Positions 1 through 64,000 of a stretch of DNA of 64,000 bases are shown piece after piece. The number at the start of each line of letters is the position of its first letter. The first letter of the stretch is position 1. A program made the translations under genes and the position numbers. The notes under the pieces were generated by a model. It was not told the origin of the DNA. It made no database searches and saw only the letters and a list, made by a program, of their open reading frames with translations. The stretch comes from Pseudomonas serboccidentalis (GTDB lineage Bacteria; Pseudomonadota; Gammaproteobacteria; Pseudomonadales; Pseudomonadaceae), in NCBI RefSeq assembly GCF_028830055.1, contig NZ_CP101655.1, forward strand, positions 3,003,382-3,067,381, given 5' to 3'.

Positions 1-4
1 GTAG

Positions 5-178
5 CTGAAGGCGAAGAAAGGCATAGCAGATGAACTAGAGCGATTTCAGACGGACTTGCTGGAATCTGTACGTCATATGAAGGCTGGAAAGGCCGCGCGC
101 GTAACGCAAGTGCCGCTCTCGGCGGCTACTGAAGAACAAAGGAAGGCCGGTGTTTCTCAACGCGTTTCGCCTACGTAA
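5..178 (+). pseudogene. Remnant of a HigA-type HTH antitoxin/regulator
   Basis: An open stretch encodes about 57 residues resembling the N-terminal arm of XRE-type antitoxins or regulators (ELERFQTDLLESVRHMKAGK, then a run ending AGVSQRV). In that family the next residues form a helix-turn-helix of the kind FAxLLGVSxRTLQDWEQGRR. Here the frame ends in TAA at 176-178, exactly where the helix-turn-helix should begin. A +1 frame continues for a few codons (RFAYVSSVETREK) and then stops. There is no ATG at the head: the frame opens at CTG straight after a TAG at 2-4. I therefore read it as a broken gene. The toxin partner would lie off the left edge. The family assignment is from memory of the motif. 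Confidence 0.45.
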
Positions 179-210
179 GCTCCGTAGAAACACGAGAAAA
201 ATAGGGTGGT

Positions 211-267
211 GGAAAAATAGGGCCAGACCACTGATTCAGTTGAAAACGTGGTCTGGCCCTTATTTCC
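211..267. repeat. Inverted repeat, GGGCCAGACCAC arms
   Basis: GGGCCAGACCAC at 220-231 is matched by GTGGTCTGGCCC at 248-259, a perfect 12-bp stem with a 16-nt loop. The flanks extend the pairing imperfectly through an A-rich left side and a T-rich right side. A partial extra copy (AAAATAGGGTGGTGG) lies just to the left. It could terminate transcription from the minus-strand gene that stops at 274. Alternatively it may be a REP-like element of the type I associate with REP-associated tyrosine transposases, but no such transposase gene is visible. Confidence 0.5.
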
Positions 268-273
268 CATAGA

Positions 274-822
274 TCACGGTCGCGTATCGCTCACCCATTC
301 TGGTCGAATTACGGCTAGCGGAGGATTTTGGGCAAGCACTTCAAAGATGAATTGTTGATCTTGTTTATGAGTGTCGTCGACGGACTTTGAATGCAATCGG
401 AACCGGACTTCGATCCTGTTCAAGCGATACCGGCCCTCGCGCACAGCGCTTATGCCGTTCTGATTAATGTGGCCGACTGGGAAAGTGTAAGCCGCACCGC
501 TTTGTCCAATTAGCGACCACCCTTTGTGGCTTGGTGTCTCGTAAACCTCGTCACCGATCTGAAGCTGGACTGCAGTCATCATCACAAAGCATGGGTGTGG
601 TCCCACGTTGAAAGGGCGGACAGAAACTACATAGACTATCTCACCTTCGCCGCGATCAAGCGGTTCGACGTTTACCACTGGAACAACGTATGGCCGATAT
701 TTCGCTCGGTACTCACGCCGAAGGTAATAAAGGGTGACTGCGGTGATTACGAGTGCGATTAGCGCTATAGCCGCAGTAACTGCGTTGGCATAGTCAGTGG
801 AGAATGTTTTGAGCCATTCCAT
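274..822 (-). CDS. Small membrane-anchored protein of unknown function
   Basis: This 182-residue protein has one strong hydrophobic segment near the N-terminus (about residues 14-34), followed by basic residues (RREYRAKYR), which suggests an N-out, C-in single-pass anchor. The rest is a soluble domain of about 140 residues rich in beta-type alternation and ending in PEWVSDTRP. I do not recognise a family. It is transcribed away from tRNA-Thr and stops just before the inverted repeat at 211-267. It sits between a decayed antitoxin-like gene and a tRNA, a place where accessory genes often settle, but there is no direct sign of recent transfer. Confidence 0.6.
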   Translation of the reverse strand: MEWLKTFSTDYANAVTAAIALIALVITAVTLYYLRREYRAKYRPYVVPVVNVEPLDRGEGEIVYVVSVRPFNVGPHPCFVMMTAVQLQIGDEVYETPSHKGWSLIGQSGAAYTFPVGHINQNGISAVREGRYRLNRIEVRFRLHSKSVDDTHKQDQQFIFEVLAQNPPLAVIRPEWVSDTRP

Positions 823-885
823 AGCGTGCCTCCAAGGCGAACCGCACGTCGTTATTACGTCGCTTATTACGTCTTACGCAAACAA

Positions 886-915
886 CAAAGCCCCTGCATT
901 TCTGCAGGGGCTTTG
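886..915 (-). terminator. Terminator of tRNA-Thr
   Basis: A perfect 13-bp stem (CAAAGCCCCTGCA / TGCAGGGGCTTTG) with a 4-nt loop lies 8 bp beyond the encoded CCA end of tRNA-Thr. On the minus strand it runs into a T-rich tail (TTGTTTG). Confidence 0.8.
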
Positions 916-922
916 TTTTGTA

Positions 923-998
<76 letters not shown>

Positions 999-1010
999 GT
1001 GTGGGCGACG

Positions 1011-1038
1011 ATTATAGCGATTGGGTTGGTTCTGTAAA
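1011..1038 (-). promoter_or_regulatory. Sigma-70 promoter of tRNA-Thr
   Basis: On the minus strand, TTTACA (plus 1033-1038) and a perfect TATAAT (plus 1011-1016) are separated by 16 bp. Transcription would start a few bases before the mature tRNA 5' end at 998. Confidence 0.75.
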
Positions 1039-1418
1039 CCCCTGAATTCAGACTATTTTTACGCAAGCGCTGGATCAGGCGTGGTGTGGGCTGTGTCGTT
1101 GGGGTTTCAGCCGCAGAATTGGGCTTCCTGGCGGTCAATCCAGCCTGAGAGTGATGGCAGGATTTCGGCACCGGTCAAGCACCCATTTTCCTCGTTTATG
1201 TCCTTTTGATTGGAAGCTTATGCACAACGGATCGGCGCGATGTTGGTGTTGCAGGGGATTTTGTGGACACGTTCTCATTTTGTGCGCAAAGCCCTGTTTT
1301 ACAGGTTTTTTATCCATGTGAACAAAAAATGACCAATGCTGTTTCTGTCACGTAAAGGCCGTGGATATTGGATCCACGGGAAAACCATCAACAGAGTTAT
1401 CCACAGGCTGTAAAGGTT
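1039..1418. other. Gene-free stretch with DnaA-box-like sequences
   Basis: There is no credible coding sequence in this 380-bp gap. It holds a perfect DnaA-box sequence, TTATCCACA, at 1397-1405. Two near matches also occur: TTATCCATG around 1308 and TGTGGACAC (opposite strand) around 1262. A second perfect box, inverted, lies at 1647-1655 inside the neighbouring gene. Whether DnaA binds here is unknown. Confidence 0.35.
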
Positions 1419-2654
1419 TTAGCTGCGTTCGGCCAGCAGCAGAAAATTACGCGGGGTCAGCGGGGTGTCGCAGAAGGTGCCGAGGCGTACGCGGTATCCC
1501 TGTTCGCTGAGGAAAATGGCTCGATCAAGGTTCAGCCAAAGCTCCAGCGGTCGTCGGAAAAGTCCGCGCAGCAATTCCAGGTTGCGAACTTCGGCCAACC
1601 GCTGCCAACCGGCCGCTTCCAGCGTTCGCCAATCTGGCGTGCCGATTGTGGATAACTCTTTCAATGTAGCCAGATCCCTGCAGTAATCGGCGAAGGATTT
1701 GTCCAGCCAAGCGCTGGGCAGCGACGGGGTTGGCAGGTATTCGTCGACGCCGCGCGCTTGCCGTTGCAGCAGGTCGAAGGCCAGGCGTCGGGCCATGGAG
1801 GTGTCGCGCTGACGTCGGACGCGTGCACCGGCGGTGACGGTTTCGCTCATGGGCAGTGCCAGATCTTCGAGTGAGAGCTGTAGGGCCGATCGCAAGCCCG
1901 CGCAGGACAATGCCTGGTACTCGCTGCGATTGATCCGGTTGTAGCAGCACGGGGCAATGGCCATCTGCTGACATCCGGCAGCGCTCGCCAGTTGCATCAG
2001 TCGCACGTGCAGATCACCGCAGGCGTGCAGGGCGACGGGGGTGTGCTGAGCGCTCAAAACGGTTGCTGCGTCTGCTGCCAGCACATCTTGTTCGACATGC
2101 AGCGCGTGCAAATGGTGACGCTGACTTAGCGCCTCACCGCTGGCGACCAACGCCGGATCGTATTCAACGCAAGTCAGCTGTTGACCGGCGCCCAGCAGGC
2201 GCCGGCCCAAATGCCCCTTGCCGGAACACCAGTCCAGCCAATGCGTCGGCTGAGAGGCGAAAGACAAACGGCTGGCGAACGCTTCGATCTGCTGCCACTT
2301 GCGCCCCGGCACATCGACATTCAAGCGATGGCCTGCAGCATCCAGCGCATGCCCCGGCAACTCACCGACCGCGCTTAGCTCAGCCGACAACGCCGCCAAT
2401 GAAGCGAACGGCTCCGGGGCATCGATGAGATCGGCGGGATGGTTATGTGCACGCTCTGCATCTTCCAGCGTTCGTCCGCGTAGCCACGAAGACAACTCGG
2501 GGTAGGCGGTTTCCCACGGTAGCGAAAGATGGGTGAACGGACGAGGTTTCCACAGCGCCTGATGCTCAATCAAAAAAGCATCCAGCGCGGTGAAGCGGGC
2601 GAGTAGGTCCTCGCCCGTCAGCACGTGGGAAGCATCAACGCCCTTGGCAGGCAT
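1419..2654 (-). CDS. SAM-dependent methyltransferase (Methyltransf_32-like)
   Basis: This 411-residue protein has a class I methyltransferase core. The SAM-binding loop is WLDWCSGKGHLGRR (about 139-152), followed by an acidic strand end (CVEYDP), then HACGDLH and APCCYNRI. That order of motifs is what I associate with the Methyltransf_32 group, whose substrates are mostly unknown. The N-terminal 110 residues and the C-terminal helices are not recognisable beyond that. The first ATG overlaps the end of hisM by 20 bp; a later GTG would shorten the overlap, so the start is uncertain. Overlap with the importer operon suggests co-transcription as its last gene, though no functional link is evident. 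Confidence 0.75.
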   Translation of the reverse strand: MPAKGVDASHVLTGEDLLARFTALDAFLIEHQALWKPRPFTHLSLPWETAYPELSSWLRGRTLEDAERAHNHPADLIDAPEPFASLAALSAELSAVGELPGHALDAAGHRLNVDVPGRKWQQIEAFASRLSFASQPTHWLDWCSGKGHLGRRLLGAGQQLTCVEYDPALVASGEALSQRHHLHALHVEQDVLAADAATVLSAQHTPVALHACGDLHVRLMQLASAAGCQQMAIAPCCYNRINRSEYQALSCAGLRSALQLSLEDLALPMSETVTAGARVRRQRDTSMARRLAFDLLQRQARGVDEYLPTPSLPSAWLDKSFADYCRDLATLKELSTIGTPDWRTLEAAGWQRLAEVRNLELLRGLFRRPLELWLNLDRAIFLSEQGYRVRLGTFCDTPLTPRNFLLLAERS

Positions 2655-3324
2655 CGACGCGCAGCCAGCGCTCCAGCAGCTTGAAGCCGCGCACCAGCAC
2701 GTAGGACATCAGCAGATAGAACACGCCGGCGGCAAAGAAGATTTCCACCGGCAGGTAGGTGCGCGCGATGATCGTGCGGGCCATGCCGGTCAGTTCCAGC
2801 AGGGTCACGGTGCTCGCCAGCGCACTGGCCTTGAGCATCAGGATCACTTCGTTGCTGTACGCCGGCAGGCCGATACGCGCCGCACGCGGCAGCATGATGT
2901 AGAACATGGCCTTGGGTTTGGACATGCCCAGCGCCCGCGCTGCTTCGATCTCGCCGGGCGGAATCGCCTGGATTGCGCCGCGCAGGATCTCGGCGATGTA
3001 CGCCGCGGTGTGCAGGGTCATGGTCGCGGTGGTGCACCAGAACGGATCGCGCAGGTACGGCCACAGCGCGCTGCTACGCACGGCATCGAACTGCGCCAGG
3101 CCGTAATAGACGAGGAACAGTTGCACCAGCAACGGCGTACCACGGAAAAAGAAGATGTAGGCGTAGGGCAAGGCGCGCACGTACCACAGCTTCGAAGAGC
3201 GGGCGATGCCCAGTGGAATCGCCAGTAGCAGACCGGCAATCACGGCAATCGCCACCAACTCCAGGGTCAGGGTCGCGCCCTGTGCCAGTTTCGGCAGCCA
3301 CTTGATGATCACTTCCCAGTTCAT
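2635..3324 (-). CDS. hisM: Polar amino-acid ABC transporter permease (HisM type)
   Basis: This 229-residue inner-membrane permease has about five membrane spans and the family EAA loop that docks on the ATPase (EIEAARALGMSKPKAMFYIM, about 145-164). Its start, ATG at 3324, overlaps the stop of hisQ by four bases (ATGA), a sign of coupled translation. A longer reading frame extends upstream but is out of place inside hisQ. With HisQ it should form the heterodimeric channel of a histidine/lysine/arginine/ornithine-type importer. The family is clear; the exact substrate cannot be read from sequence. Confidence 0.9.
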   Translation of the reverse strand: MNWEVIIKWLPKLAQGATLTLELVAIAVIAGLLLAIPLGIARSSKLWYVRALPYAYIFFFRGTPLLVQLFLVYYGLAQFDAVRSSALWPYLRDPFWCTTATMTLHTAAYIAEILRGAIQAIPPGEIEAARALGMSKPKAMFYIMLPRAARIGLPAYSNEVILMLKASALASTVTLLELTGMARTIIARTYLPVEIFFAAGVFYLLMSYVLVRGFKLLERWLRVDACQGR

Positions 3325-4016
3325 GAAGCGCTCCTCGCGAAGCCGCGAGCGGCGCGTTTTTCCAGGAAGTGCATGCCGGTCATCGCCAGCACCGTGAGGC
3401 CCAGATACATGACCGCCGCCACCAGATAGAAGGTGAACGGCTGTTTCGAGACGGTCACGCCGATCTGCGCGTGACGCATGATTTCTTCCAGGCCGATCAC
3501 CGAGACCAGCGCGGTATCCTTCATCAGGATCATGAACAGGTTGCCCAGGCCAGGCAGGGCGATGCGCCACATCTGCGGCATGATCAGTTTGGTGAAGATC
3601 CGCCATTTCGACAGGCCCAACGCCACACCAGCTTCACGGTGGCCCTTGGGAATGGCGAGGATCGCGCCGCGGAACACTTCCGTGGCATAGGCGCCGAAGC
3701 ACAGACCCAGCGCAATGACGCCGGCGGCGAAGGCGCTGAGTTGCAGGTCGGGGTTGCCGAAGAACTCGCCTAGGCTGCGCATCAGGTTGACCGTACCGAA
3801 GTAGATCAACAGCACCCAGAGCAATTCCGGGACGCCACGCACCAGGGTCGAATAAGTGCCGCCAAGCCATTGCAGCGGCTTGTACGGGGAAGTCTTGGCC
3901 AAGGCGCCGAGCAGACCGAGCACCAGTCCCAGGCACAGGGCCGTCAGCGCCAGTTTGACGGTCATCAGCGCACCGGCAGCGAGGGCCGGGCCGAATCCGT
4001 AGAGGTCGATAATCAT
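3321..4016 (-). CDS. hisQ: Polar amino-acid ABC transporter permease (HisQ type)
   Basis: The 231-residue protein is a BPD-type permease starting MIIDLYGFGPALAAGALMTV, with the typical N-terminal span followed by SPYKPLQWLGGTYSTLVRGV and an EAA loop (HREAGVALGLSKWRIFTKLI). It lies 77 bp after the binding-protein gene and overlaps hisM by four bases. It is the second permease subunit of the same importer. Confidence 0.9.
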   Translation of the reverse strand: MIIDLYGFGPALAAGALMTVKLALTALCLGLVLGLLGALAKTSPYKPLQWLGGTYSTLVRGVPELLWVLLIYFGTVNLMRSLGEFFGNPDLQLSAFAAGVIALGLCFGAYATEVFRGAILAIPKGHREAGVALGLSKWRIFTKLIMPQMWRIALPGLGNLFMILMKDTALVSVIGLEEIMRHAQIGVTVSKQPFTFYLVAAVMYLGLTVLAMTGMHFLEKRAARGFARSAS

Positions 4017-4093
4017 GGATTTCTTTTCAAATCGCGGCAGGCAAGGCCGGGAGCCGGCACCGTCAAATCCCGGCGCCGGTCCCGCAGGTCAGA

Positions 4094-4843
4094 TCAATAG
4101 ATGCTGAACGGGAAGTACTTGTCGTTGATCTTCTTGTAGGTACCGTCGGCGACGATTTCCTTTAGGGCGGCGTTCAACTTCTCACGCAGTGGGTCGCCTT
4201 TGCGCACAGCGATGCCGATCTTGTCGCTTTCCACAACCGGGTCGCCTTTGAACTCGTAGGCTTTGCCCGCGTCGGTTTTCAACCAATCGTAGTTGGCGTA
4301 CTTGTCGGCGAGGATGGCGTCGACACGACCGGAAGTCAGGTCCAGGTAGGCGTTTTCCTGGGTGTCATAGAGTTTGACCTCGATATCGCTACCGTAGGTG
4401 TCCTCAAGCCAGGTACCGGCGAGCGTGGCGCGCTGCGTACCGATGATCTTGCCTTTGAGCGAATCCTTGTCGGTTTTGAAATCGACATTTTTCGGTGCGA
4501 TGAACTGCAGCTTGTTCGAGTAGTACGGGTCGGTGAAGTCCACCGCGCCCTTGCGCTCTTCGGTGATCGACAGCGAGGACACCAGGAAGTCGAACTTCTT
4601 GGCATTCAGCGCAGGGATGATGCCGTCCCAGTCGGAAGTGACCACGGAGCATTCGACTTTCATCTTGGCGCACAGGGCGTCGCCGATGTCTTTGTCGAAG
4701 CCGACCACGTTGCCGCTGGCGTCTTTATTGTTGAACGGCGGGTAAGCCGCTTCGATGCCCATCTTCAGGGTCTCGGCCATGGCACCGGCGCTGAACGCGA
4801 GGGTGACGGCGGCGGCCAGGAAGACCTTTTTAAAATTCTGCAT
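4094..4843 (-). CDS. hisJ: Periplasmic basic amino-acid-binding protein (HisJ/ArgT type)
   Basis: The 249-residue protein has a cleavable signal peptide (MQNFKKVFLAAAVTLAFSAG, cleavage after AMA) and an SBP_bac_3 fold. Family landmarks are YPPFNNKDASGNVVGFDKDI, the DWDGIIPAL segment and FDFLVSSLSITEERKG, all characteristic of lysine/arginine/ornithine/histidine-binding proteins. It sits between hisP and hisQ, 13 bp after hisP. It delivers the ligand to HisQM in the periplasm. Specificity within basic amino acids is not decidable here; the symbol is given by family resemblance only. Confidence 0.88.
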   Translation of the reverse strand: MQNFKKVFLAAAVTLAFSAGAMAETLKMGIEAAYPPFNNKDASGNVVGFDKDIGDALCAKMKVECSVVTSDWDGIIPALNAKKFDFLVSSLSITEERKGAVDFTDPYYSNKLQFIAPKNVDFKTDKDSLKGKIIGTQRATLAGTWLEDTYGSDIEVKLYDTQENAYLDLTSGRVDAILADKYANYDWLKTDAGKAYEFKGDPVVESDKIGIAVRKGDPLREKLNAALKEIVADGTYKKINDKYFPFSIY

Positions 4844-4856
4844 GCATGTTGCTCCG

Positions 4857-5630
4857 TTAGCGGTTGCTGGACATGAATTGTTTGCAGCGCGCCGAAAGCG
4901 GGTTTTCGAACACCTGCTGAGGCGATCCTTGCTCTTCCACCAGGCCTTGGTGAAGGAACACCACTTCGCTGGAGACCTGACGGGCGAAGCCCATTTCGTG
5001 GGTCACCAAAAGCATGGTGCGGCCTTCTTCGGCCAGTGCGCGGATGACACTAAGTACTTCCTGAACCATTTCCGGGTCAAGCGCGGAGGTGGGTTCGTCG
5101 AACAGAATCACCTTCGGCTGCATCGCCAACGTGCGGGCGATGGCCGCGCGTTGCTGCTGGCCGCCGGACAGCTGCGACGGATACGCGTGGCGCTTGTCAG
5201 CGATGCCGACCTTGGCCAGCAGTGCTTCAGCGACTTCGATCGCTTCGGCTTTGCTCTGGCCGAGTACGCGGCGGGGGGCTTCGATGATGTTGTCGAGCAC
5301 GCTCATGTGCGGCCACAGGTTAAAGTTTTGAAACACAAAACCAATCTCGGAGCGCAGGCGATTGATCTGCTTGCCGTCGGCGGCAACCAGCTCGCCATTC
5401 TTGGCGGGCTTGAGCTTGAGTTCTTCACCGGCCACCAGAATCTGGCCCTGGTGCGGGTTTTCCAACAGGTTGATGCAACGCAGGAACGTGGACTTGCCGG
5501 AACCGGAGGAACCGAGGATCGAGATCACATCGCCGTCGCGGGCGGTCAGCGAGATGCCTTTGAGCACCTCAAGCTGTCCGTAGCGTTTGTGCAAGTTGCG
5601 GATTTCAAGCGCGGGCGTGGCCTCAGCCAT
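4857..5630 (-). CDS. hisP: Polar amino-acid ABC transporter ATPase (HisP)
   Basis: This 257-residue ATPase shows Walker A GSSGSGKST (about 40-48), the Q-loop region VFQNFNLWPHMSVLDNI, the ABC signature LSGGQQQR (154-161) and Walker B with catalytic Glu, VILFDEPTSALDPE (174-187). The insert after the Q-loop strand fits the histidine-permease subfamily. It is the first gene of the operon, with a good Shine-Dalgarno (GAGGAAC) 6 bp before ATG. It energises HisQM on the cytoplasmic face. Confidence 0.93.
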   Translation of the reverse strand: MAEATPALEIRNLHKRYGQLEVLKGISLTARDGDVISILGSSGSGKSTFLRCINLLENPHQGQILVAGEELKLKPAKNGELVAADGKQINRLRSEIGFVFQNFNLWPHMSVLDNIIEAPRRVLGQSKAEAIEVAEALLAKVGIADKRHAYPSQLSGGQQQRAAIARTLAMQPKVILFDEPTSALDPEMVQEVLSVIRALAEEGRTMLLVTHEMGFARQVSSEVVFLHQGLVEEQGSPQQVFENPLSARCKQFMSSNR

Positions 5631-6073
5631 GTGCGTTCCTCATATATGTTGCGCTCCTGCTGTTGGCTGGCCTTCCTGGCGAGGCGGCCAAGCTAGCATA
5701 GCGTTTCAATGGCAGCCAACAGCGCTACGAGCGGTAAGCGGATGGCGTGTGGCAGGTTGTCGCATCGGCACAGCAGACTGTCGCCCCATCAACAACCGAA
5801 CGGGTGTTTGATCGTGCAAACCCGTAGGCGTCGCGTAAAAAAAGGCGCGATGGTGCCAGCTTTGGCGGGGTGTTGGAAGCGCTATCCGGCCGAACGTTCC
5901 CGAATCGCCCTTTTATTGTGCGTCCCGTACTTTTTCAGTGTGTTTCTGGTGCGCACATTCGTTTGAAAAGTGAGTCGCAGGGTAACGCTCTGGCGAATTG
6001 CCATTAATTCCAAGGACTTGCGATGTCTGTCCGGTCGCGCGCAAAACCGCAGCCCAGAAGAGTTTGAAACATT
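5631..6073. other. Divergent intergenic region hisP/gabP
   Basis: This is 440 bp between divergent genes with no coding evidence. The gabP frame stays open back to 5970, but those codons do not resemble a permease. The region must carry the hisP promoter on the minus strand; I see no convincing -35/-10 pair. Confidence 0.4.
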
Positions 6074-6090
6074 TTGGCGCATTTATTGCG
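6074..6090 (+). promoter_or_regulatory. Sigma-54 promoter of gabP
   Basis: TTGGCGCATTTATTGCG matches the -24/-12 consensus TGGCAC-N5-TTGC with one mismatch in the -24 block and full TTGC. GG and GC have the required spacing. It lies about 93 bp before the gabP ATG and is consistent with nitrogen- or CbrB-type control of GABA uptake. Confidence 0.6.
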
Positions 6091-6182
6091 TGCAGAATCT
6101 GGAACGCCCTGTTGGTTTCTTTTTACGAAAAGGAAATTCAGACGGGACGGACGCAATCGCTTTCCTCGCAAAGGTAGTTCCG

Positions 6183-7574
6183 ATGAGCAGTACCCCAAGC
6201 TCCAATGGCCTCGAACAGGGGCTCAAACCGCGTCACGTGACCATGTTGTCGATCGCCGGTGTGATCGGCGCCGGTCTGTTCGTTGGCTCCGGCCACGCTA
6301 TCGCTGCCGCCGGCCCTGCCGTGCTGTTGGCTTACGCCGCCGCCGGTACCCTGGTGGTGCTGGTGATGCGCATGCTCGGTGAGATGGCTGTCGCTTCGCC
6401 AGACACCGGCTCGTTCTCGACTTACGCCGACCGTGCCATCGGGCACTGGGCCGGTTTTACCATCGGCTGGCTGTACTGGTGGTTCTGGGTGCTGGTCATT
6501 CCACTGGAAGCCAACGCCGCCGCAACCATCCTCCATGCGTGGTTCCCGGGCGTAGATATCTGGGCGTTCGCTTTGGTCATCACTATGCTGCTCACCGTGA
6601 CCAACCTGTTCAGCGTGAAAAACTACGGTGAATTCGAATTCTGGTTTGCCCTGATCAAAGTGCTGGCGATCATCGGCTTCATCATCCTCGGTCTGGCGGC
6701 CATCTTCGGCTTCCTGCCGAACAGCCAGGTCAGCGGCGTTTCGCACCTGTTCGACTCCGGTGGCTTCCTGCCCAACGGCATGGGTGCAGTCCTGGGCGCG
6801 ATCCTGACCACCATGTTCTCGTTCATGGGTACCGAAATCGTGACTATCGCGGCCGCGGAATCGAAGAACCCGGGCAAGCAGATCTCCAAGGCCACCAACT
6901 CCGTTATCTGGCGGATCGGCCTGTTTTATCTCGTCTCGATCTTCATCGTCGTGGCCCTGGTGCCGTGGAACGATCCTACGCTGGCCAACCTGGGTTCCTA
7001 CCAGACTGTGCTGGAGCGCATGGGCATCCCGAACGCCAAGATGATCGTCGACATCGTGGTGCTGGTTGCCGTAACCAGCTGCCTGAACTCGGCGCTGTAC
7101 ACCTCGTCGCGCATGCTGTTCTCTCTGGGCAAGCGCGGTGATGCACCGGCCATGTCGACCCGCACCAACAAAAGCGGCACGCCTTACTGGGCAGTGATGC
7201 TGTCCACCGGTGCGGCGTTCCTCTGCACATTCGCCAACTATGTGGCCCCGGCCGCCGTGTTCGAGTTCCTGCTGGCCAGCTCTGGTGCCATCGCGCTGCT
7301 GGTGTACCTGGTGATCGCGTTCTCGCAACTGCGCATGCGCAAACAGCGCATGGCCCGTGGCGAGAAAATCGTCTTCAGCATGTGGCTGTTCCCGGGCCTG
7401 ACCTACGCGGTGATCATCTTCATCGTCGCGGCCCTGACCATCATGCTGTTCCAGGAAGCGCACCGCGTGGAAATCCTCGCGACCGGCCTGCTGAGCCTGC
7501 TGGTGGTCGCTGCCGGCCTGCTGGTAGCACGTCGTCGCAAGCTGGAAAAGCGTGGTGCGGTGGTCTTGAACTGA
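6183..7574 (+). CDS. gabP: GABA permease (APC family)
   Basis: The 463-residue protein begins MSSTPSSNGLEQGLKPRHVT and continues into the amino-acid-permease consensus (MLSIAGVIGAGLFVGSG; about 20-36). About 12 membrane spans follow, plus the family motifs MGTEIVTIAAAESKNPGKQI and SRMLFSLGKRGDAP. These match GabP, the proton-coupled 4-aminobutyrate importer. ATG at 6183 is preferred over in-frame starts upstream because the homology begins there and AAAGG lies about 9 bp before it. It is a single gene with a sigma-54 promoter upstream and a strong hairpin terminator downstream. A related amino-acid substrate cannot be excluded. Confidence 0.85.
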   Translation: MSSTPSSNGLEQGLKPRHVTMLSIAGVIGAGLFVGSGHAIAAAGPAVLLAYAAAGTLVVLVMRMLGEMAVASPDTGSFSTYADRAIGHWAGFTIGWLYWWFWVLVIPLEANAAATILHAWFPGVDIWAFALVITMLLTVTNLFSVKNYGEFEFWFALIKVLAIIGFIILGLAAIFGFLPNSQVSGVSHLFDSGGFLPNGMGAVLGAILTTMFSFMGTEIVTIAAAESKNPGKQISKATNSVIWRIGLFYLVSIFIVVALVPWNDPTLANLGSYQTVLERMGIPNAKMIVDIVVLVAVTSCLNSALYTSSRMLFSLGKRGDAPAMSTRTNKSGTPYWAVMLSTGAAFLCTFANYVAPAAVFEFLLASSGAIALLVYLVIAFSQLRMRKQRMARGEKIVFSMWLFPGLTYAVIIFIVAALTIMLFQEAHRVEILATGLLSLLVVAAGLLVARRRKLEKRGAVVLN

Positions 7575-7591
7575 TCCGCAACGCGTAATGC

Positions 7592-7628
7592 AAAACGGCC
7601 GCTGTCAGTGATGACGAGCGGCCGTTTT
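7592..7628. terminator. gabP/vapC terminator, copy 1 of a direct repeat
   Basis: AAAACGGCCGCT and AGCGGCCGTTTT pair around a short loop; the stem is followed by TGTTTG on plus and by TTGC on minus. It can serve gabP (plus) and vapC (minus). The whole 37-bp sequence recurs exactly at 8394-8430. Confidence 0.8.
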
Positions 7629-7644
7629 GTTTGTGGGCGGTAGA

Positions 7645-8052
7645 TTAGTCAGGGTGCACCCAATCTTCTATGCGCAATCCGGGAACACGTTCAAATTCCC
7701 GCACATTGTTCGTCACCACAATAAGTCCTTGTGAGCGCGCATGACCTGCGATCATTTGGTCATAGGGGCCAATAGGCGTTCCTGCTTTCGCCAGTTCAGA
7801 TCGAATCATTCCGGCTTGTGCTGCTGCATCACCGTCAAAAGGTAATACTTCCAGTCGTGCGACGAATCCTTCGACAACTGAAAGATTTTTTTCGGGAACT
7901 GCCGACTTTTCAGCGCCGTAGATAAGCTCCATGAGCGTGATAGCGCTGATGCACAACTGTCCGGAATGGCGATTGAACGCTTCGCGACAAATCTGTGGTT
8001 TGTTTTTGATTGTGAAAATGCAGATGTTGGTATCCAGCATGTATTTGATCAT
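7645..8052 (-). CDS. vapC: VapC-type PIN-domain toxin ribonuclease
   Basis: This 135-residue protein has the PIN-domain pattern: LDTNI with Asp7, Glu42 in LMELIYGA, Asp98 in PYDQMIAGHA and the VTNNVREF end motif. LDTNICIFTIKNKP at the head and VTNN near the C-terminus resemble the VapC group that cleaves initiator tRNA. Its ATG shares one base with the vapB stop (TGATG), so translation is coupled to the antitoxin. All active-site residues are present, so the toxin looks functional. The tRNA-fMet target is inferred from subgroup resemblance only. Confidence 0.9.
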   Translation of the reverse strand: MIKYMLDTNICIFTIKNKPQICREAFNRHSGQLCISAITLMELIYGAEKSAVPEKNLSVVEGFVARLEVLPFDGDAAAQAGMIRSELAKAGTPIGPYDQMIAGHARSQGLIVVTNNVREFERVPGLRIEDWVHPD

Positions 8053-8282
8053 CAGAACGACTCACGCTCCTGATCATTCGGTTGCTCACGGTCAACCATG
8101 AAATCAGCGGAAACGTCATCGCCATCGAACCAGCTATCCCAGCTTTCTCCAGCCGGTGTGATCACGCGTGTTCTACCGATAGCGATCACTTCTACTCGTT
8201 TGACATCTCCGGGCATTGCGACTGCCTTTGGCAATCGGACGGCCTGGCTCCTATTGCTCATGAAAATTGTGGTTTGCTCCAT
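8052..8282 (-). CDS. vapB: VapB-type antitoxin (AbrB fold)
   Basis: The 76-residue antitoxin starts MEQTTIFMSNRSQAVRLPKA, the swapped-hairpin DNA-binding segment of AbrB/VapB proteins, and ends in an acidic tail (WDSWFDGDDVSADFMVDREQ) that would thread into the VapC active site. The start at 8282 is fixed by GGAGG 7 bp upstream; a longer frame to 8390 runs through the promoter and is rejected. It is autoregulatory in known relatives. Confidence 0.88.
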   Translation of the reverse strand: MEQTTIFMSNRSQAVRLPKAVAMPGDVKRVEVIAIGRTRVITPAGESWDSWFDGDDVSADFMVDREQPNDQERESF

Positions 8283-8317
8283 ATTCGGCCTCCAAGGTCT
8301 GCGCCTGCAATGAACCA

Positions 8318-8345
8318 AGAATAGGTTGTGGCTTGGATATGTCAA
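8318..8345 (-). promoter_or_regulatory. vapBC promoter with possible operator
   Basis: Minus-strand TTGACA (plus 8340-8345) and TATTCT (plus 8318-8323) are 16 bp apart. GGATAT occurs at 8335-8340 and again at 8348-8353, flanking the -35 box, and could be the VapBC operator. Confidence 0.55.
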
Positions 8346-8393
8346 TGGGATATACGTTGCTCTCGGACAAAGAGTTTTCAGGTCACCCAATCA

Positions 8394-8430
8394 AAAACGG
8401 CCGCTGTCAGTGATGACGAGCGGCCGTTTT
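8394..8430. terminator. Terminator, copy 2 of the direct repeat
   Basis: It is identical over 37 bp to 7592-7628, and similarity continues for about 12 bp (GTGGGCGG). It lies just beyond the stop of the minus-strand gene at 8447 and would end that transcript. Confidence 0.8.
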
Positions 8431-8446
8431 TGTTGGTGGGCGGGGT

Positions 8447-8899
8447 TTATTCGCTCTTTTCTTCCGGCGTATCCACCGACTTGCCGTAAGCATCCAGCGC
8501 AACCCCGAAATCGGTGATGAACTGCGGCTCGCTCAGCCAGGCCTGGGCGGTTTCGATGTCCATGCCGTCGGCCCACATGCGGTAGTCGATCAACATGTCG
8601 GCGGCCAGGTGGGTGGCGGCCATGCCTTCGTTCTCGGCGTTTTCCATGTCCAGCAGCTCTGGATGATCAACGATGATGAACGCCAGTTCGCGCAGCAGCG
8701 TCAGCAGCATCTCGTTGCGGCTGACGGCTTCGGCGTCGCGCATTTTGCTGAACATCGCCAGGGTGTATTCCGGGATCGGCTCGGCCAGATGGCCGAGGTC
8801 ATCGTCCTGTTCGAGCGGCTTACGGCCGACCATGCGGATGTGCTTGGCTTTGGCCTTGGCGCGTTTGGCGCGTTTCTGTTGCTTGTTCAGGGATGCCAT
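8447..8899 (-). CDS. Basic-headed hypothetical protein, paralogue A
   Basis: The 150-residue protein has a strongly basic head (NKQQKRAKRAKAKAK, residues 5-19), then an acidic, largely helical domain with FSKMRDAEAVS and DYRMWADGMDIETAQAWLSE. It is clearly a paralogue of the next gene upstream (8906-9319), sharing the basic head, F-x-KM-x-DAE-x-(V/I)S, YR-x-W and AW-(L/I)-x-(S/E)-P. No catalytic motif is visible. A nucleic-acid- or ribosome-binding role for the head is a guess. The genes are 6 bp apart and probably form one transcript ending at 8394-8430. Confidence 0.65.
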   Translation of the reverse strand: MASLNKQQKRAKRAKAKAKHIRMVGRKPLEQDDDLGHLAEPIPEYTLAMFSKMRDAEAVSRNEMLLTLLRELAFIIVDHPELLDMENAENEGMAATHLAADMLIDYRMWADGMDIETAQAWLSEPQFITDFGVALDAYGKSVDTPEEKSE

Positions 8900-8905
8900 G
8901 GGAAC

Positions 8906-9319
8906 TCAGTTCTTCTGTTGGGATTGTGCGGCGATCGCGTCGGACGCCGCTACATAGTCGGCTTGAAAGGCCGGGGATTCGATCCATGCCAGCGCGCCGG
9001 CTTCGTCGGTTTCTTTCGACCACTGACGGTACTCGATCAGCGCGGCGAGGATGAAATCCATCGCGCCTTCTTCGCCTTCCTGGTCAAAGACCAACTCCAG
9101 CAGCGGGTCTTCGAGGAACGCGGTGCACATGGCTTGCTGGCTGATCTTCTCGGCGTCGATCATTTTCTTGAACAGCTCGGTCAGGTCCACCGACTCGAAA
9201 TCGATGCGGTCATCGTTCGGGTCCAGCTCGACTGGCGCCTCGGCGCGTTTGGTGCGGTTCTGCTTGGCCTTGGTCTTGGCCCGGGCGGCGCGTTTTTGCT
9301 GCTTGTTGGCGGAGGCCAT
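8906..9319 (-). CDS. Basic-headed hypothetical protein, paralogue B
   Basis: The 137-residue protein starts MASANKQQKRAARAKTKAKQ, then has an acidic linker (VELDPNDDRIDFESVDL) and a helical domain with FKKMIDAEKIS and EYRQWSKETDEAGALAWIES. It is the tandem duplicate partner of the following gene; divergence outside the shared motifs is high, so the duplication is old. I cannot assign a function. Confidence 0.65.
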   Translation of the reverse strand: MASANKQQKRAARAKTKAKQNRTKRAEAPVELDPNDDRIDFESVDLTELFKKMIDAEKISQQAMCTAFLEDPLLELVFDQEGEEGAMDFILAALIEYRQWSKETDEAGALAWIESPAFQADYVAASDAIAAQSQQKN

Positions 9320-9347
9320 GGTGTGTTCCGTCGTGCGTTGATAGGGC

Positions 9348-10298
9348 TCAGCTGCGTGGCACTGTCCGCCCGGGTGAATCGGGGGCCAGTTCGCCGGTTT
9401 GCAGCCAGGTCAGAGCGATGGGCCATAGTGTGGCTTGGTATGCGCTGCGAAAAAAGGCGAAATGTCCCACTTGTTGCTCGCCGATGTCCTGCGGCTCGAT
9501 GCGCAGGTGGGTTTTGCGCGCATGGCTGAAGTAGTCGAGCAAGCGTTCGATGGCCGCAACGGTGCCATAGGGGTCGTCGCTGATGCTGATCGCCAGGGTC
9601 TGGGCGCGGACGTTGGTGAAGGGCATTCGACCGGCAGCCTTCAGCAGTCTGCGGCCGCTCGGGCGCTGCTCGTAACGTCCGGTGGGCGTGCTCCAGTCAC
9701 GTACGACGCCGGCGGGCGTGTCCTCCAGCCAGCCGAGGCGCTTGCCGGGGAAGTAGCCACAGAACCGCGTCAGCAGCGGCATCAGCAGATGCCATTTGCC
9801 GAACATGCGCCAGCGCTGTTCCGGCGCATAGTCGCGCCAGTAAGCGAACTGCGCGCCCACCGTCACCAGCCGACGAATGACCTGTCCGGACGCACCGAGC
9901 CCTGCCGCGCAACCGCCGAAACTGTGGCCGACCACATCGATTGGCTGACCGGGGAATTCCCGTTGCGCGCGTTTGAGCATCGCTTCGAAATCCATCGCGC
10001 CCCAATCGGTCCATGAGGCCTTAAGGTCTTTCATGATTGCCGGGCGTGATTCGCCGATGCCTCGGTAATCGTAAGTGATCACGTCGAAGCCGTTGGCGAA
10101 CAGATAATCAGCGAAGCGCGCGTAATGTCGGCAGCGTACCGAGGTGGCGGCGTTGATGATGACTACCGGGCGCTGGATGTCGGGCAGGGCGTGTCGCCAG
10201 GTGAAACCGCCGAGCACAAAACCATCGGCGGCGACTTCCTTGAAGCCCTCACTTTGTTTCTCAGTCAAAAGCGGTGACTTTGACTGCATGTCTTCCAT
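9348..10298 (-). CDS. Alpha/beta hydrolase
   Basis: The 316-residue reading from MEDMQSKSP has an alpha/beta-hydrolase fold: PVVIINAATSV where the oxyanion strand ends, YDYRGIGESRP, and the nucleophile elbow VGHSFGG, with the Ser in G-H-S-F-G. The acid is probably in the AISISDDPYGTVAAIERL segment and the His in VGHFAFFR. It resembles the group of Pseudomonas alpha/beta fold enzymes with poorly known substrates. In-frame ATGs exist at 10298 and 10289, and the frame is open to 10382, so the start is uncertain. It is separate from the paralogue pair by 28 bp. Confidence 0.7.
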   Translation of the reverse strand: MEDMQSKSPLLTEKQSEGFKEVAADGFVLGGFTWRHALPDIQRPVVIINAATSVRCRHYARFADYLFANGFDVITYDYRGIGESRPAIMKDLKASWTDWGAMDFEAMLKRAQREFPGQPIDVVGHSFGGCAAGLGASGQVIRRLVTVGAQFAYWRDYAPEQRWRMFGKWHLLMPLLTRFCGYFPGKRLGWLEDTPAGVVRDWSTPTGRYEQRPSGRRLLKAAGRMPFTNVRAQTLAISISDDPYGTVAAIERLLDYFSHARKTHLRIEPQDIGEQQVGHFAFFRSAYQATLWPIALTWLQTGELAPDSPGRTVPRS

Positions 10299-10392
10299 TG
10301 CTGGCGTACCCTGACAGCTCATCGCGCTTAACCTTTTCGGGGAGCTGTCAACGATAGTCTTCGCGCCACCCGGGAACAACAATCGGCAGTTT

Positions 10393-11451
10393 CTATTCAG
10401 TGGATTGAAGGCGCTGGCGTTCTTCGATCAAGGCCTGTTCCCGATTGAGTTCGGCGCGCAGTTCTTCCTCGCTCGGCAATATCGTCTTGTAACTGCTGGC
10501 GAACAATTGCTCATTGCCCTTGAGCATTGAATAGCGTGCCACCGAGTCGTTGCTCTCTGCGCACAGAATGATTCCGACTGTCGGCTTGTCGCCCTCGCTG
10601 CGCTTGAGCTCGTCGTACATGCGCACGTACATGTCCATTTGCCCGACGTCGCGGGCGCTGAGCCGGCCGCGTTTGAGATCAATGATCACGAAGCATTTGA
10701 GCAGGTAGTTGTAGAACACCAGATCGATGTACAGATCCACATCATGGGTGCTGATACGTTGTTGCCGAGCGACAAAGGAAAAGCCTTTGCCCAGTTCAAG
10801 AAGAAAACCCTGCAGGTGGTCGATGAGCGCCTGTTCAAGACAACTCTCCCTGACCTTGCCGGCTGACGGTAGCCCGAGAAATTCGAGCATGACAGGGTCG
10901 CGAATGAACTCGCGCGGATGGGATTTCATGGCTGCAATGTTGGTGGTGGCTTCTTCAATCACATCGGCTTTATCTCGACTCATCAGCAGTCGCTCGTAGT
11001 AAAGCGTATTGATCTGGCGATCAAGGGCGCGGCTGGACCAGTTCAGATTGGCAGATTCTTCCATGTACCAATGGCGAGCCTTGTCACTGGTGACGCCCAA
11101 AAGCCGCCGATAGTGGGTCCAACTCAATTCGGAACGCACTGCGTTCCAAATCGGAAACAACTGATAAAAACTCCGCATATACCGCAGATTTCGATCATCA
11201 AACCCCTTCCCGAACTGCGCCGTCAGATCCTTCGCCAACAAGGCTAGCAACTGCTTGCCATACCCCGCACGTTGGGCGCCTTTCTGTTCAAACTCGACAA
11301 TATGCCGGCCAATCTGCCAGCAGGTCTGCACCTGAATCGTATCAACCGCACGCAGCACTTTTTGCCGCGCCTGGCGAATCACTTCGCCCTGCTCCCCCAG
11401 CAACGAGTCGATTTTCGGATCTTGCACATCAGTCGGTTTTATCTGGCTCAT
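10393..11451 (-). CDS. DUF1016 (YhcG-like) PD-(D/E)XK nuclease family protein
   Basis: The 352-residue protein has the two-part DUF1016 layout: an N-terminal helical DNA-binding-like domain (IGRHIVEFEQKGAQRAGYGK, SWTHYRRLLGV, WYMEESANLNWSSRALDRQI) and a C-terminal PD-(D/E)XK core. In the core Asp243 (DLYIDLVFYN), Asp258 and Lys260 (VIIDLKRG) and Gln271 (VGQMD) are in the right order for a nuclease. ATG at 11451 (MSQIKPTDVQ) is preferred; an upstream frame to 11631 has no family similarity. Relatives often accompany type I restriction systems or stand alone with suspected defence or repair roles. Here it is solitary, with no methylase nearby. Confidence 0.8.
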   Translation of the reverse strand: MSQIKPTDVQDPKIDSLLGEQGEVIRQARQKVLRAVDTIQVQTCWQIGRHIVEFEQKGAQRAGYGKQLLALLAKDLTAQFGKGFDDRNLRYMRSFYQLFPIWNAVRSELSWTHYRRLLGVTSDKARHWYMEESANLNWSSRALDRQINTLYYERLLMSRDKADVIEEATTNIAAMKSHPREFIRDPVMLEFLGLPSAGKVRESCLEQALIDHLQGFLLELGKGFSFVARQQRISTHDVDLYIDLVFYNYLLKCFVIIDLKRGRLSARDVGQMDMYVRMYDELKRSEGDKPTVGIILCAESNDSVARYSMLKGNEQLFASSYKTILPSEEELRAELNREQALIEERQRLQSTE

Positions 11452-11710
11452 CGAGTCATTCGCATCAGTGGAAACAGGCGCAAAAGCATGCCAAGAGTCG
11501 CCGCTTGGCGATGTCGGGCGAGCCTGCTTAGGTGGCAGGAAGAGGGGATGGGTGTTGCAGGACGTTGCCGACAAAAGGTGTGTCAGTGAGTAATGGTCTG
11601 TAGTCCATTTCGTACACAGCCCAAGTTCCAATCAATCTAAAACCCGGCCCCCTGCACAAAATCTAAAAGGAGTAACGGTTGGGCTCTACAGGAGCCCGGG
11701 AGTCGTCATC

Positions 11711-12160
11711 ATGAAACGCGTTTTTTCATTCATGCTGCCAATCGCGGCGGTTGCTGCATTGGTTTTTCCGGTGATGCCGCAGGCCGCCAACCTGGAACCG
11801 GTCGACAGCGCCGGTGTGCAAGTCCAGCAACAACAGCAAAACGGCATCAACTACCTGTCCGGCGGGATTGGCGTTGATGAAGCAAAAGCCATTCAGCAGA
11901 CTACCGGTTACAACCTGCACATGACGTTCGCAGTGGGGGCGCAAGACGAGTACACCGCTGATGTCGATGTGATGATTCAAAAGTCGCCAGGGCAAACCGT
12001 GCTGACCCTCACCCAAGCGGGCCCGCTGGTGTACGTACAATTGCCACCCGGTAAGTACACGGTGGTCGCCACTCGCAATGGCGAAACACGGCACGACGTG
12101 ACAGACATTGGCAGTGGCACAGCACGCAATCTGGTTTTCCACTGGAATGACGCTGGATAA
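11711..12160 (+). CDS. Exported protein, carboxypeptidase-regulatory-like
   Basis: The 149-residue protein has a signal peptide (MKRVFSFMLPIAAVAALVFP, cleavage near AANLE). The mature part contains a Gln run (VQVQQQQQNG) and a small beta-sandwich-like region (LPPGKYTVVATRNGETR) that resembles carboxypeptidase-regulatory-like domains. It is probably periplasmic with no visible enzymatic motif. A hairpin and a TTG-initiated 11-codon leader frame precede the ATG (see findings). A weak terminator-like hairpin follows. Confidence 0.65.
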   Translation: MKRVFSFMLPIAAVAALVFPVMPQAANLEPVDSAGVQVQQQQQNGINYLSGGIGVDEAKAIQQTTGYNLHMTFAVGAQDEYTADVDVMIQKSPGQTVLTLTQAGPLVYVQLPPGKYTVVATRNGETRHDVTDIGSGTARNLVFHWNDAG

Positions 12161-12182
12161 GGTTGGGTGTAATTGAGCGTCG

Positions 12183-12206
12183 AGGCGCGGGTACAATCCC
12201 GCGCCT
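12183..12206 (+). terminator. Possible terminator after the exported protein gene
   Basis: AGGCGCGGG and CCCGCGCCT pair around TACAAT and are followed by TATAGTTT. The T-tract is poor, so this may be only a partial terminator ahead of the lipoprotein gene. Confidence 0.4.
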
Positions 12207-12234
12207 TATAGTTTGTGGCGAAGGAAGTACTGGT

Positions 12235-12516
12235 TTGAAAGGGATTTTGCGTATTGGCTCAGCAGTGAGCCTGGCTTTGCTGTTGGCCGGTTGTGGAACG
12301 ATGATGGGGCGTATGAACGGTGATTCAGAAGAGCCGTACTACAAGGGCGTCGATGGCAACCTGCACTTGCTTGGCGTGAGAGGGGGAGACGGCATGCCAT
12401 CCGCCGTCATCTGTTACATGATGATCGTTTGCCCGCTGATTACCGTCGTATCTCTACCGGTCGACGCTGCGCTCGACACGGTTTTGTTGCCAGTCGACTA
12501 CGTCAACACCCTCTGA
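12235..12516 (+). CDS. YceK/YidQ-family lipoprotein
   Basis: The 93-residue lipoprotein begins at TTG 12235 (MKGILRIGSAVSLALLLAGC), with AAGGAA 8-9 bp upstream. The lipobox LLAGC places the lipidated Cys at about residue 20. The C-terminal pattern LPVDAALDTVLLPVDYV is typical of YceK/YidQ lipoproteins. A longer frame from 12163 would spoil the signal peptide, so the TTG is preferred. It converges with the next gene, 13 bp away. Confidence 0.75.
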   Translation: MKGILRIGSAVSLALLLAGCGTMMGRMNGDSEEPYYKGVDGNLHLLGVRGGDGMPSAVICYMMIVCPLITVVSLPVDAALDTVLLPVDYVNTL

Positions 12517-12529
12517 GGGCAACCTCCAT

Positions 12530-12880
12530 TTACCGCTGCGTGCGCTTGGCCTTTGCCTTGTCGGTGGGCTCGTGCGCCACGCGGTAAAGCCATAATCCGA
12601 TCCAGCCGACGGCCACCAGGAATACGGTGCCAATGCACTGCGACACGATTTCGAACCAATACATTCGGGGTTGTAGCGCAAGGGTGTAGGTATGACGTGG
12701 GCCAGATCGGTTCCCTGTAGTGATGGAGCCGCTGATCAAGCTGTGGACGATCAGATAAATCGAGGCGCCGATGACGAAGGCGGTCAGTACGCCGACGAGA
12801 ACCGTCAGCCAGAATGAAGCTCTGCTCTGGCGATAGGGTGGCGGATGGGGCAGGGGTACGCGGGTTCTTTTCTGGTTCAT
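12530..12880 (-). CDS. Two-span membrane protein of unknown function
   Basis: From MNQKRTRVPL this is a 116-residue protein with two hydrophobic segments (about 23-45, WLTVLVGVLTAFVIGASIYL, and about 78-99, VSQCIGTVFLVAVGWIGLWL) and a basic tail (DKAKAKRTQR). The frame is open to 12964, but the added residues are Arg-rich and unlike a membrane protein start; neither start has a strong Shine-Dalgarno. No family is recognised. Confidence 0.5.
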   Translation of the reverse strand: MNQKRTRVPLPHPPPYRQSRASFWLTVLVGVLTAFVIGASIYLIVHSLISGSITTGNRSGPRHTYTLALQPRMYWFEIVSQCIGTVFLVAVGWIGLWLYRVAHEPTDKAKAKRTQR

Positions 12881-13024
12881 CGAGTGGATGACCCTCTTCC
12901 TTAAGGTGCGGCCAAAGTAGCGTGGATCGTCGTTGGCCGAAACCCGTCGACGTTGAAAACTCATCGCGCAATGATTGATATGCGTTGAGAACTGGTCGAT
13001 GACCTACTGACCATCTGAAACGAC

Positions 13025-13059
13025 AAAACCCGCGACGCCAGTAAAGGGGTCGCGGGTTT
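13025..13059. terminator. Strong hairpin terminator of unknown transcript
   Basis: AAACCCGCGAC (13025-13035) pairs with GTCGCGGGTTT (13049-13059), followed by TTTTCT on plus and TTGTCG on minus. No annotated plus-strand gene ends here; it may terminate a small RNA (see findings) or back up the tRNA-Phe terminator. Confidence 0.65.
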
Positions 13060-13114
13060 TTTCTGGGCTGCGCAAAAGGCTGGATTGAGCCGCCATCAAA
13101 TCGCAGGCATAAAA

Positions 13115-13142
13115 AAACCCTGAATCTTGCGATTCAGGGTTT
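13115..13142 (-). terminator. Terminator of tRNA-Phe
   Basis: A 12-bp stem (AAACCCTGAATC / GATTCAGGGTTT) with a TTGC loop lies 8 bp after the tRNA CCA end; on minus it ends in TTTTTTTATG. Confidence 0.85.
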
Positions 13143-13150
13143 TCGGTATT

Positions 13151-13226
13151 TGGTGCCCAGAGACGGAATCGAACCGCCGACACGGGGATTTTCAATCCCC
13201 TGCTCTACCGACTGAGCTATCTGGGC
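13151..13226 (-). tRNA. tRNA-Phe (GAA anticodon)
   Basis: The minus strand reads GCCCAGATAGCTCAGTCGG at the 5' end and CTGGGCACCA at the 3' end, with CCA encoded. The anticodon arm is GGGGA-TTGAAAA-TCCCC, giving GAA for phenylalanine. The T arm is GGCGGTTCGATTCCGTC. It has its own promoter and terminator. Confidence 0.97.
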
Positions 13227-13236
13227 AACGGGGCGC

Positions 13237-13265
13237 ATTAAAAGGGTTTTTCGGATTTACGTCAA
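13237..13265 (-). promoter_or_regulatory. Sigma-70 promoter of tRNA-Phe
   Basis: Minus-strand TTGACG (plus 13260-13265) and TTTAAT (plus 13237-13242) are spaced by 17 bp; a GC-rich discriminator (GCGCCCC) follows, as in stable RNA promoters. Confidence 0.75.
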
Positions 13266-13329
13266 CGACTTTTTTAAAATTTCTTAAATTAATTCCGTCG
13301 CTTACGATCCACCCCCCGAATTTCGGGGT

Positions 13330-13602
13330 TTACTCGGCAGGTGGAACGTAGCCTTCAGCTTTGGCGTAATCCTCGCCGGAGAAGAACTTGTCCATTTCAC
13401 CCTGAAGATATTTGCGATCTTCAGCGTTCATCATGTTCAGACGCTTTTCGTTGATCAGCAGGGTCTGGTGTTTCTGCCAGTCAGCCCAGGCCTTGGCCGA
13501 GACGTGGTCATAAATGTCCTGCCCTTTGGCACCCGGGTACGGTGGGCGCTCCAGGCCTTCGAGTTGTTCTTTGTACTTACGGCACATGATGGTGCGGGTC
13601 AT
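13330..13602 (-). CDS. yggX: Fe(2+)-trafficking / oxidative damage protection protein YggX
   Basis: The 90-residue protein begins [20 protein letters not shown] and ends GYVPPAE. MCRKYK with Cys7 and the [20 protein letters not shown] region identify YggX, a small cytoplasmic protein that protects iron-sulfur proteins from oxidation. Its ATG overlaps the mutY stop by four bases, the usual Pseudomonas pairing, which fits because MutY carries a 4Fe-4S cluster. Confidence 0.95.
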
Positions 13603-14666
13603 GGTGACTCTCCTGCATTCAATACGGCGGCCGCGCGTTCGAGCAAGGTTTTGACCGGGGCTGCAAGGCCCAGGCGCGGCGGGGTGGCGAGGTTATACCA
13701 GAGCCAGTCGGCCTCGGCCACGTGATGGCTGGCCTCCTGCACCTGAACCAGCCAGGGTTCGATGGACAGCTGGAAATGGCTGAAGGTGTGGACGAGGTCT
13801 GGCAGCGCCTGCTGCTCGCCCATCGTCAGCGAGTGCTGATCGGCCAGATGTTGCAGGTCGTCGAGGTCGTCGAGCTCCGGCAGGCTCCACAAGCCGCCCC
13901 ACAGACCGCTGGACGGGCGGCGATAGAGCAGAATCGCGCCGTCGCCATTGGCCAGCATCGGCATCAGCGTACGTTTTTGCGGGATCGCCTTGCGCGGCTT
14001 GGGGATCGGGTAGCGTGTCTCCAGGCCGAGCATGTGCGCCTCGCAGCCCTTTTCCAGCGGACACAGCAGGCAGCTCGGTTTGCTGCGGGTGCACAGCGTG
14101 GCGCCGAGATCCATCATCGCCTGGGTGTAGGCGTTGACCCGATCGTGCGGCGTGAAACGCTCTGCGTTGGCCCACAGTTGCTTGGCGACCTTCGGTTCGC
14201 CCGGGTAACCCTCTTGCGCGGTAAAACGCGCCAGAACGCGTTTTACGTTGCCGTCGAGAATCGGCGCACGCAGGCCCATGCTGATGCTGGCGATGGCCCC
14301 GGCGGTGGACAGGCCGATGCCCGGCAGATCCGTAAGCTTTTCCACATCCCGCGGAAACTCGCCGCCGTACTGGCTGACGACGATCTTCGCGGTCTTCTGC
14401 AAATTGCGCGCGCGGGTGTAGTAACCCAGCCCGGTCCACAGGTGCAGCACTTCGTCCTCCGGCGCTTCGGCCAGCGCTTGAACCGTCGGTAGCGCGGCCA
14501 TGAAGCGGTCGAAGTAATTGAGCACGGTGCTGACCTGGGTCTGCTGCAACATGATCTCCGACACCCACACCCGATACGGGTTGATGTCCTGCTGCCAAGG
14601 CAAATCGTGGCGGCCGTGGCGGTCGAACCATTCCAGCACCGCCGTGGAAAACTGCTCCGCTCTCAT
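13599..14666 (-). CDS. mutY: A/G-specific adenine DNA glycosylase MutY
   Basis: The 355-residue enzyme starts [20 protein letters not shown]. It has [20 protein letters not shown], the helix-hairpin-helix region [12 protein letters not shown] with the catalytic Asp in [10 protein letters not shown], and the 4Fe-4S cysteines in [17 protein letters not shown] (C-x6-C-x2-C-x5-C). A C-terminal NUDIX-like domain (about 230-355) recognises 8-oxoG. It removes adenine opposite 8-oxoguanine. The ATG at 14666 overlaps the asmA stop by four bases, so a longer frame is rejected. Confidence 0.95.
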
Positions 14667-16888
14667 CGCTTGAACAGCCCCTTCAATGCGTTTTTCAGTT
14701 CCGGGCTGACTTTGTCGCCCAGTTTTTCGTCGATCTTCTCGCTGAGCTTGTCGCCGGCCATTTTGGTCGCGACCTGGCCCAGACGTTCGTTGTCCAGGCG
14801 GCAGGCCTTGGCGCCCAGTTCCAGCGGGCCACGGCAGCGCAGCGGCCACTGGATACCGACAAATTTTTCGCCAACCTGACAGGCCGGGTCCGGCATGGCG
14901 CTGGTGTCACCTTCGACGATGATGCCGACGCGATAATCCATGCCCAGCACCCGCAGGTCGATGTCGCCGTCACCGTTGACGGTCATGCCGGGGATGCGCA
15001 CTTTCAGGTCCGGGTTGCTGGCGACGCCGTTGCGCAAGGTCAGGTTGCCCTTGAGTTCCTGGAACGGCGTGTCCTTGCCCCGTGGCTCGCCGCTGAGGGT
15101 TTTGCGGTTGAGGGTGGCGATACCCTTGCACAGTTGCTGTTCCAGGTTGGCGTTGAGCAGCACGCCGTCGTTGATCACGAAACTGGCGTTGCCGTTGAGG
15201 GTTTCGATCAGCGCCTGCTGGCTGTTGCCGCTGCCGGTGACGTTACTGGTCAGCGTGACCAGACCTTTGACCGGCGGATTCTTGCCCTGGCTTTCGAGGA
15301 TTTTCTCTACCGGAACGCGGTTGATCCGGGTCTGCAGATTCAACACTGGTGCACTCGGGCGCACGTCGAGGGTGCCTTTGGCTTCGAAGTCGCCGTTGTA
15401 CAGGCCGCCGCGCAGGTTCTCCAGAGTCAGCAGGCCGCCCTGGCCCGTGGCTTTGAGTGCGGCGTTCTGGATCGGCAGTTTGTCGAGGGTCAGTTGGCCG
15501 AAGCTCAGGTCGGCATCGACATCGAGTTTGGCCAGGCGCTCGACCGGCAGCAGGCGCTCGGTGCTCCAGGCGCTTTTGCTTGGTTTGTCCGGCAGCGGTG
15601 TGCTGCCGGCACCGGCCATGGCATCGGCTTCGGTGCTGGCGACTTCAGCCTGGCGCACTTGCGTGGCAGTCTTGGCCTTGTCCGATTTCGGCGGCAGGTA
15701 ACGGTCGACGTCGAAGGTGTCAGCCTTGAGGATCGCCCGCAGCGACTGTTTGGCGAAATCTTCCACGGCAATGCGCCCGCTGAAGCTGCTGTCGTCGAGT
15801 TTCAGGTTGATGTTGTCGAGGGCGACGCTGGTTGGTGTGGCGGCCACGCGGCTGACCAGTTCGACCTTGCTCAGACTGCCGGGCGCCATCGCCGGCAGCG
15901 TCTGGCCGATGCTGTCGACGAATTTCGCCAGATCGAACTGGGCGATCGAGATGCCGCCAGTGATCTGCGGGGTCTTGTCGAGGTCGTTGGCTTTCAGCTC
16001 ACCGAGCGCGCGCAACTGGTTGGCAGAGATCTTGATCCCGGTCCATTCGGCGACGTTCGCGGCTTTGTCCAGCAGCATCTGGCCTTGGGCGGAGAAGGTC
16101 ATGGTCTTGCCTTGCAGCGGATCGCCAGTCAGTTCGCCGGACAGCTTCATGTCTTCGAACTTGTAGCGTTGCAGGGCGCGCTCGATGCGCAGCTCGCCGT
16201 TGAGCTCGGTACGCACCCGCAGCACCGGCTGATTGGTGCTGAGGAACGCCGTGGCTTTCAGCGGAATATTGGTCGAGTCGTGTACCGCGCCGGTGCTCAG
16301 CTGGATGCTTTCGGCGCTGTACTGCTTGCCGGTCTGCTCGTCGTTGTACTCAACGCGGGCGTTGTTGACGGTCAGGCTGTCGATGTCGAGCCGGATCGGC
16401 TGCGGCGGTTTTTCCGGCTGGGCGGGGGCCTCTGCAGCAGATGTGCTGGCAGGCGTCGGGCTGCCGGCAGGTGCGGCGGGTGTCGGCAACTTGCCGATGT
16501 CTTCCCAGTTGCCGTGGCCGTTCTTGTCGCGTTTCAGGCGCAGGTTCAGGCCCTCGACACGCACATCGCTCATCTGCACTTCGCGGCGCAACAGCGGCAG
16601 CACGCGCACGGACAGGCCGAGCATCTGCAGATCGGCATACGGTTCGGTTGGATTGATCAGGGTGGCGACGCTGGCCTCGTGCAGTTCCAGGCCGAGCCAC
16701 GGGAACAGGCTCCAGCCGATATCGCCATTGAGCATCAGCTCGATGTGGGCCTTGTCGCGGGCTATCTGGCGGATCTCGTCTTTATAGTCGTTGGGATCAA
16801 AGAGGTGGGTCAGGGCGAAGCCCGCCGCCACAATGATCAGCAACAGCCCGAGAAGTACCAGACCCAGGATTTTGCCGAACGCTTTCAT
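14663..16888 (-). CDS. asmA: AsmA-family outer-membrane biogenesis protein
   Basis: The 741-residue protein has an N-terminal membrane anchor (about 8-28, LGLVLLGLLLIIVAAGFALT) followed by the AsmA segment DPNDYKDEIRQIARDKAHIE and a long beta-rich periplasmic body. An Ala/Pro-rich linker interrupts it at about 134-160. The C-terminal LNGNASFVINDGVLLNANLE and LKGNLTLRNGVASNPDLKV stretches belong to the AsmA C-terminal domain. The family forms bridge-like proteins implicated in phospholipid movement to the outer membrane. It is the first gene of asmA-mutY-yggX. Confidence 0.9.
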   Translation of the reverse strand: MKAFGKILGLVLLGLLLIIVAAGFALTHLFDPNDYKDEIRQIARDKAHIELMLNGDIGWSLFPWLGLELHEASVATLINPTEPYADLQMLGLSVRVLPLLRREVQMSDVRVEGLNLRLKRDKNGHGNWEDIGKLPTPAAPAGSPTPASTSAAEAPAQPEKPPQPIRLDIDSLTVNNARVEYNDEQTGKQYSAESIQLSTGAVHDSTNIPLKATAFLSTNQPVLRVRTELNGELRIERALQRYKFEDMKLSGELTGDPLQGKTMTFSAQGQMLLDKAANVAEWTGIKISANQLRALGELKANDLDKTPQITGGISIAQFDLAKFVDSIGQTLPAMAPGSLSKVELVSRVAATPTSVALDNINLKLDDSSFSGRIAVEDFAKQSLRAILKADTFDVDRYLPPKSDKAKTATQVRQAEVASTEADAMAGAGSTPLPDKPSKSAWSTERLLPVERLAKLDVDADLSFGQLTLDKLPIQNAALKATGQGGLLTLENLRGGLYNGDFEAKGTLDVRPSAPVLNLQTRINRVPVEKILESQGKNPPVKGLVTLTSNVTGSGNSQQALIETLNGNASFVINDGVLLNANLEQQLCKGIATLNRKTLSGEPRGKDTPFQELKGNLTLRNGVASNPDLKVRIPGMTVNGDGDIDLRVLGMDYRVGIIVEGDTSAMPDPACQVGEKFVGIQWPLRCRGPLELGAKACRLDNERLGQVATKMAGDKLSEKIDEKLGDKVSPELKNALKGLFKR

Positions 16889-16966
16889 GGGCGAGTCCTT
16901 GTAGTTAGTCGAATTCGTAATTTAGCCGGGGAGTATAGCGCTGCATCCGCCCGGTTCGGGGCGCCG

Positions 16967-17371
16967 TCATGTAGCGATTGTTTCCAGCGGCACTTGCAGT
17001 TTGGCGGCCAGCGCCTGCGCTTCAAGGTGTCCGGCAGGCGCCAGCAGACGCAACTGCGCACCCGCTTGCGACGCCAATTTCTGCGCTTGGTTCACCAGCC
17101 GCTCGGCCACCCCACGGCGTCGGGTAACTTTTCGCACACATAAATGGGACAAGTACCAAACCGTGTCGTGCCTTGTCAGACGCGCCGCACCGAGCAGGCG
17201 ATCATTGAAACGTCCTGCAATCAAAGTCCCGTCAGCCAGGCAGTTTTCGATCAGTTGAGCGTCATCGGAATACGGTGCGAACAGCCATTGCGGGGCATCA
17301 CGATAAATCTTCTGCAGATCCTGCTGATCCTGGTAACTGGCGTCTTCAAGCGTTTGAACGATGACAGGCAT
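16967..17371 (-). CDS. panZ: PanZ-like acetyl-CoA sensor (GNAT fold)
   Basis: The 134-residue protein has a reduced GNAT fold: GRFNDRLLGAARLTR, VWYLSHLCVRKVTRRRGVAERLV (the acetyl-CoA P-loop is VTRRRGVAERL) and a short C-terminal half. This is the pattern of PanZ/PanM, which binds acetyl-CoA and controls PanD maturation in enterics. In Pseudomonas the regulated target is less certain. It is a single gene whose upstream region holds a REP palindrome. Confidence 0.7.
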   Translation of the reverse strand: MPVIVQTLEDASYQDQQDLQKIYRDAPQWLFAPYSDDAQLIENCLADGTLIAGRFNDRLLGAARLTRHDTVWYLSHLCVRKVTRRRGVAERLVNQAQKLASQAGAQLRLLAPAGHLEAQALAAKLQVPLETIAT

Positions 17372-17393
17372 TGATGCTCCTCAAGAGTGTCTC

Positions 17394-17482
17394 CCTGTAG
17401 GAGCTGCCGCAGGCTGCGATCTTTTGAGTTTCGCCTTTCAGAACAAGGTCAAAAGATCGCAGCGTTGCGCAGCGCCTACAGG
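17394..17482. repeat. REPIN, type A
   Basis: Two inverted REP arms with the core GAGCTGCCGCAGGCTGCGAT and its variant partner ending CGCCTACAGG enclose about 25 bp. Right arm differs by several bases (GCGTTGCGCAGCG). It occupies most of the 318-bp gap between panZ and the OFA transporter. Confidence 0.8.
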
Positions 17483-17689
17483 AGATGAGATCAGGTGACA
17501 CGAAAAAGGTGATATCAGTTTGGTTTTTCTGTCACGTGCTAATGGTAACCTTCGCCAGTTCGTCCGTCCTTCTGCGACTTAACGTCGCGCCTTCAAGGAG
17601 CTTCACCTAAAAAACGGTCATGCCTGCGTGCATCAAGGCCGAGGGTGAACAGTGGCTGGCGAACCATACTAATAATTGGGGGATACACA

Positions 17690-19354
17690 ATGAGCACGAG
17701 CATCACGGCGGACGGCCTTCGCGCCGACCAGCCTGCGTTCCTGTCCAAGGAACGCATCATCGCCAAGCCCGGTTTCAACCGTTGGCTGGTTCCACCGGCC
17801 GCTCTGGCCATCCACCTGTGCATCGGCATGGCCTACGGTTTCTCGGTGTTCTGGTTGCCGCTGTCCAAGGCGCTGGGCATCACCGCTCCGGTGGCTTGCG
17901 CGCCGGACATGAGCTTCATCGCCCAGGTGTTCTCTTCGCAATGCGACTGGCCGATTTCGATGCTCGGCTGGATCTACACCCTGTTCTTCATTTTCCTCGG
18001 TTGCTCCGCAGCGATCTGGGGTGGCTGGCTGGAACACGCAGGGCCACGCAAGGCCGGTGTGGTATCGGCACTGTGCTGGTGCGGCGGTCTGCTGATTTCG
18101 GCGCTGGGTATCTATACCCACCAGATCTGGCTGATGTGGATCGGCTCCGGGGTGATCGGTGGTATCGGTCTGGGCCTGGGCTACATCTCGCCGGTATCGA
18201 CCTTGATCAAATGGTTTCCGGACAAGCGCGGCATGGCGACCGGCATGGCGATCATGGGTTTTGGTGGCGGCGCGATGGTCGGTGCACCGTTGGCGACTGC
18301 GCTGATGAGCCACTTCGCTTCGCCGGCCGGTGTTGGCGTCTGGCAGAGCTTCGTGGCCATGGCTGCAATCTATTTCGTGTTCATGATCGGTGGCGCTCTG
18401 GCCTACCGCGTGCCGCCAACCGGCTGGAAGCCTGAAGGTTGGACCGCCCCGGCGAAAAAAGCCTCGAACTCGATGATCACCCACCGTCACGTACACGTGA
18501 ATGTGGCGTGGAAAACCCCGCAATTCCGTCTGGTGTGGCTGGTGCTGTGCCTGAACGTGTCCGCCGGCATCGGCATTCTGGGCATGGCCTCGCCACTGTT
18601 GCAGGAAGTGTTCGGCGGCAAGCTGCTGGGTGTTGACGTGCCGTTCGGTCAACTGGATGCCGGGCAACTGGCGTCGATTGCCGCAATCGCTGCCGGTTTT
18701 ACCGGTCTGCTGAGCCTGTTCAACATCGGTGGCCGGTTCTTCTGGGCTTCGTTCTCGGACTACCTGGGTCGCAAAAACACCTACTTCGTGTTCTTTGCCC
18801 TCGGTTTTGCCCTGTACGCGTTGATCCCGAACATGGGTCACCTGGGCAACGTTGCGCTGTTCGTGGCGGCGTTCTGCATCATCCTGTCGATGTACGGCGG
18901 TGGTTTTGCGACCGTTCCGGCGTATCTGGCCGACCTGTTCGGTACGCAAATGGTTGGCGCGATCCACGGTCGTCTGCTGACTGCCTGGGCGGCGGCTGGC
19001 GTGCTCGGTCCGGTGCTGGTCAACTACCTGCGTGAGTATCAGTTGAGTATCGGCGTTGAACGCGCTGCCGCTTACGACATCACCCTGTACATCCTCGCGG
19101 GCCTGCTGGTGCTGGGTTTCCTGTGCAACCTGCTGGTGCGTCCGGTGGCTGACAAGTACTTCATGACCGACGCCGAACTGGCTGCCGAACAGGCGCTGGG
19201 TCATGACAAAGGTGCCGACAGTAGCACTGTGCTGGAGTGGAAAGCCGCGCCGGGCACCAAGCCGCTGGCGATCGCCGCGTGGCTGGTGGTGGGTATTCCG
19301 TTGGCGTGGGGTGTGTGGGTGACCCTGCAGAAGACGGCGGTACTGTTTCACTAA
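17690..19354 (+). CDS. OFA-family MFS transporter (oxalate/formate-antiporter-like)
   Basis: The 554-residue inner-membrane protein has about 12-14 hydrophobic segments, the MFS loop signature (NIGGRFFWASFSDYLGRKNT, about 358-377) and OFA-type features such as GLGYISPVSTLIKWFPDKRG and YGGGFATVPAYLADLFGTQ. An insertion of about 40 residues with SQCDW follows span 2. The start at 17690 has GGGGGAT before it. OFA members transport small organic anions; the substrate cannot be told. It stands alone, between two REPINs. Confidence 0.8.
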   Translation: MSTSITADGLRADQPAFLSKERIIAKPGFNRWLVPPAALAIHLCIGMAYGFSVFWLPLSKALGITAPVACAPDMSFIAQVFSSQCDWPISMLGWIYTLFFIFLGCSAAIWGGWLEHAGPRKAGVVSALCWCGGLLISALGIYTHQIWLMWIGSGVIGGIGLGLGYISPVSTLIKWFPDKRGMATGMAIMGFGGGAMVGAPLATALMSHFASPAGVGVWQSFVAMAAIYFVFMIGGALAYRVPPTGWKPEGWTAPAKKASNSMITHRHVHVNVAWKTPQFRLVWLVLCLNVSAGIGILGMASPLLQEVFGGKLLGVDVPFGQLDAGQLASIAAIAAGFTGLLSLFNIGGRFFWASFSDYLGRKNTYFVFFALGFALYALIPNMGHLGNVALFVAAFCIILSMYGGGFATVPAYLADLFGTQMVGAIHGRLLTAWAAAGVLGPVLVNYLREYQLSIGVERAAAYDITLYILAGLLVLGFLCNLLVRPVADKYFMTDAELAAEQALGHDKGADSSTVLEWKAAPGTKPLAIAAWLVVGIPLAWGVWVTLQKTAVLFH

Positions 19355-19369
19355 GTAAAACGTAGTACC

Positions 19370-19462
19370 CCTGTAGGAGTGAGCCTGCTTGCGGTAGCGG
19401 TCTGACAGTCGACAGAAATGTTGAATGTGAGGGCCCTATCGCGAGCAGGCTCCCTCCTACAG
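19370..19462. repeat. REPIN, type B
   Basis: Arms CTGTAGGAGTGAGCCTGCTT and AGCAGGCTCCCTCCTACAG face each other across about 50 bp. The core GAGTGAGCCTGCTCGCGA family recurs at four other places in the window. It lies immediately downstream of the transporter stop. Confidence 0.8.
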
Positions 19463-19550
19463 TTGTTTTGGGGTGCCTGTAATGGCTTGTATGGACATGT
19501 CTACCCGCGACAGCCGGGGCTTCTGTCCGTCAGGCATATCACGTCTCGTG

Positions 19551-19579
19551 TTTCTGTTTCGGCCCCGCGTGCCTATAAT
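19551..19579 (+). promoter_or_regulatory. Candidate sigma-70 promoter of the his operon
   Basis: A perfect TATAAT at 19574-19579 lies 38 bp before hisB; the -35 box (TTTCTG, 19551-19556, 17-bp spacing) is weak. Confidence 0.5.
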
Positions 19580-19617
19580 GGCTGCCTTTTTCGCCCAATG
19601 ATTTTGCGGAGCTGGTG

Positions 19618-20211
19618 ATGGCCGAACGTAAGGCGTCTGTCGAGCGCGACACTCTGGAAACCCAGATCAAAGCCTCGATCAACCTTGATGGCACCGGAAA
19701 GGCCCGATTCGATATCGGTGTTCCTTTTCTTGAGCACATGCTGGATCAGATCGCCCGTCACGGGTTGATCGACCTGGATATTGAATGCAAGGGCGATCTG
19801 CATATCGACGACCACCATACCGTGGAAGACGTCGGTATCACCCTCGGCCAGGCGTTCGCCAAAGCCATTGGCGACAAGAAAGGCATCCGTCGCTACGGCC
19901 ACGCCTATGTGCCGCTCGATGAAGCGCTGTCACGCGTGGTGATCGACTTCTCCGGTCGCCCAGGCCTGCAGATGCACGTGCCGTACACCCGCGCCACCGT
20001 GGGCGGTTTCGACGTTGATCTGTTCCAGGAATTCTTCCAGGGTTTCGTCAACCACGCGCTGGTCAGCCTGCACATCGACAACCTGCGTGGCACCAATACC
20101 CACCACCAGATCGAAACCGTGTTCAAGGCTTTCGGCCGCGCCCTGCGCATGGCCGTCGAGCTGGATGAGCGCATGGCCGGGCAAATGCCATCGACCAAAG
20201 GCGTTCTGTAA
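19618..20211 (+). CDS. hisB: Imidazoleglycerol-phosphate dehydratase
   Basis: This 197-residue enzyme is the monofunctional dehydratase; it lacks the phosphatase domain found in the enteric fusion. Manganese-binding motifs are [24 protein letters not shown] and the later [12 protein letters not shown] and NTHHQIET. It converts imidazoleglycerol phosphate to imidazole acetol phosphate. ATG 19618 is chosen over the adjacent GTG 19615. Its stop overlaps the hisH ATG by one base. Confidence 0.97.
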
Positions 20212-20849
20212 TGCAGACGGTTGCAGTTATCGACTACGGCATGGGCAACCTGCACTCGGTGGCCAAGGCCCTCGAGCACGTCGGTGCCGGCAAGGTGCTG
20301 ATCACCAGCGACGCGGACGTGATCCGCGAAGCCGATCGCGTGGTATTCCCCGGTGTTGGCGCGATTCGCGACTGCATGGCGGAGATCCGTCGTCTCGGTT
20401 TCGACTCGCTGGTGCGTGAAGTCAGCCAGGACCGTCCGTTTCTCGGCATCTGCGTGGGCATGCAGGCCCTGCTCGACACCAGCGAAGAGAACGACGGCGT
20501 CGATTGCATCGGCCTGTTCCCGGGCGCAGTGAAGTTCTTCGGCAAAGACCTGCACGAAGACGGCGAGCATCTGAAAGTCCCGCACATGGGCTGGAACGAG
20601 GTGAAGCAGAAGGTCAGCCACCCGCTGTGGCACGACATTCCGGACCTGGCGCGTTTCTACTTCGTGCACAGCTACTACATCGCCGCCGCCAACGCGCGGC
20701 AGGTGGTCGGCAGCGGTCATTACGGGGTCGATTTCGCCGCAGCGCTGGCCGATGGCTCGCGTTTCGCCGTGCAGTTCCATCCGGAGAAGAGCCATACCCA
20801 TGGCCTGCAATTGCTGCAGAACTTCGCGGCGTGGGACGGTCGCTGGTAA
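20211..20849 (+). CDS. hisH: Imidazole glycerol phosphate synthase glutaminase subunit
   Basis: The 212-residue class I amidotransferase has the nucleophile Cys81 in [12 protein letters not shown] and the His/Glu pair in the C-terminal [13 protein letters not shown]. It hydrolyses glutamine and feeds ammonia to HisF. The next gene begins directly after the hisH stop. Confidence 0.97.
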
Positions 20850-21110
20850 ATGGCTGCCAAGAAGTCCAAGCCGCCGATCCTGACCCTCGCTCCCGAACAG
20901 GAGAGCGAGGCCTATCGCAAGATCCAGCGGTTCATGGAAGACCGTTTCGAACTGGACCTGGGTTCGTTCGAAGCGGCGGAAATTCTTGAGCTGTTTACCC
21001 GCGAAATTGCTCCGCACTTTTACAACAGGGCGATTTTCGATGTGCAGACCCACCTCAAAGAGCGGTTTGAAAGCATCGAAAGCGACCTGTGGGCGCTCGA
21101 AAAAAACTGA
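20850..21110 (+). CDS. DUF2164 protein inside the his operon
   Basis: This 86-residue protein begins immediately after the hisH stop (the TAA is followed by ATG), with no spacer. It is helical and charged (AYRKIQRFMEDRFELDLGSF, RAIFDVQTHLKERFESIESD) and matches my memory of the DUF2164 family. It lies 42 bp before hisA, so it is almost certainly in the histidine transcript. No catalytic residues are visible; a structural or regulatory role is speculation. Confidence 0.8.
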   Translation: MAAKKSKPPILTLAPEQESEAYRKIQRFMEDRFELDLGSFEAAEILELFTREIAPHFYNRAIFDVQTHLKERFESIESDLWALEKN

Positions 21111-21152
21111 TTTCCGAGCCAAGCTGAACATTCAAATTTGAAGGTTTGCCAG

Positions 21153-21890
21153 ATGCTGATTATCCCCGCTATCGATCTTAAAGACGGTGCCTGCGTACGT
21201 CTGCGCCAGGGCCGCATGGAAGATTCCACAGTGTTCTCCGATGACCCGGTGAGCATGGCTGCCAAGTGGGTGGAGGGCGGTTGCCGCCGTCTGCATCTAG
21301 TCGATCTGAACGGCGCGTTCGAAGGCCAGCCGGTCAACGGCGAAGTGGTCACCGCGATCGCCAAGCGCTACCCGAACCTGCCGATCCAGATCGGCGGTGG
21401 CATCCGTTCGCTGGAAACCATCGAGCACTACGTCAAAGCGGGCGTGAGCTACGTGATCATCGGCACCAAAGCGGTGAAAGAGCCAGCGTTCGTCGCTGAA
21501 GCTTGCCGCGCGTTCCCGGGCAAAGTGATCGTTGGTCTCGACGCCAAGGACGGTTTCGTCGCCACCGACGGCTGGGCTGAAATCAGCAAGGTCCAGGTCA
21601 TTGATCTGGCCAAGCAGTTCGAAGCCGACGGCGTGTCCGCCATCGTTTACACCGACATCGCCAAAGACGGCATGATGCAGGGCTGCAACGTACCGTTCAC
21701 CGCTGCGCTGGCTGCGGCGACGAAGATTCCGGTAATCGCTTCCGGCGGTATCCACAATCTGGGTGACATCAAGTCGCTGCTCGACGCCAAGGCCCCGGGC
21801 ATCATCGGCGCAATCACCGGCCGGGCGATCTACGAAGGCACCCTCGACGTCGCCGAAGCGCAAGCTTTCTGCGACTCGTACAAAGGCTGA
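21153..21890 (+). CDS. hisA: ProFAR isomerase
   Basis: The 245-residue TIM-barrel begins [20 protein letters not shown], with the catalytic Asp in PAIDL and the phosphate-binding motifs GGGIRS and ASGGIHN. It isomerises ProFAR to PRFAR. A longer frame starts at 21138, but the family start is [10 protein letters not shown] second Asp lies in YTDIAKDG. Confidence 0.97.
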
Positions 21891-21899
21891 GGACTGACC

Positions 21900-22670
21900 A
21901 TGGCGCTGGCCAAACGCATCATCCCTTGCCTGGACGTGGACAACGGCCGGGTCGTCAAAGGTGTGAAGTTCGAGAACATTCGCGATGCCGGTGACCCGGT
22001 AGAAATCGCCCGTCGCTATGACGAACAGGGTGCCGACGAGATTACCTTCCTCGACATCACGGCCAGCGTCGATGGCCGCGACACCACGCTGCATACCGTC
22101 GAGCGCATGGCCAGCCAGGTGTTCATCCCGCTGACTGTGGGCGGTGGCGTGCGCACCGTGCAGGACATTCGCAACCTGCTCAATGCCGGTGCGGACAAGG
22201 TCTCGATCAACACCGCCGCGGTGTTCAACCCTGAGTTTGTCGGCGAAGCTGCGCAGCATTTCGGCTCGCAGTGCATCGTCGTCGCCATCGACGCGAAGAA
22301 GGTTTCCGGCCCGGGTGAAACCCCGCGCTGGGAAATCTTCACCCATGGCGGGCGCAAGCCGACCGGTCTCGACGCAGTCGAGTGGGCGAAGAAGATGGAA
22401 GGCCTGGGTGCCGGCGAGATCCTGCTGACCAGCATGGATCAGGACGGCATGAAAAACGGCTTCGACCTCGGCGTAACCCGCGCCATCAGCGATGCGCTGG
22501 GCATTCCGGTGATCGCCTCCGGCGGCGTCGGCAACCTGCAGCACCTGGCTGACGGCATCCTCGAAGGCCACGCCAGCGCAGTGCTCGCCGCGAGTATTTT
22601 CCACTTCGGCGAATACACCGTGCAGGAGGCCAAGGCCTATATGGCGCATCGCGGGATTGTCATGCGCTAA
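21900..22670 (+). CDS. hisF: Imidazole glycerol phosphate synthase cyclase subunit
   Basis: The 256-residue TIM-barrel starts [20 protein letters not shown], with catalytic Asp residues in IIPCLDVD and [14 protein letters not shown]. It closes the imidazole ring with ammonia delivered by HisH. It follows hisA by 9 bp and ends the biosynthetic run. Confidence 0.97.
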
Positions 22671-22691
22671 ACCGTACAGGCCAGTGGACAG

Positions 22692-22725
22692 CATGGCGTA
22701 CCCAAGGCACTCTTGGGCACGCCAT
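22692..22725 (+). other. Hairpin between hisF and the binding-protein gene
   Basis: CATGGCGTACCCAAG pairs with CTTGGGCACGCCATG around a short loop, with one A-C mismatch. There is no T-tract, so it is unlikely to be a full terminator; it could stabilise the his mRNA or attenuate the next gene. Confidence 0.4.
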
Positions 22726-22743
22726 GGATTCCGGTAGCCCGAC

Positions 22744-23499
22744 ATGATCAAACGCCTGCTTCTTGTTATCGCCAGTGCTTCTGTGTTGTTGCTCAACACT
22801 GCTCGGGCCGAAAACAGTCCCGACACCGATCTGGTGCTTCTCACCGAAAACTTCCCGCCCTACAACATGGCGAAAGATGGCAAGAACTTCGCCAAGGGCG
22901 AGAACATCGATGGCATCGCCACCGATATCGTGCGCGAAATGTTCAAGCGTGCCGGCCTTACCTACAGCCTGACGTTGCGCTTCCCATGGGAGCGGGTCTA
23001 CAAACTGGCGCTGGAGAATCCCGGTTACGGTGCCTTCGTAATGGCGCGCCTGCCGGATCGCGAAAACCTGTTCAAATGGGTCGGCCCGATCGGTCCGGAC
23101 GACTGGATCATGTTGGCCAGGGCTGACAGCAAGATCACCCTCGAAACCCTCAACGATGCGCGCAAATACAAGATCGGTGCCTACAAGGGCGACGCGATTG
23201 CCGAGACGCTGACCAAGCAAGGCTTGAAGCCCCTGGTGGTGCTGCGCGATCAGGACAACGCGAAAAAACTGGTCAACGGTCAGATCGATCTGTGGGCCAC
23301 CGGTGACCCGGCCGGGCGCTATCTGGCAAAACAGGACGGCGTGACCGGGCTCAAAACCGTGCTGCGCTTCAACAGCGCCGAGCTGTACCTGGCGCTGAAC
23401 AAGGATGTGCCGGACGAAACGGTGAAGAAGCTGCAGGCGGCGCTGGATCAGATGCGCAAGGACGGTGTGGTGGACGAGATCATGGGGCGGTATCTCTAG
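22744..23499 (+). CDS. SBP_bac_3-family periplasmic binding protein, no permease nearby
   Basis: The 251-residue protein has a signal peptide (MIKRLLLVIASASVLLLNTA, then RAENS) and the family start DTDLVLLTENFPPYNM, followed by GIATDIVREMFKRAGLTYSL and GAYKGDAIAETL. It resembles polar amino-acid binding proteins of the ABC class, but no permease or ATPase lies next to it. The position after hisF is conserved in my memory of Pseudomonas genomes. It may be an orphan solute receptor or share a transporter elsewhere; the ligand is unknown. Confidence 0.8.
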   Translation: MIKRLLLVIASASVLLLNTARAENSPDTDLVLLTENFPPYNMAKDGKNFAKGENIDGIATDIVREMFKRAGLTYSLTLRFPWERVYKLALENPGYGAFVMARLPDRENLFKWVGPIGPDDWIMLARADSKITLETLNDARKYKIGAYKGDAIAETLTKQGLKPLVVLRDQDNAKKLVNGQIDLWATGDPAGRYLAKQDGVTGLKTVLRFNSAELYLALNKDVPDETVKKLQAALDQMRKDGVVDEIMGRYL

Positions 23500-23509
23500 C
23501 GCCTGTCTG

Positions 23510-23584
23510 AAGATCGCAGCCTTCGGCAGCTCCTACAGGAGGATGCATGGCAAATGTAGGGGCTGCCGAAGGCTGCGATCTTTT
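23510..23584. repeat. REPIN, type A
   Basis: Arms GCAGCCTTCGGCAGC and GCTGCCGAAGGCTGC are separated by about 30 bp. It fills the space between convergent genes and touches the stop of the deacetylase. Confidence 0.85.
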
Positions 23585-24360
23585 TAGCGGTACACGCCAT
23601 CCTTGCCGTGAGCAGCCGTCGCGCGATTGCTGCGCACGCTGATCATCTGTTTGATGTCGATCCATTCGATCCCCTGGGACTTGAGCTTGGGTAATTCCCG
23701 CTCCAGCACCGCCAGCGTCTGCGGGTACGGATGGCCGATCATTACTGCCGAGCCCTGTTTGCGTGCCAGGCTGATCGCCGTCTGCAACTGGGTGAAGATG
23801 GCGGCCTCGGTTCGCTCGTCATCGAGGAACACATCCCGCGAGACGCTCGCCAGATCGATCTTCTGAGCCTGTTGCGCAGCCACGGTTTGCGCGCTGGTGC
23901 GGCTGTCGACGAAGAACTTGTGACGACGCTGCAACTCACCCATCAGCCATGCCATCGCTACGGGTTGTGCGGTCATGCGGCTGCCCATGTGGTTATTGAT
24001 GCCGGCGGTATACGGGACCATTTTGAAGGCGGCGTCGAGGCGTTTTTCCAGTTCTTCGAGCTGCAGCTCGGGATGCCAGGCGTAGGGGCCGGTGGCCGGG
24101 TCCATGGGCATGTGCAGGATCACGATCTTGCCGGCGCGATGGGCTTCGCGGGCAAACTCGGTGGCGTGCGGGGTGTCGGGCATGATCGCCGTGGTCACCG
24201 GGCCGGGCAGGGCCAGCACGCGGCGATCCCGGGGCAGGTTTTGCCCCAGGTCGTCGATGATCAGCGTCAGGTAGGCTTTTTGTGCTGTGACTCTGGCGGG
24301 CTCTGCGTGAGCAGCACCCGCCAGACAGCACAGCAGGACGACGAGGAAACGCAAAGACAT
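23584..24360 (-). CDS. Divergent polysaccharide deacetylase-family protein (YibQ type)
   Basis: The 258-residue protein begins MSLRFLVVLLCCLAGAAHAE, a signal peptide, then KAYLTLIIDDLGQNLPRDRR and the HATEFAREAHRAGKIVILHM segment. It ends in IEWIDIKQM and a short tail. This pattern is the divergent polysaccharide deacetylase group (YibQ), thought to be periplasmic. An upstream TTG at 24366 would also fit the frame, but ATG 24360 gives the better signal peptide. It follows ctp by 2 bp, so the two are co-transcribed with envC. Confidence 0.8.
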   Translation of the reverse strand: MSLRFLVVLLCCLAGAAHAEPARVTAQKAYLTLIIDDLGQNLPRDRRVLALPGPVTTAIMPDTPHATEFAREAHRAGKIVILHMPMDPATGPYAWHPELQLEELEKRLDAAFKMVPYTAGINNHMGSRMTAQPVAMAWLMGELQRRHKFFVDSRTSAQTVAAQQAQKIDLASVSRDVFLDDERTEAAIFTQLQTAISLARKQGSAVMIGHPYPQTLAVLERELPKLKSQGIEWIDIKQMISVRSNRATAAHGKDGVYR

Positions 24361-24362
24361 CC

Positions 24363-25682
24363 TCAACGGCCGGAGGTGATGCTCAGGCCTTTGAGCAGGC
24401 TCAGGGCCTGGGCCAACTGGTAATCGTCATCCTGCGGCATGGCTTTGGCCTTGGCGCTGGAACCGGTCGGCTTGTCCGCGCCGCCATTGCCGTTGCCCAG
24501 GTGACCTTGCAGGTCGGCTTCCTTGAAGTAGTCGCCGTCCGCTTCGTTGGTGATCTTGGCCTTGCGCACTTCGATGTCCGGAACGATGCCTTGGGCCTGG
24601 ATCGAACGGCCATTCGGCGTGAAGTACAGCGCCGTGGTGATCTTCAGCGCACGGTCGTTGTTCAGCGGCAGCACGGTCTGCACCGAGCCTTTACCGAAAC
24701 TGGTGGTGCCCATGACCACGGCGCGTTTCTGATCCTGCAGGGCACCGGCGACGATTTCCGAGGCCGAGGCGCTGCCACCGTTGATCAGCACCACCATCGG
24801 CACCGCTTCGCTTTCGTCTTTGCCGGTAGCGGAGAAGCGCAGCTCGGAGTTGGCGATCCGGCCTTTGGTGTAGACGATCAGGCCTTTCTTGATGAAGTGG
24901 TCGACCACTTCCACTGCGGCCTGCAACACGCCGCCCGGGTTGTTGCGCAGGTCGAGGATGATGCCGTTGAGCTTCTTGCCGTTGTCCTTGCGCAGCTTGG
25001 CCAGGGCCTTGGAGACCTCTTCGCCGGTCTTGACCTGGAACTGGGTGATGCGGATGTAGCCGTAGCCCGATTCCAGCAGCTGTGCCTTGACGCTCTTCAC
25101 TTGAATCACGGCGCGGGCCAGGGTCACGTCAAACGGCGTGCCGCCGTCACGGACCAGGGTCAGGGTGATTTTCTGGCCGATCTTGCCGCGCATCTTGTCC
25201 ACGGCTTCGGTCATGGTCTGGCCGCGAGTCGGCTGACCGTTGATCTTGACGATGAAATCACCGGCCTGGATGCCGGCCTTCGATGCCGGGGTGTCGTCGA
25301 TCGGCGAGACGACTTTGATGAAGCCGTCTTCGGAACCGACTTCGATGCCCAGGCCGCCGAATTCGCCGCTGGTGCTTTCCTGCAGCTCGGTGAAGTCTTC
25401 AGGGCCCAGGTACGCGGAGTGTGGATCGAGGTTGCTGAGCATGCCCTTGATCGCGTTTTCCAGCAGGGTCTTGTCGTCCACCGGCTCGACATAGGCGGCC
25501 TTGATCCGATCCATTACCTCGGCAAAGGTGCGCAACTCTTCCAGCGGCAACGGTGCCTTGGCGGTCGCGGCAGTGCCTGCCGGAGCGACGGCCGGGGCCG
25601 GTTGAGCAGCGAACGCCAGAGGCGCGCCGATCACCAGGGCGATCGTCAGGGCCAGCGAGGTAAGGCGGGACAAATGCAGCAT
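24363..25682 (-). CDS. ctpA: C-terminal processing protease (S41 family)
   Basis: The 439-residue periplasmic protease has a signal peptide (about 1-25), a PDZ domain (about 108-180, FGGLGIEVGSEDGFIKVVS) and an S41 core. The Ser-containing stretch SASASE (about 304-309) and Lys331 (SFGKGSVQ) form the Ser-Lys dyad. The C-terminus is a low-complexity linker (GHLGNGNGGADKPTGSSAKA) and a helix. It trims periplasmic proteins such as peptidoglycan hydrolases. It sits between envC and yibQ in one minus-strand transcript. Confidence 0.9.
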   Translation of the reverse strand: MLHLSRLTSLALTIALVIGAPLAFAAQPAPAVAPAGTAATAKAPLPLEELRTFAEVMDRIKAAYVEPVDDKTLLENAIKGMLSNLDPHSAYLGPEDFTELQESTSGEFGGLGIEVGSEDGFIKVVSPIDDTPASKAGIQAGDFIVKINGQPTRGQTMTEAVDKMRGKIGQKITLTLVRDGGTPFDVTLARAVIQVKSVKAQLLESGYGYIRITQFQVKTGEEVSKALAKLRKDNGKKLNGIILDLRNNPGGVLQAAVEVVDHFIKKGLIVYTKGRIANSELRFSATGKDESEAVPMVVLINGGSASASEIVAGALQDQKRAVVMGTTSFGKGSVQTVLPLNNDRALKITTALYFTPNGRSIQAQGIVPDIEVRKAKITNEADGDYFKEADLQGHLGNGNGGADKPTGSSAKAKAMPQDDDYQLAQALSLLKGLSITSGR

Positions 25683-25713
25683 GTCGAACGAACTCCTGAA
25701 TTAGGCGACGCGC

Positions 25714-27000
25714 TTATCCTTGCGCGTGACACCATTGCGCCGGATCACTCGGGTGACCCTGCTGACGAATTGCGAAATACAGCGCTGGCGTGTCCTGACC
25801 ACCACTGTTACCCACAGTGGAGATCGACTCACCGGCTTTTACCACGTCACCGGCCGACTTGAGCAGCGTCTGGTTGTGACCGTAAAGACTCAGATAACCA
25901 TTGCCGTGATCGAGGATCACCAGCAGCCCGGCACCGCGCAACCAGTCGGCGAACACCACGCGTCCGCCGTGCACGGCATGCACCTGGCTGCCGGCGGCGG
26001 CGCTGATCATCACGCCATCCCACTTGGTGCGCGCATCGTCGCCACGGCTTTCGCCGAAACGTGCCAGCAATCGACCATCAACCGGCCACGGAAGTTTTCC
26101 CCGGGTTGCAGCAAAAGGGCCACCGAAGGTCTCGCCGCTACTGGAAACCAGCGCGCCTGGCGTTGATCTGACGGGTTTTCGTGGGGCGTCGCTGTTATCA
26201 GCCTGCGCCTCACGCAAACGCTTTTTTTCCGCTTCCTGCTGGGCGATCAGCGCTTTCTGCCGCGCTTCTTCTGCCTCACGGGCCTGGCGGGCCAGGGTTT
26301 CTTCAATGGTTTTAAGGACTTTAGACAGGTCTGCCTGATCCTGCTCGCGGGCGGCCAGCTTCTGGTCGCGGGCTTTCACGTCATCGTTGAGCTTGGCGAG
26401 GACTTGCTGGCGTTCCTTGCGTACTTTTTCCAGTTCGTCGCGCTGGGTGTCGAGGCTGCTTTTCTGGACCAGCAATTGCGCTTGCTGCATGGCGATGTCT
26501 TTTTCGACATTGGCCAGTTGGCGCAGGGTTTCGTTGAAGTTCTTCAACTGTTCCAGACGGGCCTGGCTCAGGTAATCGTAATAGGTGAGGGTGCGGGCGA
26601 ATTTCTCGGGATTCTGCTGGTTGAGCAGCAGCTTGAGATATTCCTGACGGCCGTTCTGATAGGCCGCGCGGGCCTGCATGGCGATCAGTCGCTGTTGTTC
26701 AGTGCGCGCGCTCTGGAGTTTTTTTTTCTCCGCATCGAGCCGCTGCAGCTCGGATTCGCTTTTCTTCAGCTCTTTTTGCAGGGCATCGACCTGCTTCTCG
26801 AGCTTGCCCATCTCGGTTTCGGTGCCCTTGAGCTCTTTCTGCACGCCGGATTTTTCTTCCTGCAGCTTGCCCAGCAGCTTTTTCAGCTCGGCAATGTCCT
26901 GACGCGTGGCATCCAACTGCTGTTGGGTTTGCGCGCGCTCGTCAGCGAAGGCCGGTTGGAGCAGGCAGGTCAGAGCGAGGGCGATCAGGACGCGGAGCAT
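25714..27000 (-). CDS. envC: EnvC-like murein hydrolase activator
   Basis: The 428-residue protein starts MLRVLIALALTCLLQPAFAD, a signal peptide. A long coiled coil (about 23-250) follows, with many Glu, Lys and Gln residues (QDIAELKKLLGKLQEEKSGV). A C-terminal LytM/M23 domain contains AVHGGRVVFADW and LVILDHGNGYLSLYGHN. The usual catalytic zinc motif is degenerate, as in EnvC proteins that activate amidases AmiA/B instead of cutting murein. The start at 27000 is preferred over an upstream extension because it gives a proper signal peptide. It precedes ctp by 31 bp. Confidence 0.88.
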   Translation of the reverse strand: MLRVLIALALTCLLQPAFADERAQTQQQLDATRQDIAELKKLLGKLQEEKSGVQKELKGTETEMGKLEKQVDALQKELKKSESELQRLDAEKKKLQSARTEQQRLIAMQARAAYQNGRQEYLKLLLNQQNPEKFARTLTYYDYLSQARLEQLKNFNETLRQLANVEKDIAMQQAQLLVQKSSLDTQRDELEKVRKERQQVLAKLNDDVKARDQKLAAREQDQADLSKVLKTIEETLARQAREAEEARQKALIAQQEAEKKRLREAQADNSDAPRKPVRSTPGALVSSSGETFGGPFAATRGKLPWPVDGRLLARFGESRGDDARTKWDGVMISAAAGSQVHAVHGGRVVFADWLRGAGLLVILDHGNGYLSLYGHNQTLLKSAGDVVKAGESISTVGNSGGQDTPALYFAIRQQGHPSDPAQWCHAQG

Positions 27001-27134
27001 AGAGGCGGGCGGCACCAGGGTAATGGACGGCCTAGTATGCCCGCCCGACGCTGCAAAAAAAACGCCCAATTGGGCTTGTGTGATAACTGGCTGGAGATAC
27101 AGCTGAAAATAATCTTTGAAACCTCCACAAACCA

Positions 27135-27225
27135 ATGTAGGAGTGAGCCTGCTCGCGATGGCGTTCTCACATTCAACAGAGTAGTTGACTGTCAGATTGC
27201 TATCGCGAGCAGGCTCACTCCTACG
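27135..27225. repeat. REPIN, type B
   Basis: Arms AGGAGTGAGCCTGCTCGCGA and TCGCGAGCAGGCTCACTCCT are separated by about 40 bp. It lies between the gpmI stop and envC start, both minus-strand. Confidence 0.85.
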
Positions 27226-27252
27226 GGGTTTACGGGGTTTCCTGGATCCGGG

Positions 27253-28782
27253 TCAGACCAGAATCGACGTCCCGGTCATTTCCGCCGGTTTCTCCAGGCC
27301 CAGCAGCATCAGCATGGTCGGTGCCACGTCCGCCAGTACGCCGCCCTCGCGGACCTTGAGGTCACGCTTGCCGACATAAATGAACGGCACTGGCTCGGTG
27401 GTGTGCGCGGTGTGCGCCTGGCCGGTGGACGCGTCGGACATCTGCTCGACGTTACCGTGATCGGCGGTGATCAGCGCTTCGCCGCCGACTTTTTCCAGTG
27501 CCTCGACGATGCGGCCGACGCAGGTGTCCAGGCATTCCACGGCTTTCACCGCAGCGTCAAACACGCCGCTGTGGCCGACCATATCGCCGTTGGCGTAGTT
27601 GACCACGATCACGTCGTAGCGCTGGTGTTCGATCGCATCGACGATGCGGTCGGTGACTTCCGGTGCGCTCATTTCCGGTTGCAGGTCGTAGGTGGCGACT
27701 TTCGGCGACGGGATCAGGATGCGCTCTTCGCCCGGGAACGGTTCTTCACGGCCACCGGAGAAGAAGAAGGTCACGTGCGCGTATTTTTCGGTTTCAGCGA
27801 TACGCAGCTGGGTCTTGCCGTTCTTCGCCAGATAGTCGCCGAGCACGTTTTCCAGGCTGCCGGCGGCGAAGGCCGATGGCGCAGGGATGCTGGCGGCGTA
27901 TTGGGTCAGCATGACGAAGCCGGCCAGTTTCGGCTGGCGCGCGCGCTCGAACTCCTTGAAATCGTCTTCGACGAACACACGGGTCAGCTCGCGGGCACGG
28001 TCGGCGCGGAAGTTCATGAACACCACGGCGTCGCCGTCTTCAACCTTGACCGGCTCGCCGATGGTGGTGGCTTTGACGAATTCGTCGCTTTCGCCACGGG
28101 CATAGGCGGCATCGAGGCCTGCCTGGGCGGTGGCCGCGTTGAATTCGGCGTTGCCGTCGACAATCAGGTTGTAGGCCTGGGATACGCGGTCCCAACGGTT
28201 GTCACGGTCCATCGCGTAGTAGCGACCGACGATGCTGGCGATGCGACCCTTGCCCAGCGCCTGGAAGGTCGCGTCGAGCAGTTCGATCGACGAAGTGGCG
28301 CTTTTCGGCGGGGTGTCGCGGCCGTCGAGGAAGGCGTGCAGGTAGATTTTTTCGGCGCCACGCTTGAAGGCCAGTTCGGCCATGGCGATCAGGTGATCCT
28401 GGTGGCTGTGCACGCCGCCATCGGACAGCAGGCCCATGAAATGCACGGCCTTGCCGGCAGCCACGGCTTTATCCACGGCGGCGCAGATGGTCGGGTTTTC
28501 GAAGAACTCGCCGTCGCGGATCGCTTTGGTCACACGGGTGAAGTCCTGATACACCACGCGACCGGCGCCGAGGTTCATGTGGCCGACTTCGGAGTTGCCC
28601 ATTTGACCGTCCGGCAGGCCGACGTCCATGCCGCTGCCCGAGATCAAACCGTTCGGCACGCTGGCCCACAGGCGATCAAGTACCGGCTTCTTCGCCGCAT
28701 ACACGGCATTGGATTCGTGGCTGTCACTGTGACCGAAGCCGTCGAGAATCATCAGGACCAAAGGTTTAGGCGTGGTAGTCAT
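27253..28782 (-). CDS. gpmI: 2,3-bisphosphoglycerate-independent phosphoglycerate mutase
   Basis: The 509-residue enzyme begins [20 protein letters not shown]. The metal-binding Asp is in LDGFG, and the nucleophilic Ser64 is in [15 protein letters not shown]. Metal ligands near the C-terminus lie in the [16 protein letters not shown] and ADHGNVEQM stretches. It interconverts 3- and 2-phosphoglycerate using two manganese ions. A GTG 9 bp upstream (28791) is a rival start, but MTTTP matches the family. Confidence 0.96.
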
Positions 28783-28935
28783 GGAATCCACTCGTGGCTA
28801 ATAAAGAAGAGGGCGATGGAAAAGGGAGTAGGAGTTTAAAGCGAAGTTCCTGCGGCGTCACCGCCGGACGGGGTTTGGCCCACCATAGCGGCTGTGTATA
28901 CTGGCCGACATTTTAACGCCCTGGAACCTCCTTCG

Positions 28936-29349
28936 ATGGTTGCTCACCTGATTGAATTTGCCACTAACCACTACATTCTTGTCGGTATCTTCGTCGTACT
29001 GCTGGCTCTGTTGCTCGCCCACACCATGCAGGGCGGCGGTAAAAGCCTGAGCACCGGCGAGCTGACCGCACTGGTCAACAAAGAAGCAGGCGTGGTGGTG
29101 GACATCCGTCCGACGAAGGATTTCGCTGCCGGCCACATCGTTGGCGCGGTGAACATTCCCCAGGACAAACTGGCTGCGCGCATCGGCGAGCTGGAAAAAC
29201 ACAAGGCCAAGACCATCATTCTGGTCGACGCCCTGGGCCAGACCGCCGGTACCCACGCCCGCGAACTGATGAAATCCGGCTTCACCGCCGCCAAGCTGTC
29301 CGGCGGGATCTCCAGCTGGAAAGGCGACAACCTGCCGCTGGTGAAGTGA
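28936..29349 (+). CDS. yibN: YibN-like membrane rhodanese-family protein
   Basis: The 137-residue protein has one N-terminal membrane span (about 11-29, NHYILVGIFVVLLALLLAHT) and a rhodanese-like domain (VVVDIRPTKDFAAGHIVGAV). Where active rhodaneses have the catalytic Cys loop (C-x5-R/S), this one has VDALGQTAGT, so it lacks the catalytic Cys, as in E. coli YibN. It is probably non-enzymatic. It is followed by grxC after 1 bp and by secB, a grouping common in gamma-proteobacteria. Confidence 0.85.
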   Translation: MVAHLIEFATNHYILVGIFVVLLALLLAHTMQGGGKSLSTGELTALVNKEAGVVVDIRPTKDFAAGHIVGAVNIPQDKLAARIGELEKHKAKTIILVDALGQTAGTHARELMKSGFTAAKLSGGISSWKGDNLPLVK

Positions 29350-29350
29350 T

Positions 29351-29605
29351 ATGAGCGAAGTCATCGTCTACTCCAGCGATTACTGCCCTTATTGCATGCG
29401 AGCCAAGCAATTGCTCGCGAACAAAGGTGTGGCCTTCAAAGAGATCAAGGTCGATGGCAAGCCGCAGATTCGTGCTGCCATGAGCCAGAAGGCCGGACGC
29501 ACGTCCGTGCCGCAGATCTGGATCGGTGAAAAGCACATCGGCGGTTGTGATGATTTGTATGCCCTGGAGCGCGCCGGCAAGCTCGACGCGCTGCTCAAGG
29601 CCTGA
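29351..29605 (+). CDS. grxC: Glutaredoxin 3
   Basis: The 84-residue protein has the dithiol active site CPYC (Cys12, Cys15), the cis-Pro in TSVPQIWIGEKHIGGCDDL and the fold expected for GrxC. It uses glutathione to reduce disulfides. It lies between yibN and secB, with 1 bp to yibN and 57 bp to secB. Confidence 0.96.
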   Translation: MSEVIVYSSDYCPYCMRAKQLLANKGVAFKEIKVDGKPQIRAAMSQKAGRTSVPQIWIGEKHIGGCDDLYALERAGKLDALLKA

Positions 29606-29662
29606 ACGGCTGCACCCACGTACAGCACTCCCTAAAAGACCCAAGATCGATAAGGATCTGAG

Positions 29663-30148
29663 ATGACTGACCAACAGAACACTGCAGCCAGCGAAGAAGA
29701 AACCGCACCGCAATTCTCCTTGCAGCGCATCTACGTACGCGACCTGTCCTTCGAAGCTCCGAAAAGCCCGGCGATCTTCCGCCAGCAGTGGGATCCGACC
29801 GTCGGTCTGGATCTGAACACCCGTCAGAAAGAACTGGAAAACGATTTCTACGAAGTCGTGCTGACCCTGTCCGTCACCGTGAAAAACGGCGACGAAGTGG
29901 CCTTCATCGCTGAAGTGCAACAGGCCGGTATCTTCCTGATCAAAAACCTGGACGCGGCTTCGATGAGCCACACCCTGGGTGCGTTCTGCCCGAACATCCT
30001 GTTCCCGTACGCTCGCGAAACCCTGGACAGCCTGGTGACCCGTGGTTCGTTCCCGGCCCTGATGCTGGCTCCGGTGAACTTCGACGCCCTGTACGCGCAA
30101 GAGCTGCAGCGCATGCAGGAAAGCGGCGAGACGCCAACCGTTCAATAA
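29663..30148 (+). CDS. secB: Protein-export chaperone SecB
   Basis: The 161-residue chaperone has [20 protein letters not shown] near the N-terminus and the SecB core with [20 protein letters not shown] and [19 protein letters not shown]. It keeps preproteins unfolded for SecA. It ends the yibN-grxC-secB group and is followed by a strong terminator. Confidence 0.97.
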
Positions 30149-30160
30149 AAGCTTCGTTTG

Positions 30161-30203
30161 CCCCATGAAAAAAGCGCCTTCAAACGGCGCTTTTTTCATG
30201 GGG
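30161..30203 (+). terminator. secB terminator
   Basis: CCCCATGAAAAAAGCGCC pairs perfectly with GGCGCTTTTTTCATGGGG around a 7-nt loop; an 18-bp stem with internal A/T tracts, usable in both directions. Confidence 0.85.
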
Positions 30204-30218
30204 TAAACGAAACCTTCG

Positions 30219-30305
30219 TGTAGGAGCTGCCGAAGGCTGCGATCTTTTGATCTTGATCCCCGAAAAACAAGATCAAAAGATCGCAGCCTTCGGCAGCTCC
30301 TACAG
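30219..30305. repeat. REPIN, type A, near-perfect palindrome
   Basis: Arms of about 36 bp around GCTGCCGAAGGCTGC and GCAGCCTTCGGCAGC extend through TTTTGATCTTG and its complement, so the whole element can fold into one long hairpin with a 12-nt loop. It sits between the secB terminator and convergent trmL. Confidence 0.9.
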
Positions 30306-30328
30306 AGGGTTGTAGGTCCGCTGCGGTG

Positions 30329-30784
30329 TTACTTGAAACCGTTCTGCCGCCACGCTTCGTACACGGCCACCGCCACGGTGTTGGACAGGTTCAGGCTGCG
30401 GCAGCCTTCACGCATCGGCAGGCGCAGGCGCTGTTCGGCGGGCAGGGCGTCCAGCACCTCTGGCGGCAGGCCACGGCTTTCCGGGCCGAAGATGAACGCA
30501 TCGCCAGGGACGAACGCGGCGTCGTGAAACGGCCGCGAGCCCTTGGTGGTGAAGGCGAACAATCGTGGGTTGCCCAGGCTTTCAAGGCAGCTGGCGAGGT
30601 CGGCATGGCGCTGCAGCGTGGCATATTCGTGGTAGTCGAGGCCGGCCCGGCGCAAGCGCTTGTCGTCCATCTCGAAACCCAGCGGTTCGATCAAATGCAG
30701 GTGGCAGCCGCTGTTGGCGCACAGCCTGATAACGTTGCCGGTATTCGGCGGAATTTCTGGTTGAAAAAGGATGACGTGAAACAT
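30329..30784 (-). CDS. trmL: tRNA (cytidine(34)-2'-O)-methyltransferase
   Basis: The 151-residue SPOUT enzyme begins MFHVILFQPEIPPNTGNVIR, with the knotted C-terminal part FIFGPESRGLP and RSLNLSNTVAVAVYEAWRQ. It 2'-O-methylates the wobble base of leucine tRNAs. Its ATG is embedded in CATG and shares two bases with the start of the divergent gene at 30783. A longer upstream reading is rejected because it crosses that gene. Confidence 0.95.
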   Translation of the reverse strand: MFHVILFQPEIPPNTGNVIRLCANSGCHLHLIEPLGFEMDDKRLRRAGLDYHEYATLQRHADLASCLESLGNPRLFAFTTKGSRPFHDAAFVPGDAFIFGPESRGLPPEVLDALPAEQRLRLPMREGCRSLNLSNTVAVAVYEAWRQNGFK

Positions 30785-31223
30785 GCACGGCTCCGAAGGT
30801 AAAGATGACGCGCATTCTACGCCGCAAGCCGACCCGCGTTCGAAACTATTCCCGCGGGTGATCGGTTCGCTGGCGATTTTCGGCCTGATGGTCGGTTTGA
30901 TGATCGGTCGCCTGACCACGCCAGATCCGAGCGTGCTGCAGCAGGTCGACGTGACGGATGACGGCCTGGTGGTCTGGTTCAACAACGAGCCCAAACTGCA
31001 CGGCGAGATCATCGACGGCACCGTGGCCCTGCTGTTTCAGGCTGAAGGTAATGCGCAGAAGGGTCAGCTCAGGCTCAACGGCAAGGACGTGAATTGGCGG
31101 ACGCGAGTGAGTGATGGTGGTTTGTTGTTGACGGTGCTGGCGGCGCGGCCGCTGCAGGGGGGCTGGGCCGGCAGTCAGGTCGATGACCGCTGGCGGCTGG
31201 AGATCCATCTCCGGGAGCAATAA
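30783..31223 (+). CDS. Single-span membrane protein of unknown function
   Basis: The 146-residue protein starts MHGSEGKDDAHSTPQADPRS, then has one hydrophobic helix (about 25-43, VIGSLAIFGLMVGLMIGRLT) and a periplasmic-type domain of about 95 residues (VVWFNNEPKLHGEIIDGTVA; VNWRTRVSDGGLLLTVLAAR). I do not recognise the family. AAAAGGA lies 12 bp before the ATG, which overlaps the divergent trmL start. Confidence 0.65.
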   Translation: MHGSEGKDDAHSTPQADPRSKLFPRVIGSLAIFGLMVGLMIGRLTTPDPSVLQQVDVTDDGLVVWFNNEPKLHGEIIDGTVALLFQAEGNAQKGQLRLNGKDVNWRTRVSDGGLLLTVLAARPLQGGWAGSQVDDRWRLEIHLREQ

Positions 31224-31227
31224 AAGC

Positions 31228-31440
31228 GGGAATCCCTGACCTGCCTGTATCAGGGTTCCCAAAACGGGGTGGACTTCGCTGAGAGCGTCGGTCCGGTGTA
31301 AAGAGGGAACCCCCGGCCTGCCTGTACCAAGGATCCCAAAAGGGTGGGCGCATCGCGTTGCGGTGTGCGTCCGGTGTAAAGAGGGGAATCCCCGGCCTGC
31401 CTGTACCAAGGTCCCCGAAACGGGTGGTGAATCGAATCAC
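31228..31440. repeat. Intergenic tandem repeat, 77-79 bp period, about 2.7 copies
   Basis: Three copies begin at 31228, 31305 and 31384 with GGGAATCC/GGGAACCC-type starts, then CCTGCCTGTA, an A/G-rich patch (AAAACGGGGTGG-like) and a GTCCGGTGTAAAGAG end. Each copy can fold a small hairpin. The period is not a multiple of three, so it is not coding. It fills part of the 516-bp gap between the gene at 30783 and ntrC. Confidence 0.8.
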
Positions 31441-31500
31441 CTGTGAGGGTTATTGCAGGGGGCGTGCCAGTTTTAGTATTTGGAAACAGAAAAATCTCTC

Positions 31501-31541
31501 AGAAACGCGAAAGCCCCGTCATTCGGGGCTTTCGCGTTTCT
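31501..31541. terminator. Strong bidirectional-looking terminator
   Basis: AGAAACGCGAAAGCCCCG pairs perfectly with CGGGGCTTTCGCGTTTCT (18 bp) around TCATT. It lies about 280 bp after the stop of the plus-strand gene, beyond the tandem repeats, so the repeats may be transcribed as a long 3' tail. Confidence 0.75.
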
Positions 31542-31641
31542 GTGGCTTGGGTTTTTCAGTTTTTACTGGATGTTTTTTGAACAGGTTGCGATGCCCGATC
31601 ACGGGTCATCGTGCATTGATGCGGTGCACGCAGGCCTAAAA

Positions 31642-31710
31642 GCATCGCGAGCAGGCTCACTCTTACCGTTGCAATGCGTTCCCCTGTAGGAGTGAGCCTG
31701 CTCGCGAATG
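31642..31710. repeat. REPIN, type B
   Basis: Arms ATCGCGAGCAGGCTCACTC and GAGTGAGCCTGCTCGCGA are separated by about 28 bp. It lies just 3' of ntrC. Confidence 0.8.
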
Positions 31711-31739
31711 GATGTAACGGGCAGCGATGAACTCAGGGC

Positions 31740-33176
31740 TTAACCCTCATCCCCCTCATCATCATCCCCGCCATCCACTTTCATCCCCAGTTCCTTGATC
31801 TTGCGCGTCAGGGTATTGCGACCCCAACCGAGCAATACCGCCGCATCACGACGGCGACCGGCCGTGTGCTTCAGCGCGGTCTCGATCATGATCCGCTCAA
31901 ATGCCGGCACTGCGCTGTCGAGCAAGCTCGACTGGCCACGGGCCAATGCCTGATCGGCCCACTGGCGCAGTGCCTGTTCCCAGTTGGTCACTGGCGCCGA
32001 ATCCTGCGGCAGGCTCAGCAATTCCGGCGGCAGGTCGCTGATGTGCACCTCGCGCCCGGACGCCATCACGGTGATCCAGCGGCAAGTGTTTTCCAGCTGC
32101 CGTACGTTGCCCGGCCATGGCAGGTTCTTCAGGTATTCCTCGGTCTCGGTTTTCAGCAGCTTCGGCTCCACTGCCAGTTCTTGCGCGGCGCGGCTGAGGA
32201 AGTGCTTGGCCAGGGTCGGAATGTCTTCGCGACGATCCGACAGGCGTGGAATGTGAATGCGGATCACGTTGAGGCGGTGGAACAAGTCCTCACGGAATTT
32301 CCCGGCGTGCACCAGGGTTTCCAGATTCTGGTGCGTCGCGGCGATGATCCGTACGTCGACTTTGACCGGCACGTGCCCGCCAACGCGATAGAACTCGCCG
32401 TCAGCCAGCACCCGCAGCAAGCGGGTCTGGGTGTCGGCCGGCATGTCGCCGATTTCATCGAGGAACAGCGTGCCGCCGTCAGCCTGTTCGAAACGTCCGC
32501 GCCGCAGGTTTGCCGCGCCGGTAAACGCGCCTTTCTCGTGACCGAACAGCTCGGACTCCATCAGATCCTTCGGGATCGCCGCCATGTTCAGCGCGATGAA
32601 CGGCGAGGCCGCCCGCGGGCTGTGGCGGTGCAGGGCGTGGGCCACCAGCTCTTTACCGGTGCCGGATTCGCCGTTGATCAGCACAGTGATGTTGGAGTGG
32701 CTCAAGCGGCCGATGGCGCGAAACACTTCCTGCATCGCCGGCGCTTCGCCGATGATTTCCGGGGTGCGGGTCAGTGCCGGCACCACTTCCAGGCCTTGCT
32801 GTTCCTGCGCATGCTGATTGGCGCGCTTGACCAGCGATACCGCCTCATCCACGTCGAACGGCTTGGGCAGGTATTCGAAGGCGCCGCCCTGATACGAGGC
32901 TACCGCGCTGTCCAGGTCGGAGTGAGCGGTCATGATGATCACTGGCAACCGTGGGTGCTGCTCGCGAATCCGCGCCAGCAGGTCCAGGCCACTGGCGCCC
33001 GGCATGCGGATATCGGAAATGATCACATCAGGCTGCTGACGGGCCAGACGACTCATCACGCCATCGGCGCTGTCGAAGCTCTGGGTGGTCATGCCTTCTT
33101 GCTGCAAGGCCTTTTCCAGAACCCAACGGATAGAACGGTCGTCATCGACGATCCACACGGTTTCACTACGGCTCAT
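31740..33176 (-). CDS. ntrC: Nitrogen regulation response regulator NtrC
   Basis: The 478-residue sigma-54 activator has a receiver domain with Asp55 ([10 protein letters not shown]), a central AAA+ domain with Walker A GESGTGKE, the sigma-54 contact loop GAFTGA and the Walker B region [12 protein letters not shown], and a C-terminal Fis-type HTH ([20 protein letters not shown]). Phosphorylated by NtrB under nitrogen limitation, it activates sigma-54 promoters such as that of glnA. The acidic tail (DDDEGDEG) is notable. The ATG overlaps the ntrB stop by four bases, giving one operon. Confidence 0.97.
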
Positions 33177-34258
33177 GTCGATGTGGCTCCTTGTTCCAGT
33201 GGCAGAAAGATCGAGAACGTGGTGTGGCCGGGGTGGCTGTCACACTCGATCAGGCCCTGGTGCTGGCTGATGATGTTCTGGGTGATGGACAGGCCCAGCC
33301 CGGTACCGTCCGGGCGGCCGCTGACCATGGGAAAGAAGATGGTTTCCTGGAGTTCCGCCGGGATCCCGGGGCCGTTGTCGATAATCTCGATCTTGGTCAC
33401 CAGGCGATGGCGGACATGCCCAATGGTGAACTGGCGCATGGTCCGGGAGCGCAGGCTGATGCGGCCCAGGCGCAGCTCGTTCTGGCTGCTGATCGCCTGC
33501 ATCGCGTTGCGTACGATGTTCAGTACGGCCTGAATCATTTGTTCGCGGTCGATCAACACGTCGGGAATGCTCGGGTCGTAATCGCGCACCAAGGTGATGC
33601 AGCCCTGACTTTCCGCTTCGACCAGTTGGCAGACGCGTTCGAGCACTTCGTGGACGTTGCACAGGGCCAGCGACGGCAGCTTGTTCGAGCCGAGCATGCG
33701 GTCGACCAGATTGCGCAGGCGGTCGGCCTCTTCAATGATCACGTTGGTGTAGTCGCGCAGGTTGTCTTCCGGCAGTTCGCGGGCCAGCAACTGCGCGGCG
33801 CCACGGATGCCACCCAGCGGATTCTTGATCTCGTGGGCGAGGCCGCGCACCAGCATCTTGCTGGTTTCCTGCTTGGACAATTGCGCCTCTTCCTTGGTGA
33901 TCCGCAGCAGGCGATCACGCGGGTGTACCTCCAGCAGAAGCATGGTCTCGCCGTTGCTGAGGATCGGCGTCACCGCGTAGTCCACGGTCAGGGTCTGGCC
34001 GGTGAGGGCGGTGAGCATCGCTTCGCGCTTGGTGAACGGGTGTGCCTGTTCCACCGCCTGACGCAGCGAGTTGAGCGCCTCGGTGGATTCGGTGAACAGC
34101 TCGCTGATGAACTGTCCATGACTGCGCTGACCGCTGATGGCCAGCAGCATTTCCGCCGCCGGGTTCATGTACTCAAGGCGCAGTTCGGCGTCGAGCAGAA
34201 TGGTGGCGGTGGTCAGGTTGTCGAGCAGCAAACGGTGGATTGCGTCGCTTATGGTCAT
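33173..34258 (-). CDS. ntrB: Nitrogen regulation sensor kinase NtrB
   Basis: The 361-residue kinase begins MTISDAIHRLLLDNLTTATI and has a PAS domain (about 10-120), a dimerisation domain with His142 (LAHEIKNPLGGIRGAAQLL), and the ATPase N, G1 and G2 boxes (NIVRNAMQAI, DNGPGIP, GTGLGLSI). It has no membrane span, as expected for NtrB, which responds to PII protein. ATG 34258 is supported by the PAS start; longer frames run through the promoter region. Confidence 0.96.
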   Translation of the reverse strand: MTISDAIHRLLLDNLTTATILLDAELRLEYMNPAAEMLLAISGQRSHGQFISELFTESTEALNSLRQAVEQAHPFTKREAMLTALTGQTLTVDYAVTPILSNGETMLLLEVHPRDRLLRITKEEAQLSKQETSKMLVRGLAHEIKNPLGGIRGAAQLLARELPEDNLRDYTNVIIEEADRLRNLVDRMLGSNKLPSLALCNVHEVLERVCQLVEAESQGCITLVRDYDPSIPDVLIDREQMIQAVLNIVRNAMQAISSQNELRLGRISLRSRTMRQFTIGHVRHRLVTKIEIIDNGPGIPAELQETIFFPMVSGRPDGTGLGLSITQNIISQHQGLIECDSHPGHTTFSIFLPLEQGATST

Positions 34259-34314
34259 CTGGACCCCTTTTGGAGCAAGGCGTGCGCGAGAACTAAGCGC
34301 TGATGCGAGGAAAA

Positions 34315-34331
34315 TGCAAAAACCAAACCAA
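34315..34331 (-). promoter_or_regulatory. Candidate sigma-54 promoter of ntrBC
   Basis: The minus strand reads TTGGTTTGGTTTTTGCA, with GG and GC of the -24/-12 elements correctly spaced (TGG-N8-TTGCA). The rest of the -24 block (TTT for CAC) is poor. It lies about 57 bp upstream of the ntrB ATG. Confidence 0.45.
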
Positions 34332-34456
34332 GGCTCCGAAAAGAAGCGCTCAACCCCTGAAACAGGCGTTTGACGCTCGTTTGCGTGGCGTCCTGCCGGG
34401 GCTGGCGGGTACTTTCGAACCAAAATGGGTTGGAATGTGGGTACGGTGCAGCTTGT

Positions 34457-34473
34457 TGCACCAATATAGTGCG
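34457..34473 (-). promoter_or_regulatory. NtrC-binding site upstream of ntrB
   Basis: The minus strand reads CGCACTATATTGGTGCA, one base off the NtrC consensus TGCACYANNNTGGTGCA; it resembles an NtrC site known upstream of E. coli glnA. It lies about 130 bp upstream of the candidate sigma-54 element, a typical enhancer distance. Confidence 0.7.
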
Positions 34474-34488
34474 CAAAGCTGAACGGCG

Positions 34489-35106
34489 TTAGAAGAAACG
34501 CAGGAAGGGATTTTTCGGCTCGGGCGGTTTGTCCTTCAGCGGGCATTCCGGGCGCACGCCGTAGTCCTCGCCGACGCAGGGTTTGACCTGGCGTTTCTGC
34601 GCAAGCGAGATGCGCAGCATGTGGAACGGCTGGTTGGCAGTACGTTCGACGGTGCGGCCTTGCTCATCGAGGATTTCCACCGACAGGTTGTGGCTGCCCC
34701 GGTCGATGTTGCTCAACGCAAATACCGGGCTCAAGCCCGGTTCGCCTGTGGCCTGGCCGTCCAGCAGCAGGCGATAGCGATGACCGTGTTGCAGGCCCGG
34801 TTCGCTGGTGACGCTGACGATCAATTCGCCGGCGCTACTGCGGATGGTCGCGTCCGGCTCGGGAATCAGAATGCGCAGCATGTCGTAGTGGAACAGCGGT
34901 TGCTCCAGGGATTTTTTTGCAGTGCTGATCGGCATGGCGGCCGTGGGGTTGGCCGACATGCGATTGCTGGTCGCGATGGGTACGCGCTTGGCGTTGCCAC
35001 GCGGCTGGTCGGTGTAGACGCGATTGCCCTGCGCATCGACATAGGTGAAGACCTCCGCCGAAACGGGCAGGGCCAGCAGGCACAGAATCAGCCAGACGCC
35101 TCTCAT
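34489..35106 (-). CDS. DUF4124-domain exported protein, second copy
   Basis: The 205-residue protein begins with a signal peptide (MRGVWLILCLLALPVSAEVF) directly followed by the DUF4124 motif TYVDAQGNRVYTDQP. The rest resembles a surface or periplasmic beta-domain (LLLDGQATGEPGLSPVFALS, VEILDEQGRTVERT) and ends ECPLKDKPPEPKNPFLRFF. Its start overlaps the end of the upstream paralogue (35103-35615) by four bases. Function unknown. It lies between glnA and ntrB. Confidence 0.75.
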   Translation of the reverse strand: MRGVWLILCLLALPVSAEVFTYVDAQGNRVYTDQPRGNAKRVPIATSNRMSANPTAAMPISTAKKSLEQPLFHYDMLRILIPEPDATIRSSAGELIVSVTSEPGLQHGHRYRLLLDGQATGEPGLSPVFALSNIDRGSHNLSVEILDEQGRTVERTANQPFHMLRISLAQKRQVKPCVGEDYGVRPECPLKDKPPEPKNPFLRFF

Positions 35107-35615
35107 GGCTTGTGCACCCGCTGCACCGTAAGCACCACGACCGGGCTCTGCTGGATGATCGCCTGACCATCAATCACCTGCACCGCCAGGCGATGCTCAC
35201 CACGATCGATATTCACCAGTTGCAGGATCGGCACGTTGCTCGGCTGGCCGTACGGCTCGTCGTCCAGGACCAGCCTTAATTGGTGCGGCGCCTGCAGACG
35301 CGGTGTGATCAGCACATTGACGGTGAACGTACCGTTGTTGGCGCGCAGGGCTTCTTCGCTGGGCAGGCCCGTCAGTTCCAGCACTTCATAAGCGTTGCGT
35401 GCCGCTGGGCGTTTGTCCGTGCTGGAAGGCGCCGGTGCGCTCGGTGCCTGAGGTTCGACGCTGTTGAGCGGCGGCAACTCCACTGGCTGCGCCTGTACGC
35501 CGTCCGGCGAATGATCGCTGTAGACCGTGTTGCCGTTGGCGTCGGTGTACTTGTAGATCTGCGCGGCGGCGGGCAGGGCGATCACCAGCAGGAGGAATAG
35601 AAGACCACGACCCAT
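35103..35615 (-). CDS. DUF4124-domain exported protein, first copy
   Basis: The 170-residue protein begins MGRGLLFLLLVIALPAAAQI and continues YKYTDANGNTVYSDHSPDG, the DUF4124 signature. The second half (TFTVNVLITPRLQAPHQLRL; NIDRGEHRLAVQVIDGQAII) aligns by eye with that of the downstream protein, so the two are paralogues sharing both domains. They overlap by four bases. Confidence 0.75.
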   Translation of the reverse strand: MGRGLLFLLLVIALPAAAQIYKYTDANGNTVYSDHSPDGVQAQPVELPPLNSVEPQAPSAPAPSSTDKRPAARNAYEVLELTGLPSEEALRANNGTFTVNVLITPRLQAPHQLRLVLDDEPYGQPSNVPILQLVNIDRGEHRLAVQVIDGQAIIQQSPVVVLTVQRVHKP

Positions 35616-35715
35616 GGACTCGACCGATCAACAATGAGATTGGCTTGCAGCATAGGCCAGGGACGGCGGTAAGCCCAACCGGGACAACATCCGCTCACAC
35701 AAAGCGTCCGGATCT

Positions 35716-37059
35716 TTATCGTGAAACGCCCGCCTCAAGCACGCTTTCGCGGGCGCCAGACAGGACACCAGCCTCGTAATGCTCGATGTAAGTCAAAGCG
35801 CCATTGGCGTCGGTATCGCGCAGCTCGCCGTCTTTTTTGCCGGCGACGAAGTTCACGGTCTGGGTGTGGCCGTTGTCGGCCTTGAGTGTCCATGGGCCAC
35901 TTTGCAGGTTGTCGGTGTAGTTGCCGGTACCTGCTTTGGTTGTCCACAGGCCTTGGCGCTTGTCGTCGACATAACTGCCGCGCTCGGTGGTGCCGGCGGT
36001 GGTCAGTTCGCTCGGGCCATTGAGTTGTCCGTGGGCATAGGTCTGGAACCCGCTGGCAACCCACTCCATGTCGTCGTAGTTGTGAAGTTGCCAGCGGCCC
36101 TCACGCAAATCATTGTGGTACTCGCCGTCCAGCGTTTGCCCGTCCTGATAAATGGACCACTGCCCCTCCCGTTTACCCTCGGCAAAATGACCGGACTCCG
36201 AATATTTCTCGTCTTTGGAAATAGACCACGGACCGGTACGCACGCCCTGCTTGTAGGCCCCTTGGGCTGAGATCGATCCGGAATCATAAGACACCGATTG
36301 GCCATCTTCACCGCCGGTGAATTTCATCGGGTCGGTTTCCCAGGCGATACGTCTGACCCGATAGTTGTACAGCGTGCGGTTGCCCTCGACGAGGGTTTTG
36401 TCGAGCCAGCGCCAGAAGGTGACGGTCAGAAAGCGTCCGTCTTTTTCCTGATAGGTCTTCTTGAAAAAGTACGGTTCGTCGTCCGGTGTCGGGTCGGGGA
36501 GTGGGTCGTAGTACTGGCTGTAATAGCTAACCAGCGTTCCTTGGCTGAGATCGAGCTGGTCGAACTCGGGCACGCCGGACGCTTCGTAGAAGAAACGGTA
36601 GTTGAGCGGGGTGATACGGCTAAGGGCTTTCTTGACGGTCAGCGCATCCAGGCGTTTCTGGCCTTCGGTGATACGATCCAGCGCCGGCTGCAGGAGCGTG
36701 ACGCGGCTGTAGAGCTGATCATTGGCGTCGTATTTGTAGGCGTAGACCTTGTAGCGATCGTTTTGTCGGAATAGCACGAAGCGCGTCGGATCCTCGCTGT
36801 CGAGTGACTTGAGAAATACCGAATCGATGGTGGCCTGACCGAAGTCATCCAGCAGTTGCGGGTTTGCCTCAGGCGTGTCGCAGACGCAGTAATAACCTTT
36901 GACGCCGTCCGCTTCTTTGATAAATGCCAGTGTGGCCGAGCTTTCCTGCAATCCCTGGATCAGCGGATGAGCCAGTGGTTTGTTTTCATAAAACTCAGCT
37001 GCGTTCACAGCCTGGCAGGCGAGGCCGGTCATCAGGGGCAGAGCCCATAACCACTTCAT
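35716..37059 (-). CDS. Exported protein with MORN/YwqK-like G-x-W repeats
   Basis: The 447-residue protein starts MKWLWALPLMTGLACQAVNA, a signal peptide. The first 250 residues are unrecognised. From about 275 to 410 there are repeated units of the type G-x-(Y/F)-x2-G-x-R-x-G-x-W (GAYKQGVRTGPWSI, GHFAEGKREGQWSI, GEYHNDLREGRWQL, GSYVDDKRQGLWTT), like MORN or YwqK repeats. Such repeats form elongated sheets in surface proteins. It is a single gene just downstream of the glnA terminator. Function unknown. Confidence 0.7.
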   Translation of the reverse strand: MKWLWALPLMTGLACQAVNAAEFYENKPLAHPLIQGLQESSATLAFIKEADGVKGYYCVCDTPEANPQLLDDFGQATIDSVFLKSLDSEDPTRFVLFRQNDRYKVYAYKYDANDQLYSRVTLLQPALDRITEGQKRLDALTVKKALSRITPLNYRFFYEASGVPEFDQLDLSQGTLVSYYSQYYDPLPDPTPDDEPYFFKKTYQEKDGRFLTVTFWRWLDKTLVEGNRTLYNYRVRRIAWETDPMKFTGGEDGQSVSYDSGSISAQGAYKQGVRTGPWSISKDEKYSESGHFAEGKREGQWSIYQDGQTLDGEYHNDLREGRWQLHNYDDMEWVASGFQTYAHGQLNGPSELTTAGTTERGSYVDDKRQGLWTTKAGTGNYTDNLQSGPWTLKADNGHTQTVNFVAGKKDGELRDTDANGALTYIEHYEAGVLSGARESVLEAGVSR

Positions 37060-37128
37060 GCGAATCCCTTCGTCAAGGCGCCAGTCGTGGCGCAGAGGCG
37101 GCGGATTATCCATGGATGAGCGCGCACA

Positions 37129-37158
37129 AAAAAGGCCTCCCGAAGGAGGCCTCTTTTT
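37129..37158 (-). terminator. glnA terminator
   Basis: AAAGGCCTCC and GGAGGCCTCTT-type arms pair around CGAA, with A and T tracts on both sides; on minus it lies 29 bp after the glnA stop and ends TTTTTTGTGCG. Confidence 0.85.
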
Positions 37159-37187
37159 GTCACGCCGCGTAGCGCGGCGCTACCGGA

Positions 37188-38594
37188 TCAGCAGCTGTAG
37201 TACAGCTCATATTCCAGTGGGTGCACGAAGGTGCGAACCTTGATTTCTTCTTCGGATTTCAGCGCGATGTAAGCGTCGATGAAGTCGTCGGAGAACACGC
37301 CGCCCTTGGTCAGGAACGCACGGCCCTTGTCCAGCTCTTCCAGGGCTTCTTTCAGGCTGCCGCAAACTTGTGGGATTTCTTTCGCCTCTTCAGGCGGCAG
37401 GTCGTACAGGTTTTTGTCAGCGGCATCGCCTGGGTGGATCTTGTTCTGGATACCGTCCAGGCCGGCCATCAGCAGTGCTGCGAAAGCCAGGTACGGGTTG
37501 GCAGCCGGATCCGGGAAGCGCGCTTCGATACGACGGCCACGTGGGCTGTTGACGTAAGGAATGCGGATCGAGGCGGAACGGTTGCGCGCCGAGTAGGCCA
37601 GCATTACCGGAGCTTCGAAACCTGGCACCAGACGCTTGTAGGAGTTGGTGGCCGGGTTGGTGAAGCCGTTCAGGGCCTTACCGTGCTTGATGATACCGCC
37701 GATGAAGTACAGGGCGGTTTCGGACAGGCCGGCATAGCCTTCGCCAGCGAAGGTGTTCTTGCCGTCTTTGGCGATGGACATGTGGACGTGCATGCCCGAG
37801 CCGTTGTCGCCGTACAGTGGCTTCGGCATGAAGGTCGCGGTGCGGCCGTAAGCGTCGGCAACGTTGTGTACAACGTATTTCAGAGTCTGAACTTCGTCAG
37901 CTTTCTTCACCAGGGTGTTGAACTTGACACCAATTTCGTTCTGACCGGCAGTCGCCACTTCGTGGTGGTGAACTTCAACGGTCTGGCCCATTTCTTCCAG
38001 TGCGTTGCACATGGCAGTACGGATTTCGTGGTCGTGGTCGAACGGCGGAACCGGGAAGTAGCCGCCTTTGATACCAGGACGGTGGCCTTTGTTGCCGCCT
38101 TCGATGTCCTGGTCGGACATCCACGAACCCTGTTCGGAGTAGATCTTGAACATCGAGCCGGAGATGTCCGACTTGAACTTCACTTCGTCGAAGATGAAGA
38201 ACTCTGGCTCTGGACCGGCGAAGACGGTGTCACCGATACCGGTGGTCTTCAGGTATTCCTCGGCGCGGTGAGCGATGGCGCGCGGGTCGCGATCGTAACC
38301 TTGCATGGTCGAAGGTTCGATGATGTCGCACACCAGGATCAGGGTTGGATCTTCGGTGAACGGATCGAGAACGGCAGTATCGTCGTCCGGCAGCAGGATC
38401 ATGTCGGAGGCTTCGATGCCTTTCCAGCCAGCGATGGAGGAACCGTCGAACATCTTGCCGACTTCGAAGAAGTCGTCTTCCAGCGCATCGCGAGCCGGCA
38501 TGGTCACGTGGTGCTGAGTGCCTTTGGTGTCCGTGAAGCGCAGATCAATCCACTTGACGTCATGATCTTTGATGAGTTGAACCGACTTCGACAT
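37188..38594 (-). CDS. glnA: Glutamine synthetase type I
   Basis: The 468-residue enzyme starts [20 protein letters not shown] and has the beta-grasp motif [12 protein letters not shown], the [19 protein letters not shown]-loop region, and the adenylylation Tyr in [10 protein letters not shown]. This is the adenylylatable GSI-beta type that makes glutamine from glutamate and ammonia. ATG 38594 has GGAGGA upstream; the longer frame is rejected. A sigma-54 element and NtrC-like site precede it, and its product is normally controlled by GlnE and PII. Confidence 0.97.
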
Positions 38595-38690
38595 AGTGTC
38601 CTCCGGGTGGCTTAGGGCTTGGTAGTGGATGCCCTTAATATGGGTGATGCCGGCGCAGATACTCTGCCAAGGCAACCTGCCTCACAAGGG

Positions 38691-38706
38691 AGCAAATTGC
38701 ATGCCA
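38691..38706 (-). promoter_or_regulatory. Sigma-54 promoter of glnA
   Basis: The minus strand reads TGGCATGCAATTTGCT, matching TGGCAC-N5-TTGCW in all but one base. It lies about 97 bp before the ATG. Confidence 0.75.
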
Positions 38707-38809
38707 GTGCCCCACCATGGGTTTTTTGCCCCAAATTCACGCTTCCCGCGGTGCGAAGCGCAATAAAGGGGAAAATCTCGCCCCTTAATGTAGCGTGCAA
38801 ATTTGAAAG

Positions 38810-38826
38810 TGACCCGTTTTGGTGCA
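38810..38826 (-). promoter_or_regulatory. NtrC-like half-site upstream of glnA
   Basis: TGCACCAAAACGGGTCA on minus has one perfect half (TGCACCA) and a degraded second half; it lies about 105 bp upstream of the -24 element. Confidence 0.45.
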
Positions 38827-38852
38827 TGAAAAACCTTCTGCATATTAACTGG

Positions 38853-38880
38853 TTAAACCTTGAGCAATTTCCGCTATAAT
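38853..38880 (+). promoter_or_regulatory. Sigma-70 promoter of thiI
   Basis: A perfect TATAAT at 38875-38880 with a TTAAAC -35 candidate at 38853-38858 (16-bp spacing). The -10 end is 43 bp before the thiI ATG. It overlaps the upstream end of the glnA control region. Confidence 0.55.
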
Positions 38881-38922
38881 CCGCGCCCCCCTTTTTCGGC
38901 TGGCCCTGCGCGCGCTGTTTTC

Positions 38923-40377
38923 ATGAAACTAATCGTAAAAGTCTTCCCCGAGATCACCATCAAGAGCCGCCCTGTCCGGATGCGTTTCATCCGCCAGCTG
39001 GCCAAGAACATCCGCGCCGTGCTCCGCGATCTGGACCCGGCCGTGGTGGTGAACGGTGTGTGGGACAATCTCGAGCTGGAAACCCGCGTTACCGACCCCA
39101 AAGCCTTGAAAGAGATGGGTGAGCGCCTGGTCTGCACGCCGGGCGTTGCGCATTTTCTGCAGATCGACGAGTACCCGCTGGGCGACTTCGACGACATCAC
39201 CGAGAAGTGCAAACAGCACTACGGCGATGTGCTGGCCGGGAAGATTTTCTCGGTGCGCTGCAAGCGTGCAGGCAAGCACCCGTTCAGTTCGATGGACGTC
39301 GAGAAGTATGTCGGCAGCAAGCTGCGTCGTGAGTGCGGCGCGGCCGGAATCGACCTCAAAGCACCGGAAATCGAAGTTCGCATCGAAGTTCGCGACCAAC
39401 GGTTGTTTGTCATCCACAGCCAGCACAACGGCATCGGCGGCTACCCGCTCGGCGCCCTGGAGCAGACGCTGGTATTGATGTCCGGTGGCTTTGACTCGAC
39501 GGTTGCCGCTTACCAGATCATGCGCCGCGGCCTGATGGCGCATTTCTGCTTCTTCAATCTGGGCGGTCGTGCCCACGAATTGGGCGTGATGGAAGTCGCG
39601 CACTTCATCTGGAAGAAGTACGGCAGCTCGCAACGCGTGCTATTTGTCAGTGTTCCGTTCGAAGAAGTGTTGGGCGAAATTCTCGGCAAAGTCGATAACA
39701 GTCATATGGGCGTCGTATTGAAGCGTATGATGTTGCGCGCGTCCTCCGCCATTGCCGACCGCCTGCACATCGATGCACTGGTGACCGGCGAAGCGATCTC
39801 CCAGGTGTCGAGCCAGACCTTGCCGAACCTGTCGGTGATCGACTGCGTGACCGACAAGCTGGTCCTGCGCCCACTGATCGTTGCGCACAAGCAGGACATC
39901 ATCGACACGGCCAACGAGATCGGCACCGCCGATTTTGCCCGGCACATGCCGGAATATTGCGGGGTCATTTCGGTCAATCCGAAGACCGCCGCCAAACGCT
40001 ACCGCGTCGAGCACGAAGAGAAAGAATTCGACATGGCGGTCCTCGAGCGTGCGCTCGAAAACGCCAAACTGGTGCCAATCGATCGGGTGATCGACGAATT
40101 GGGCCAGGACTTGCAGATCGAAGAAGTCGGCGAAGCGCTGGCCGGTCAGATCGTCATCGACATCCGTCACCCGGATGCGGCCGAGGATGACCCGCTGGAA
40201 CTCACCGGCATAGAAGTACAGACGATGCCGTTCTACGCAGTGAACGCTCGTTTCAAGGAGCTGGATCCGACTCGCCAGTACCTGCTGTATTGCGACAAAG
40301 GCGTGATGAGTCGCCTGCATGCTCACCATTTGCTCAGTGAGGGGCATGCCAATGTGCGCGTTTATCGACCGAGCTAA
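38923..40377 (+). CDS. thiI: tRNA 4-thiouridine sulfurtransferase ThiI
   Basis: The 484-residue enzyme begins [20 protein letters not shown], with a THUMP domain in the first 165 residues, the PP-loop SGGFDST (about 188-194) and a C-terminal rhodanese domain with the active Cys in [18 protein letters not shown] second conserved Cys lies in MPEYCGVIS. It makes s4U in tRNA. A longer frame upstream is rejected. It is divergent from glnA. Confidence 0.95.
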
Positions 40378-40516
40378 GTGCCCGGGGCTGTTTGCCTGTG
40401 GCCTGCGTCACCGGCCCCCCGACACCGCCGTCAAGCTGTAACGGCCATGCCGGACACTACTGTTAATCGCTGCCAAGACTTGTCAGCAAACCGAATCCTC
40501 TGATCGAGATACACAA

Positions 40517-42337
40517 GTGATCGAAAATCTACGTAACATCGCCATCATTGCCCACGTTGACCATGGTAAGACCACCCTGGTAGACAAACTCCTGCGTCAA
40601 TCCGGCACCCTGGAGCGCAACGAGCTCAACGACGAGCGCGTGATGGACTCCAACGACCAGGAAAAAGAGCGCGGTATTACCATTCTGGCGAAAAACACCG
40701 CCATCAACTGGAACGGCTACCACATCAACATCGTGGACACCCCGGGCCACGCCGACTTCGGCGGCGAAGTAGAACGCGTAATGTCGATGGTTGACTCCGT
40801 TCTGCTGCTGGTTGACGCTCAAGACGGCCCTATGCCGCAAACCCGTTTCGTGACCAAGAAGGCGTTCGAAGCCGGCCTGCGTCCAATCGTGGTCATCAAC
40901 AAGGTTGACCGTCCAGGCGCGCGTCCGGACTGGGTTCTGGATCAGATCTTCGACCTGTTCGACAACCTCGGTGCGACCGAAGAACAACTGGACTTCCAGG
41001 TTGTTTACGCTTCGGCCCTGAACGGCATCGCCGGTCTGGACCACACCGCCATGGGCGAAGACATGACTGCTCTGTACCAGGCAGTTGTTGACCACGTTCC
41101 GCCTCCGGCCGTTGACCGTGACGGTCCGTTCCAGATGCAGATTTCCGCTCTGGACTACAACAGCTTCCTGGGTGTTATCGGTGTTGGCCGTATCGCTCGT
41201 GGTCGCGTCAAGCCGAACACCCCGGTTGTCGCTATCAGCGCCGACGGCAAGCGCCGCAACGGTCGTATCCTGAAGCTGATGGGTCACCACGGTCTGCACC
41301 GCGTTGACGTTGAAGAAGCAGCGGCCGGCGACATCGTCTGCATCAGCGGCTTCGACGAGCTGTTCATCTCCGACACTCTGTGCGATATCAACACCGTCGA
41401 GGCGATGAAGCCGCTGACCGTTGACGAGCCAACCGTTTCCATGACCTTCCAGGTAAACGACTCGCCATTCTGCGGTAAAGAAGGCAAGTTCGTGACCTCC
41501 CGTAACATCAAGGATCGTCTGGACAAAGAGCTGCTGTACAACGTTGCACTGCGCGTTGAAGAAGGCGACTCGGCTGACAAGTTCAAGGTTTCCGGCCGTG
41601 GTGAGCTGCACCTCTCGGTACTGATCGAAACCATGCGTCGCGAAGGCTTCGAGCTGGCCCTGGGCCGTCCTGAAGTGATCATCCGTGAAGTTGACGGCGT
41701 GAAGCAGGAACCGTTCGAAAACGTAACCATCGACATCCCTGAAGAATCGCAGGGCAAGGTCATGGAAGAGATGGGTCTGCGTAAGGGCGACCTGAGCAAC
41801 ATGGTGCCGGATGGCAAGGGCCGTGTTCGTCTGGAATACAACATCCCTGCTCGCGGTCTGATCGGTTTCCGTAACCAGTTCCTGACCCTGACCAACGGTG
41901 CTGGCATCCTGACCTCGATCTTCGACCGTTACGCTCCAGTGAAGTCGGGCCACATGTCCGGCCGTCAGAACGGCGTTCTGGTTTCGGTTGAAACCGGCAA
42001 GGCACTGACCTACTCGCTGGAAACCCTGCAGGCTCGTGGCAAGCTGTTCGTAGAACACGGCCAGGAGATCTACAACGGTCAGATCGTTGGTCAGAACAGC
42101 CGCGACAACGACCTGGGTGTGAACCCAACCAAAGGCAAGAAGCTCGACAACATGCGTGCTTCGGGTAAAGACGAAACCATCGCTCTGGTACCACCTGTTC
42201 GCTTCACCCTGGAACAGGCTCTGGAATACATCCAGGAAGACGAGCTGTGCGAAGTCACTCCTAAGTCCATCCGTCTTCGCAAGAAGATCCTGGACGAAAG
42301 CGAGCGTACCCGCGCTGCCAAGAAAGCCAAGGCATAA
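40517..42337 (+). CDS. typA: Ribosome-associated GTPase TypA/BipA
   Basis: The 606-residue GTPase starts at GTG ([20 protein letters not shown]). G1 is [10 protein letters not shown]3 is [19 protein letters not shown] and G4 is [11 protein letters not shown]-like domains follow, with the C-terminal BipA-specific part [15 protein letters not shown] onward. It assists ribosome assembly at low temperature. The gene has its own strong terminator downstream. Confidence 0.96.
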
Positions 42338-42352
42338 GATTTAGCCCAGGCT

Positions 42353-42393
42353 GAAAAAAACGCCCCCGGTCGCGAGACCGGGGGCGTTTTTGT
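42353..42393 (+). terminator. typA terminator
   Basis: CGCCCCCGGTC and GACCGGGGGCG pair around GCGA, flanked by A7 and T5; the stem is 11 bp and very GC-rich. Confidence 0.9.
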
Positions 42394-42414
42394 TTGTCTG
42401 CGATTCAAGGCAAA

Positions 42415-42490
42415 AAAAGATCGCAGCCTTCGGCAGCTCCTACAGGGATACGCATTCCCCTGTAGGAGCTGCCGAAGGCTGCGATCTTTT
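42415..42490. repeat. REPIN, type A
   Basis: Arms GCAGCCTTCGGCAGC and GCTGCCGAAGGCTGC separated by about 29 bp between convergent typA and the YkgJ gene. Confidence 0.85.
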
Positions 42491-42495
42491 GATCT

Positions 42496-42933
42496 TCAGA
42501 ACTTCTCGATCGACCGGGAATTCTGCACGCGCTCGACTTCTTTCGGCTTGTACGCGCAGTATCCCGGACGCGGCCCGATCTTCGGGTGGTTACGGCAGGT
42601 GTCCGGGCGCTTGTCATAAATGGTGCACAGGCGGCTCTTACGATCCAGGTAGTAGCAATCGTTGTTGCTCATGCGCTGCAGGGTGAAGATCCCCGACTTC
42701 TGGTTGAAGCGCTCGACCAGCCCTTCCTTTTGCAGGCGCTTGGCGATGTTCTTCGGCGGGTCGCCCAGCTCGAACTCGTCGACCACGCCGATGCGCACCA
42801 GGTCCTTGATCTTGACCTCGACCGGCAGGGTGCAGCAGCTGGAGACACAAGAGCCGCACATCGGGGCCGAATATTTGGCCCACGTATCGAGACGGTCGAT
42901 CTCGGCGGCGGCAATCAGGTTGGGCTTCATCAT
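42496..42933 (-). CDS. YkgJ-family cysteine-cluster protein
   Basis: The 145-residue protein has the CxxC-x3-CC cluster (PMCGSCVSSCCTLPVEV, Cys near 26-34) and further Cys at LDRKSRLCTIYDKRPDTCRN, the YkgJ/UPF0153 arrangement thought to bind zinc or iron-sulfur. It starts MMKPNLIAAAEIDRLDTWAK; either of two adjacent ATGs may be used. Biochemical role unknown. It stands alone. Confidence 0.85.
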   Translation of the reverse strand: MMKPNLIAAAEIDRLDTWAKYSAPMCGSCVSSCCTLPVEVKIKDLVRIGVVDEFELGDPPKNIAKRLQKEGLVERFNQKSGIFTLQRMSNNDCYYLDRKSRLCTIYDKRPDTCRNHPKIGPRPGYCAYKPKEVERVQNSRSIEKF

Positions 42934-43190
42934 CGGGAATTACCAGGCGTGTGCATCAGGGCGCGCGATCATACCGGGACTGGTGGATTTTTGAACAACC
43001 TTTCGCCAGATTTTTCCAAATGCCACTCAATTGGCCGTCAGTACGGCACGGCCCCTGCATTCAATAGCCCACTCGCCAAGGTAATGCCGGGCTATCTCAC
43101 CGTCTTCGGAAAAACTGCAGAACCTGCGCCTCTACCGTCGGTCAGACCGTCTAGGCTCAGACAATTCCCCGCTCGCTCGAGGTCCTATCG

Positions 43191-45641
43191 ATGACTCAAG
43201 AACCACTAGTTCGCGAAGCAGAGGTGGCCGCATTCCGCGACGCCGTCCTGACCAAACTCACCTACGCGGTGGGCAAAGACCCGGATCACGCCTTCGACCA
43301 TGACTGGTTCGAGGCCATTGCCCTGGCGGCGCGCGACCACATGGTCGAGCACTGGATGGACCACACCCGGCAGATCTACCGCAAAGGCCAGAAGCGGGTG
43401 TATTACCTCTCGCTGGAGTTTCTCATTGGTCGCTTGCTCTACGACAGCTTGAGCAACCTCGGTCTGCTCGATGTCGCCCGTGAAGCGCTGACTGAACTGG
43501 GCGTCGATCTGGAGCGCATCCGTCTGCTGGAACCGGATGCGGCACTCGGCAACGGCGGCCTCGGGCGTCTGGCGGCGTGCTTCATGGAAAGCATGTCGAC
43601 CCTCGGCATCGCCGGGCATGGCTACGGCATTCGCTACGAACACGGCTTGTTCCGTCAGGCCATCGTCGATGGCTGGCAGCAGGAACAGACCGAACACTGG
43701 CTGGATTTCGGCAACCCGTGGGAGTTCGAACGTCCGGAAGTGGTGTACACCATCGGTTTCGGCGGCAGTGTCGAAACCGTCACCGATGCCAGCGGCAAAT
43801 CCAGGCAGGTCTGGTCGCCAGCCGAAACCGTGCGGGGGATTGCCTACGACACACCGGTGGTCGGTTGGCGCGGGGCGAGCGTCAACACCTTGCGCCTGTG
43901 GCGCGCGCGGGCCATGGAAGATCTGCATCTGGAGCGCTTCAACGCCGGTGACCACTTGGGCGCCGTGGCTGAAGTGGCCCGAGCTGAAAGTATCTCCCGC
44001 GTGCTCTATCCGGCGGACAGCACCGAAGCCGGGCAGGAGCTGCGCCTGCGCCAGGAATACTTCTTCGTTGCCGCGTCGCTGCAAGACTTGCTGCGTCGTC
44101 ATCGCAACATGCACACCTCGGTACTGACCCTGGGCGATCACGCGGCGATCCAGCTCAACGACACCCACCCCTCGATTGCCGTTGCCGAACTGATGCGGCA
44201 ACTGGTCGATGTCTACGACGTGGCCTGGGATGCGGCGTGGCAAGTCACCGTCGACACGCTGTCGTACACCAACCACACGCTGCTGCCCGAAGCGCTGGAA
44301 ACCTGGCCGGTCGGCCTGATGGAGCGCATGTTGCCGCGGCACATGCAGATCATCTACCTGATCAATGCCCAGCACATCGATTCGCTGCGGGCCAAGGGCA
44401 TCCATGACTTCGACGTGCTGCGTGCGGTGTCGCTGATCGAAGAGGACAACGGCCGCCGGGTGCGCATGGGTAACCTCGCGTTCCTCGGTTCGCACAGCGT
44501 CAACGGCGTGTCCGGGCTGCATACGCAGTTGATGCGCAAGACCGTGTTTGCCGAATTGCACAAGCTCTATCCGGAGCGGATCAACAACAAAACCAACGGC
44601 ATCACCTTCCGCCGCTGGCTGTTTCAGGCCAACTCCGAACTGACCTCGATGCTGGTCGATGCCCTCGGTCCGCAAGTGCTGGATAATCCCGAAGAACGCT
44701 TGCTCGACCTCGAACCGTTCGCCGAGAAAACCGCGTTCCGCAAGGCCTTCGCCGAGCAGCGCCTGCATAGCAAAAAGGCCTTGGCCTATCTGATTCACGA
44801 GCGGCTGGGGATCGCAGTCAATCCGGCGGCGATGTTCGACGTGCAGGTCAAACGGATCCACGAATACAAGCGTCAGTTGCTCAACCTGATGCACACCGTG
44901 GCGCTGTATCAGGCGATTCGCGCCGAGCCTGAAGTCGACTGGGTGCCACGGGTGAAGATCTTTGCCGGCAAGGCGGCGGCCAGTTATCACCAGGCCAAAC
45001 TGATCATCAAACTGACCAACGACATCGCCCGGGTGGTGAACAACGATCCGACCGTGCGCGGTCTGCTGAAAGTGGTGTTTTTGCCCAACTACAACGTCAG
45101 CCTGGCCGAGAGCATCATTCCGGCGGCGGATTTGTCCGAGCAGATTTCCACCGCCGGTTTCGAAGCCTCGGGCACCAGCAACATGAAATTCGGCCTCAAC
45201 GGCGCACTGACCATCGGCACCCTCGACGGCGCCAACGTGGAAATGTGCGAGCGCATCGGTGCCGAGCACATGTTCATCTTCGGTCTCAGCGCGCAGCAGG
45301 TCGAAGCGCGCAAACAGAACCACGAGTTCAGTGCCGCGCCGGACATCGCCGCGTCTCACCGCCTGAGCGACGTGCTGCAAGCGATCCGCAGCGGCGTGTT
45401 CTCGCCGGATGACACGTCGCGCTACACCGGGCTGATCGATTCGCTGGTGGACTACGACCGCTTCCTGGTCTGCGCCGACTTCGATTCCTACTGGGAAGCG
45501 CAAAAACGCGTCGATGCGCACTGGCTCGATTCCAACAACTGGTGGCGTTCGGCAGTGCTCAACACGGCGCGGATGGGCTGGTTCTCCTCCGACCGGACTA
45601 TCCGCGAGTACGCCACCGATATCTGGAAAGCGCTGGAGTAA
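43191..45641 (+). CDS. glgP: Glycogen/starch phosphorylase
   Basis: The 816-residue enzyme is full-length. Family landmarks are GRLLYDSLSNLGLLDVAREA, DAALGNGGLGRLAACFMESM and the PLP-binding region FEASGTSNMKFGLNGALTIG with the catalytic Lys in NMKF. It releases glucose-1-phosphate from glycogen. No other glycogen genes are nearby, so its substrate polymer is made by genes elsewhere. It is a single plus-strand gene, followed by a REPIN. Confidence 0.95.
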   Translation: MTQEPLVREAEVAAFRDAVLTKLTYAVGKDPDHAFDHDWFEAIALAARDHMVEHWMDHTRQIYRKGQKRVYYLSLEFLIGRLLYDSLSNLGLLDVAREALTELGVDLERIRLLEPDAALGNGGLGRLAACFMESMSTLGIAGHGYGIRYEHGLFRQAIVDGWQQEQTEHWLDFGNPWEFERPEVVYTIGFGGSVETVTDASGKSRQVWSPAETVRGIAYDTPVVGWRGASVNTLRLWRARAMEDLHLERFNAGDHLGAVAEVARAESISRVLYPADSTEAGQELRLRQEYFFVAASLQDLLRRHRNMHTSVLTLGDHAAIQLNDTHPSIAVAELMRQLVDVYDVAWDAAWQVTVDTLSYTNHTLLPEALETWPVGLMERMLPRHMQIIYLINAQHIDSLRAKGIHDFDVLRAVSLIEEDNGRRVRMGNLAFLGSHSVNGVSGLHTQLMRKTVFAELHKLYPERINNKTNGITFRRWLFQANSELTSMLVDALGPQVLDNPEERLLDLEPFAEKTAFRKAFAEQRLHSKKALAYLIHERLGIAVNPAAMFDVQVKRIHEYKRQLLNLMHTVALYQAIRAEPEVDWVPRVKIFAGKAAASYHQAKLIIKLTNDIARVVNNDPTVRGLLKVVFLPNYNVSLAESIIPAADLSEQISTAGFEASGTSNMKFGLNGALTIGTLDGANVEMCERIGAEHMFIFGLSAQQVEARKQNHEFSAAPDIAASHRLSDVLQAIRSGVFSPDDTSRYTGLIDSLVDYDRFLVCADFDSYWEAQKRVDAHWLDSNNWWRSAVLNTARMGWFSSDRTIREYATDIWKALE

Positions 45642-45675
45642 CTTTTCGCTCGGCTCGATATAATCGGCGCGCCGG

Positions 45676-45754
45676 AAAAGATCGCAGCCTTCGGCAGCTC
45701 CTACAGGGTTATGTGAACACCTGTGTAGGCGCTGCCGAAGGCTGCGATCTTTTT
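45676..45754. repeat. REPIN, type A
   Basis: Arms GCAGCCTTCGGCAGC and GCTGCCGAAGGCTGC enclose about 31 bp; right arm has GTAGGCGCT for GTAGGAGCT. Confidence 0.85.
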
Positions 45755-45809
45755 GGATCAGGCTGCGCTAATCTTCCCGGATTGGCCTTTGCGCTTAGGG
45801 ATATCGACC

Positions 45810-48800
45810 ATGCAATGGATGTTCATGTTGATCGGGCTGGTGCTCGGCTGGCTGCTCGATGAGTCGTTCAGTGCCGCGCTGCTCGGTGCACTGCTCGGGC
45901 TTGCGATTGGGCAAACGCTGCGCATCGCCCGGCTTGGCTCGCAGGCGGCGGAGCAACAGCGCCAACTTGAACAGACGAAGGTAGCCTTGCAAGGCGTCGC
46001 GCAGCGCCTGTATCTGCTGGAAGGCTCCCCCTCTCACGCGGTGCTACCGGCAGGCGCGGAACCGTTCAGCGAGCCGGTCGTCGAGCCCGTTGACACCGCT
46101 GAGGATGCCTCAGCGCCAGAATTGGTCTGGGAACTGCCGCCCGAACTCGAACCGATCAGCGCCGTCGCCAGCGAAACCAGTCAGCCGCTACCGGCCGATG
46201 TCTGGCATCTGGACGCCATCACTGACGAACCCGCAAAACCCGCACAACCCGCCGAACCTCGTGGTCCGAACCTCATCGAACGTGGCATCAGCGCTGCGCG
46301 CAACTGGCTGTTCGGCGGCAACACCGTGCTGCGGGTCGGTGTGGTGCTGTTGTTCTTCGGTCTGGCCTTCCTGTTGCGCTACGCCACCGAAGGCATGGTG
46401 GTGCCGATCGAAGTGCGTTACGCCGGTGTCGCGGCGGCGGCCTTGGCCCTGCTGGCGCTGGGCTGGTGGCTGCGTCGGCGCAACAGCAGTTATGCGCTGA
46501 TTTTGCAGGGCACCGGGATCGCCGTGCTGTACCTGACGGTGTTTGCGGCGATGCGCCTGCACCCGTTGCTCGACCCGTCCGCCGCGCTGGGGCTGTTGGT
46601 GGCCGTGACGGTGTTCTCGGCGATTCTCGCCATCACCCAGGATGCGCTGGGGCTGGCCGCCGCGGCGGCATTGGGCGGTTTCGCCGCGCCGATCCTGACC
46701 TCGACCGGCGCCGGCAACCATGTCGCGCTGTTCAGCTATTTCGCGTTGCTCAACGCCGGCATTCTCGCCATCGCCTGGTTCAAGGCCTGGCGCCTGCTCA
46801 ACCTGATCGGTTTTGTCGGCACCTTCGGTATCGGTTTCGCCTGGGGACTGCGTTCGTATGCGCCTGAGTTGCTGTGGAGCACCGAGCCGTTCCTGATCCT
46901 GTTCTTCCTGATGTATCTGGCCATCGGTCTGCTGTTTGCCCGGCGCAAGTTGCTCGACATGCCCGATGCGCCGGCGGACGGCGACCGCGAGGCGCTGCTG
47001 CACTGGTCGGCCCGCAAGGGCGATTACGTCGATGGCACGATGCTGTTCGGGCCGCCGATCGTGGGCTTCGGTCTGCAGTTTGCGCTGGTGCAGCATCTGG
47101 AGTTCGCCGCCGCGTTCAGCGCGCTGGCGTTGGGCGTGATCTACATGGGGCTGGCCCGGGTATTGATGGGCGGACGCGCCTTGTTGCTGGGCGAAACCTG
47201 TCTGGCGCTGGGGGTGATTTTCGCCAGTCTGGCGATCCCGCTCGGCCTCGATGCGCGCTGGACCTCGGCAGCCTGGGCGGTGGAGGGCGCGGGTATTTTC
47301 TGGCTCGGCTTGCGTCAGCAGCGACCGTTCGCCCGGGCGTTTGCCCTGCTGCTGCAACTGGGTTCGGCGCTGGCCTTTCTCAGTCAGTTGCGGGTCGGTG
47401 AAAGCAGCCTGCTCGACGGTGCACCGTTGGGCGCGCTGATGCTCGGCATCGCGCTGCTGTTCAGTTTCTATCAACTGCGCAAGGCCTCGCCGGAACAGGC
47501 TTCGCCGTGGGAGCGCCAAGGCCTGCCGGTGCTGGCGGCCCTGGGCCTGACCTTCCTGTATCTGTTGGCGCCGCTGTTCTTCTTTGTTCAGGCCACGGCG
47601 ATCAGTTGGGCGCTGGCCGGGTTGGCGACATTGTTCGCCGGCCTGCGCCTGCAGTCGCGCACGTTCCTGTTCACCGCGTTTGCCGTGCAGTTGCTCGGTG
47701 GTGCGTTGTTCCTGCTGCGCCTGCAAGGCGCGGGTGAGGATTCGGCGGCGGTGTTCAGCGCTGGCTGGAGCGGTTTGCTCAGTGCGTCGCTGATTGGCCT
47801 GGCATTGATCGCTGGCATGCTGCTGGCGGCGCGCGACGAGATGGTGCGCGGCGATGTGCGTCTGCTGCGCGGCTTATCGGTGGTGCTGTTGGCGGGGTTG
47901 GTGCTGATCAATCTGGCGGTGCTGTTCGTGTTGCCATGGCAAACCGCGAGCGCGGTATGGGCCGCCAGCGGATTGCTGATCATCTGGCTGAGCCTGTACC
48001 TCCAGCAACGCGTGAGTTTCGTTTTCGGCCTGTTGTTGCAGTTGATCGGCGGCGCGGCGTTTTTGCTGGCCGGTCCCGAGTTGCTCGGACCGCTGTCCAG
48101 CGAAGGTCTGCGACCGCTGGCTCATGGCGGTTTCTGGACGCCGCTGGTGTTGGGGCTGGCCGCCATGATCGGTGCCTGGCGCCTGCAACTGGGCAATCAC
48201 GCTTCGGCGTTCGATGCACTGAGTTTGCAGCGCCTGTCTGAGGTGCTGCTGGTGTGGGGCGCCGGATGGTGGGCGTTGGCGTGGGTCAGCGAAGTGCTGC
48301 GATTTGCGCCGCTGAACCTGCAGGCAACCCTGTTGCTGCTGGTCGCCGCACTGAGCGTGGCGCTGTGGACATTGCTGTCGCTGCGTTTGAAATGGCCGGC
48401 GCTGGGCCTGCTGTGCACCTTGCTGATTCCGGCGGCGGGACTGGTGCTGCTGGCAGCGTGGCATTCGCGTTATCACCCGGCGGCGAACATCGGCTGGCTG
48501 GCGTGGGCACTGGTGTTCGTCGTGCACTTTTTCAGCTTGCGGCGTCTGGCGCCAATGCTGCCGGCAAGGGCCCTGAGCACGGCGCATGTGCTCGGCTGCT
48601 GGCTGCTGATCGGCGTGCTGGCGCTGGAATTGCGCTACGGCCTGCTGCTGTTGTCCGAGCAATACAACGCCTGGCGCTGGCTGGGCTGGGCGATCCTGCC
48701 GAGCCTGTATTTGTTGCTGGCGGCGGCTGCGCGCAACTGGCCGTGGCCGGTGGCAGCGTTCCCCCGCGAATATCGCTTGTACGCCGCTGCGCCACTGGCG

Positions 48801-49403
48801 GTGCTGATGCTGGCGTGGTTCTGGCTGGCCAACGGCGTCAGCGACGGCAACGCCGAACCACTGCCGTACGTGCCGCTGCTCAACCCGCTGGAATTGGGCC
48901 TGCTGTTCGCCCTGTTCGGGGTGTACGTGTGGTCGCGCTATGCCGTGGCACAGTTTGCGATCCGTAAGGATTACGCCGAGTACGCCACGCAACTGATCGC
49001 CGGGGTTTCGCTGTTCGCCTTGTGCACCGCGCTGGTCACCCGTGCTGCGCACCATTGGGCGGGGATTCCGTTCGAACTGGATCTGCTGCTCGAATCGATG
49101 CTGGTGCAGGCCGGGTTGTCGATCGTCTGGACGCTGATGGCGCTGGGTCTGATGATCGGCGGGCATCTGCGTCATCGGCGCGAGGTGTGGCTGATCGGCG
49201 CGGCGCTGATTGCGCTGGTGGTGGCGAAACTGGTTTTTGTCGAATTGAGCAACCGTGGCGGACTGGCACGGATCGTCTCGTTTATCGGCGTCGGGGTGTT
49301 GCTGCTGGTGGTGGGCTACTTTGCGCCGCTGCCGCCCAAACGCGTCGAAGCCGAACCGGCGGCGGACAAACCCGTCGCAGACACCGAAGGAGTTTCATCT
49401 TGA
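45810..49403 (+). CDS. DUF2339 multi-span membrane protein
   Basis: The 1197-residue protein has an N-terminal helix (MQWMFMLIGLVLGWLLDESF), a coiled-coil stretch (EQQRQLEQTKVALQGVAQRL), an acidic/Pro linker (about 70-160) and then more than 25 hydrophobic segments to the end. RGPNLIERGISAARNWLFGG precedes the membrane body. This matches DUF2339, a large inner-membrane family of unknown role. The start at 45810 is the first plausible ATG. It overlaps the next gene by four bases. Confidence 0.85.
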   Translation: MQWMFMLIGLVLGWLLDESFSAALLGALLGLAIGQTLRIARLGSQAAEQQRQLEQTKVALQGVAQRLYLLEGSPSHAVLPAGAEPFSEPVVEPVDTAEDASAPELVWELPPELEPISAVASETSQPLPADVWHLDAITDEPAKPAQPAEPRGPNLIERGISAARNWLFGGNTVLRVGVVLLFFGLAFLLRYATEGMVVPIEVRYAGVAAAALALLALGWWLRRRNSSYALILQGTGIAVLYLTVFAAMRLHPLLDPSAALGLLVAVTVFSAILAITQDALGLAAAAALGGFAAPILTSTGAGNHVALFSYFALLNAGILAIAWFKAWRLLNLIGFVGTFGIGFAWGLRSYAPELLWSTEPFLILFFLMYLAIGLLFARRKLLDMPDAPADGDREALLHWSARKGDYVDGTMLFGPPIVGFGLQFALVQHLEFAAAFSALALGVIYMGLARVLMGGRALLLGETCLALGVIFASLAIPLGLDARWTSAAWAVEGAGIFWLGLRQQRPFARAFALLLQLGSALAFLSQLRVGESSLLDGAPLGALMLGIALLFSFYQLRKASPEQASPWERQGLPVLAALGLTFLYLLAPLFFFVQATAISWALAGLATLFAGLRLQSRTFLFTAFAVQLLGGALFLLRLQGAGEDSAAVFSAGWSGLLSASLIGLALIAGMLLAARDEMVRGDVRLLRGLSVVLLAGLVLINLAVLFVLPWQTASAVWAASGLLIIWLSLYLQQRVSFVFGLLLQLIGGAAFLLAGPELLGPLSSEGLRPLAHGGFWTPLVLGLAAMIGAWRLQLGNHASAFDALSLQRLSEVLLVWGAGWWALAWVSEVLRFAPLNLQATLLLLVAALSVALWTLLSLRLKWPALGLLCTLLIPAAGLVLLAAWHSRYHPAANIGWLAWALVFVVHFFSLRRLAPMLPARALSTAHVLGCWLLIGVLALELRYGLLLLSEQYNAWRWLGWAILPSLYLLLAAAARNWPWPVAAFPREYRLYAAAPLAVLMLAWFWLANGVSDGNAEPLPYVPLLNPLELGLLFALFGVYVWSRYAVAQFAIRKDYAEYATQLIAGVSLFALCTALVTRAAHHWAGIPFELDLLLESMLVQAGLSIVWTLMALGLMIGGHLRHRREVWLIGAALIALVVAKLVFVELSNRGGLARIVSFIGVGVLLLVVGYFAPLPPKRVEAEPAADKPVADTEGVSS

Positions 49404-50764
49404 GTCGCATGCTGAATCTGGGGTGGTTGGCGCTGGGCGTGGTGATGGCTGCCGGCGCCCAGGAAAAACCGGCGGACTTCGCCACGCAGGTGCCGCTGGT
49501 GGTGAGTGGCAACGGCCCCTGGTATCGCCTCGAGCTGCCATTGAGCGCGCAATTGCAGGCACGCCAGACCGACCTGAGCGACCTGCGGGTGTTCAATGCC
49601 GCCGGCGAACCGCAAGCCTATGCCCTGGCTCGCGAGTCGGCGCAGACCCGCGACGACGGGCAGTTGCATGAGGTGAAGTGGTTCCCGTTGTACAACGCCG
49701 CCGACGCCAGTGAGCGCGCGCCGAATGTGCGGGTGCAATCGACCACCACCGGCACGCTGGTGGAAGTGCAACCGTCCAGCCAACTGGAGGCCGGCGAAGA
49801 AGTGCTGCGTGGCTGGCTGCTCGACGCCAGCGCGATCAAGGCACCGTTGCAGCAGTTGATCCTCGACTGGACCAGCGAACGCGACGGCTTCCAGCGCTTC
49901 AGCATCGAGGCCAGTGATGATTTGCAGCATTGGCAGGCGTGGGGGGATGGGCAGGTCGCACGGCTGACCTTTTCCGACGAGCGCATCGAACAGCATGAAG
50001 TGGCGCTGCCGGGACAATCGGCGCGTTATCTGCGACTGCTGTGGGACGCGTCGACGTCGGCGCCGACCCTGACCTCGGCGCAGCTGAAAAGCAGCGATCC
50101 GCGTAACGTGCCGTTGCCGTTGGTCTGGTCGCAAGCGCTGACCGGCAGCAGCACCAAGGCCGGCGAATACACTTGGCAGTTGCCGATGGGGCTGAACGTC
50201 GAGCGGGTGCAGGTTGAACTCAAGCAACCGAACAGCCTGGCGCCGGTGACGCTCGCCGGCCGGCGCGAGAGCAGCCTGCCGTGGCAGACCGTAAGCAGCG
50301 GTTTGCTGTACCGCCTGACCCAGAACAGTCAGGACGTGGTGCAGAACGAATTGCAGCTGTATGGGCAGACCGTGCAGCAATTGAAGCTGACGGTGGATGA
50401 GCGCGGCGGTGGCCTTGGTGAGCAGGCGCCGAGCCTGAAGTACGCGGTGCGGGCGACGCAGGTGATTTTCCTCGCGCGCGGCGAAGGGCCTTACAGTCTG
50501 GCATTGGGTAACCCGAGTGTGAAAACGGCGAACCTGCCGCTGGCCACGCTGATTCCGGATTTCAAACCGGAGAAACTCGTGACGCTGGGCAAGGCAACGG
50601 TGCAGGGCGAAGCGCTTGCTACGCAGGCTACGCCGGCCACCACCGCGGCGGTGGCCGAGACCAACTGGAAGAAAATCGGTTTGTGGGCGGTGTTGCTGGT
50701 GAGCGTGGTATTTCTGGGGGCGATGGCGGCGAGTCTGTTGCGCAAGCCTCCGACCAACTCCTGA
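49400..50764 (+). CDS. DUF3999 exported/membrane protein
   Basis: The 454-residue protein begins at TTG 49400 (MSRMLNLGWLALGVVMAAGA) with GAAGGAG 8 bp upstream. It carries a signal peptide, a long beta-rich periplasmic domain and a C-terminal membrane span (about 428-448, IGLWAVLLVSVVFLGAMAAS). The TTG overlaps the DUF2339 stop (TTGA), so it is translationally coupled. ATG 49409 is a poorer start by spacing. DUF3999 and DUF2339 pairing suggests one membrane complex, but its role is not known to me. Confidence 0.8.
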   Translation: MSRMLNLGWLALGVVMAAGAQEKPADFATQVPLVVSGNGPWYRLELPLSAQLQARQTDLSDLRVFNAAGEPQAYALARESAQTRDDGQLHEVKWFPLYNAADASERAPNVRVQSTTTGTLVEVQPSSQLEAGEEVLRGWLLDASAIKAPLQQLILDWTSERDGFQRFSIEASDDLQHWQAWGDGQVARLTFSDERIEQHEVALPGQSARYLRLLWDASTSAPTLTSAQLKSSDPRNVPLPLVWSQALTGSSTKAGEYTWQLPMGLNVERVQVELKQPNSLAPVTLAGRRESSLPWQTVSSGLLYRLTQNSQDVVQNELQLYGQTVQQLKLTVDERGGGLGEQAPSLKYAVRATQVIFLARGEGPYSLALGNPSVKTANLPLATLIPDFKPEKLVTLGKATVQGEALATQATPATTAAVAETNWKKIGLWAVLLVSVVFLGAMAASLLRKPPTNS

Positions 50765-50785
50765 GTCGGCGGGTGCTGTGCACCC

Positions 50786-50850
50786 GATCGCGAGCAGGCT
50801 CACGCCTACAATTGGAATGCGTACCCCTGTAGGGGTGAGTCTGCTCGCGA
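50786..50850. repeat. REPIN, type B (short)
   Basis: Arms TCGCGAGCAGGCTCACGCCT and AGGGGTGAGTCTGCTCGCGA around about 25 bp; both arms carry matching changes from the family core. It lies 3' of DUF3999. Confidence 0.8.
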
Positions 50851-51062
50851 AAGCGATCGCTCAATCGACAAAGGTCTTGAACTGCCATCCGTCTCGATTC
50901 GAACTACGCTGATTGCGGTGCCTGAACTCTCTCGACCCGATCACGTCTGATACAAGCAATTGCGCCCCAATGCACGTTACCGGGCGTCATCGCTCGCTAC
51001 GTTTTCAGACTCCCTGTAAACTGCGCGGGTTTTTAGCCCCCCCCAATCCACCGGAGCCGTCC

Positions 51063-52073
51063 ATGTCCCGCGTTACCCTGAGTCGCTATTTGATTGAGCA
51101 GACCCGCAGCAATAACACTCCTGCCGATCTGCGCTTCCTGATCGAAGTGGTGGCGCGTGCCTGCAAAGAGATCAGCCACGCCGTGTCCAAAGGTGCCCTG
51201 GGTGGTGTTCTGGGCAGCATGGGCACTGAAAACGTCCAAGGCGAAGTACAGAAGAAGCTCGACGTTCTGTCGAACGAGATCCTGCTCGAAGCCAATGAAT
51301 GGGGTGGTCACCTGGCCGGCATGGCGTCCGAAGAAATGGACAATGCCTACCAGATCCCGGGCAAATACCCGAAAGGCGCGTACCTGCTGGTATTCGACCC
51401 ACTGGACGGCTCGTCGAACATCGACATCAATGCCCCGGTCGGTACCATCTTCTCGGTACTGCGTTGCCCGCACGAATACCTGAGCCAGAACGAGCCGCTG
51501 AACGAAAAAGCGTTCCTGCAGCCAGGCACCCAGCAAGTCGCTGCCGGTTACGCGATCTACGGCCCGCAGACCATGCTGGTGCTGACCCTGGGCGACGGCG
51601 TCAAAGGCTTCACCCTGGACCGCGAAATGGGCAGCTTCGTCCTGACCCACGAAGACATCACCATTCCTGAGTCGACCCAGGAATTCGCGATCAACATGTC
51701 CAACCAGCGCCACTGGGAAGCCCCGGTACAACGCTACGTCAGCGAACTGCTGGCCGGCGAAGAAGGTCCGCTGAAGAAGAACTACAACATGCGTTGGGTT
51801 GCCGCGATGGTCGCCGACGTGCACCGCATCCTGACCCGTGGCGGTCTGTTCATGTACCCACGTGACAGCCGCGAGCCATCGAAGCCGGGCAAACTGCGTC
51901 TGATGTACGAAGCCAATCCGATGTCGTTCCTGGTGGAACAGGCCGGTGGCGCATCCACCGACGGTCACCAGCGCATTCTCGACATTCAGCCGGAAGGTCT
52001 GCACCAGCGCGTAGCGGTGTTCCTCGGCTCGAAAGAAGAAGTCGCCCGCGCTACGGCCTACCACAAGGAATAA
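51063..52073 (+). CDS. fbp: Fructose-1,6-bisphosphatase class I
   Basis: The 336-residue enzyme begins [20 protein letters not shown] and has the metal-binding signatures [11 protein letters not shown] and, later, [20 protein letters not shown], with [15 protein letters not shown]. It dephosphorylates fructose-1,6-bisphosphate in gluconeogenesis. It is followed by DUF924 after 3 bp. Confidence 0.96.
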
Positions 52074-52076
52074 ACC

Positions 52077-52679
52077 ATGAACGCGCCCTGGCAGCCGTTG
52101 CTCGATTGGTGGTTCGGACATGCCGAATCACCGGACGAGATTGCGGCTGACAAGGGCAAGTTGTGGTTCGGTAAGCGTGACAGCCAAGACCTCGAAGCGC
52201 GTGAGCGTTTCGGGGTCTTTGTCGATCAGGCCCTGGCCGGCGAATTAACCGAGTGGACGCAACGTCCCGAAGGTTGGCTGGCCGTGGTGTTGCTGCTCGA
52301 TCAACTGCCGCGAATGATCTTTCGCGACTCCCCCAAAGCCTATTCCGGTGATCTGCGTGCGCAGAAACTCGTCGCGCAAGGCATTGCTGCGGACTTCGAC
52401 CGGCAGCTGAAACCGATCCAGCGGGTATTCATTTATCTGGTGTTCGAACACTGCGAAAACCTCGCGGTGCAGAACGAGGCGGTGTCCAGGTTCATGGAAC
52501 TGGTGGCTGAACAGCCGGAAGCCGAGCGGGCGGTGTTTGCCGACAATCTGGACTACGCCGAGCGGCATCGGAAAGTGATTGCGCGGTTTGGCCGGTTTCC
52601 GCATCGCAATGCGGTGTTGGGGCGCGAGTCTACGGCTGAGGAGTTGGCGTTTCTTTCTAAACCGGGTTCCAGATTTTAG
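52077..52679 (+). CDS. DUF924-family protein
   Basis: The 200-residue helical protein has the DUF924 pattern: LDWWFGHAESPDEIAADKGK, WLAVVLLLDQLPRMIFRDSP and IYLVFEHCENLAVQNEAVSR. It starts 3 bp after fbp, so both are on one transcript. The fold is TPR-like and the biochemical role is unknown. Confidence 0.85.
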   Translation: MNAPWQPLLDWWFGHAESPDEIAADKGKLWFGKRDSQDLEARERFGVFVDQALAGELTEWTQRPEGWLAVVLLLDQLPRMIFRDSPKAYSGDLRAQKLVAQGIAADFDRQLKPIQRVFIYLVFEHCENLAVQNEAVSRFMELVAEQPEAERAVFADNLDYAERHRKVIARFGRFPHRNAVLGRESTAEELAFLSKPGSRF

Positions 52680-52698
52680 ATCTCAGTGCGGCTGATGC

Positions 52699-52781
52699 CG
52701 CTTTCGCGGGCAAGCCCGCTCCCACACTGGTTTTGTGATCACCACCGATCCAATGTGGGAGCTAGCCTGCTGGCGATGGGG
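52699..52781. repeat. REP pair, third type (C)
   Basis: GCTTTCGCGGGCAAGCCCGC and AGCTAGCCTGCTGGCGAT-type arms surround a 40-bp centre with TCCCACACTGG and CAATGTGGGAG. The core GCGGGCAAGCCCGC differs from types A and B. Confidence 0.65.
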
Positions 52782-52795
52782 CCAGTGGCTGCACT

Positions 52796-54688
52796 TCAGA
52801 TCCTGAAACTGCCCACCAGCTGCTTCAACCGCGCCGCTTGCTGCTCAAGATCCGAGCATGCGCGCAAGGTCGCCTGCAAGTTCTCCACACCTTCCTGATT
52901 CAGTGTGTTGATCTCGTTGATATCAACGTTGATCGACTCGACCACAGCGGTCTGCTCTTCGGTCGCTGTCGCCACCGACTGGTTCATTCCGTCGATCTCG
53001 CCGATGCGCTGGGTCACGCTGCCCAGACGTTCGCCTGCCTGGTTGGCGATGCCTACGCTGCTTTCGCTCTCGCGCTGGCTCTCGGTCATGATGCTCACCG
53101 CCTGACGCGCGCCGACTTGCAGTTCTTCGATCATCTTTTGCACTTGCTGCGCCGAGTCCTGAGTGCGGTGTGCGAGGTTGCGCACCTCGTCAGCGACCAC
53201 GGCGAAACCACGGCCAGCTTCACCGGCACGGGCCGCTTCGATGGCGGCGTTGAGCGCCAGCAGGTTGGTTTGCTGGGAGATGCTGGTGATCACTTCCAGA
53301 ATCTGCCCGATGTTCACCGTATTACTGTTGAGGGTTTCGATGTTGCCGCAGGAGTCGCTGATTTTTGCCGACAACTGCTGCATGGCGTGGATGGTTTTAT
53401 CCACAACCTGCTGGCCGTCGACCGCCAGGCTGCGTGCATCGCTGGAGTGTTGCGAGGCGAGGGCGGCGTTCTGCGCGATTTCCTGGGCGGCGGCGCCGAG
53501 CTGATTGATCGCGGCGGCTACGCTGTTAGTGCGGCTGGCTTGCTGGTCGGAGTTGTACATCGACGAGTTCGATGCCGCGACCACGCGCAAGGCGACCTCG
53601 TTGACTTGGCCGGTGGCCGAGGACACTTCGCGGATCGAGGTGTGAATACGTTCGACGAAGCGGTTGAACGACAGGCCCAGTGCGCCGAACTCGTCGTGGC
53701 CATGGATCACCAGACGCTTGGTCAGATCGCCTTCACCTTCGGCGATGTCGTGCATGGCGCGGCCCATGGTCAGCAGCGGTTGCATCAGCACGCGGATCAG
53801 CATGCCGAGCAGGGCGATGATGATCACCACGGCAATCACCATGGCGATCAGCGCCGAAGTGCGGAATTCGCTGAGCATCGAGAACGCGGTGTCTTTATCC
53901 AGCACCAGCGCCACATACCAGTCAGCCGATGGCACGCCGTTGACGCGGGTGAACGAGACGAGTTGGGTCTTGCCGTCGAACTCGACTTCTTTCAGGCCCG
54001 GGCTGACTTTCGGCGCGCCGTTCGGGTAGGCCTCGGCGAGGGTCTTGAGCACCAGTTTGCTGTCCGGGTGGATGAGGATCTTGCCGTCGCTGCTGACAAT
54101 GAACGCGTGGCCGTGGCCACCAAAGTTGAGCGAGTTGATGATCGCGCTGACGCTGGTCAGGTCGATGTCGGCACCGGCCACACCAATCATCTGGCCCTGA
54201 CGCTGCACCGGGGTGGCGACGGTGATCACCAGTTTGCCCGACGAAGCGGCGATGTAGGGTTCGGTGACGATGGTCTGCTGGGCACTGTTGGCCGCCTTGT
54301 ACCAGCCACGGGCGCGCGGGTCGTAGTCCGGCGCGCGGTTGCCGGCGGGCACCGAGAACATCACGCCGTCGACACCACCGAAGTAGCTGAGCTGGAAATT
54401 GCCGGTGTAGGCGGGCAGGTCGATGATGCGTTTCAGGCTGGCGGGCGCACTGCCGTCCACGGCGACCTGCTGCGACAGCGATTGCAGCAACTGGATGCGG
54501 CTCTCCAGCCAGGTCTGGATGTTGCTGGTGGTCAGGCTGCCCAGTTCCTGCATCGTGGCTTCGGTGCTGCTGCTCAGGGCTTCGCGTTGTCGATAGTCGT
54601 TGAAGAAAATGAAACAGGCGAACGCAACGGCCACCACGAGGGCGGCAGCCAGCAAGATCTTGTGGCTGAATTTCATGTTTCTGGTCAT
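52796..54688 (-). CDS. Methyl-accepting chemotaxis protein with amino-acid-type dCache sensor
   Basis: The 630-residue receptor starts [20 protein letters not shown]. It has one N-terminal span, a periplasmic dCache domain (about 31-290), a second span, a HAMP domain (about 310-365) and a C-terminal signalling domain with the hairpin tip [20 protein letters not shown] and [20 protein letters not shown]. In the dCache domain Tyr122, Arg127, Trp129, Tyr130, Tyr145 and Asp174 fit the amino-acid motif known from PctA-type receptors. The ligand is therefore probably an amino acid. The start at 54688 is preferred over 54676 by spacing only. Confidence 0.85.
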
Positions 54689-54970
54689 CGAATGAACTAC
54701 CGCGAAGGGGCTGGTCGAGAAATGGCGGCAATTTGCCACACCTGGGGGCTTTGCGCTGCTCTTATTTCGACTGCGGCCCGCCAAAGATTAGGCGGTTTCG
54801 ATGAAATGCGACGAAATGCTCAATAGCTGCAAAAAGTCGCTGATTTGCCGGTAAATGCCAGACGAGCGGAGCAATAAATAGCCATCGTCGTGGGGAACCA
54901 GACAGGGGTTTTCTCTTCTAAGCTTCTGGTTGGCGCCATGCCATCCCCCTTCCGCTCCAGGAGTTACTTC

Positions 54971-55225
54971 ATGTCGCTGCGATCTATCGCCCTACTGACT
55001 TTTTGCGTGCTGCTGGCCGCGTGCAGCAAGGTCAATCAGGAAAACTATTCCAAGCTTTCGGCCGGCATGGCCAAGGCCGAAGTTGAGACGTTGCTCGGCA
55101 AACCGACCGACTGCTCGGGCGCGCTCGGCATGTCCAGTTGCACCTGGGGCGACCAGAAAAGCTTTATCAGCGTGCAATACGCCGGTGACAAAGTGTTGAT
55201 GTTTTCCGGCCAAGGCCTGAAGTAA
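54971..55225 (+). CDS. Small DUF3862-like lipoprotein
   Basis: The 84-residue lipoprotein has lipobox LLAAC (MSLRSIALLTFCVLLAACSK) and the short domain YSKLSAGMAKAEVETLLGKP, characteristic of SmpA/DUF3862-type proteins. It is 31 bp before the lipocalin gene and may share its transcript. CAGGAG lies about 9 bp before the ATG. Confidence 0.75.
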   Translation: MSLRSIALLTFCVLLAACSKVNQENYSKLSAGMAKAEVETLLGKPTDCSGALGMSSCTWGDQKSFISVQYAGDKVLMFSGQGLK

Positions 55226-55256
55226 TCCGGGGCTACGCGCCCACGGGAGAAAAATA

Positions 55257-55826
55257 ATGAAGCGGTTATTGTTTGTTCTTTTTGCCGGCCTGGTACTGGC
55301 CGGCTGCGCCACGCATGGTGAAGATCCGCTGGCGCCCAAGACAGTCCACAGCGTCAACCTCAAGCGTTATCAGGGCACCTGGTACGAACTGGCGCGACTG
55401 CCGATGTACTTCCAGCGCGATTGCGCGCAATCCGAAGCCCATTATTCGCTCAAGCCGGATGGCAACGTCGATGTGCTCAATCGCTGCCTGACCGCGGACT
55501 GGCAATGGGAAGAAGTCAAAGGCACGGCGTACCCACAGGTGCCGGGCAAGACCGACAAATTGTGGGTCGAGTTCGATACCTGGTTCTCGCGCCTGATTCC
55601 GGGTGTGGCGAAGGGCGAATACTGGGTGCTGTATGTCAGCGATGACTACAAGACCGCTATCGTCGGCGACCCGAGCCGCAAGTACATGTGGTTGCTGTCA
55701 CGCACGCCGACCGTCAACGGTGTGGTGCGTGAAGAATTGCTGAGCAAGGCGCGGCAGCAGGGTTATGACACCACGCGACTGATCTGGCGGGCGTCTGATC
55801 GGCAGATGGCCAAGACTTCGAACTAA
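55257..55826 (+). CDS. blc: Outer-membrane lipocalin Blc
   Basis: The 189-residue lipoprotein has lipobox LAGC (MKRLLFVLFAGLVLAGCATH) and the lipocalin N-terminal motif RYQGTWYELARLPMYFQRDC, with YWVLYVSDDYKTAIVGDPSR and YMWLLSRTPTV later. Blc-type lipocalins bind lysophospholipids in the outer membrane. It is followed by a REPIN. Confidence 0.92.
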   Translation: MKRLLFVLFAGLVLAGCATHGEDPLAPKTVHSVNLKRYQGTWYELARLPMYFQRDCAQSEAHYSLKPDGNVDVLNRCLTADWQWEEVKGTAYPQVPGKTDKLWVEFDTWFSRLIPGVAKGEYWVLYVSDDYKTAIVGDPSRKYMWLLSRTPTVNGVVREELLSKARQQGYDTTRLIWRASDRQMAKTSN

Positions 55827-55841
55827 AGGTCACCACAAAAC

Positions 55842-55933
55842 CAATGCAGGAGTGAGCCTGCTCGCGATGGCGGTGTGTCAGTCACATATTTATGTCTGAC
55901 ACACCGCCATCGCGAGCAGGCTCACTCCTACAT
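55842..55933. repeat. REPIN, type B, long perfect palindrome
   Basis: Arms run from AGGAGTGAGCCTGCTCGCGA through TGGCGGTGTGTCA and their complements; the stem is about 38 bp with one end mismatch and a 14-nt loop. It separates convergent blc and hutF. Confidence 0.85.
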
Positions 55934-55944
55934 TTTGTTATGTG

Positions 55945-57309
55945 TCAGCTCAGAAGGTCACGCAGGACTTGGGTGAACGCGCGGCTGCTTTCCTCTTCGC
56001 CAGCATGCCGGCCATCACGCACCACCCACTGGCCGTTGACCAGCACATCACGCACCTGACGATCGCCACCGGCAAACAGCCAGCGATTCAGAATCCCGTC
56101 GCCCGTGGCCGTGGCCAGATACGGATCATTGCCATCGAGCACGATCCAGTCCGCACGCTTGCCGACTTCCAGTGCGCCAATCGGTTGCCCCAGCGCTTGG
56201 GCGCCGCCGTCCAGCGCCGCGTCATACAGCGTGCGCCCGACCATCGGCTGATCCGCGCCATACAAACGGTTGCGCCGTTGATCGCGCAGACGCTGGCCGT
56301 ATTCCAGCCAACGCAACTCCTCGACCACGCTGAGCGACACATGGCTGTCGGAACCGATACCCATGCGCCCGCCCTGAGCGAGGAAATCCACTGCCGGGAA
56401 GATCCCGTCGCCGAGGTTGGCTTCAGTGGTCAGGCACAGGCCGGCGATGGCGCGGCTCTTGGCCATCAACGTGACTTCTTCCGGGTTGGCGTGGGTCGCG
56501 TGGACCAGGCACCAGCGCTGATCGACCTCGGTGTTTTCGTAGAGCCATTGCAACGGACGACGACCGCTCCAGCTCAGGCAGTCATCGACTTCCTTCTGCT
56601 GTTCGGCGATGTGAATGTGCACCGGGCACTGCTTGTCGCTGGCCGCCAATACTTCGCTGATCTGCTGCGGGGTGACCGCGCGCAACGAGTGGAAACACAG
56701 GCCCAGCGATTGCGCCTTTTGCTGCGCCAGCAATGGCTGCAGGCGCGATTGCAGATTCAGGTAGTTTTCGGTGCTGTTGATGAAGCGGCGCTGGCCGTCG
56801 TTCGGCGTCTGCCCGCCGAAGCCCGAGTGGCTGTAGAGCACCGGCAGCAGGGTCAGACCAATGCCACTGTCACTCGCGGCCTGGCTGATGCGCAGCGCCA
56901 GTTCGGCCGGGTCGGCGTAAGGCTGGCCGTTATTGTCGTGATGCACGTAATGGAATTCGGCGACCGCGGTGTAACCGGCCTTGAGCATCTCGATGTACAG
57001 CTGACGGGCAATCACGCCGAGCTGCTCGGGGGTGATTTTCCCGACCAGCCGGTACATCAGGTCGCGCCAGGTCCAGAAACTGTCATTGGGATTACCGGCC
57101 ACTTCGGCCAGTCCCGCCATTGCCCGCTGGAAGGCGTGGGAGTGCAGATTGGGCATGCCCGGTAGCAGCGGACCGCTTAGCCGTTCGGCGCCGTCTGCGG
57201 TGGAATCGGCCTGAATTTGGGTCAACACGCCATCGGCGCTGACCTCAAGACGTACATGGTTGGCCCATCCGTTAGGCAGCAGCGCGCGTTCGGCAAAGAA
57301 AGCGGACAT
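55945..57309 (-). CDS. hutF: Formimidoylglutamate deiminase
   Basis: The 454-residue amidohydrolase has the metal motif PNLHSHAFQRAMAG (about 52-65), PVHIHIAEQQKEVDDCL and RWCLVHATHANPEE, and a late DSHVSLSVVEELRWLEYGQR Asp. Such enzymes convert N-formimidoyl-glutamate to N-formyl-glutamate in the Pseudomonas five-step route of histidine degradation. The ATG at 57309 has a weak GGGGT ribosome site. It is divergent from hutC, with an operator between. Confidence 0.95.
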   Translation of the reverse strand: MSAFFAERALLPNGWANHVRLEVSADGVLTQIQADSTADGAERLSGPLLPGMPNLHSHAFQRAMAGLAEVAGNPNDSFWTWRDLMYRLVGKITPEQLGVIARQLYIEMLKAGYTAVAEFHYVHHDNNGQPYADPAELALRISQAASDSGIGLTLLPVLYSHSGFGGQTPNDGQRRFINSTENYLNLQSRLQPLLAQQKAQSLGLCFHSLRAVTPQQISEVLAASDKQCPVHIHIAEQQKEVDDCLSWSGRRPLQWLYENTEVDQRWCLVHATHANPEEVTLMAKSRAIAGLCLTTEANLGDGIFPAVDFLAQGGRMGIGSDSHVSLSVVEELRWLEYGQRLRDQRRNRLYGADQPMVGRTLYDAALDGGAQALGQPIGALEVGKRADWIVLDGNDPYLATATGDGILNRWLFAGGDRQVRDVLVNGQWVVRDGRHAGEEESSRAFTQVLRDLLS

Positions 57310-57335
57310 GGTTCAGCACCCCATCGTGTGTTATT

Positions 57336-57345
57336 TGTATATACA
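57336..57345. promoter_or_regulatory. HutC operator in the hutF/hutC gap
   Basis: A perfect palindrome TGTATATACA sits inside TTGTATATACATATACAG (57335-57352); it matches the core of HutC sites as known from Pseudomonas. It lies 27 bp from the hutF ATG and 72 bp from the hutC start, so it may govern both. Confidence 0.65.
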
Positions 57346-57416
57346 TATACAGACGTTTGCCTGCCCGGTAAACTCCGGCAAGCTAGCAACTTTCATCCAA
57401 TGAACAGGGATCAACC

Positions 57417-58166
57417 GTGCCGACTCCGCCTCCAGTCTCCCCGTTGGCCGCGAACATGGGCGACAGTCCGGCGCCCTTGTACGCCCGCGTCAAACAGATG
57501 ATCACCCAGCAGATCGACAGCGGTAACTGGCCGCCGCACTATCGCGTGCCGTCGGAAAGCGAACTGGTCAGCCAGCTCGGCTTCAGCCGCATGACCATCA
57601 ACCGTGCGCTGCGCGAGATGACCGCCGACGGTCTGCTGGTGCGCATGCAAGGCGTCGGCACGTTCGTCGCCGAACCGAAGAGCCAGTCCGCGCTGTTCGA
57701 AGTGCACAACATCGCCGACGAGATTGCCTCCCGTGGCCATCGCCACACCTGCCAGGTGATCACCCTCGAAGAAGAGGCTGCCGGCTCCGAGCGCGCACTG
57801 GCGCTGGACATGCGCGAAGGACAGAAGGTCTTCCATTCGCTGATCGTGCATTACGAAAACGACATTCCGGTGCAAATCGAAGACCGTTTCGTCAATGCGC
57901 TGGTTGCTCCGGAATACCTCAAGCAGGATTTCACCCTGCAAACCCCTTACGCCTATCTCAACCAGGTGGCGCCGCTGACCGAAGGCGAGCACGTGGTCGA
58001 AGCGATTCTCGCCGAGTCCTCCGAGTGCAAGTTGCTGCAAATTGAAAAGGGTGAGCCATGCCTGCTGATTCGCCGTCGAACCTGGTCGGGCCGTCAGCCG
58101 GTGACCGCTGCGCGTCTGATCCACCCCGGCTCCCGTCATCGTCTGGAAGGACGCTTTCATAAATGA
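57417..58166 (+). CDS. hutC: Histidine utilisation repressor HutC
   Basis: The 249-residue GntR/UTRA regulator begins at GTG (MPTPPPVSPLAANMGDSPAP) with CAGGGA 6 bp before it. The winged HTH is YRVPSESELVSQLGFSRMTI (about 42-61), and the UTRA ligand-binding domain follows (about 95-245), ending LIHPGSRHRLEGRFHK. It represses hut genes and is released by urocanate. Its stop overlaps hutD by four bases (ATGA). Confidence 0.95.
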   Translation: MPTPPPVSPLAANMGDSPAPLYARVKQMITQQIDSGNWPPHYRVPSESELVSQLGFSRMTINRALREMTADGLLVRMQGVGTFVAEPKSQSALFEVHNIADEIASRGHRHTCQVITLEEEAAGSERALALDMREGQKVFHSLIVHYENDIPVQIEDRFVNALVAPEYLKQDFTLQTPYAYLNQVAPLTEGEHVVEAILAESSECKLLQIEKGEPCLLIRRRTWSGRQPVTAARLIHPGSRHRLEGRFHK

Positions 58167-58732
58167 ATGGTTTGAAGGTTTTACGCGCTGAAGGCTACCC
58201 GCGCATGCCGTGGAAAAACGGCGGCGGCAGCACCGAAGAAATTACCCGTGACACCGGTGCCGGCCTTGATGGCTTCGGCTGGCGCCTGTCGATTGCCGAC
58301 ATTGCCGAGTCGGGCGGTTTTTCGACCTTCGCCGGTTACCAGCGGGTGATCACGGTGCTGCAGGGTGACGGCATGACCCTATGCGTCGATGGCGATGACA
58401 CGCGCCCGCTGTTACCGCTCGACCCGTTTGCCTTCAGCGGCGAAAGCCAGGTGTCCTGCACTTTGCTCGGCGGCGCGATCCGCGATTTCAACCTGATCTA
58501 CGCGCCGCAGCGTTACAGCGCGCGGTTGCAATGGCTGGACGGCGAACAGCGGTTTTTCAGTTCGGCGGGGACGGTGTTGGTGTTCAGTGTCAGTGAGCTG
58601 CTGCAAGTGCAGGTGGGTGACAGTGTTGCGCAGTTGGGGCGACATGATTGTCTGCAACTGGACGGTAACAATGGCTTGGTTGAGGTTTCCGTTGATGCGG
58701 GTTGCTGTGTCATTGAGCTGACTACGCGCTGA
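58163..58732 (+). CDS. hutD: HutD-family protein
   Basis: The 189-residue cupin-like protein has the HutD start MNGLKVLRAEGYPRMPWKNG followed by GSTEEI and a later FGWRLSIADIAESGGFSTFAG. In Pseudomonas it is known to limit hut activity and to bind a small hut intermediate. It is translationally coupled to hutC and followed by a REPIN. Confidence 0.92.
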   Translation: MNGLKVLRAEGYPRMPWKNGGGSTEEITRDTGAGLDGFGWRLSIADIAESGGFSTFAGYQRVITVLQGDGMTLCVDGDDTRPLLPLDPFAFSGESQVSCTLLGGAIRDFNLIYAPQRYSARLQWLDGEQRFFSSAGTVLVFSVSELLQVQVGDSVAQLGRHDCLQLDGNNGLVEVSVDAGCCVIELTTR

Positions 58733-58743
58733 TTCAAAAATAT

Positions 58744-58823
58744 TAAAAGATCGCAGCCTTCGGCAGCTCCTACATTGGGATTGATGTACACCCTGTAGGA
58801 GCTGCCGAAGGCTGCGATCTTTT
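58744..58823. repeat. REPIN, type A
   Basis: Arms GCAGCCTTCGGCAGC and GCTGCCGAAGGCTGC separated by about 31 bp, in the 449-bp gap between hutD and hutU. The rest of that gap up to the sigma-54 element at 59015 shows no gene. Confidence 0.85.
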
Positions 58824-59014
58824 GCTTTTGGGGTGTTCCCAACCCACGCACCAACTTGTTACCGAACGCCCCAGCGTGGCGCAAAACCGCGCTCACCCAA
58901 CCAAGCCCCGACCGCACAAAATCTCTCCGCGAAAAATTTCATCCACGCCTGAACCCTTGATTCAGGCGCCCTCCAGCCGTGTCCGCGTTTTTTCTTGAGC
59001 GCCTCTCCAGCAAG

Positions 59015-59031
59015 TTGGCCGCCTGATTGCA
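59015..59031 (+). promoter_or_regulatory. Sigma-54 promoter of hutU operon
   Basis: TTGGCCGCCTGATTGCA fits TGGCAC-N5-TTGCW in the key GG and GC positions, with two mismatches in the -24 block. It lies about 150 bp before hutU, just before the HutC operator, and is consistent with known NtrC/CbrB control of hut in Pseudomonas. Confidence 0.65.
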
Positions 59032-59035
59032 TATG

Positions 59036-59049
59036 CTTGTATGTACAAG
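59036..59049. promoter_or_regulatory. HutC operator before hutU
   Basis: CTTGTATGTACAAG is a 6+6 inverted repeat around TG. It lies at the expected start site of the sigma-54 promoter, so HutC bound here would block initiation. Confidence 0.75.
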
Positions 59050-59181
59050 TAAAGACGTATGCGTATGAGTCGCTCGAGACTCTCCGCAGCGTCCACTGAT
59101 TCGCTTGTCGCGCATTGACGCGCACAGGCTGCTTGCCCACTGCCAGGGTTGGTTTGAATTGATCGCTGAGGAGTCTTTTTC

Positions 59182-60870
59182 GTGACTGACAATACCCAGA
59201 AACCTACCAAGGTTCGTAATGTTGAAATCCGTGCCGCCCGCGGCAACAAGCTGACCGCCAAGAGCTGGCTGACCGAAGCGCCGCTGCGCATGCTGATGAA
59301 CAACCTCGATCCGGAAGTGGCTGAGAACCCGAAAGAGCTGGTGGTCTACGGTGGTATCGGTCGCGCCGCGCGTAACTGGGAGTGCTACGACAAGATCGTC
59401 GAAAGCCTGACCAACCTGAATGACGACGAGACCCTGCTGGTGCAATCCGGCAAGCCGGTCGGCGTGTTCAAGACCCACGCCAATGCTCCACGCGTTCTGA
59501 TCGCCAACTCCAACCTGGTGCCGCACTGGGCGAGTTGGGAACACTTCAACGAACTCGACGCCAAAGGCCTGGCCATGTACGGCCAGATGACCGCCGGCAG
59601 CTGGATTTACATCGGTAGCCAGGGCATCGTTCAGGGCACCTACGAAACCTTCGTTGAAGCCGGTCGCCAGCACTACAACGACAACCTCAAGGGCAAGTGG
59701 GTCCTCACCGCAGGTCTGGGCGGCATGGGCGGCGCTCAGCCACTGGCTGCAACCCTGGCCGGCGCCTGCTCGCTGAACATCGAATGCCAGCAGGTGAGCA
59801 TCGATTTCCGTCTGAAAAGCCGGTACGTCGATGAGCAAGCCAAAGACCTCGACGACGCCCTGGCACGCATCGCCAAATACACCGCCGAAGGCAAAGCGAT
59901 CTCCATCGCGCTGCTGGGCAACGCGGCAGAAATTCTCCCGGAACTGGTCAAGCGCGGCGTACGCCCGGACATGGTCACCGACCAGACCAGCGCCCACGAC
60001 CCACTCAACGGCTACCTGCCGGCAGGCTGGACCTGGGACGAGTACCGCGCCCGCGCCAAGACCGAGCCGGCTGCTGTGATCAAAGCCGCCAAGCAATCGA
60101 TGGCCGTGCACGTCAAAGCGATGCTGGACTTCCAGAAGCAAGGCATTCCGACCTTCGACTACGGCAACAACATCCGTCAGATGGCACAGGAAGAAGGCGT
60201 CGAAAACGCGTTCGACTTCCCGGGCTTTGTACCGGCCTATATCCGTCCACTGTTCTGCCGCGGCATCGGTCCGTTCCGCTGGGCGGCGCTGTCGGGTGAC
60301 CCGCAAGACATCTACAAGACCGACGCCAAAGTCAAAGAACTGATCCCGGACGACGCCCACCTGCACAACTGGCTGGACATGGCCCGCGAGCGCATCAGCT
60401 TCCAGGGTCTGCCGGCACGTATCTGCTGGGTCGGCCTGGGCCTGCGCGCCAAGCTCGGTCTGGCGTTCAACGAAATGGTGCGTAGCGGCGAGTTGTCGGC
60501 ACCGATCGTGATCGGTCGCGACCACCTCGACTCCGGCTCGGTGGCCAGCCCGAACCGTGAAACCGAATCGATGCAGGACGGTTCCGACGCCGTGTCGGAC
60601 TGGCCACTGCTCAACGCGCTGCTGAACACCGCGAGCGGCGCGACCTGGGTCTCCCTGCACCACGGTGGTGGCGTGGGCATGGGCTTCTCGCAGCACTCGG
60701 GCATGGTGATTGTCTGCGACGGTACCGATGAAGCGGCCGAGCGTATTGCCCGCGTTCTGCACAACGACCCGGCCACCGGTGTCATGCGCCACGCCGATGC
60801 CGGTTACCAGATCGCCATCGACTGCGCCAAGGAGCAGGGGCTGAACCTGCCGATGATTACCGGTAAATAA
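59182..60870 (+). CDS. hutU: Urocanate hydratase
   Basis: The 562-residue enzyme starts at GTG ([20 protein letters not shown]) with GAGGAG about 10 bp upstream. Family motifs are [40 protein letters not shown] (NAD-binding) and [14 protein letters not shown], whose Cys corresponds to the essential urocanase Cys. It hydrates urocanate to imidazolonepropionate using NAD as an electrophile. It is first in a row with the permease and hutXW. Confidence 0.97.
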
Positions 60871-60878
60871 CGCACAAC

Positions 60879-60970
60879 CCCTGTATGAGCTGCCGAAGGC
60901 TGCGATCTTTTGATGTTGATTTTTTAAGATCAAGAGATCGCCGCCTCGTTTCACTCGACAGCTCCTACAG
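60879..60970. repeat. REPIN with one altered arm
   Basis: The left arm is type A (GAGCTGCCGAAGGCTGCGAT); the right arm reads GATCGCCGCCTCGTTTCACT then CGACAGCTCCTACAGG instead of the GCAGCCTTCGGCAGC core. The outer ends still pair. It lies just after hutU. Confidence 0.75.
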
Positions 60971-61013
60971 GCGTACGAACCAACCCAGAATAACAATCTA
61001 CAGAGGTTGAATC

Positions 61014-62486
61014 ATGGCTGTAACCCCTGATCGTGCAGGCAACAAACCGTTGATCGAAAGGCGTTCGATCGACTACATCCCGGAAGCGGAAAGACACGGT
61101 CGTCTGTTGAGCCAGTTCACCCTGTGGATGGGTGCGAATCTGCAAATCACCGCGATTGTCACCGGGGCGCTGGCCGTGGTGCTGGGCGGTGATGTGTTCT
61201 GGTCGTTGATCGGTCTGTTGATCGGCCAACTGCTGGGCGGTGGCGTGATGGCGCTGCATGCGGCACAAGGGCCGAAGCTTGGCCTGCCGCAGATGATTTC
61301 CAGCCGGGTGCAGTTCGGCGTCTATGGCGCGGCGATCCCGATCGTCTTGGTGTGCCTGATGTACCTGGGTTTCACCGCGACCGGCACGGTGTTGTCCGGT
61401 CAGGCGCTGGGTCAGTTGTTCGGCGTCAGCGACACCGTCGGCATCCTGCTGTTCGCCAGTGTCATCGTGGTGGTCACGGTGCTCGGTTATCGGGTGATCC
61501 ACTGGATCGGCCGGGTCGCCAGCGTGATCGGGGTGATTGCCTTCGTGTACCTGTTCAGCCGTCTGCTGAGTCAGGTTGACGTGGGCGCACTGTTGCAGAT
61601 CCGCCACTTCAGCTGGAGCAGCTTCTTGCTGGCGGTGTCGCTCGCGGCGTCCTGGCAGATCGCGTTCGGCCCGTATGTGGCGGACTATTCGCGCTACCTG
61701 CCGAGCAAGATTTCCTCAGTGAAAACGTTCTTCGCCGCTGGCGCAGGTTCGGTCATCGGTGCGCAGGTAGCGATGGTCCTCGGCGTGTTCGCCGCGGCTT
61801 CGGCCAACGGGCAGTTCGCCGGGCATGAAGTGGCTTACATCGTCGGGCTGGGCGGCACCGGTGCCACCGCTGCGCTGCTTTACTTCAGCATCGCGTTCGG
61901 CAAGGTCACCATCTCGACGCTGAACTCCTACGGCAGCTTCATGTGCATCGCCACCATCATCAGTGGCTTCCGTGGGCATCTGACGGTCTCGCGTCTGCAG
62001 CGTCTGGTGTTCGTGCTGGTGATCGTCGGCGCGGCAACCCTGATCGCCTTGCTCGGCCAGCACTCGTTCCTGGGTGCGTTCAAGTCGTTCATTCTGTTCC
62101 TGCTGGCGTTCTTCACGCCTTGGAGCGCGATCAACCTGGTCGACTACTACTGCATCACCCGCGAGCGCTATGACGTGCCGGCGCTGGCCGACCCGAACGG
62201 TCGCTACGGCCGCTGGAACCTGCTCGGGATCAGCATCTATGTGTTCGGTGTGCTGGTGCAGTTGCCGTTCATCTCCACCAAGTTCTACACCGGCCCGCTG
62301 GTGGCCGCCCTCGGTGATGTGGATATCTCCTGGATCATCGGTCTGGTGCTGCCTGCGGCGCTGTATTACCTGTGCGCCAAAAAATGGCACGGCTCGGTGC
62401 CTGATCAACTGATTCTGCCGGTCGAGCAGAACAGCGTTGTACCACCTGAAAAAAGTGGGCCCGGTCGCGCTGCGGCGCAGGCCTGA
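61014..62486 (+). CDS. NCS1-family (CodB-like) permease, candidate urocanate transporter
   Basis: The 490-residue protein has about 12 membrane spans with NCS1 features: RSIDYIPEAERHGRLLSQFT, WMGANLQITAIVTGALAVVL and PWSAINLVDYYC near the last third. It follows hutU by 143 bp and precedes hutX. Cytosine-permease-like transporters in hut clusters are reported to import urocanate; by position that is my best guess, but allantoin- or cytosine-like substrates cannot be excluded by sequence alone. Confidence 0.8.
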   Translation: MAVTPDRAGNKPLIERRSIDYIPEAERHGRLLSQFTLWMGANLQITAIVTGALAVVLGGDVFWSLIGLLIGQLLGGGVMALHAAQGPKLGLPQMISSRVQFGVYGAAIPIVLVCLMYLGFTATGTVLSGQALGQLFGVSDTVGILLFASVIVVVTVLGYRVIHWIGRVASVIGVIAFVYLFSRLLSQVDVGALLQIRHFSWSSFLLAVSLAASWQIAFGPYVADYSRYLPSKISSVKTFFAAGAGSVIGAQVAMVLGVFAAASANGQFAGHEVAYIVGLGGTGATAALLYFSIAFGKVTISTLNSYGSFMCIATIISGFRGHLTVSRLQRLVFVLVIVGAATLIALLGQHSFLGAFKSFILFLLAFFTPWSAINLVDYYCITRERYDVPALADPNGRYGRWNLLGISIYVFGVLVQLPFISTKFYTGPLVAALGDVDISWIIGLVLPAALYYLCAKKWHGSVPDQLILPVEQNSVVPPEKSGPGRAAAQA

Positions 62487-62555
62487 TTGGACGTGGACAG
62501 GGCTGGATGCCTCTTGACTGCCGTAAGCCAATTCATGATTAGGAGCGTCGCAACA

Positions 62556-63524
62556 ATGAAATCGAACAAGACCCTGCTGACTACACTGCTGTCCATGGGC
62601 CTGTTGGCCAGTGCCGGCGCCACCCAGGCGGCCGGTTGGTGCGAGTCCGGCAAACCGGTGAAATTCGCTGGCCTGAACTGGGAAAGCGCCATGCTGCTGA
62701 CCGACGTGCTGCAAGTGGTGCTGGAGAAAGGTTACGACTGCAAGACCGACAGCCTGCCGGGCAACTCCATCACCATGGAGAACGCCCTGAGCAGCAACGA
62801 TATTCAAGTGTTCGCCGAGGAATGGGTCGGCCGCAGTGAGGTCTGGAACAAGGCCGAGAAGGCCGGCAAGGTCGTCGGTATCGGCGCCCCGATCGTTGGC
62901 GCCATCGAAGGTTGGTACGTGCCGCGCTACGTGATCGAAGGCGATGCCAAACGCAAGATCGAGGCGAAAGCCCCGGACCTGAAAAACATCGCTGACCTGG
63001 GCAAATACGCAGCCATCTTCAAAGACGCTGAAGAGCCGTCCAAGGGCCGTTTCTACAACTGCCCGGCGGGCTGGACCTGCGAGCTGGACAACAGCGAAAT
63101 GCTCAAAAGCTACGGCCTGGAAAACACCTACACCAACTTCCGTCCGGGCACCGGGCCTGCGCTGGATGCGGCGGTGCTGTCGAGCTACAAGCGTGGCGAA
63201 CCGATCCTGTTCTACTACTGGTCGCCAACCCCGCTGATGGGCCAGATCGACGCGGTCAAGCTCGAAGAGAAACCGGGCGTCGACAAGACCGTGAGCATCA
63301 AGGTCGGCCTGTCGAAAACCTTCCACGAGCAAGCCCCGGAACTGGTGGCCGTGCTGGAAAAGGTCAACCTGCCGATCGACCTGCTGAACCAGAACCTGGG
63401 ACGCATGGCGAAGGAACGTATCGAGTCGCCAAAACTGGCGAAAATCTTCCTCAAGGAACATCCTGAGGTCTGGCACGCGTGGGTCAGCGACGACGCAGCC
63501 AAGAAAATCGACGCGGCCTTGTAG
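62556..63524 (+). CDS. hutX: ABC transporter glycine-betaine-type binding protein HutX
   Basis: The 322-residue protein has a signal peptide (MKSNKTLLTTLLSMGLLASA, cleavage after TQA) and an OpuAC-type domain with AAGWCESGKPVKFAGLNWES and FYYWSPTPLMGQIDAVKLEE. In Pseudomonas hut loci the XWV proteins form a histidine-linked ABC importer. AGGAGCG lies 8-12 bp before ATG 62556; a longer frame lacks signal-peptide character. It is followed by a hairpin and hutW. Confidence 0.9.
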   Translation: MKSNKTLLTTLLSMGLLASAGATQAAGWCESGKPVKFAGLNWESAMLLTDVLQVVLEKGYDCKTDSLPGNSITMENALSSNDIQVFAEEWVGRSEVWNKAEKAGKVVGIGAPIVGAIEGWYVPRYVIEGDAKRKIEAKAPDLKNIADLGKYAAIFKDAEEPSKGRFYNCPAGWTCELDNSEMLKSYGLENTYTNFRPGTGPALDAAVLSSYKRGEPILFYYWSPTPLMGQIDAVKLEEKPGVDKTVSIKVGLSKTFHEQAPELVAVLEKVNLPIDLLNQNLGRMAKERIESPKLAKIFLKEHPEVWHAWVSDDAAKKIDAAL

Positions 63525-63534
63525 GTTGAGCTTT

Positions 63535-63558
63535 CCGACTGCCGGCAACGGCAGTCGG
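63535..63558 (+). other. GNRA-capped hairpin between hutX and hutW
   Basis: CCGACTGCCG and CGGCAGTCGG pair perfectly (10 bp) around a GCAA tetraloop, 10 bp after the hutX stop. It has no T-tract, so it is better read as a 3' mRNA-stabilising or partial-attenuation hairpin. Confidence 0.75.
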
Positions 63559-63593
63559 ACGCTTGATCGCAACCCCTTGATTGAGAGTCTCTT

Positions 63594-64000
63594 ATGTTTC
63601 CCGAAAGCTTTACCTTTTCCATCGCCGACTGGGTCAACGGTTGGGTCGATTCGCTGGTCACCAACTACGGTGATGTGTTCCGCCACATCTCGGACACCCT
63701 GCTGTGGGCCATCGTCAACCTAGAAGGCCTGCTGCGTGCGGCGCCGTGGTGGTTGATGCTGGCGATCGTCGGGGTGGTTGCCTGGCATGCCACGCGTAAA
63801 GTCGTGACTACCGCTGTCATCGTCGGCCTGCTGTTTCTCGTTGGCGCCGTTGGCCTGTGGGACAAGCTTATGCAAACCCTGGCGCTGATGATGGTCGCGA
63901 CGATCATTTCGGTGCTGATCGGCATACCGCTGGGGATCCTCTCGGCGCGCAGCAATCGCCTGCGTTCGGTGCTGATGCCGCTGCTCGACATCATGCAAAC
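63594..64000 (+). CDS. hutW: ABC transporter permease HutW, truncated by window end
   Basis: The visible 135 residues begin MFPESFTFSIADWVNGWVDS and contain two or three hydrophobic segments (LLRAAPWWLMLAIVGVVAWH; VVTTAVIVGLLFLVGAVGLW) and the start of a BPD permease domain (ISVLIGIPLGILSARSNRLR), as in ProW/OpuAB permeases. It follows hutX and should be followed by the ATPase gene hutV outside the window. GAGAGTC precedes the ATG. Confidence 0.85.
   Translation, partial: MFPESFTFSIADWVNGWVDSLVTNYGDVFRHISDTLLWAIVNLEGLLRAAPWWLMLAIVGVVAWHATRKVVTTAVIVGLLFLVGAVGLWDKLMQTLALMMVATIISVLIGIPLGILSARSNRLRSVLMPLLDIMQ

Follow-up and report, generated by a model that had tools for sequence, protein, structure and literature searches.

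Restriction-modification genes have been described to insert with target duplications that are long (around 100 bp) and variable (PMC3874152), and long target duplications at such genes go back to Nobusato et al. 2000, as cited in extracts of PMC1643837 and PMC3031569. The minimal mobile elements of Neisseria (Saunders and Snyder 2002, cited in an extract of PMC3898611) are, by that account, incorporated solely by homologous recombination. Homology-facilitated illegitimate recombination is a further described process (extracts of PMC3240628). Among the literature matches listed, in which subscription journals were thinly covered, two papers combined vapBC with target duplication, one on carbapenem-resistance islands (PMC8373256) and PMC3874152, whose passages concern restriction-modification, and no report of vapBC moving with duplicated terminators was found.

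In our view, the spread of chromosomal toxin-antitoxin pairs that carry no mobility genes is poorly explained. Here we analyse such a pair, vapBC, in a stretch of 64,000 nucleotides of Pseudomonas serboccidentalis DNA (the window), where it is set between two copies of one terminator. A first-pass annotation had read this layout as the insertion of a toxin-antitoxin cassette with duplication of the terminator, or as recombination between two terminator copies; our analysis confirmed the observation and partly supported its interpretation. We propose that vapBC is probably a recombinase-free cassette at a site of gain and loss between gabP and a gene at position 8447 (the 8447 gene), where insertion duplicates the target, the repeats later decay, and the cassette can be lost or exchanged.

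Materials and methods

The protein encoded by the 8447 gene was sought in 298 genomes of the genus, 211 of which matched (96 at E < 1e-40, the window's included). The terminator with its flank was sought in 298 genomes (85 matched) and VapC in 398 genomes (94 at E ≤ 1e-30). The collections used held one genome per species, and fragmented assemblies occurred among the relatives. The resulting 221 loci comprised 100 found via the gene or the terminator, the window itself, 40 found via VapC, and 80 named loci found via the 8447 protein, this named set being the best 80 of 161 loci. One locus without an anchor (L168) was dropped. Requiring gabP and the 8447 gene at ≥70%, with a gap no longer than 2.5 kb, left 159 loci, and removal of 32 duplicates left 127. 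A locus was called empty when its gap was at most 125 bp.

A flank tree was built from the DNA of gabP, 8447 and 8906. Transferred blocks were sought by a change-point search in 15 chosen pairs of loci; the fits for L255/L139 and L170/L266 were not used because a missing neighbour gene dominated them. For vapBC at other chromosomal places, direct repeats were sought by comparing 300 bp on the left with 500 bp on the right.

Results

The vapBC locus

The features of the locus are collected in Table 1. VapC scored 71.6 bits against PF01850 (cut-off 23.6) and 231 against NF010285 (cut-off 143), and VapB scored 113.6 against NF040493 (cut-off 60), with a Pfam MazE-type match of 21.2 that lies under its cut-off of 24.7. 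Of the unit as first annotated, i.e., vapB promoter, vapB and vapC, the two genes score above their NCBIfam cut-offs and the promoter is presumed; within the upstream region, GGATATGTCAATGGGATATAC was identical or almost so across the vapBC loci displayed in alignments. Open reading frames of at least 50 aa in 7592-8430 were vapB, vapC and frames that overlap them. The gap that holds this cassette lies between two convergent genes, gabP and 8447. The pair resembles tRNA(fMet)-specific VapBC (NF010285) in gene order, in its PIN domain and in its above-cut-off scores. Its proteins show nothing unusual, and it presumably acts as an ordinary type II toxin-antitoxin; what is unusual is the genomic setting. 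To the right of the cassette, 8447-9319 is occupied by two adjacent paralogues of 150 and 137 aa without a Pfam or NCBIfam match.

Table 1. Features of the vapBC locus, with positions counted from the first letter of the window
Feature	Position	Strand	Basis and remarks
gabP, GABA permease	6183..7574	+	TIGR01773 749 bits, cut-off 678; left conserved neighbour
Terminator copy T1	7592..7628	.	Putative bidirectional hairpin, 3' of gabP and vapC; repeat search and fold
Right of T1	7629..7641	.	Probable eroded rest of duplicated stretch; GTGGGCGG at 7633-7640
vapC, predicted PIN-domain tRNA(fMet)-specific endonuclease toxin	7645..8052	-	PF01850 and NF010285
vapB antitoxin, directly upstream of vapC	8052..8282	-	NF040493
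vapB upstream region	8283..8390	-	Contains GGATATGTCAATGGGATATAC at 8335-8355; presumed promoter/operator
Terminator copy T2	8394..8430	.	Putative bidirectional hairpin, 3' of the 8447 gene; repeat search and fold
Right of T2	8431..8446	.	Counterpart of 7629-7641, to the stop codon of the 8447 gene; GTGGGCGG at 8436-8443
8447 gene, 150-aa protein	8447..8899	-	No Pfam/NCBIfam match; right conserved neighbour; search anchor

Two copies of one terminator

The 37-mer AAAACGGCCGCT...AGCGGCCGTTTT is identical at T1 and T2, and the similarity that had been noticed to continue past the hairpin amounts to 81% across 64 ungapped nt. No third copy at three or fewer mismatches occurred in the window (shuffle mean 0.00, n = 100). 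In a genome-wide repeat search (5,997,322 bases), T1 and T2 were the only good matches among those listed, the remaining listed matches being 14-30 nt long with E > 1. Both copies folded on both strands at -30 to -38 kcal/mol (z -5.0 to -8.1), and T-runs accompany the hairpins, as would be expected of a bidirectional terminator.

At each copy, 16 nt lie between the hairpin and the leftward gene's stop codon, so the repeated unit comprises the terminator and its 3' flank. Within that flank, GTGGGCGG lies behind both T1 and T2 and was not found behind any other hairpin among the hits listed for the 127 loci. The hairpin itself is widespread: 143 copies matching the 37-nt pattern, from 115 of the 127 loci, fell into 28 distinct forms, with the form of the window seen 34 times (its own two counted), and variation was mainly in the loop and bulge of a nearly invariant stem. 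Because the hairpin is so strongly conserved between species, the identity of T1 and T2 is by itself no proof of a recent duplication. The 16-nt spacing and the shared GTGGGCGG would be stronger evidence of duplication, and the sharing of this rare motif could stem from a recent event or from gene conversion. Within loci, the mean edit distance between T1 and T2 was 1.09 against 2.17 when permuted (p 0.0001, kinship not corrected for). As a match, a locus's own T2 was closer than the T1 of the nearest carrier in 14 cases, tied in 9 and farther in 10 (n = 33), and homogenisation of the two copies within loci is suggestive only.

High conservation could also make unrelated copies alike, as would be the case if T1 and T2 were two independent convergent terminators of a widespread sequence, one serving gabP and vapC and one the 8447 gene, with no duplication having taken place. 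We find this scarcely credible, given that the genome holds two good copies only among the matches listed, that the likeness extends into the flanks with a shared rare motif, that empty relatives have one hairpin, and that a relative carries an exact duplication (see below).

Occupancy of the site among relatives

By filling, the 127 loci comprised 66 that were empty, 27 with vapBC only, nine with a gene that we call M only, seven with both, and 18 with other contents. The gap measured 74-83 bp in 63 of the 66 empty loci and all 66 gave a single hairpin hit, in keeping with the first-pass annotation, which held that gabP and the 8447 gene would converge on one shared terminator if the cassette were absent. 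Single-terminator strains lacking vapBC, which it proposed to look for, are common (66/127) and include a near relative of the window, P. koreensis DSM 16610 (L209), with flanking genes 95% identical. We take P. koreensis, the nearest named relative of the window, to belong to the P. fluorescens group. Also near the window, L210 is empty and L211 carries vapBC.

Among the 34 vapBC carriers the orientation of the pair was the same in all, and the hairpin flanked it on both sides in 33 (at most 10 edits in 35 nt); the left copy of L266 was not found at 10 edits. A stricter hairpin listing gave at least two hits in 29 of the 34. One locus (L124) is an array of terminator-vapBC-terminator-M-terminator, and its sister L100 has one terminator.

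The site accepts other contents. Gene M, which encodes a 108-aa membrane-type protein without a Pfam match, fills the gap in 16 of the 127 loci (L071, L091, L099, L108, L114, L115, L123 and L132 among them), and the M-only loci displayed have a related hairpin (CGACCGC type) left of M. In other loci the gap held antitoxin-like genes, alone or incomplete, and what by eye looked like REP sequence and a transposase of the IS110 type. The transposase frame, of 342 aa, is that of L122 and sits in the gap to the right of its single terminator. In L069, L089 and L093 (gap ~319 bp) a lone short frame stands right of a single terminator, with no toxin and no second terminator, and its end is VapB-like by eye (TTWDEWFDDEEKSRRDFMLSRD in L093).

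No flanking repeat (scores 8-10) was seen in L129, L146, L148, L150 and L175, which have vapBC near an 8447 homologue without gabP, or in L174, where gabP is present and the 8447 gene is not; these six loci speak against our proposal. The search proposed in the first-pass annotation, for VapBC flanked by copies of a neighbouring terminator in other genomes, returned no such case: across 33 vapBC loci elsewhere (L176-L208, part of the places listed), direct repeats scoring at least 19 were found in three (L178, L204, with 25 bp, and L205), none of them a terminator by eye. Two of these were rejected as further examples, L205 since its repeat looks dispersed by eye, and L178 since its left repeat copy sits in a separate insert of ~1 kb beside vapC (compared with L181). 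Within that insert, a 3' portion of vapC is repeated and some sequence looks like a neighbouring gene; it may be another instance of insertion accompanied by duplication.

Probable gain, loss and exchange of the cassette

On the flank tree, a quick tree with many weak branches, the presence of vapBC changes at least 28 times. A model of two-way gain and loss (lnL -72.7, midpoint root) was superior to gain only (-80.4) and to loss only (-92.9), and a single gain would require 53 losses. Distances between vapBC copies and between their flanks correlated (Mantel r 0.67, p 0.0001, 561 pairs), so inheritance of vapBC is largely vertical.

One empty locus, L286, is sister to the vapBC-bearing L285 in a fully supported group with L258, another carrier; vapBC is about as divergent between L258 and L285 as their flanks are, and the terminator of L286 consists of a T1-type core joined to a T2-type right flank. 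L286 is best read as a loss of vapBC. There were 14 of the 561 pairs in which vapBC was closer than the flanks, with L081/L217 (0.010 vs 0.244 at 4-fold sites) and L140/L276 (0.011 vs 0.190) as the extremes. The change-point search was clear for these same two pairs, and in most others the limits of the block were not those of the cassette. In L081/L217 the similar block spans about T1 to T2, which fits a transfer or exchange of the cassette through recombination between copies. The second mechanism of the first-pass annotation, recombination between terminator copies, would thus suit both the loss in L286 and the exchange in L081/L217.

A clear loss in L286 beside L285 and L258, together with the correlated distances, would also be in line with vapBC and both terminators being ancestral and only ever lost, by recombination between the repeats. 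We judge this very unlikely given the likelihood of the loss-only model against the two-way model, the 53 losses required, and the acquisitions indicated by L276 and L081/L217, and we retain gain and loss in both directions. For the window itself, the nearest vapBC is that of L211 (91.5% identical, flanks 94.5%). This comparison gives no sign of a recent insertion in the window and neither dates nor polarises the event there.

An apparent fresh insertion in Pseudomonas mandelii

In P. mandelii 6A1 (L276) the order is hairpin-M-terminator-vapBC-terminator-8447, and the two terminators lie inside exact 96-bp repeats (4098-4193 and 4914-5009). Each repeat opens with M's final codon and stop and closes inside the last codons of the 8447 gene. 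vapBC is missing from the M-terminator-8447 junction of its sisters, L123 and L261. The 720-bp insert is 99.4% identical to L140 from end to end, with four mismatches and no gap, and the flanking genes of the two loci are 93.0% identical; identity falls to about flank level at both repeat boundaries. The simplest reading is a recent insertion of vapBC with target duplication, in a single case, which supports the insertion with terminator duplication first proposed for the window. Repeats of 96 bp occur in L276 only, the next longest exact ones being 49 bp (L238) and 45 bp (L113), then fewer. The duplication length is that of one fresh event, and the shorter repeats elsewhere may reflect decay.

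Running through the duplicated end of the 8447 gene and the terminator, the vapC frame of L276 extends to 208 aa. In most other carriers VapC is kept up to DWV and the last one or two residues vary. A cassette whose edge coincides with the vapC end would give this pattern, and so would weak constraint on the terminal residues.

The joints of L276 bear on whether homologous recombination alone, acting via the terminator or via gabP and the 8447 gene, has moved a terminator-vapBC-terminator unit whose duplication goes back to an ancient founder. Much of the survey agrees with this: all 34 carriers share place and orientation, the block of L081/L217 runs about from T1 to T2, vapBC here and in six neighbours forms one clade (40 rows, 100/97) as against nine loci elsewhere, and exact homology of up to 49 bp is available on both sides outside L276. 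However, a crossover in the terminator would place donor-type sequence beside vapC. In L276 the joints instead lie outside the terminator, at the vapC end and beyond the upstream region of vapC; no shared base was found at either joint, and each copy of the repeat is of the recipient type on either side. Homologous recombination alone is, in our estimation, a serious but unlikely account, and insertion with target duplication remains our preferred reading of how the cassette is gained.

A transposon, an integron cassette or an element with a site-specific integrase, for which the hairpin would be the attachment site, could explain why both ends bear hairpins and why arrays such as that of L124 exist. 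Yet no frame between the hairpins of the window was recognised as a recombinase or mobility gene in the ORF list (the family scan covered vapB and vapC), and in L276 the hairpin lies within the duplicated target and not at the ends of the insert. Target duplications of insertion sequences are usually 2-14 bp, which 96 bp far exceeds. Such an element is extremely unlikely here, and we return to a cassette that brings no recombinase of its own.

Discussion

We suggest that the window has undergone the same kind of insertion with target duplication as L276. After insertion, the unselected parts of the duplication would have mutated away and selection would have kept both terminators, probably because each ends different transcripts, T1 those of gabP and vapC and T2 that of the 8447 gene. 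The near-invariance of the hairpin stem agrees with such selection, and the exact repeats, 96 bp in L276, 49 in L238, 45 in L113 and fewer elsewhere, agree with decay. Decay of the repeats with the terminators kept would leave what was first seen in the window, exactly the terminator doubled. The surviving repeats could then act as short homologies, recombination between which would delete the cassette precisely to leave one terminator, and may also let strains swap cassettes.

The insertion step is the least certain part of this proposal. End capture or template switching may take place where the hairpin-bearing gap between the convergent genes suffers a break or stalls a fork, and DNA arriving from a related strain would probably be kept in position through the terminator or flanks that it shares. 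The genomes of L140, L276 and the window all encode Ku, which allows end capture. Guidance by homology is indicated by the place and orientation of vapBC in L276, which are those of its likely donor L140 and which blind capture would not predict. End capture, template switching and homology-facilitated illegitimate recombination are all candidates for the joining process.

The terminator need not be a specific insertion target; the first-pass annotation had raised this idea, which our comparison does not support. The 96-bp duplication of L276 reaches into both neighbouring genes, and since the empty gap is mostly so short, any insertion with a long duplication here would copy the terminator. 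More speculatively, and with considerable doubt, convergent genes that share a perfect hairpin terminator could be general capture sites: where the hairpin causes breaks or stalled forks, DNA from outside that is anchored on this same terminator would be copied in by template switching, which duplicates the terminator and so gives ends to recombinase-free cassettes. If true, the doubled terminators would serve as ready-made ends at which cassettes are later lost precisely or exchanged. As this one site has empty alleles, an apparent fresh case with 96-bp repeats, remnants that are mostly terminator, and a precise loss, the steps are readable and testable, and a small gene unit enclosed by two copies of a terminator suggests itself as a simple pointer to old insertions of this kind.

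Set against the described systems, as the extracts cited above present them, the locus shares part of each. In homology-facilitated illegitimate recombination, a homologous joint combined with an illegitimate one would help to explain insertion at the same site with odd joints; L276 differs from it in having no shared base at either joint of the insert. The minimal mobile elements of Neisseria are alike in that varied whole-gene cassettes stand between two conserved genes across strains, and differ in that here one event (L276) has joints lacking homology. Incorporation by homologous recombination alone, as given for those elements, does not describe L276 but is compatible with L081/L217.

Like the inserted restriction-modification genes, vapBC is a selfish-type pair without mobility genes, and it stands between long direct repeats (96 bp in L276) of which empty strains have one copy. 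The long target duplication is seen in L276; in the window, which keeps 37 bp exact and an eroded flank, it would be the likely origin of the repeat. VapC is an RNase toxin that is not known to cut DNA, and with such a pair as cargo the insertion would not depend on the cargo cutting DNA. The window site differs from the restriction-modification cases in its vapBC cargo and in being one recurrent site, and here the duplicated stretch includes a bidirectional terminator common to both neighbours, which is mostly all of it that survives.
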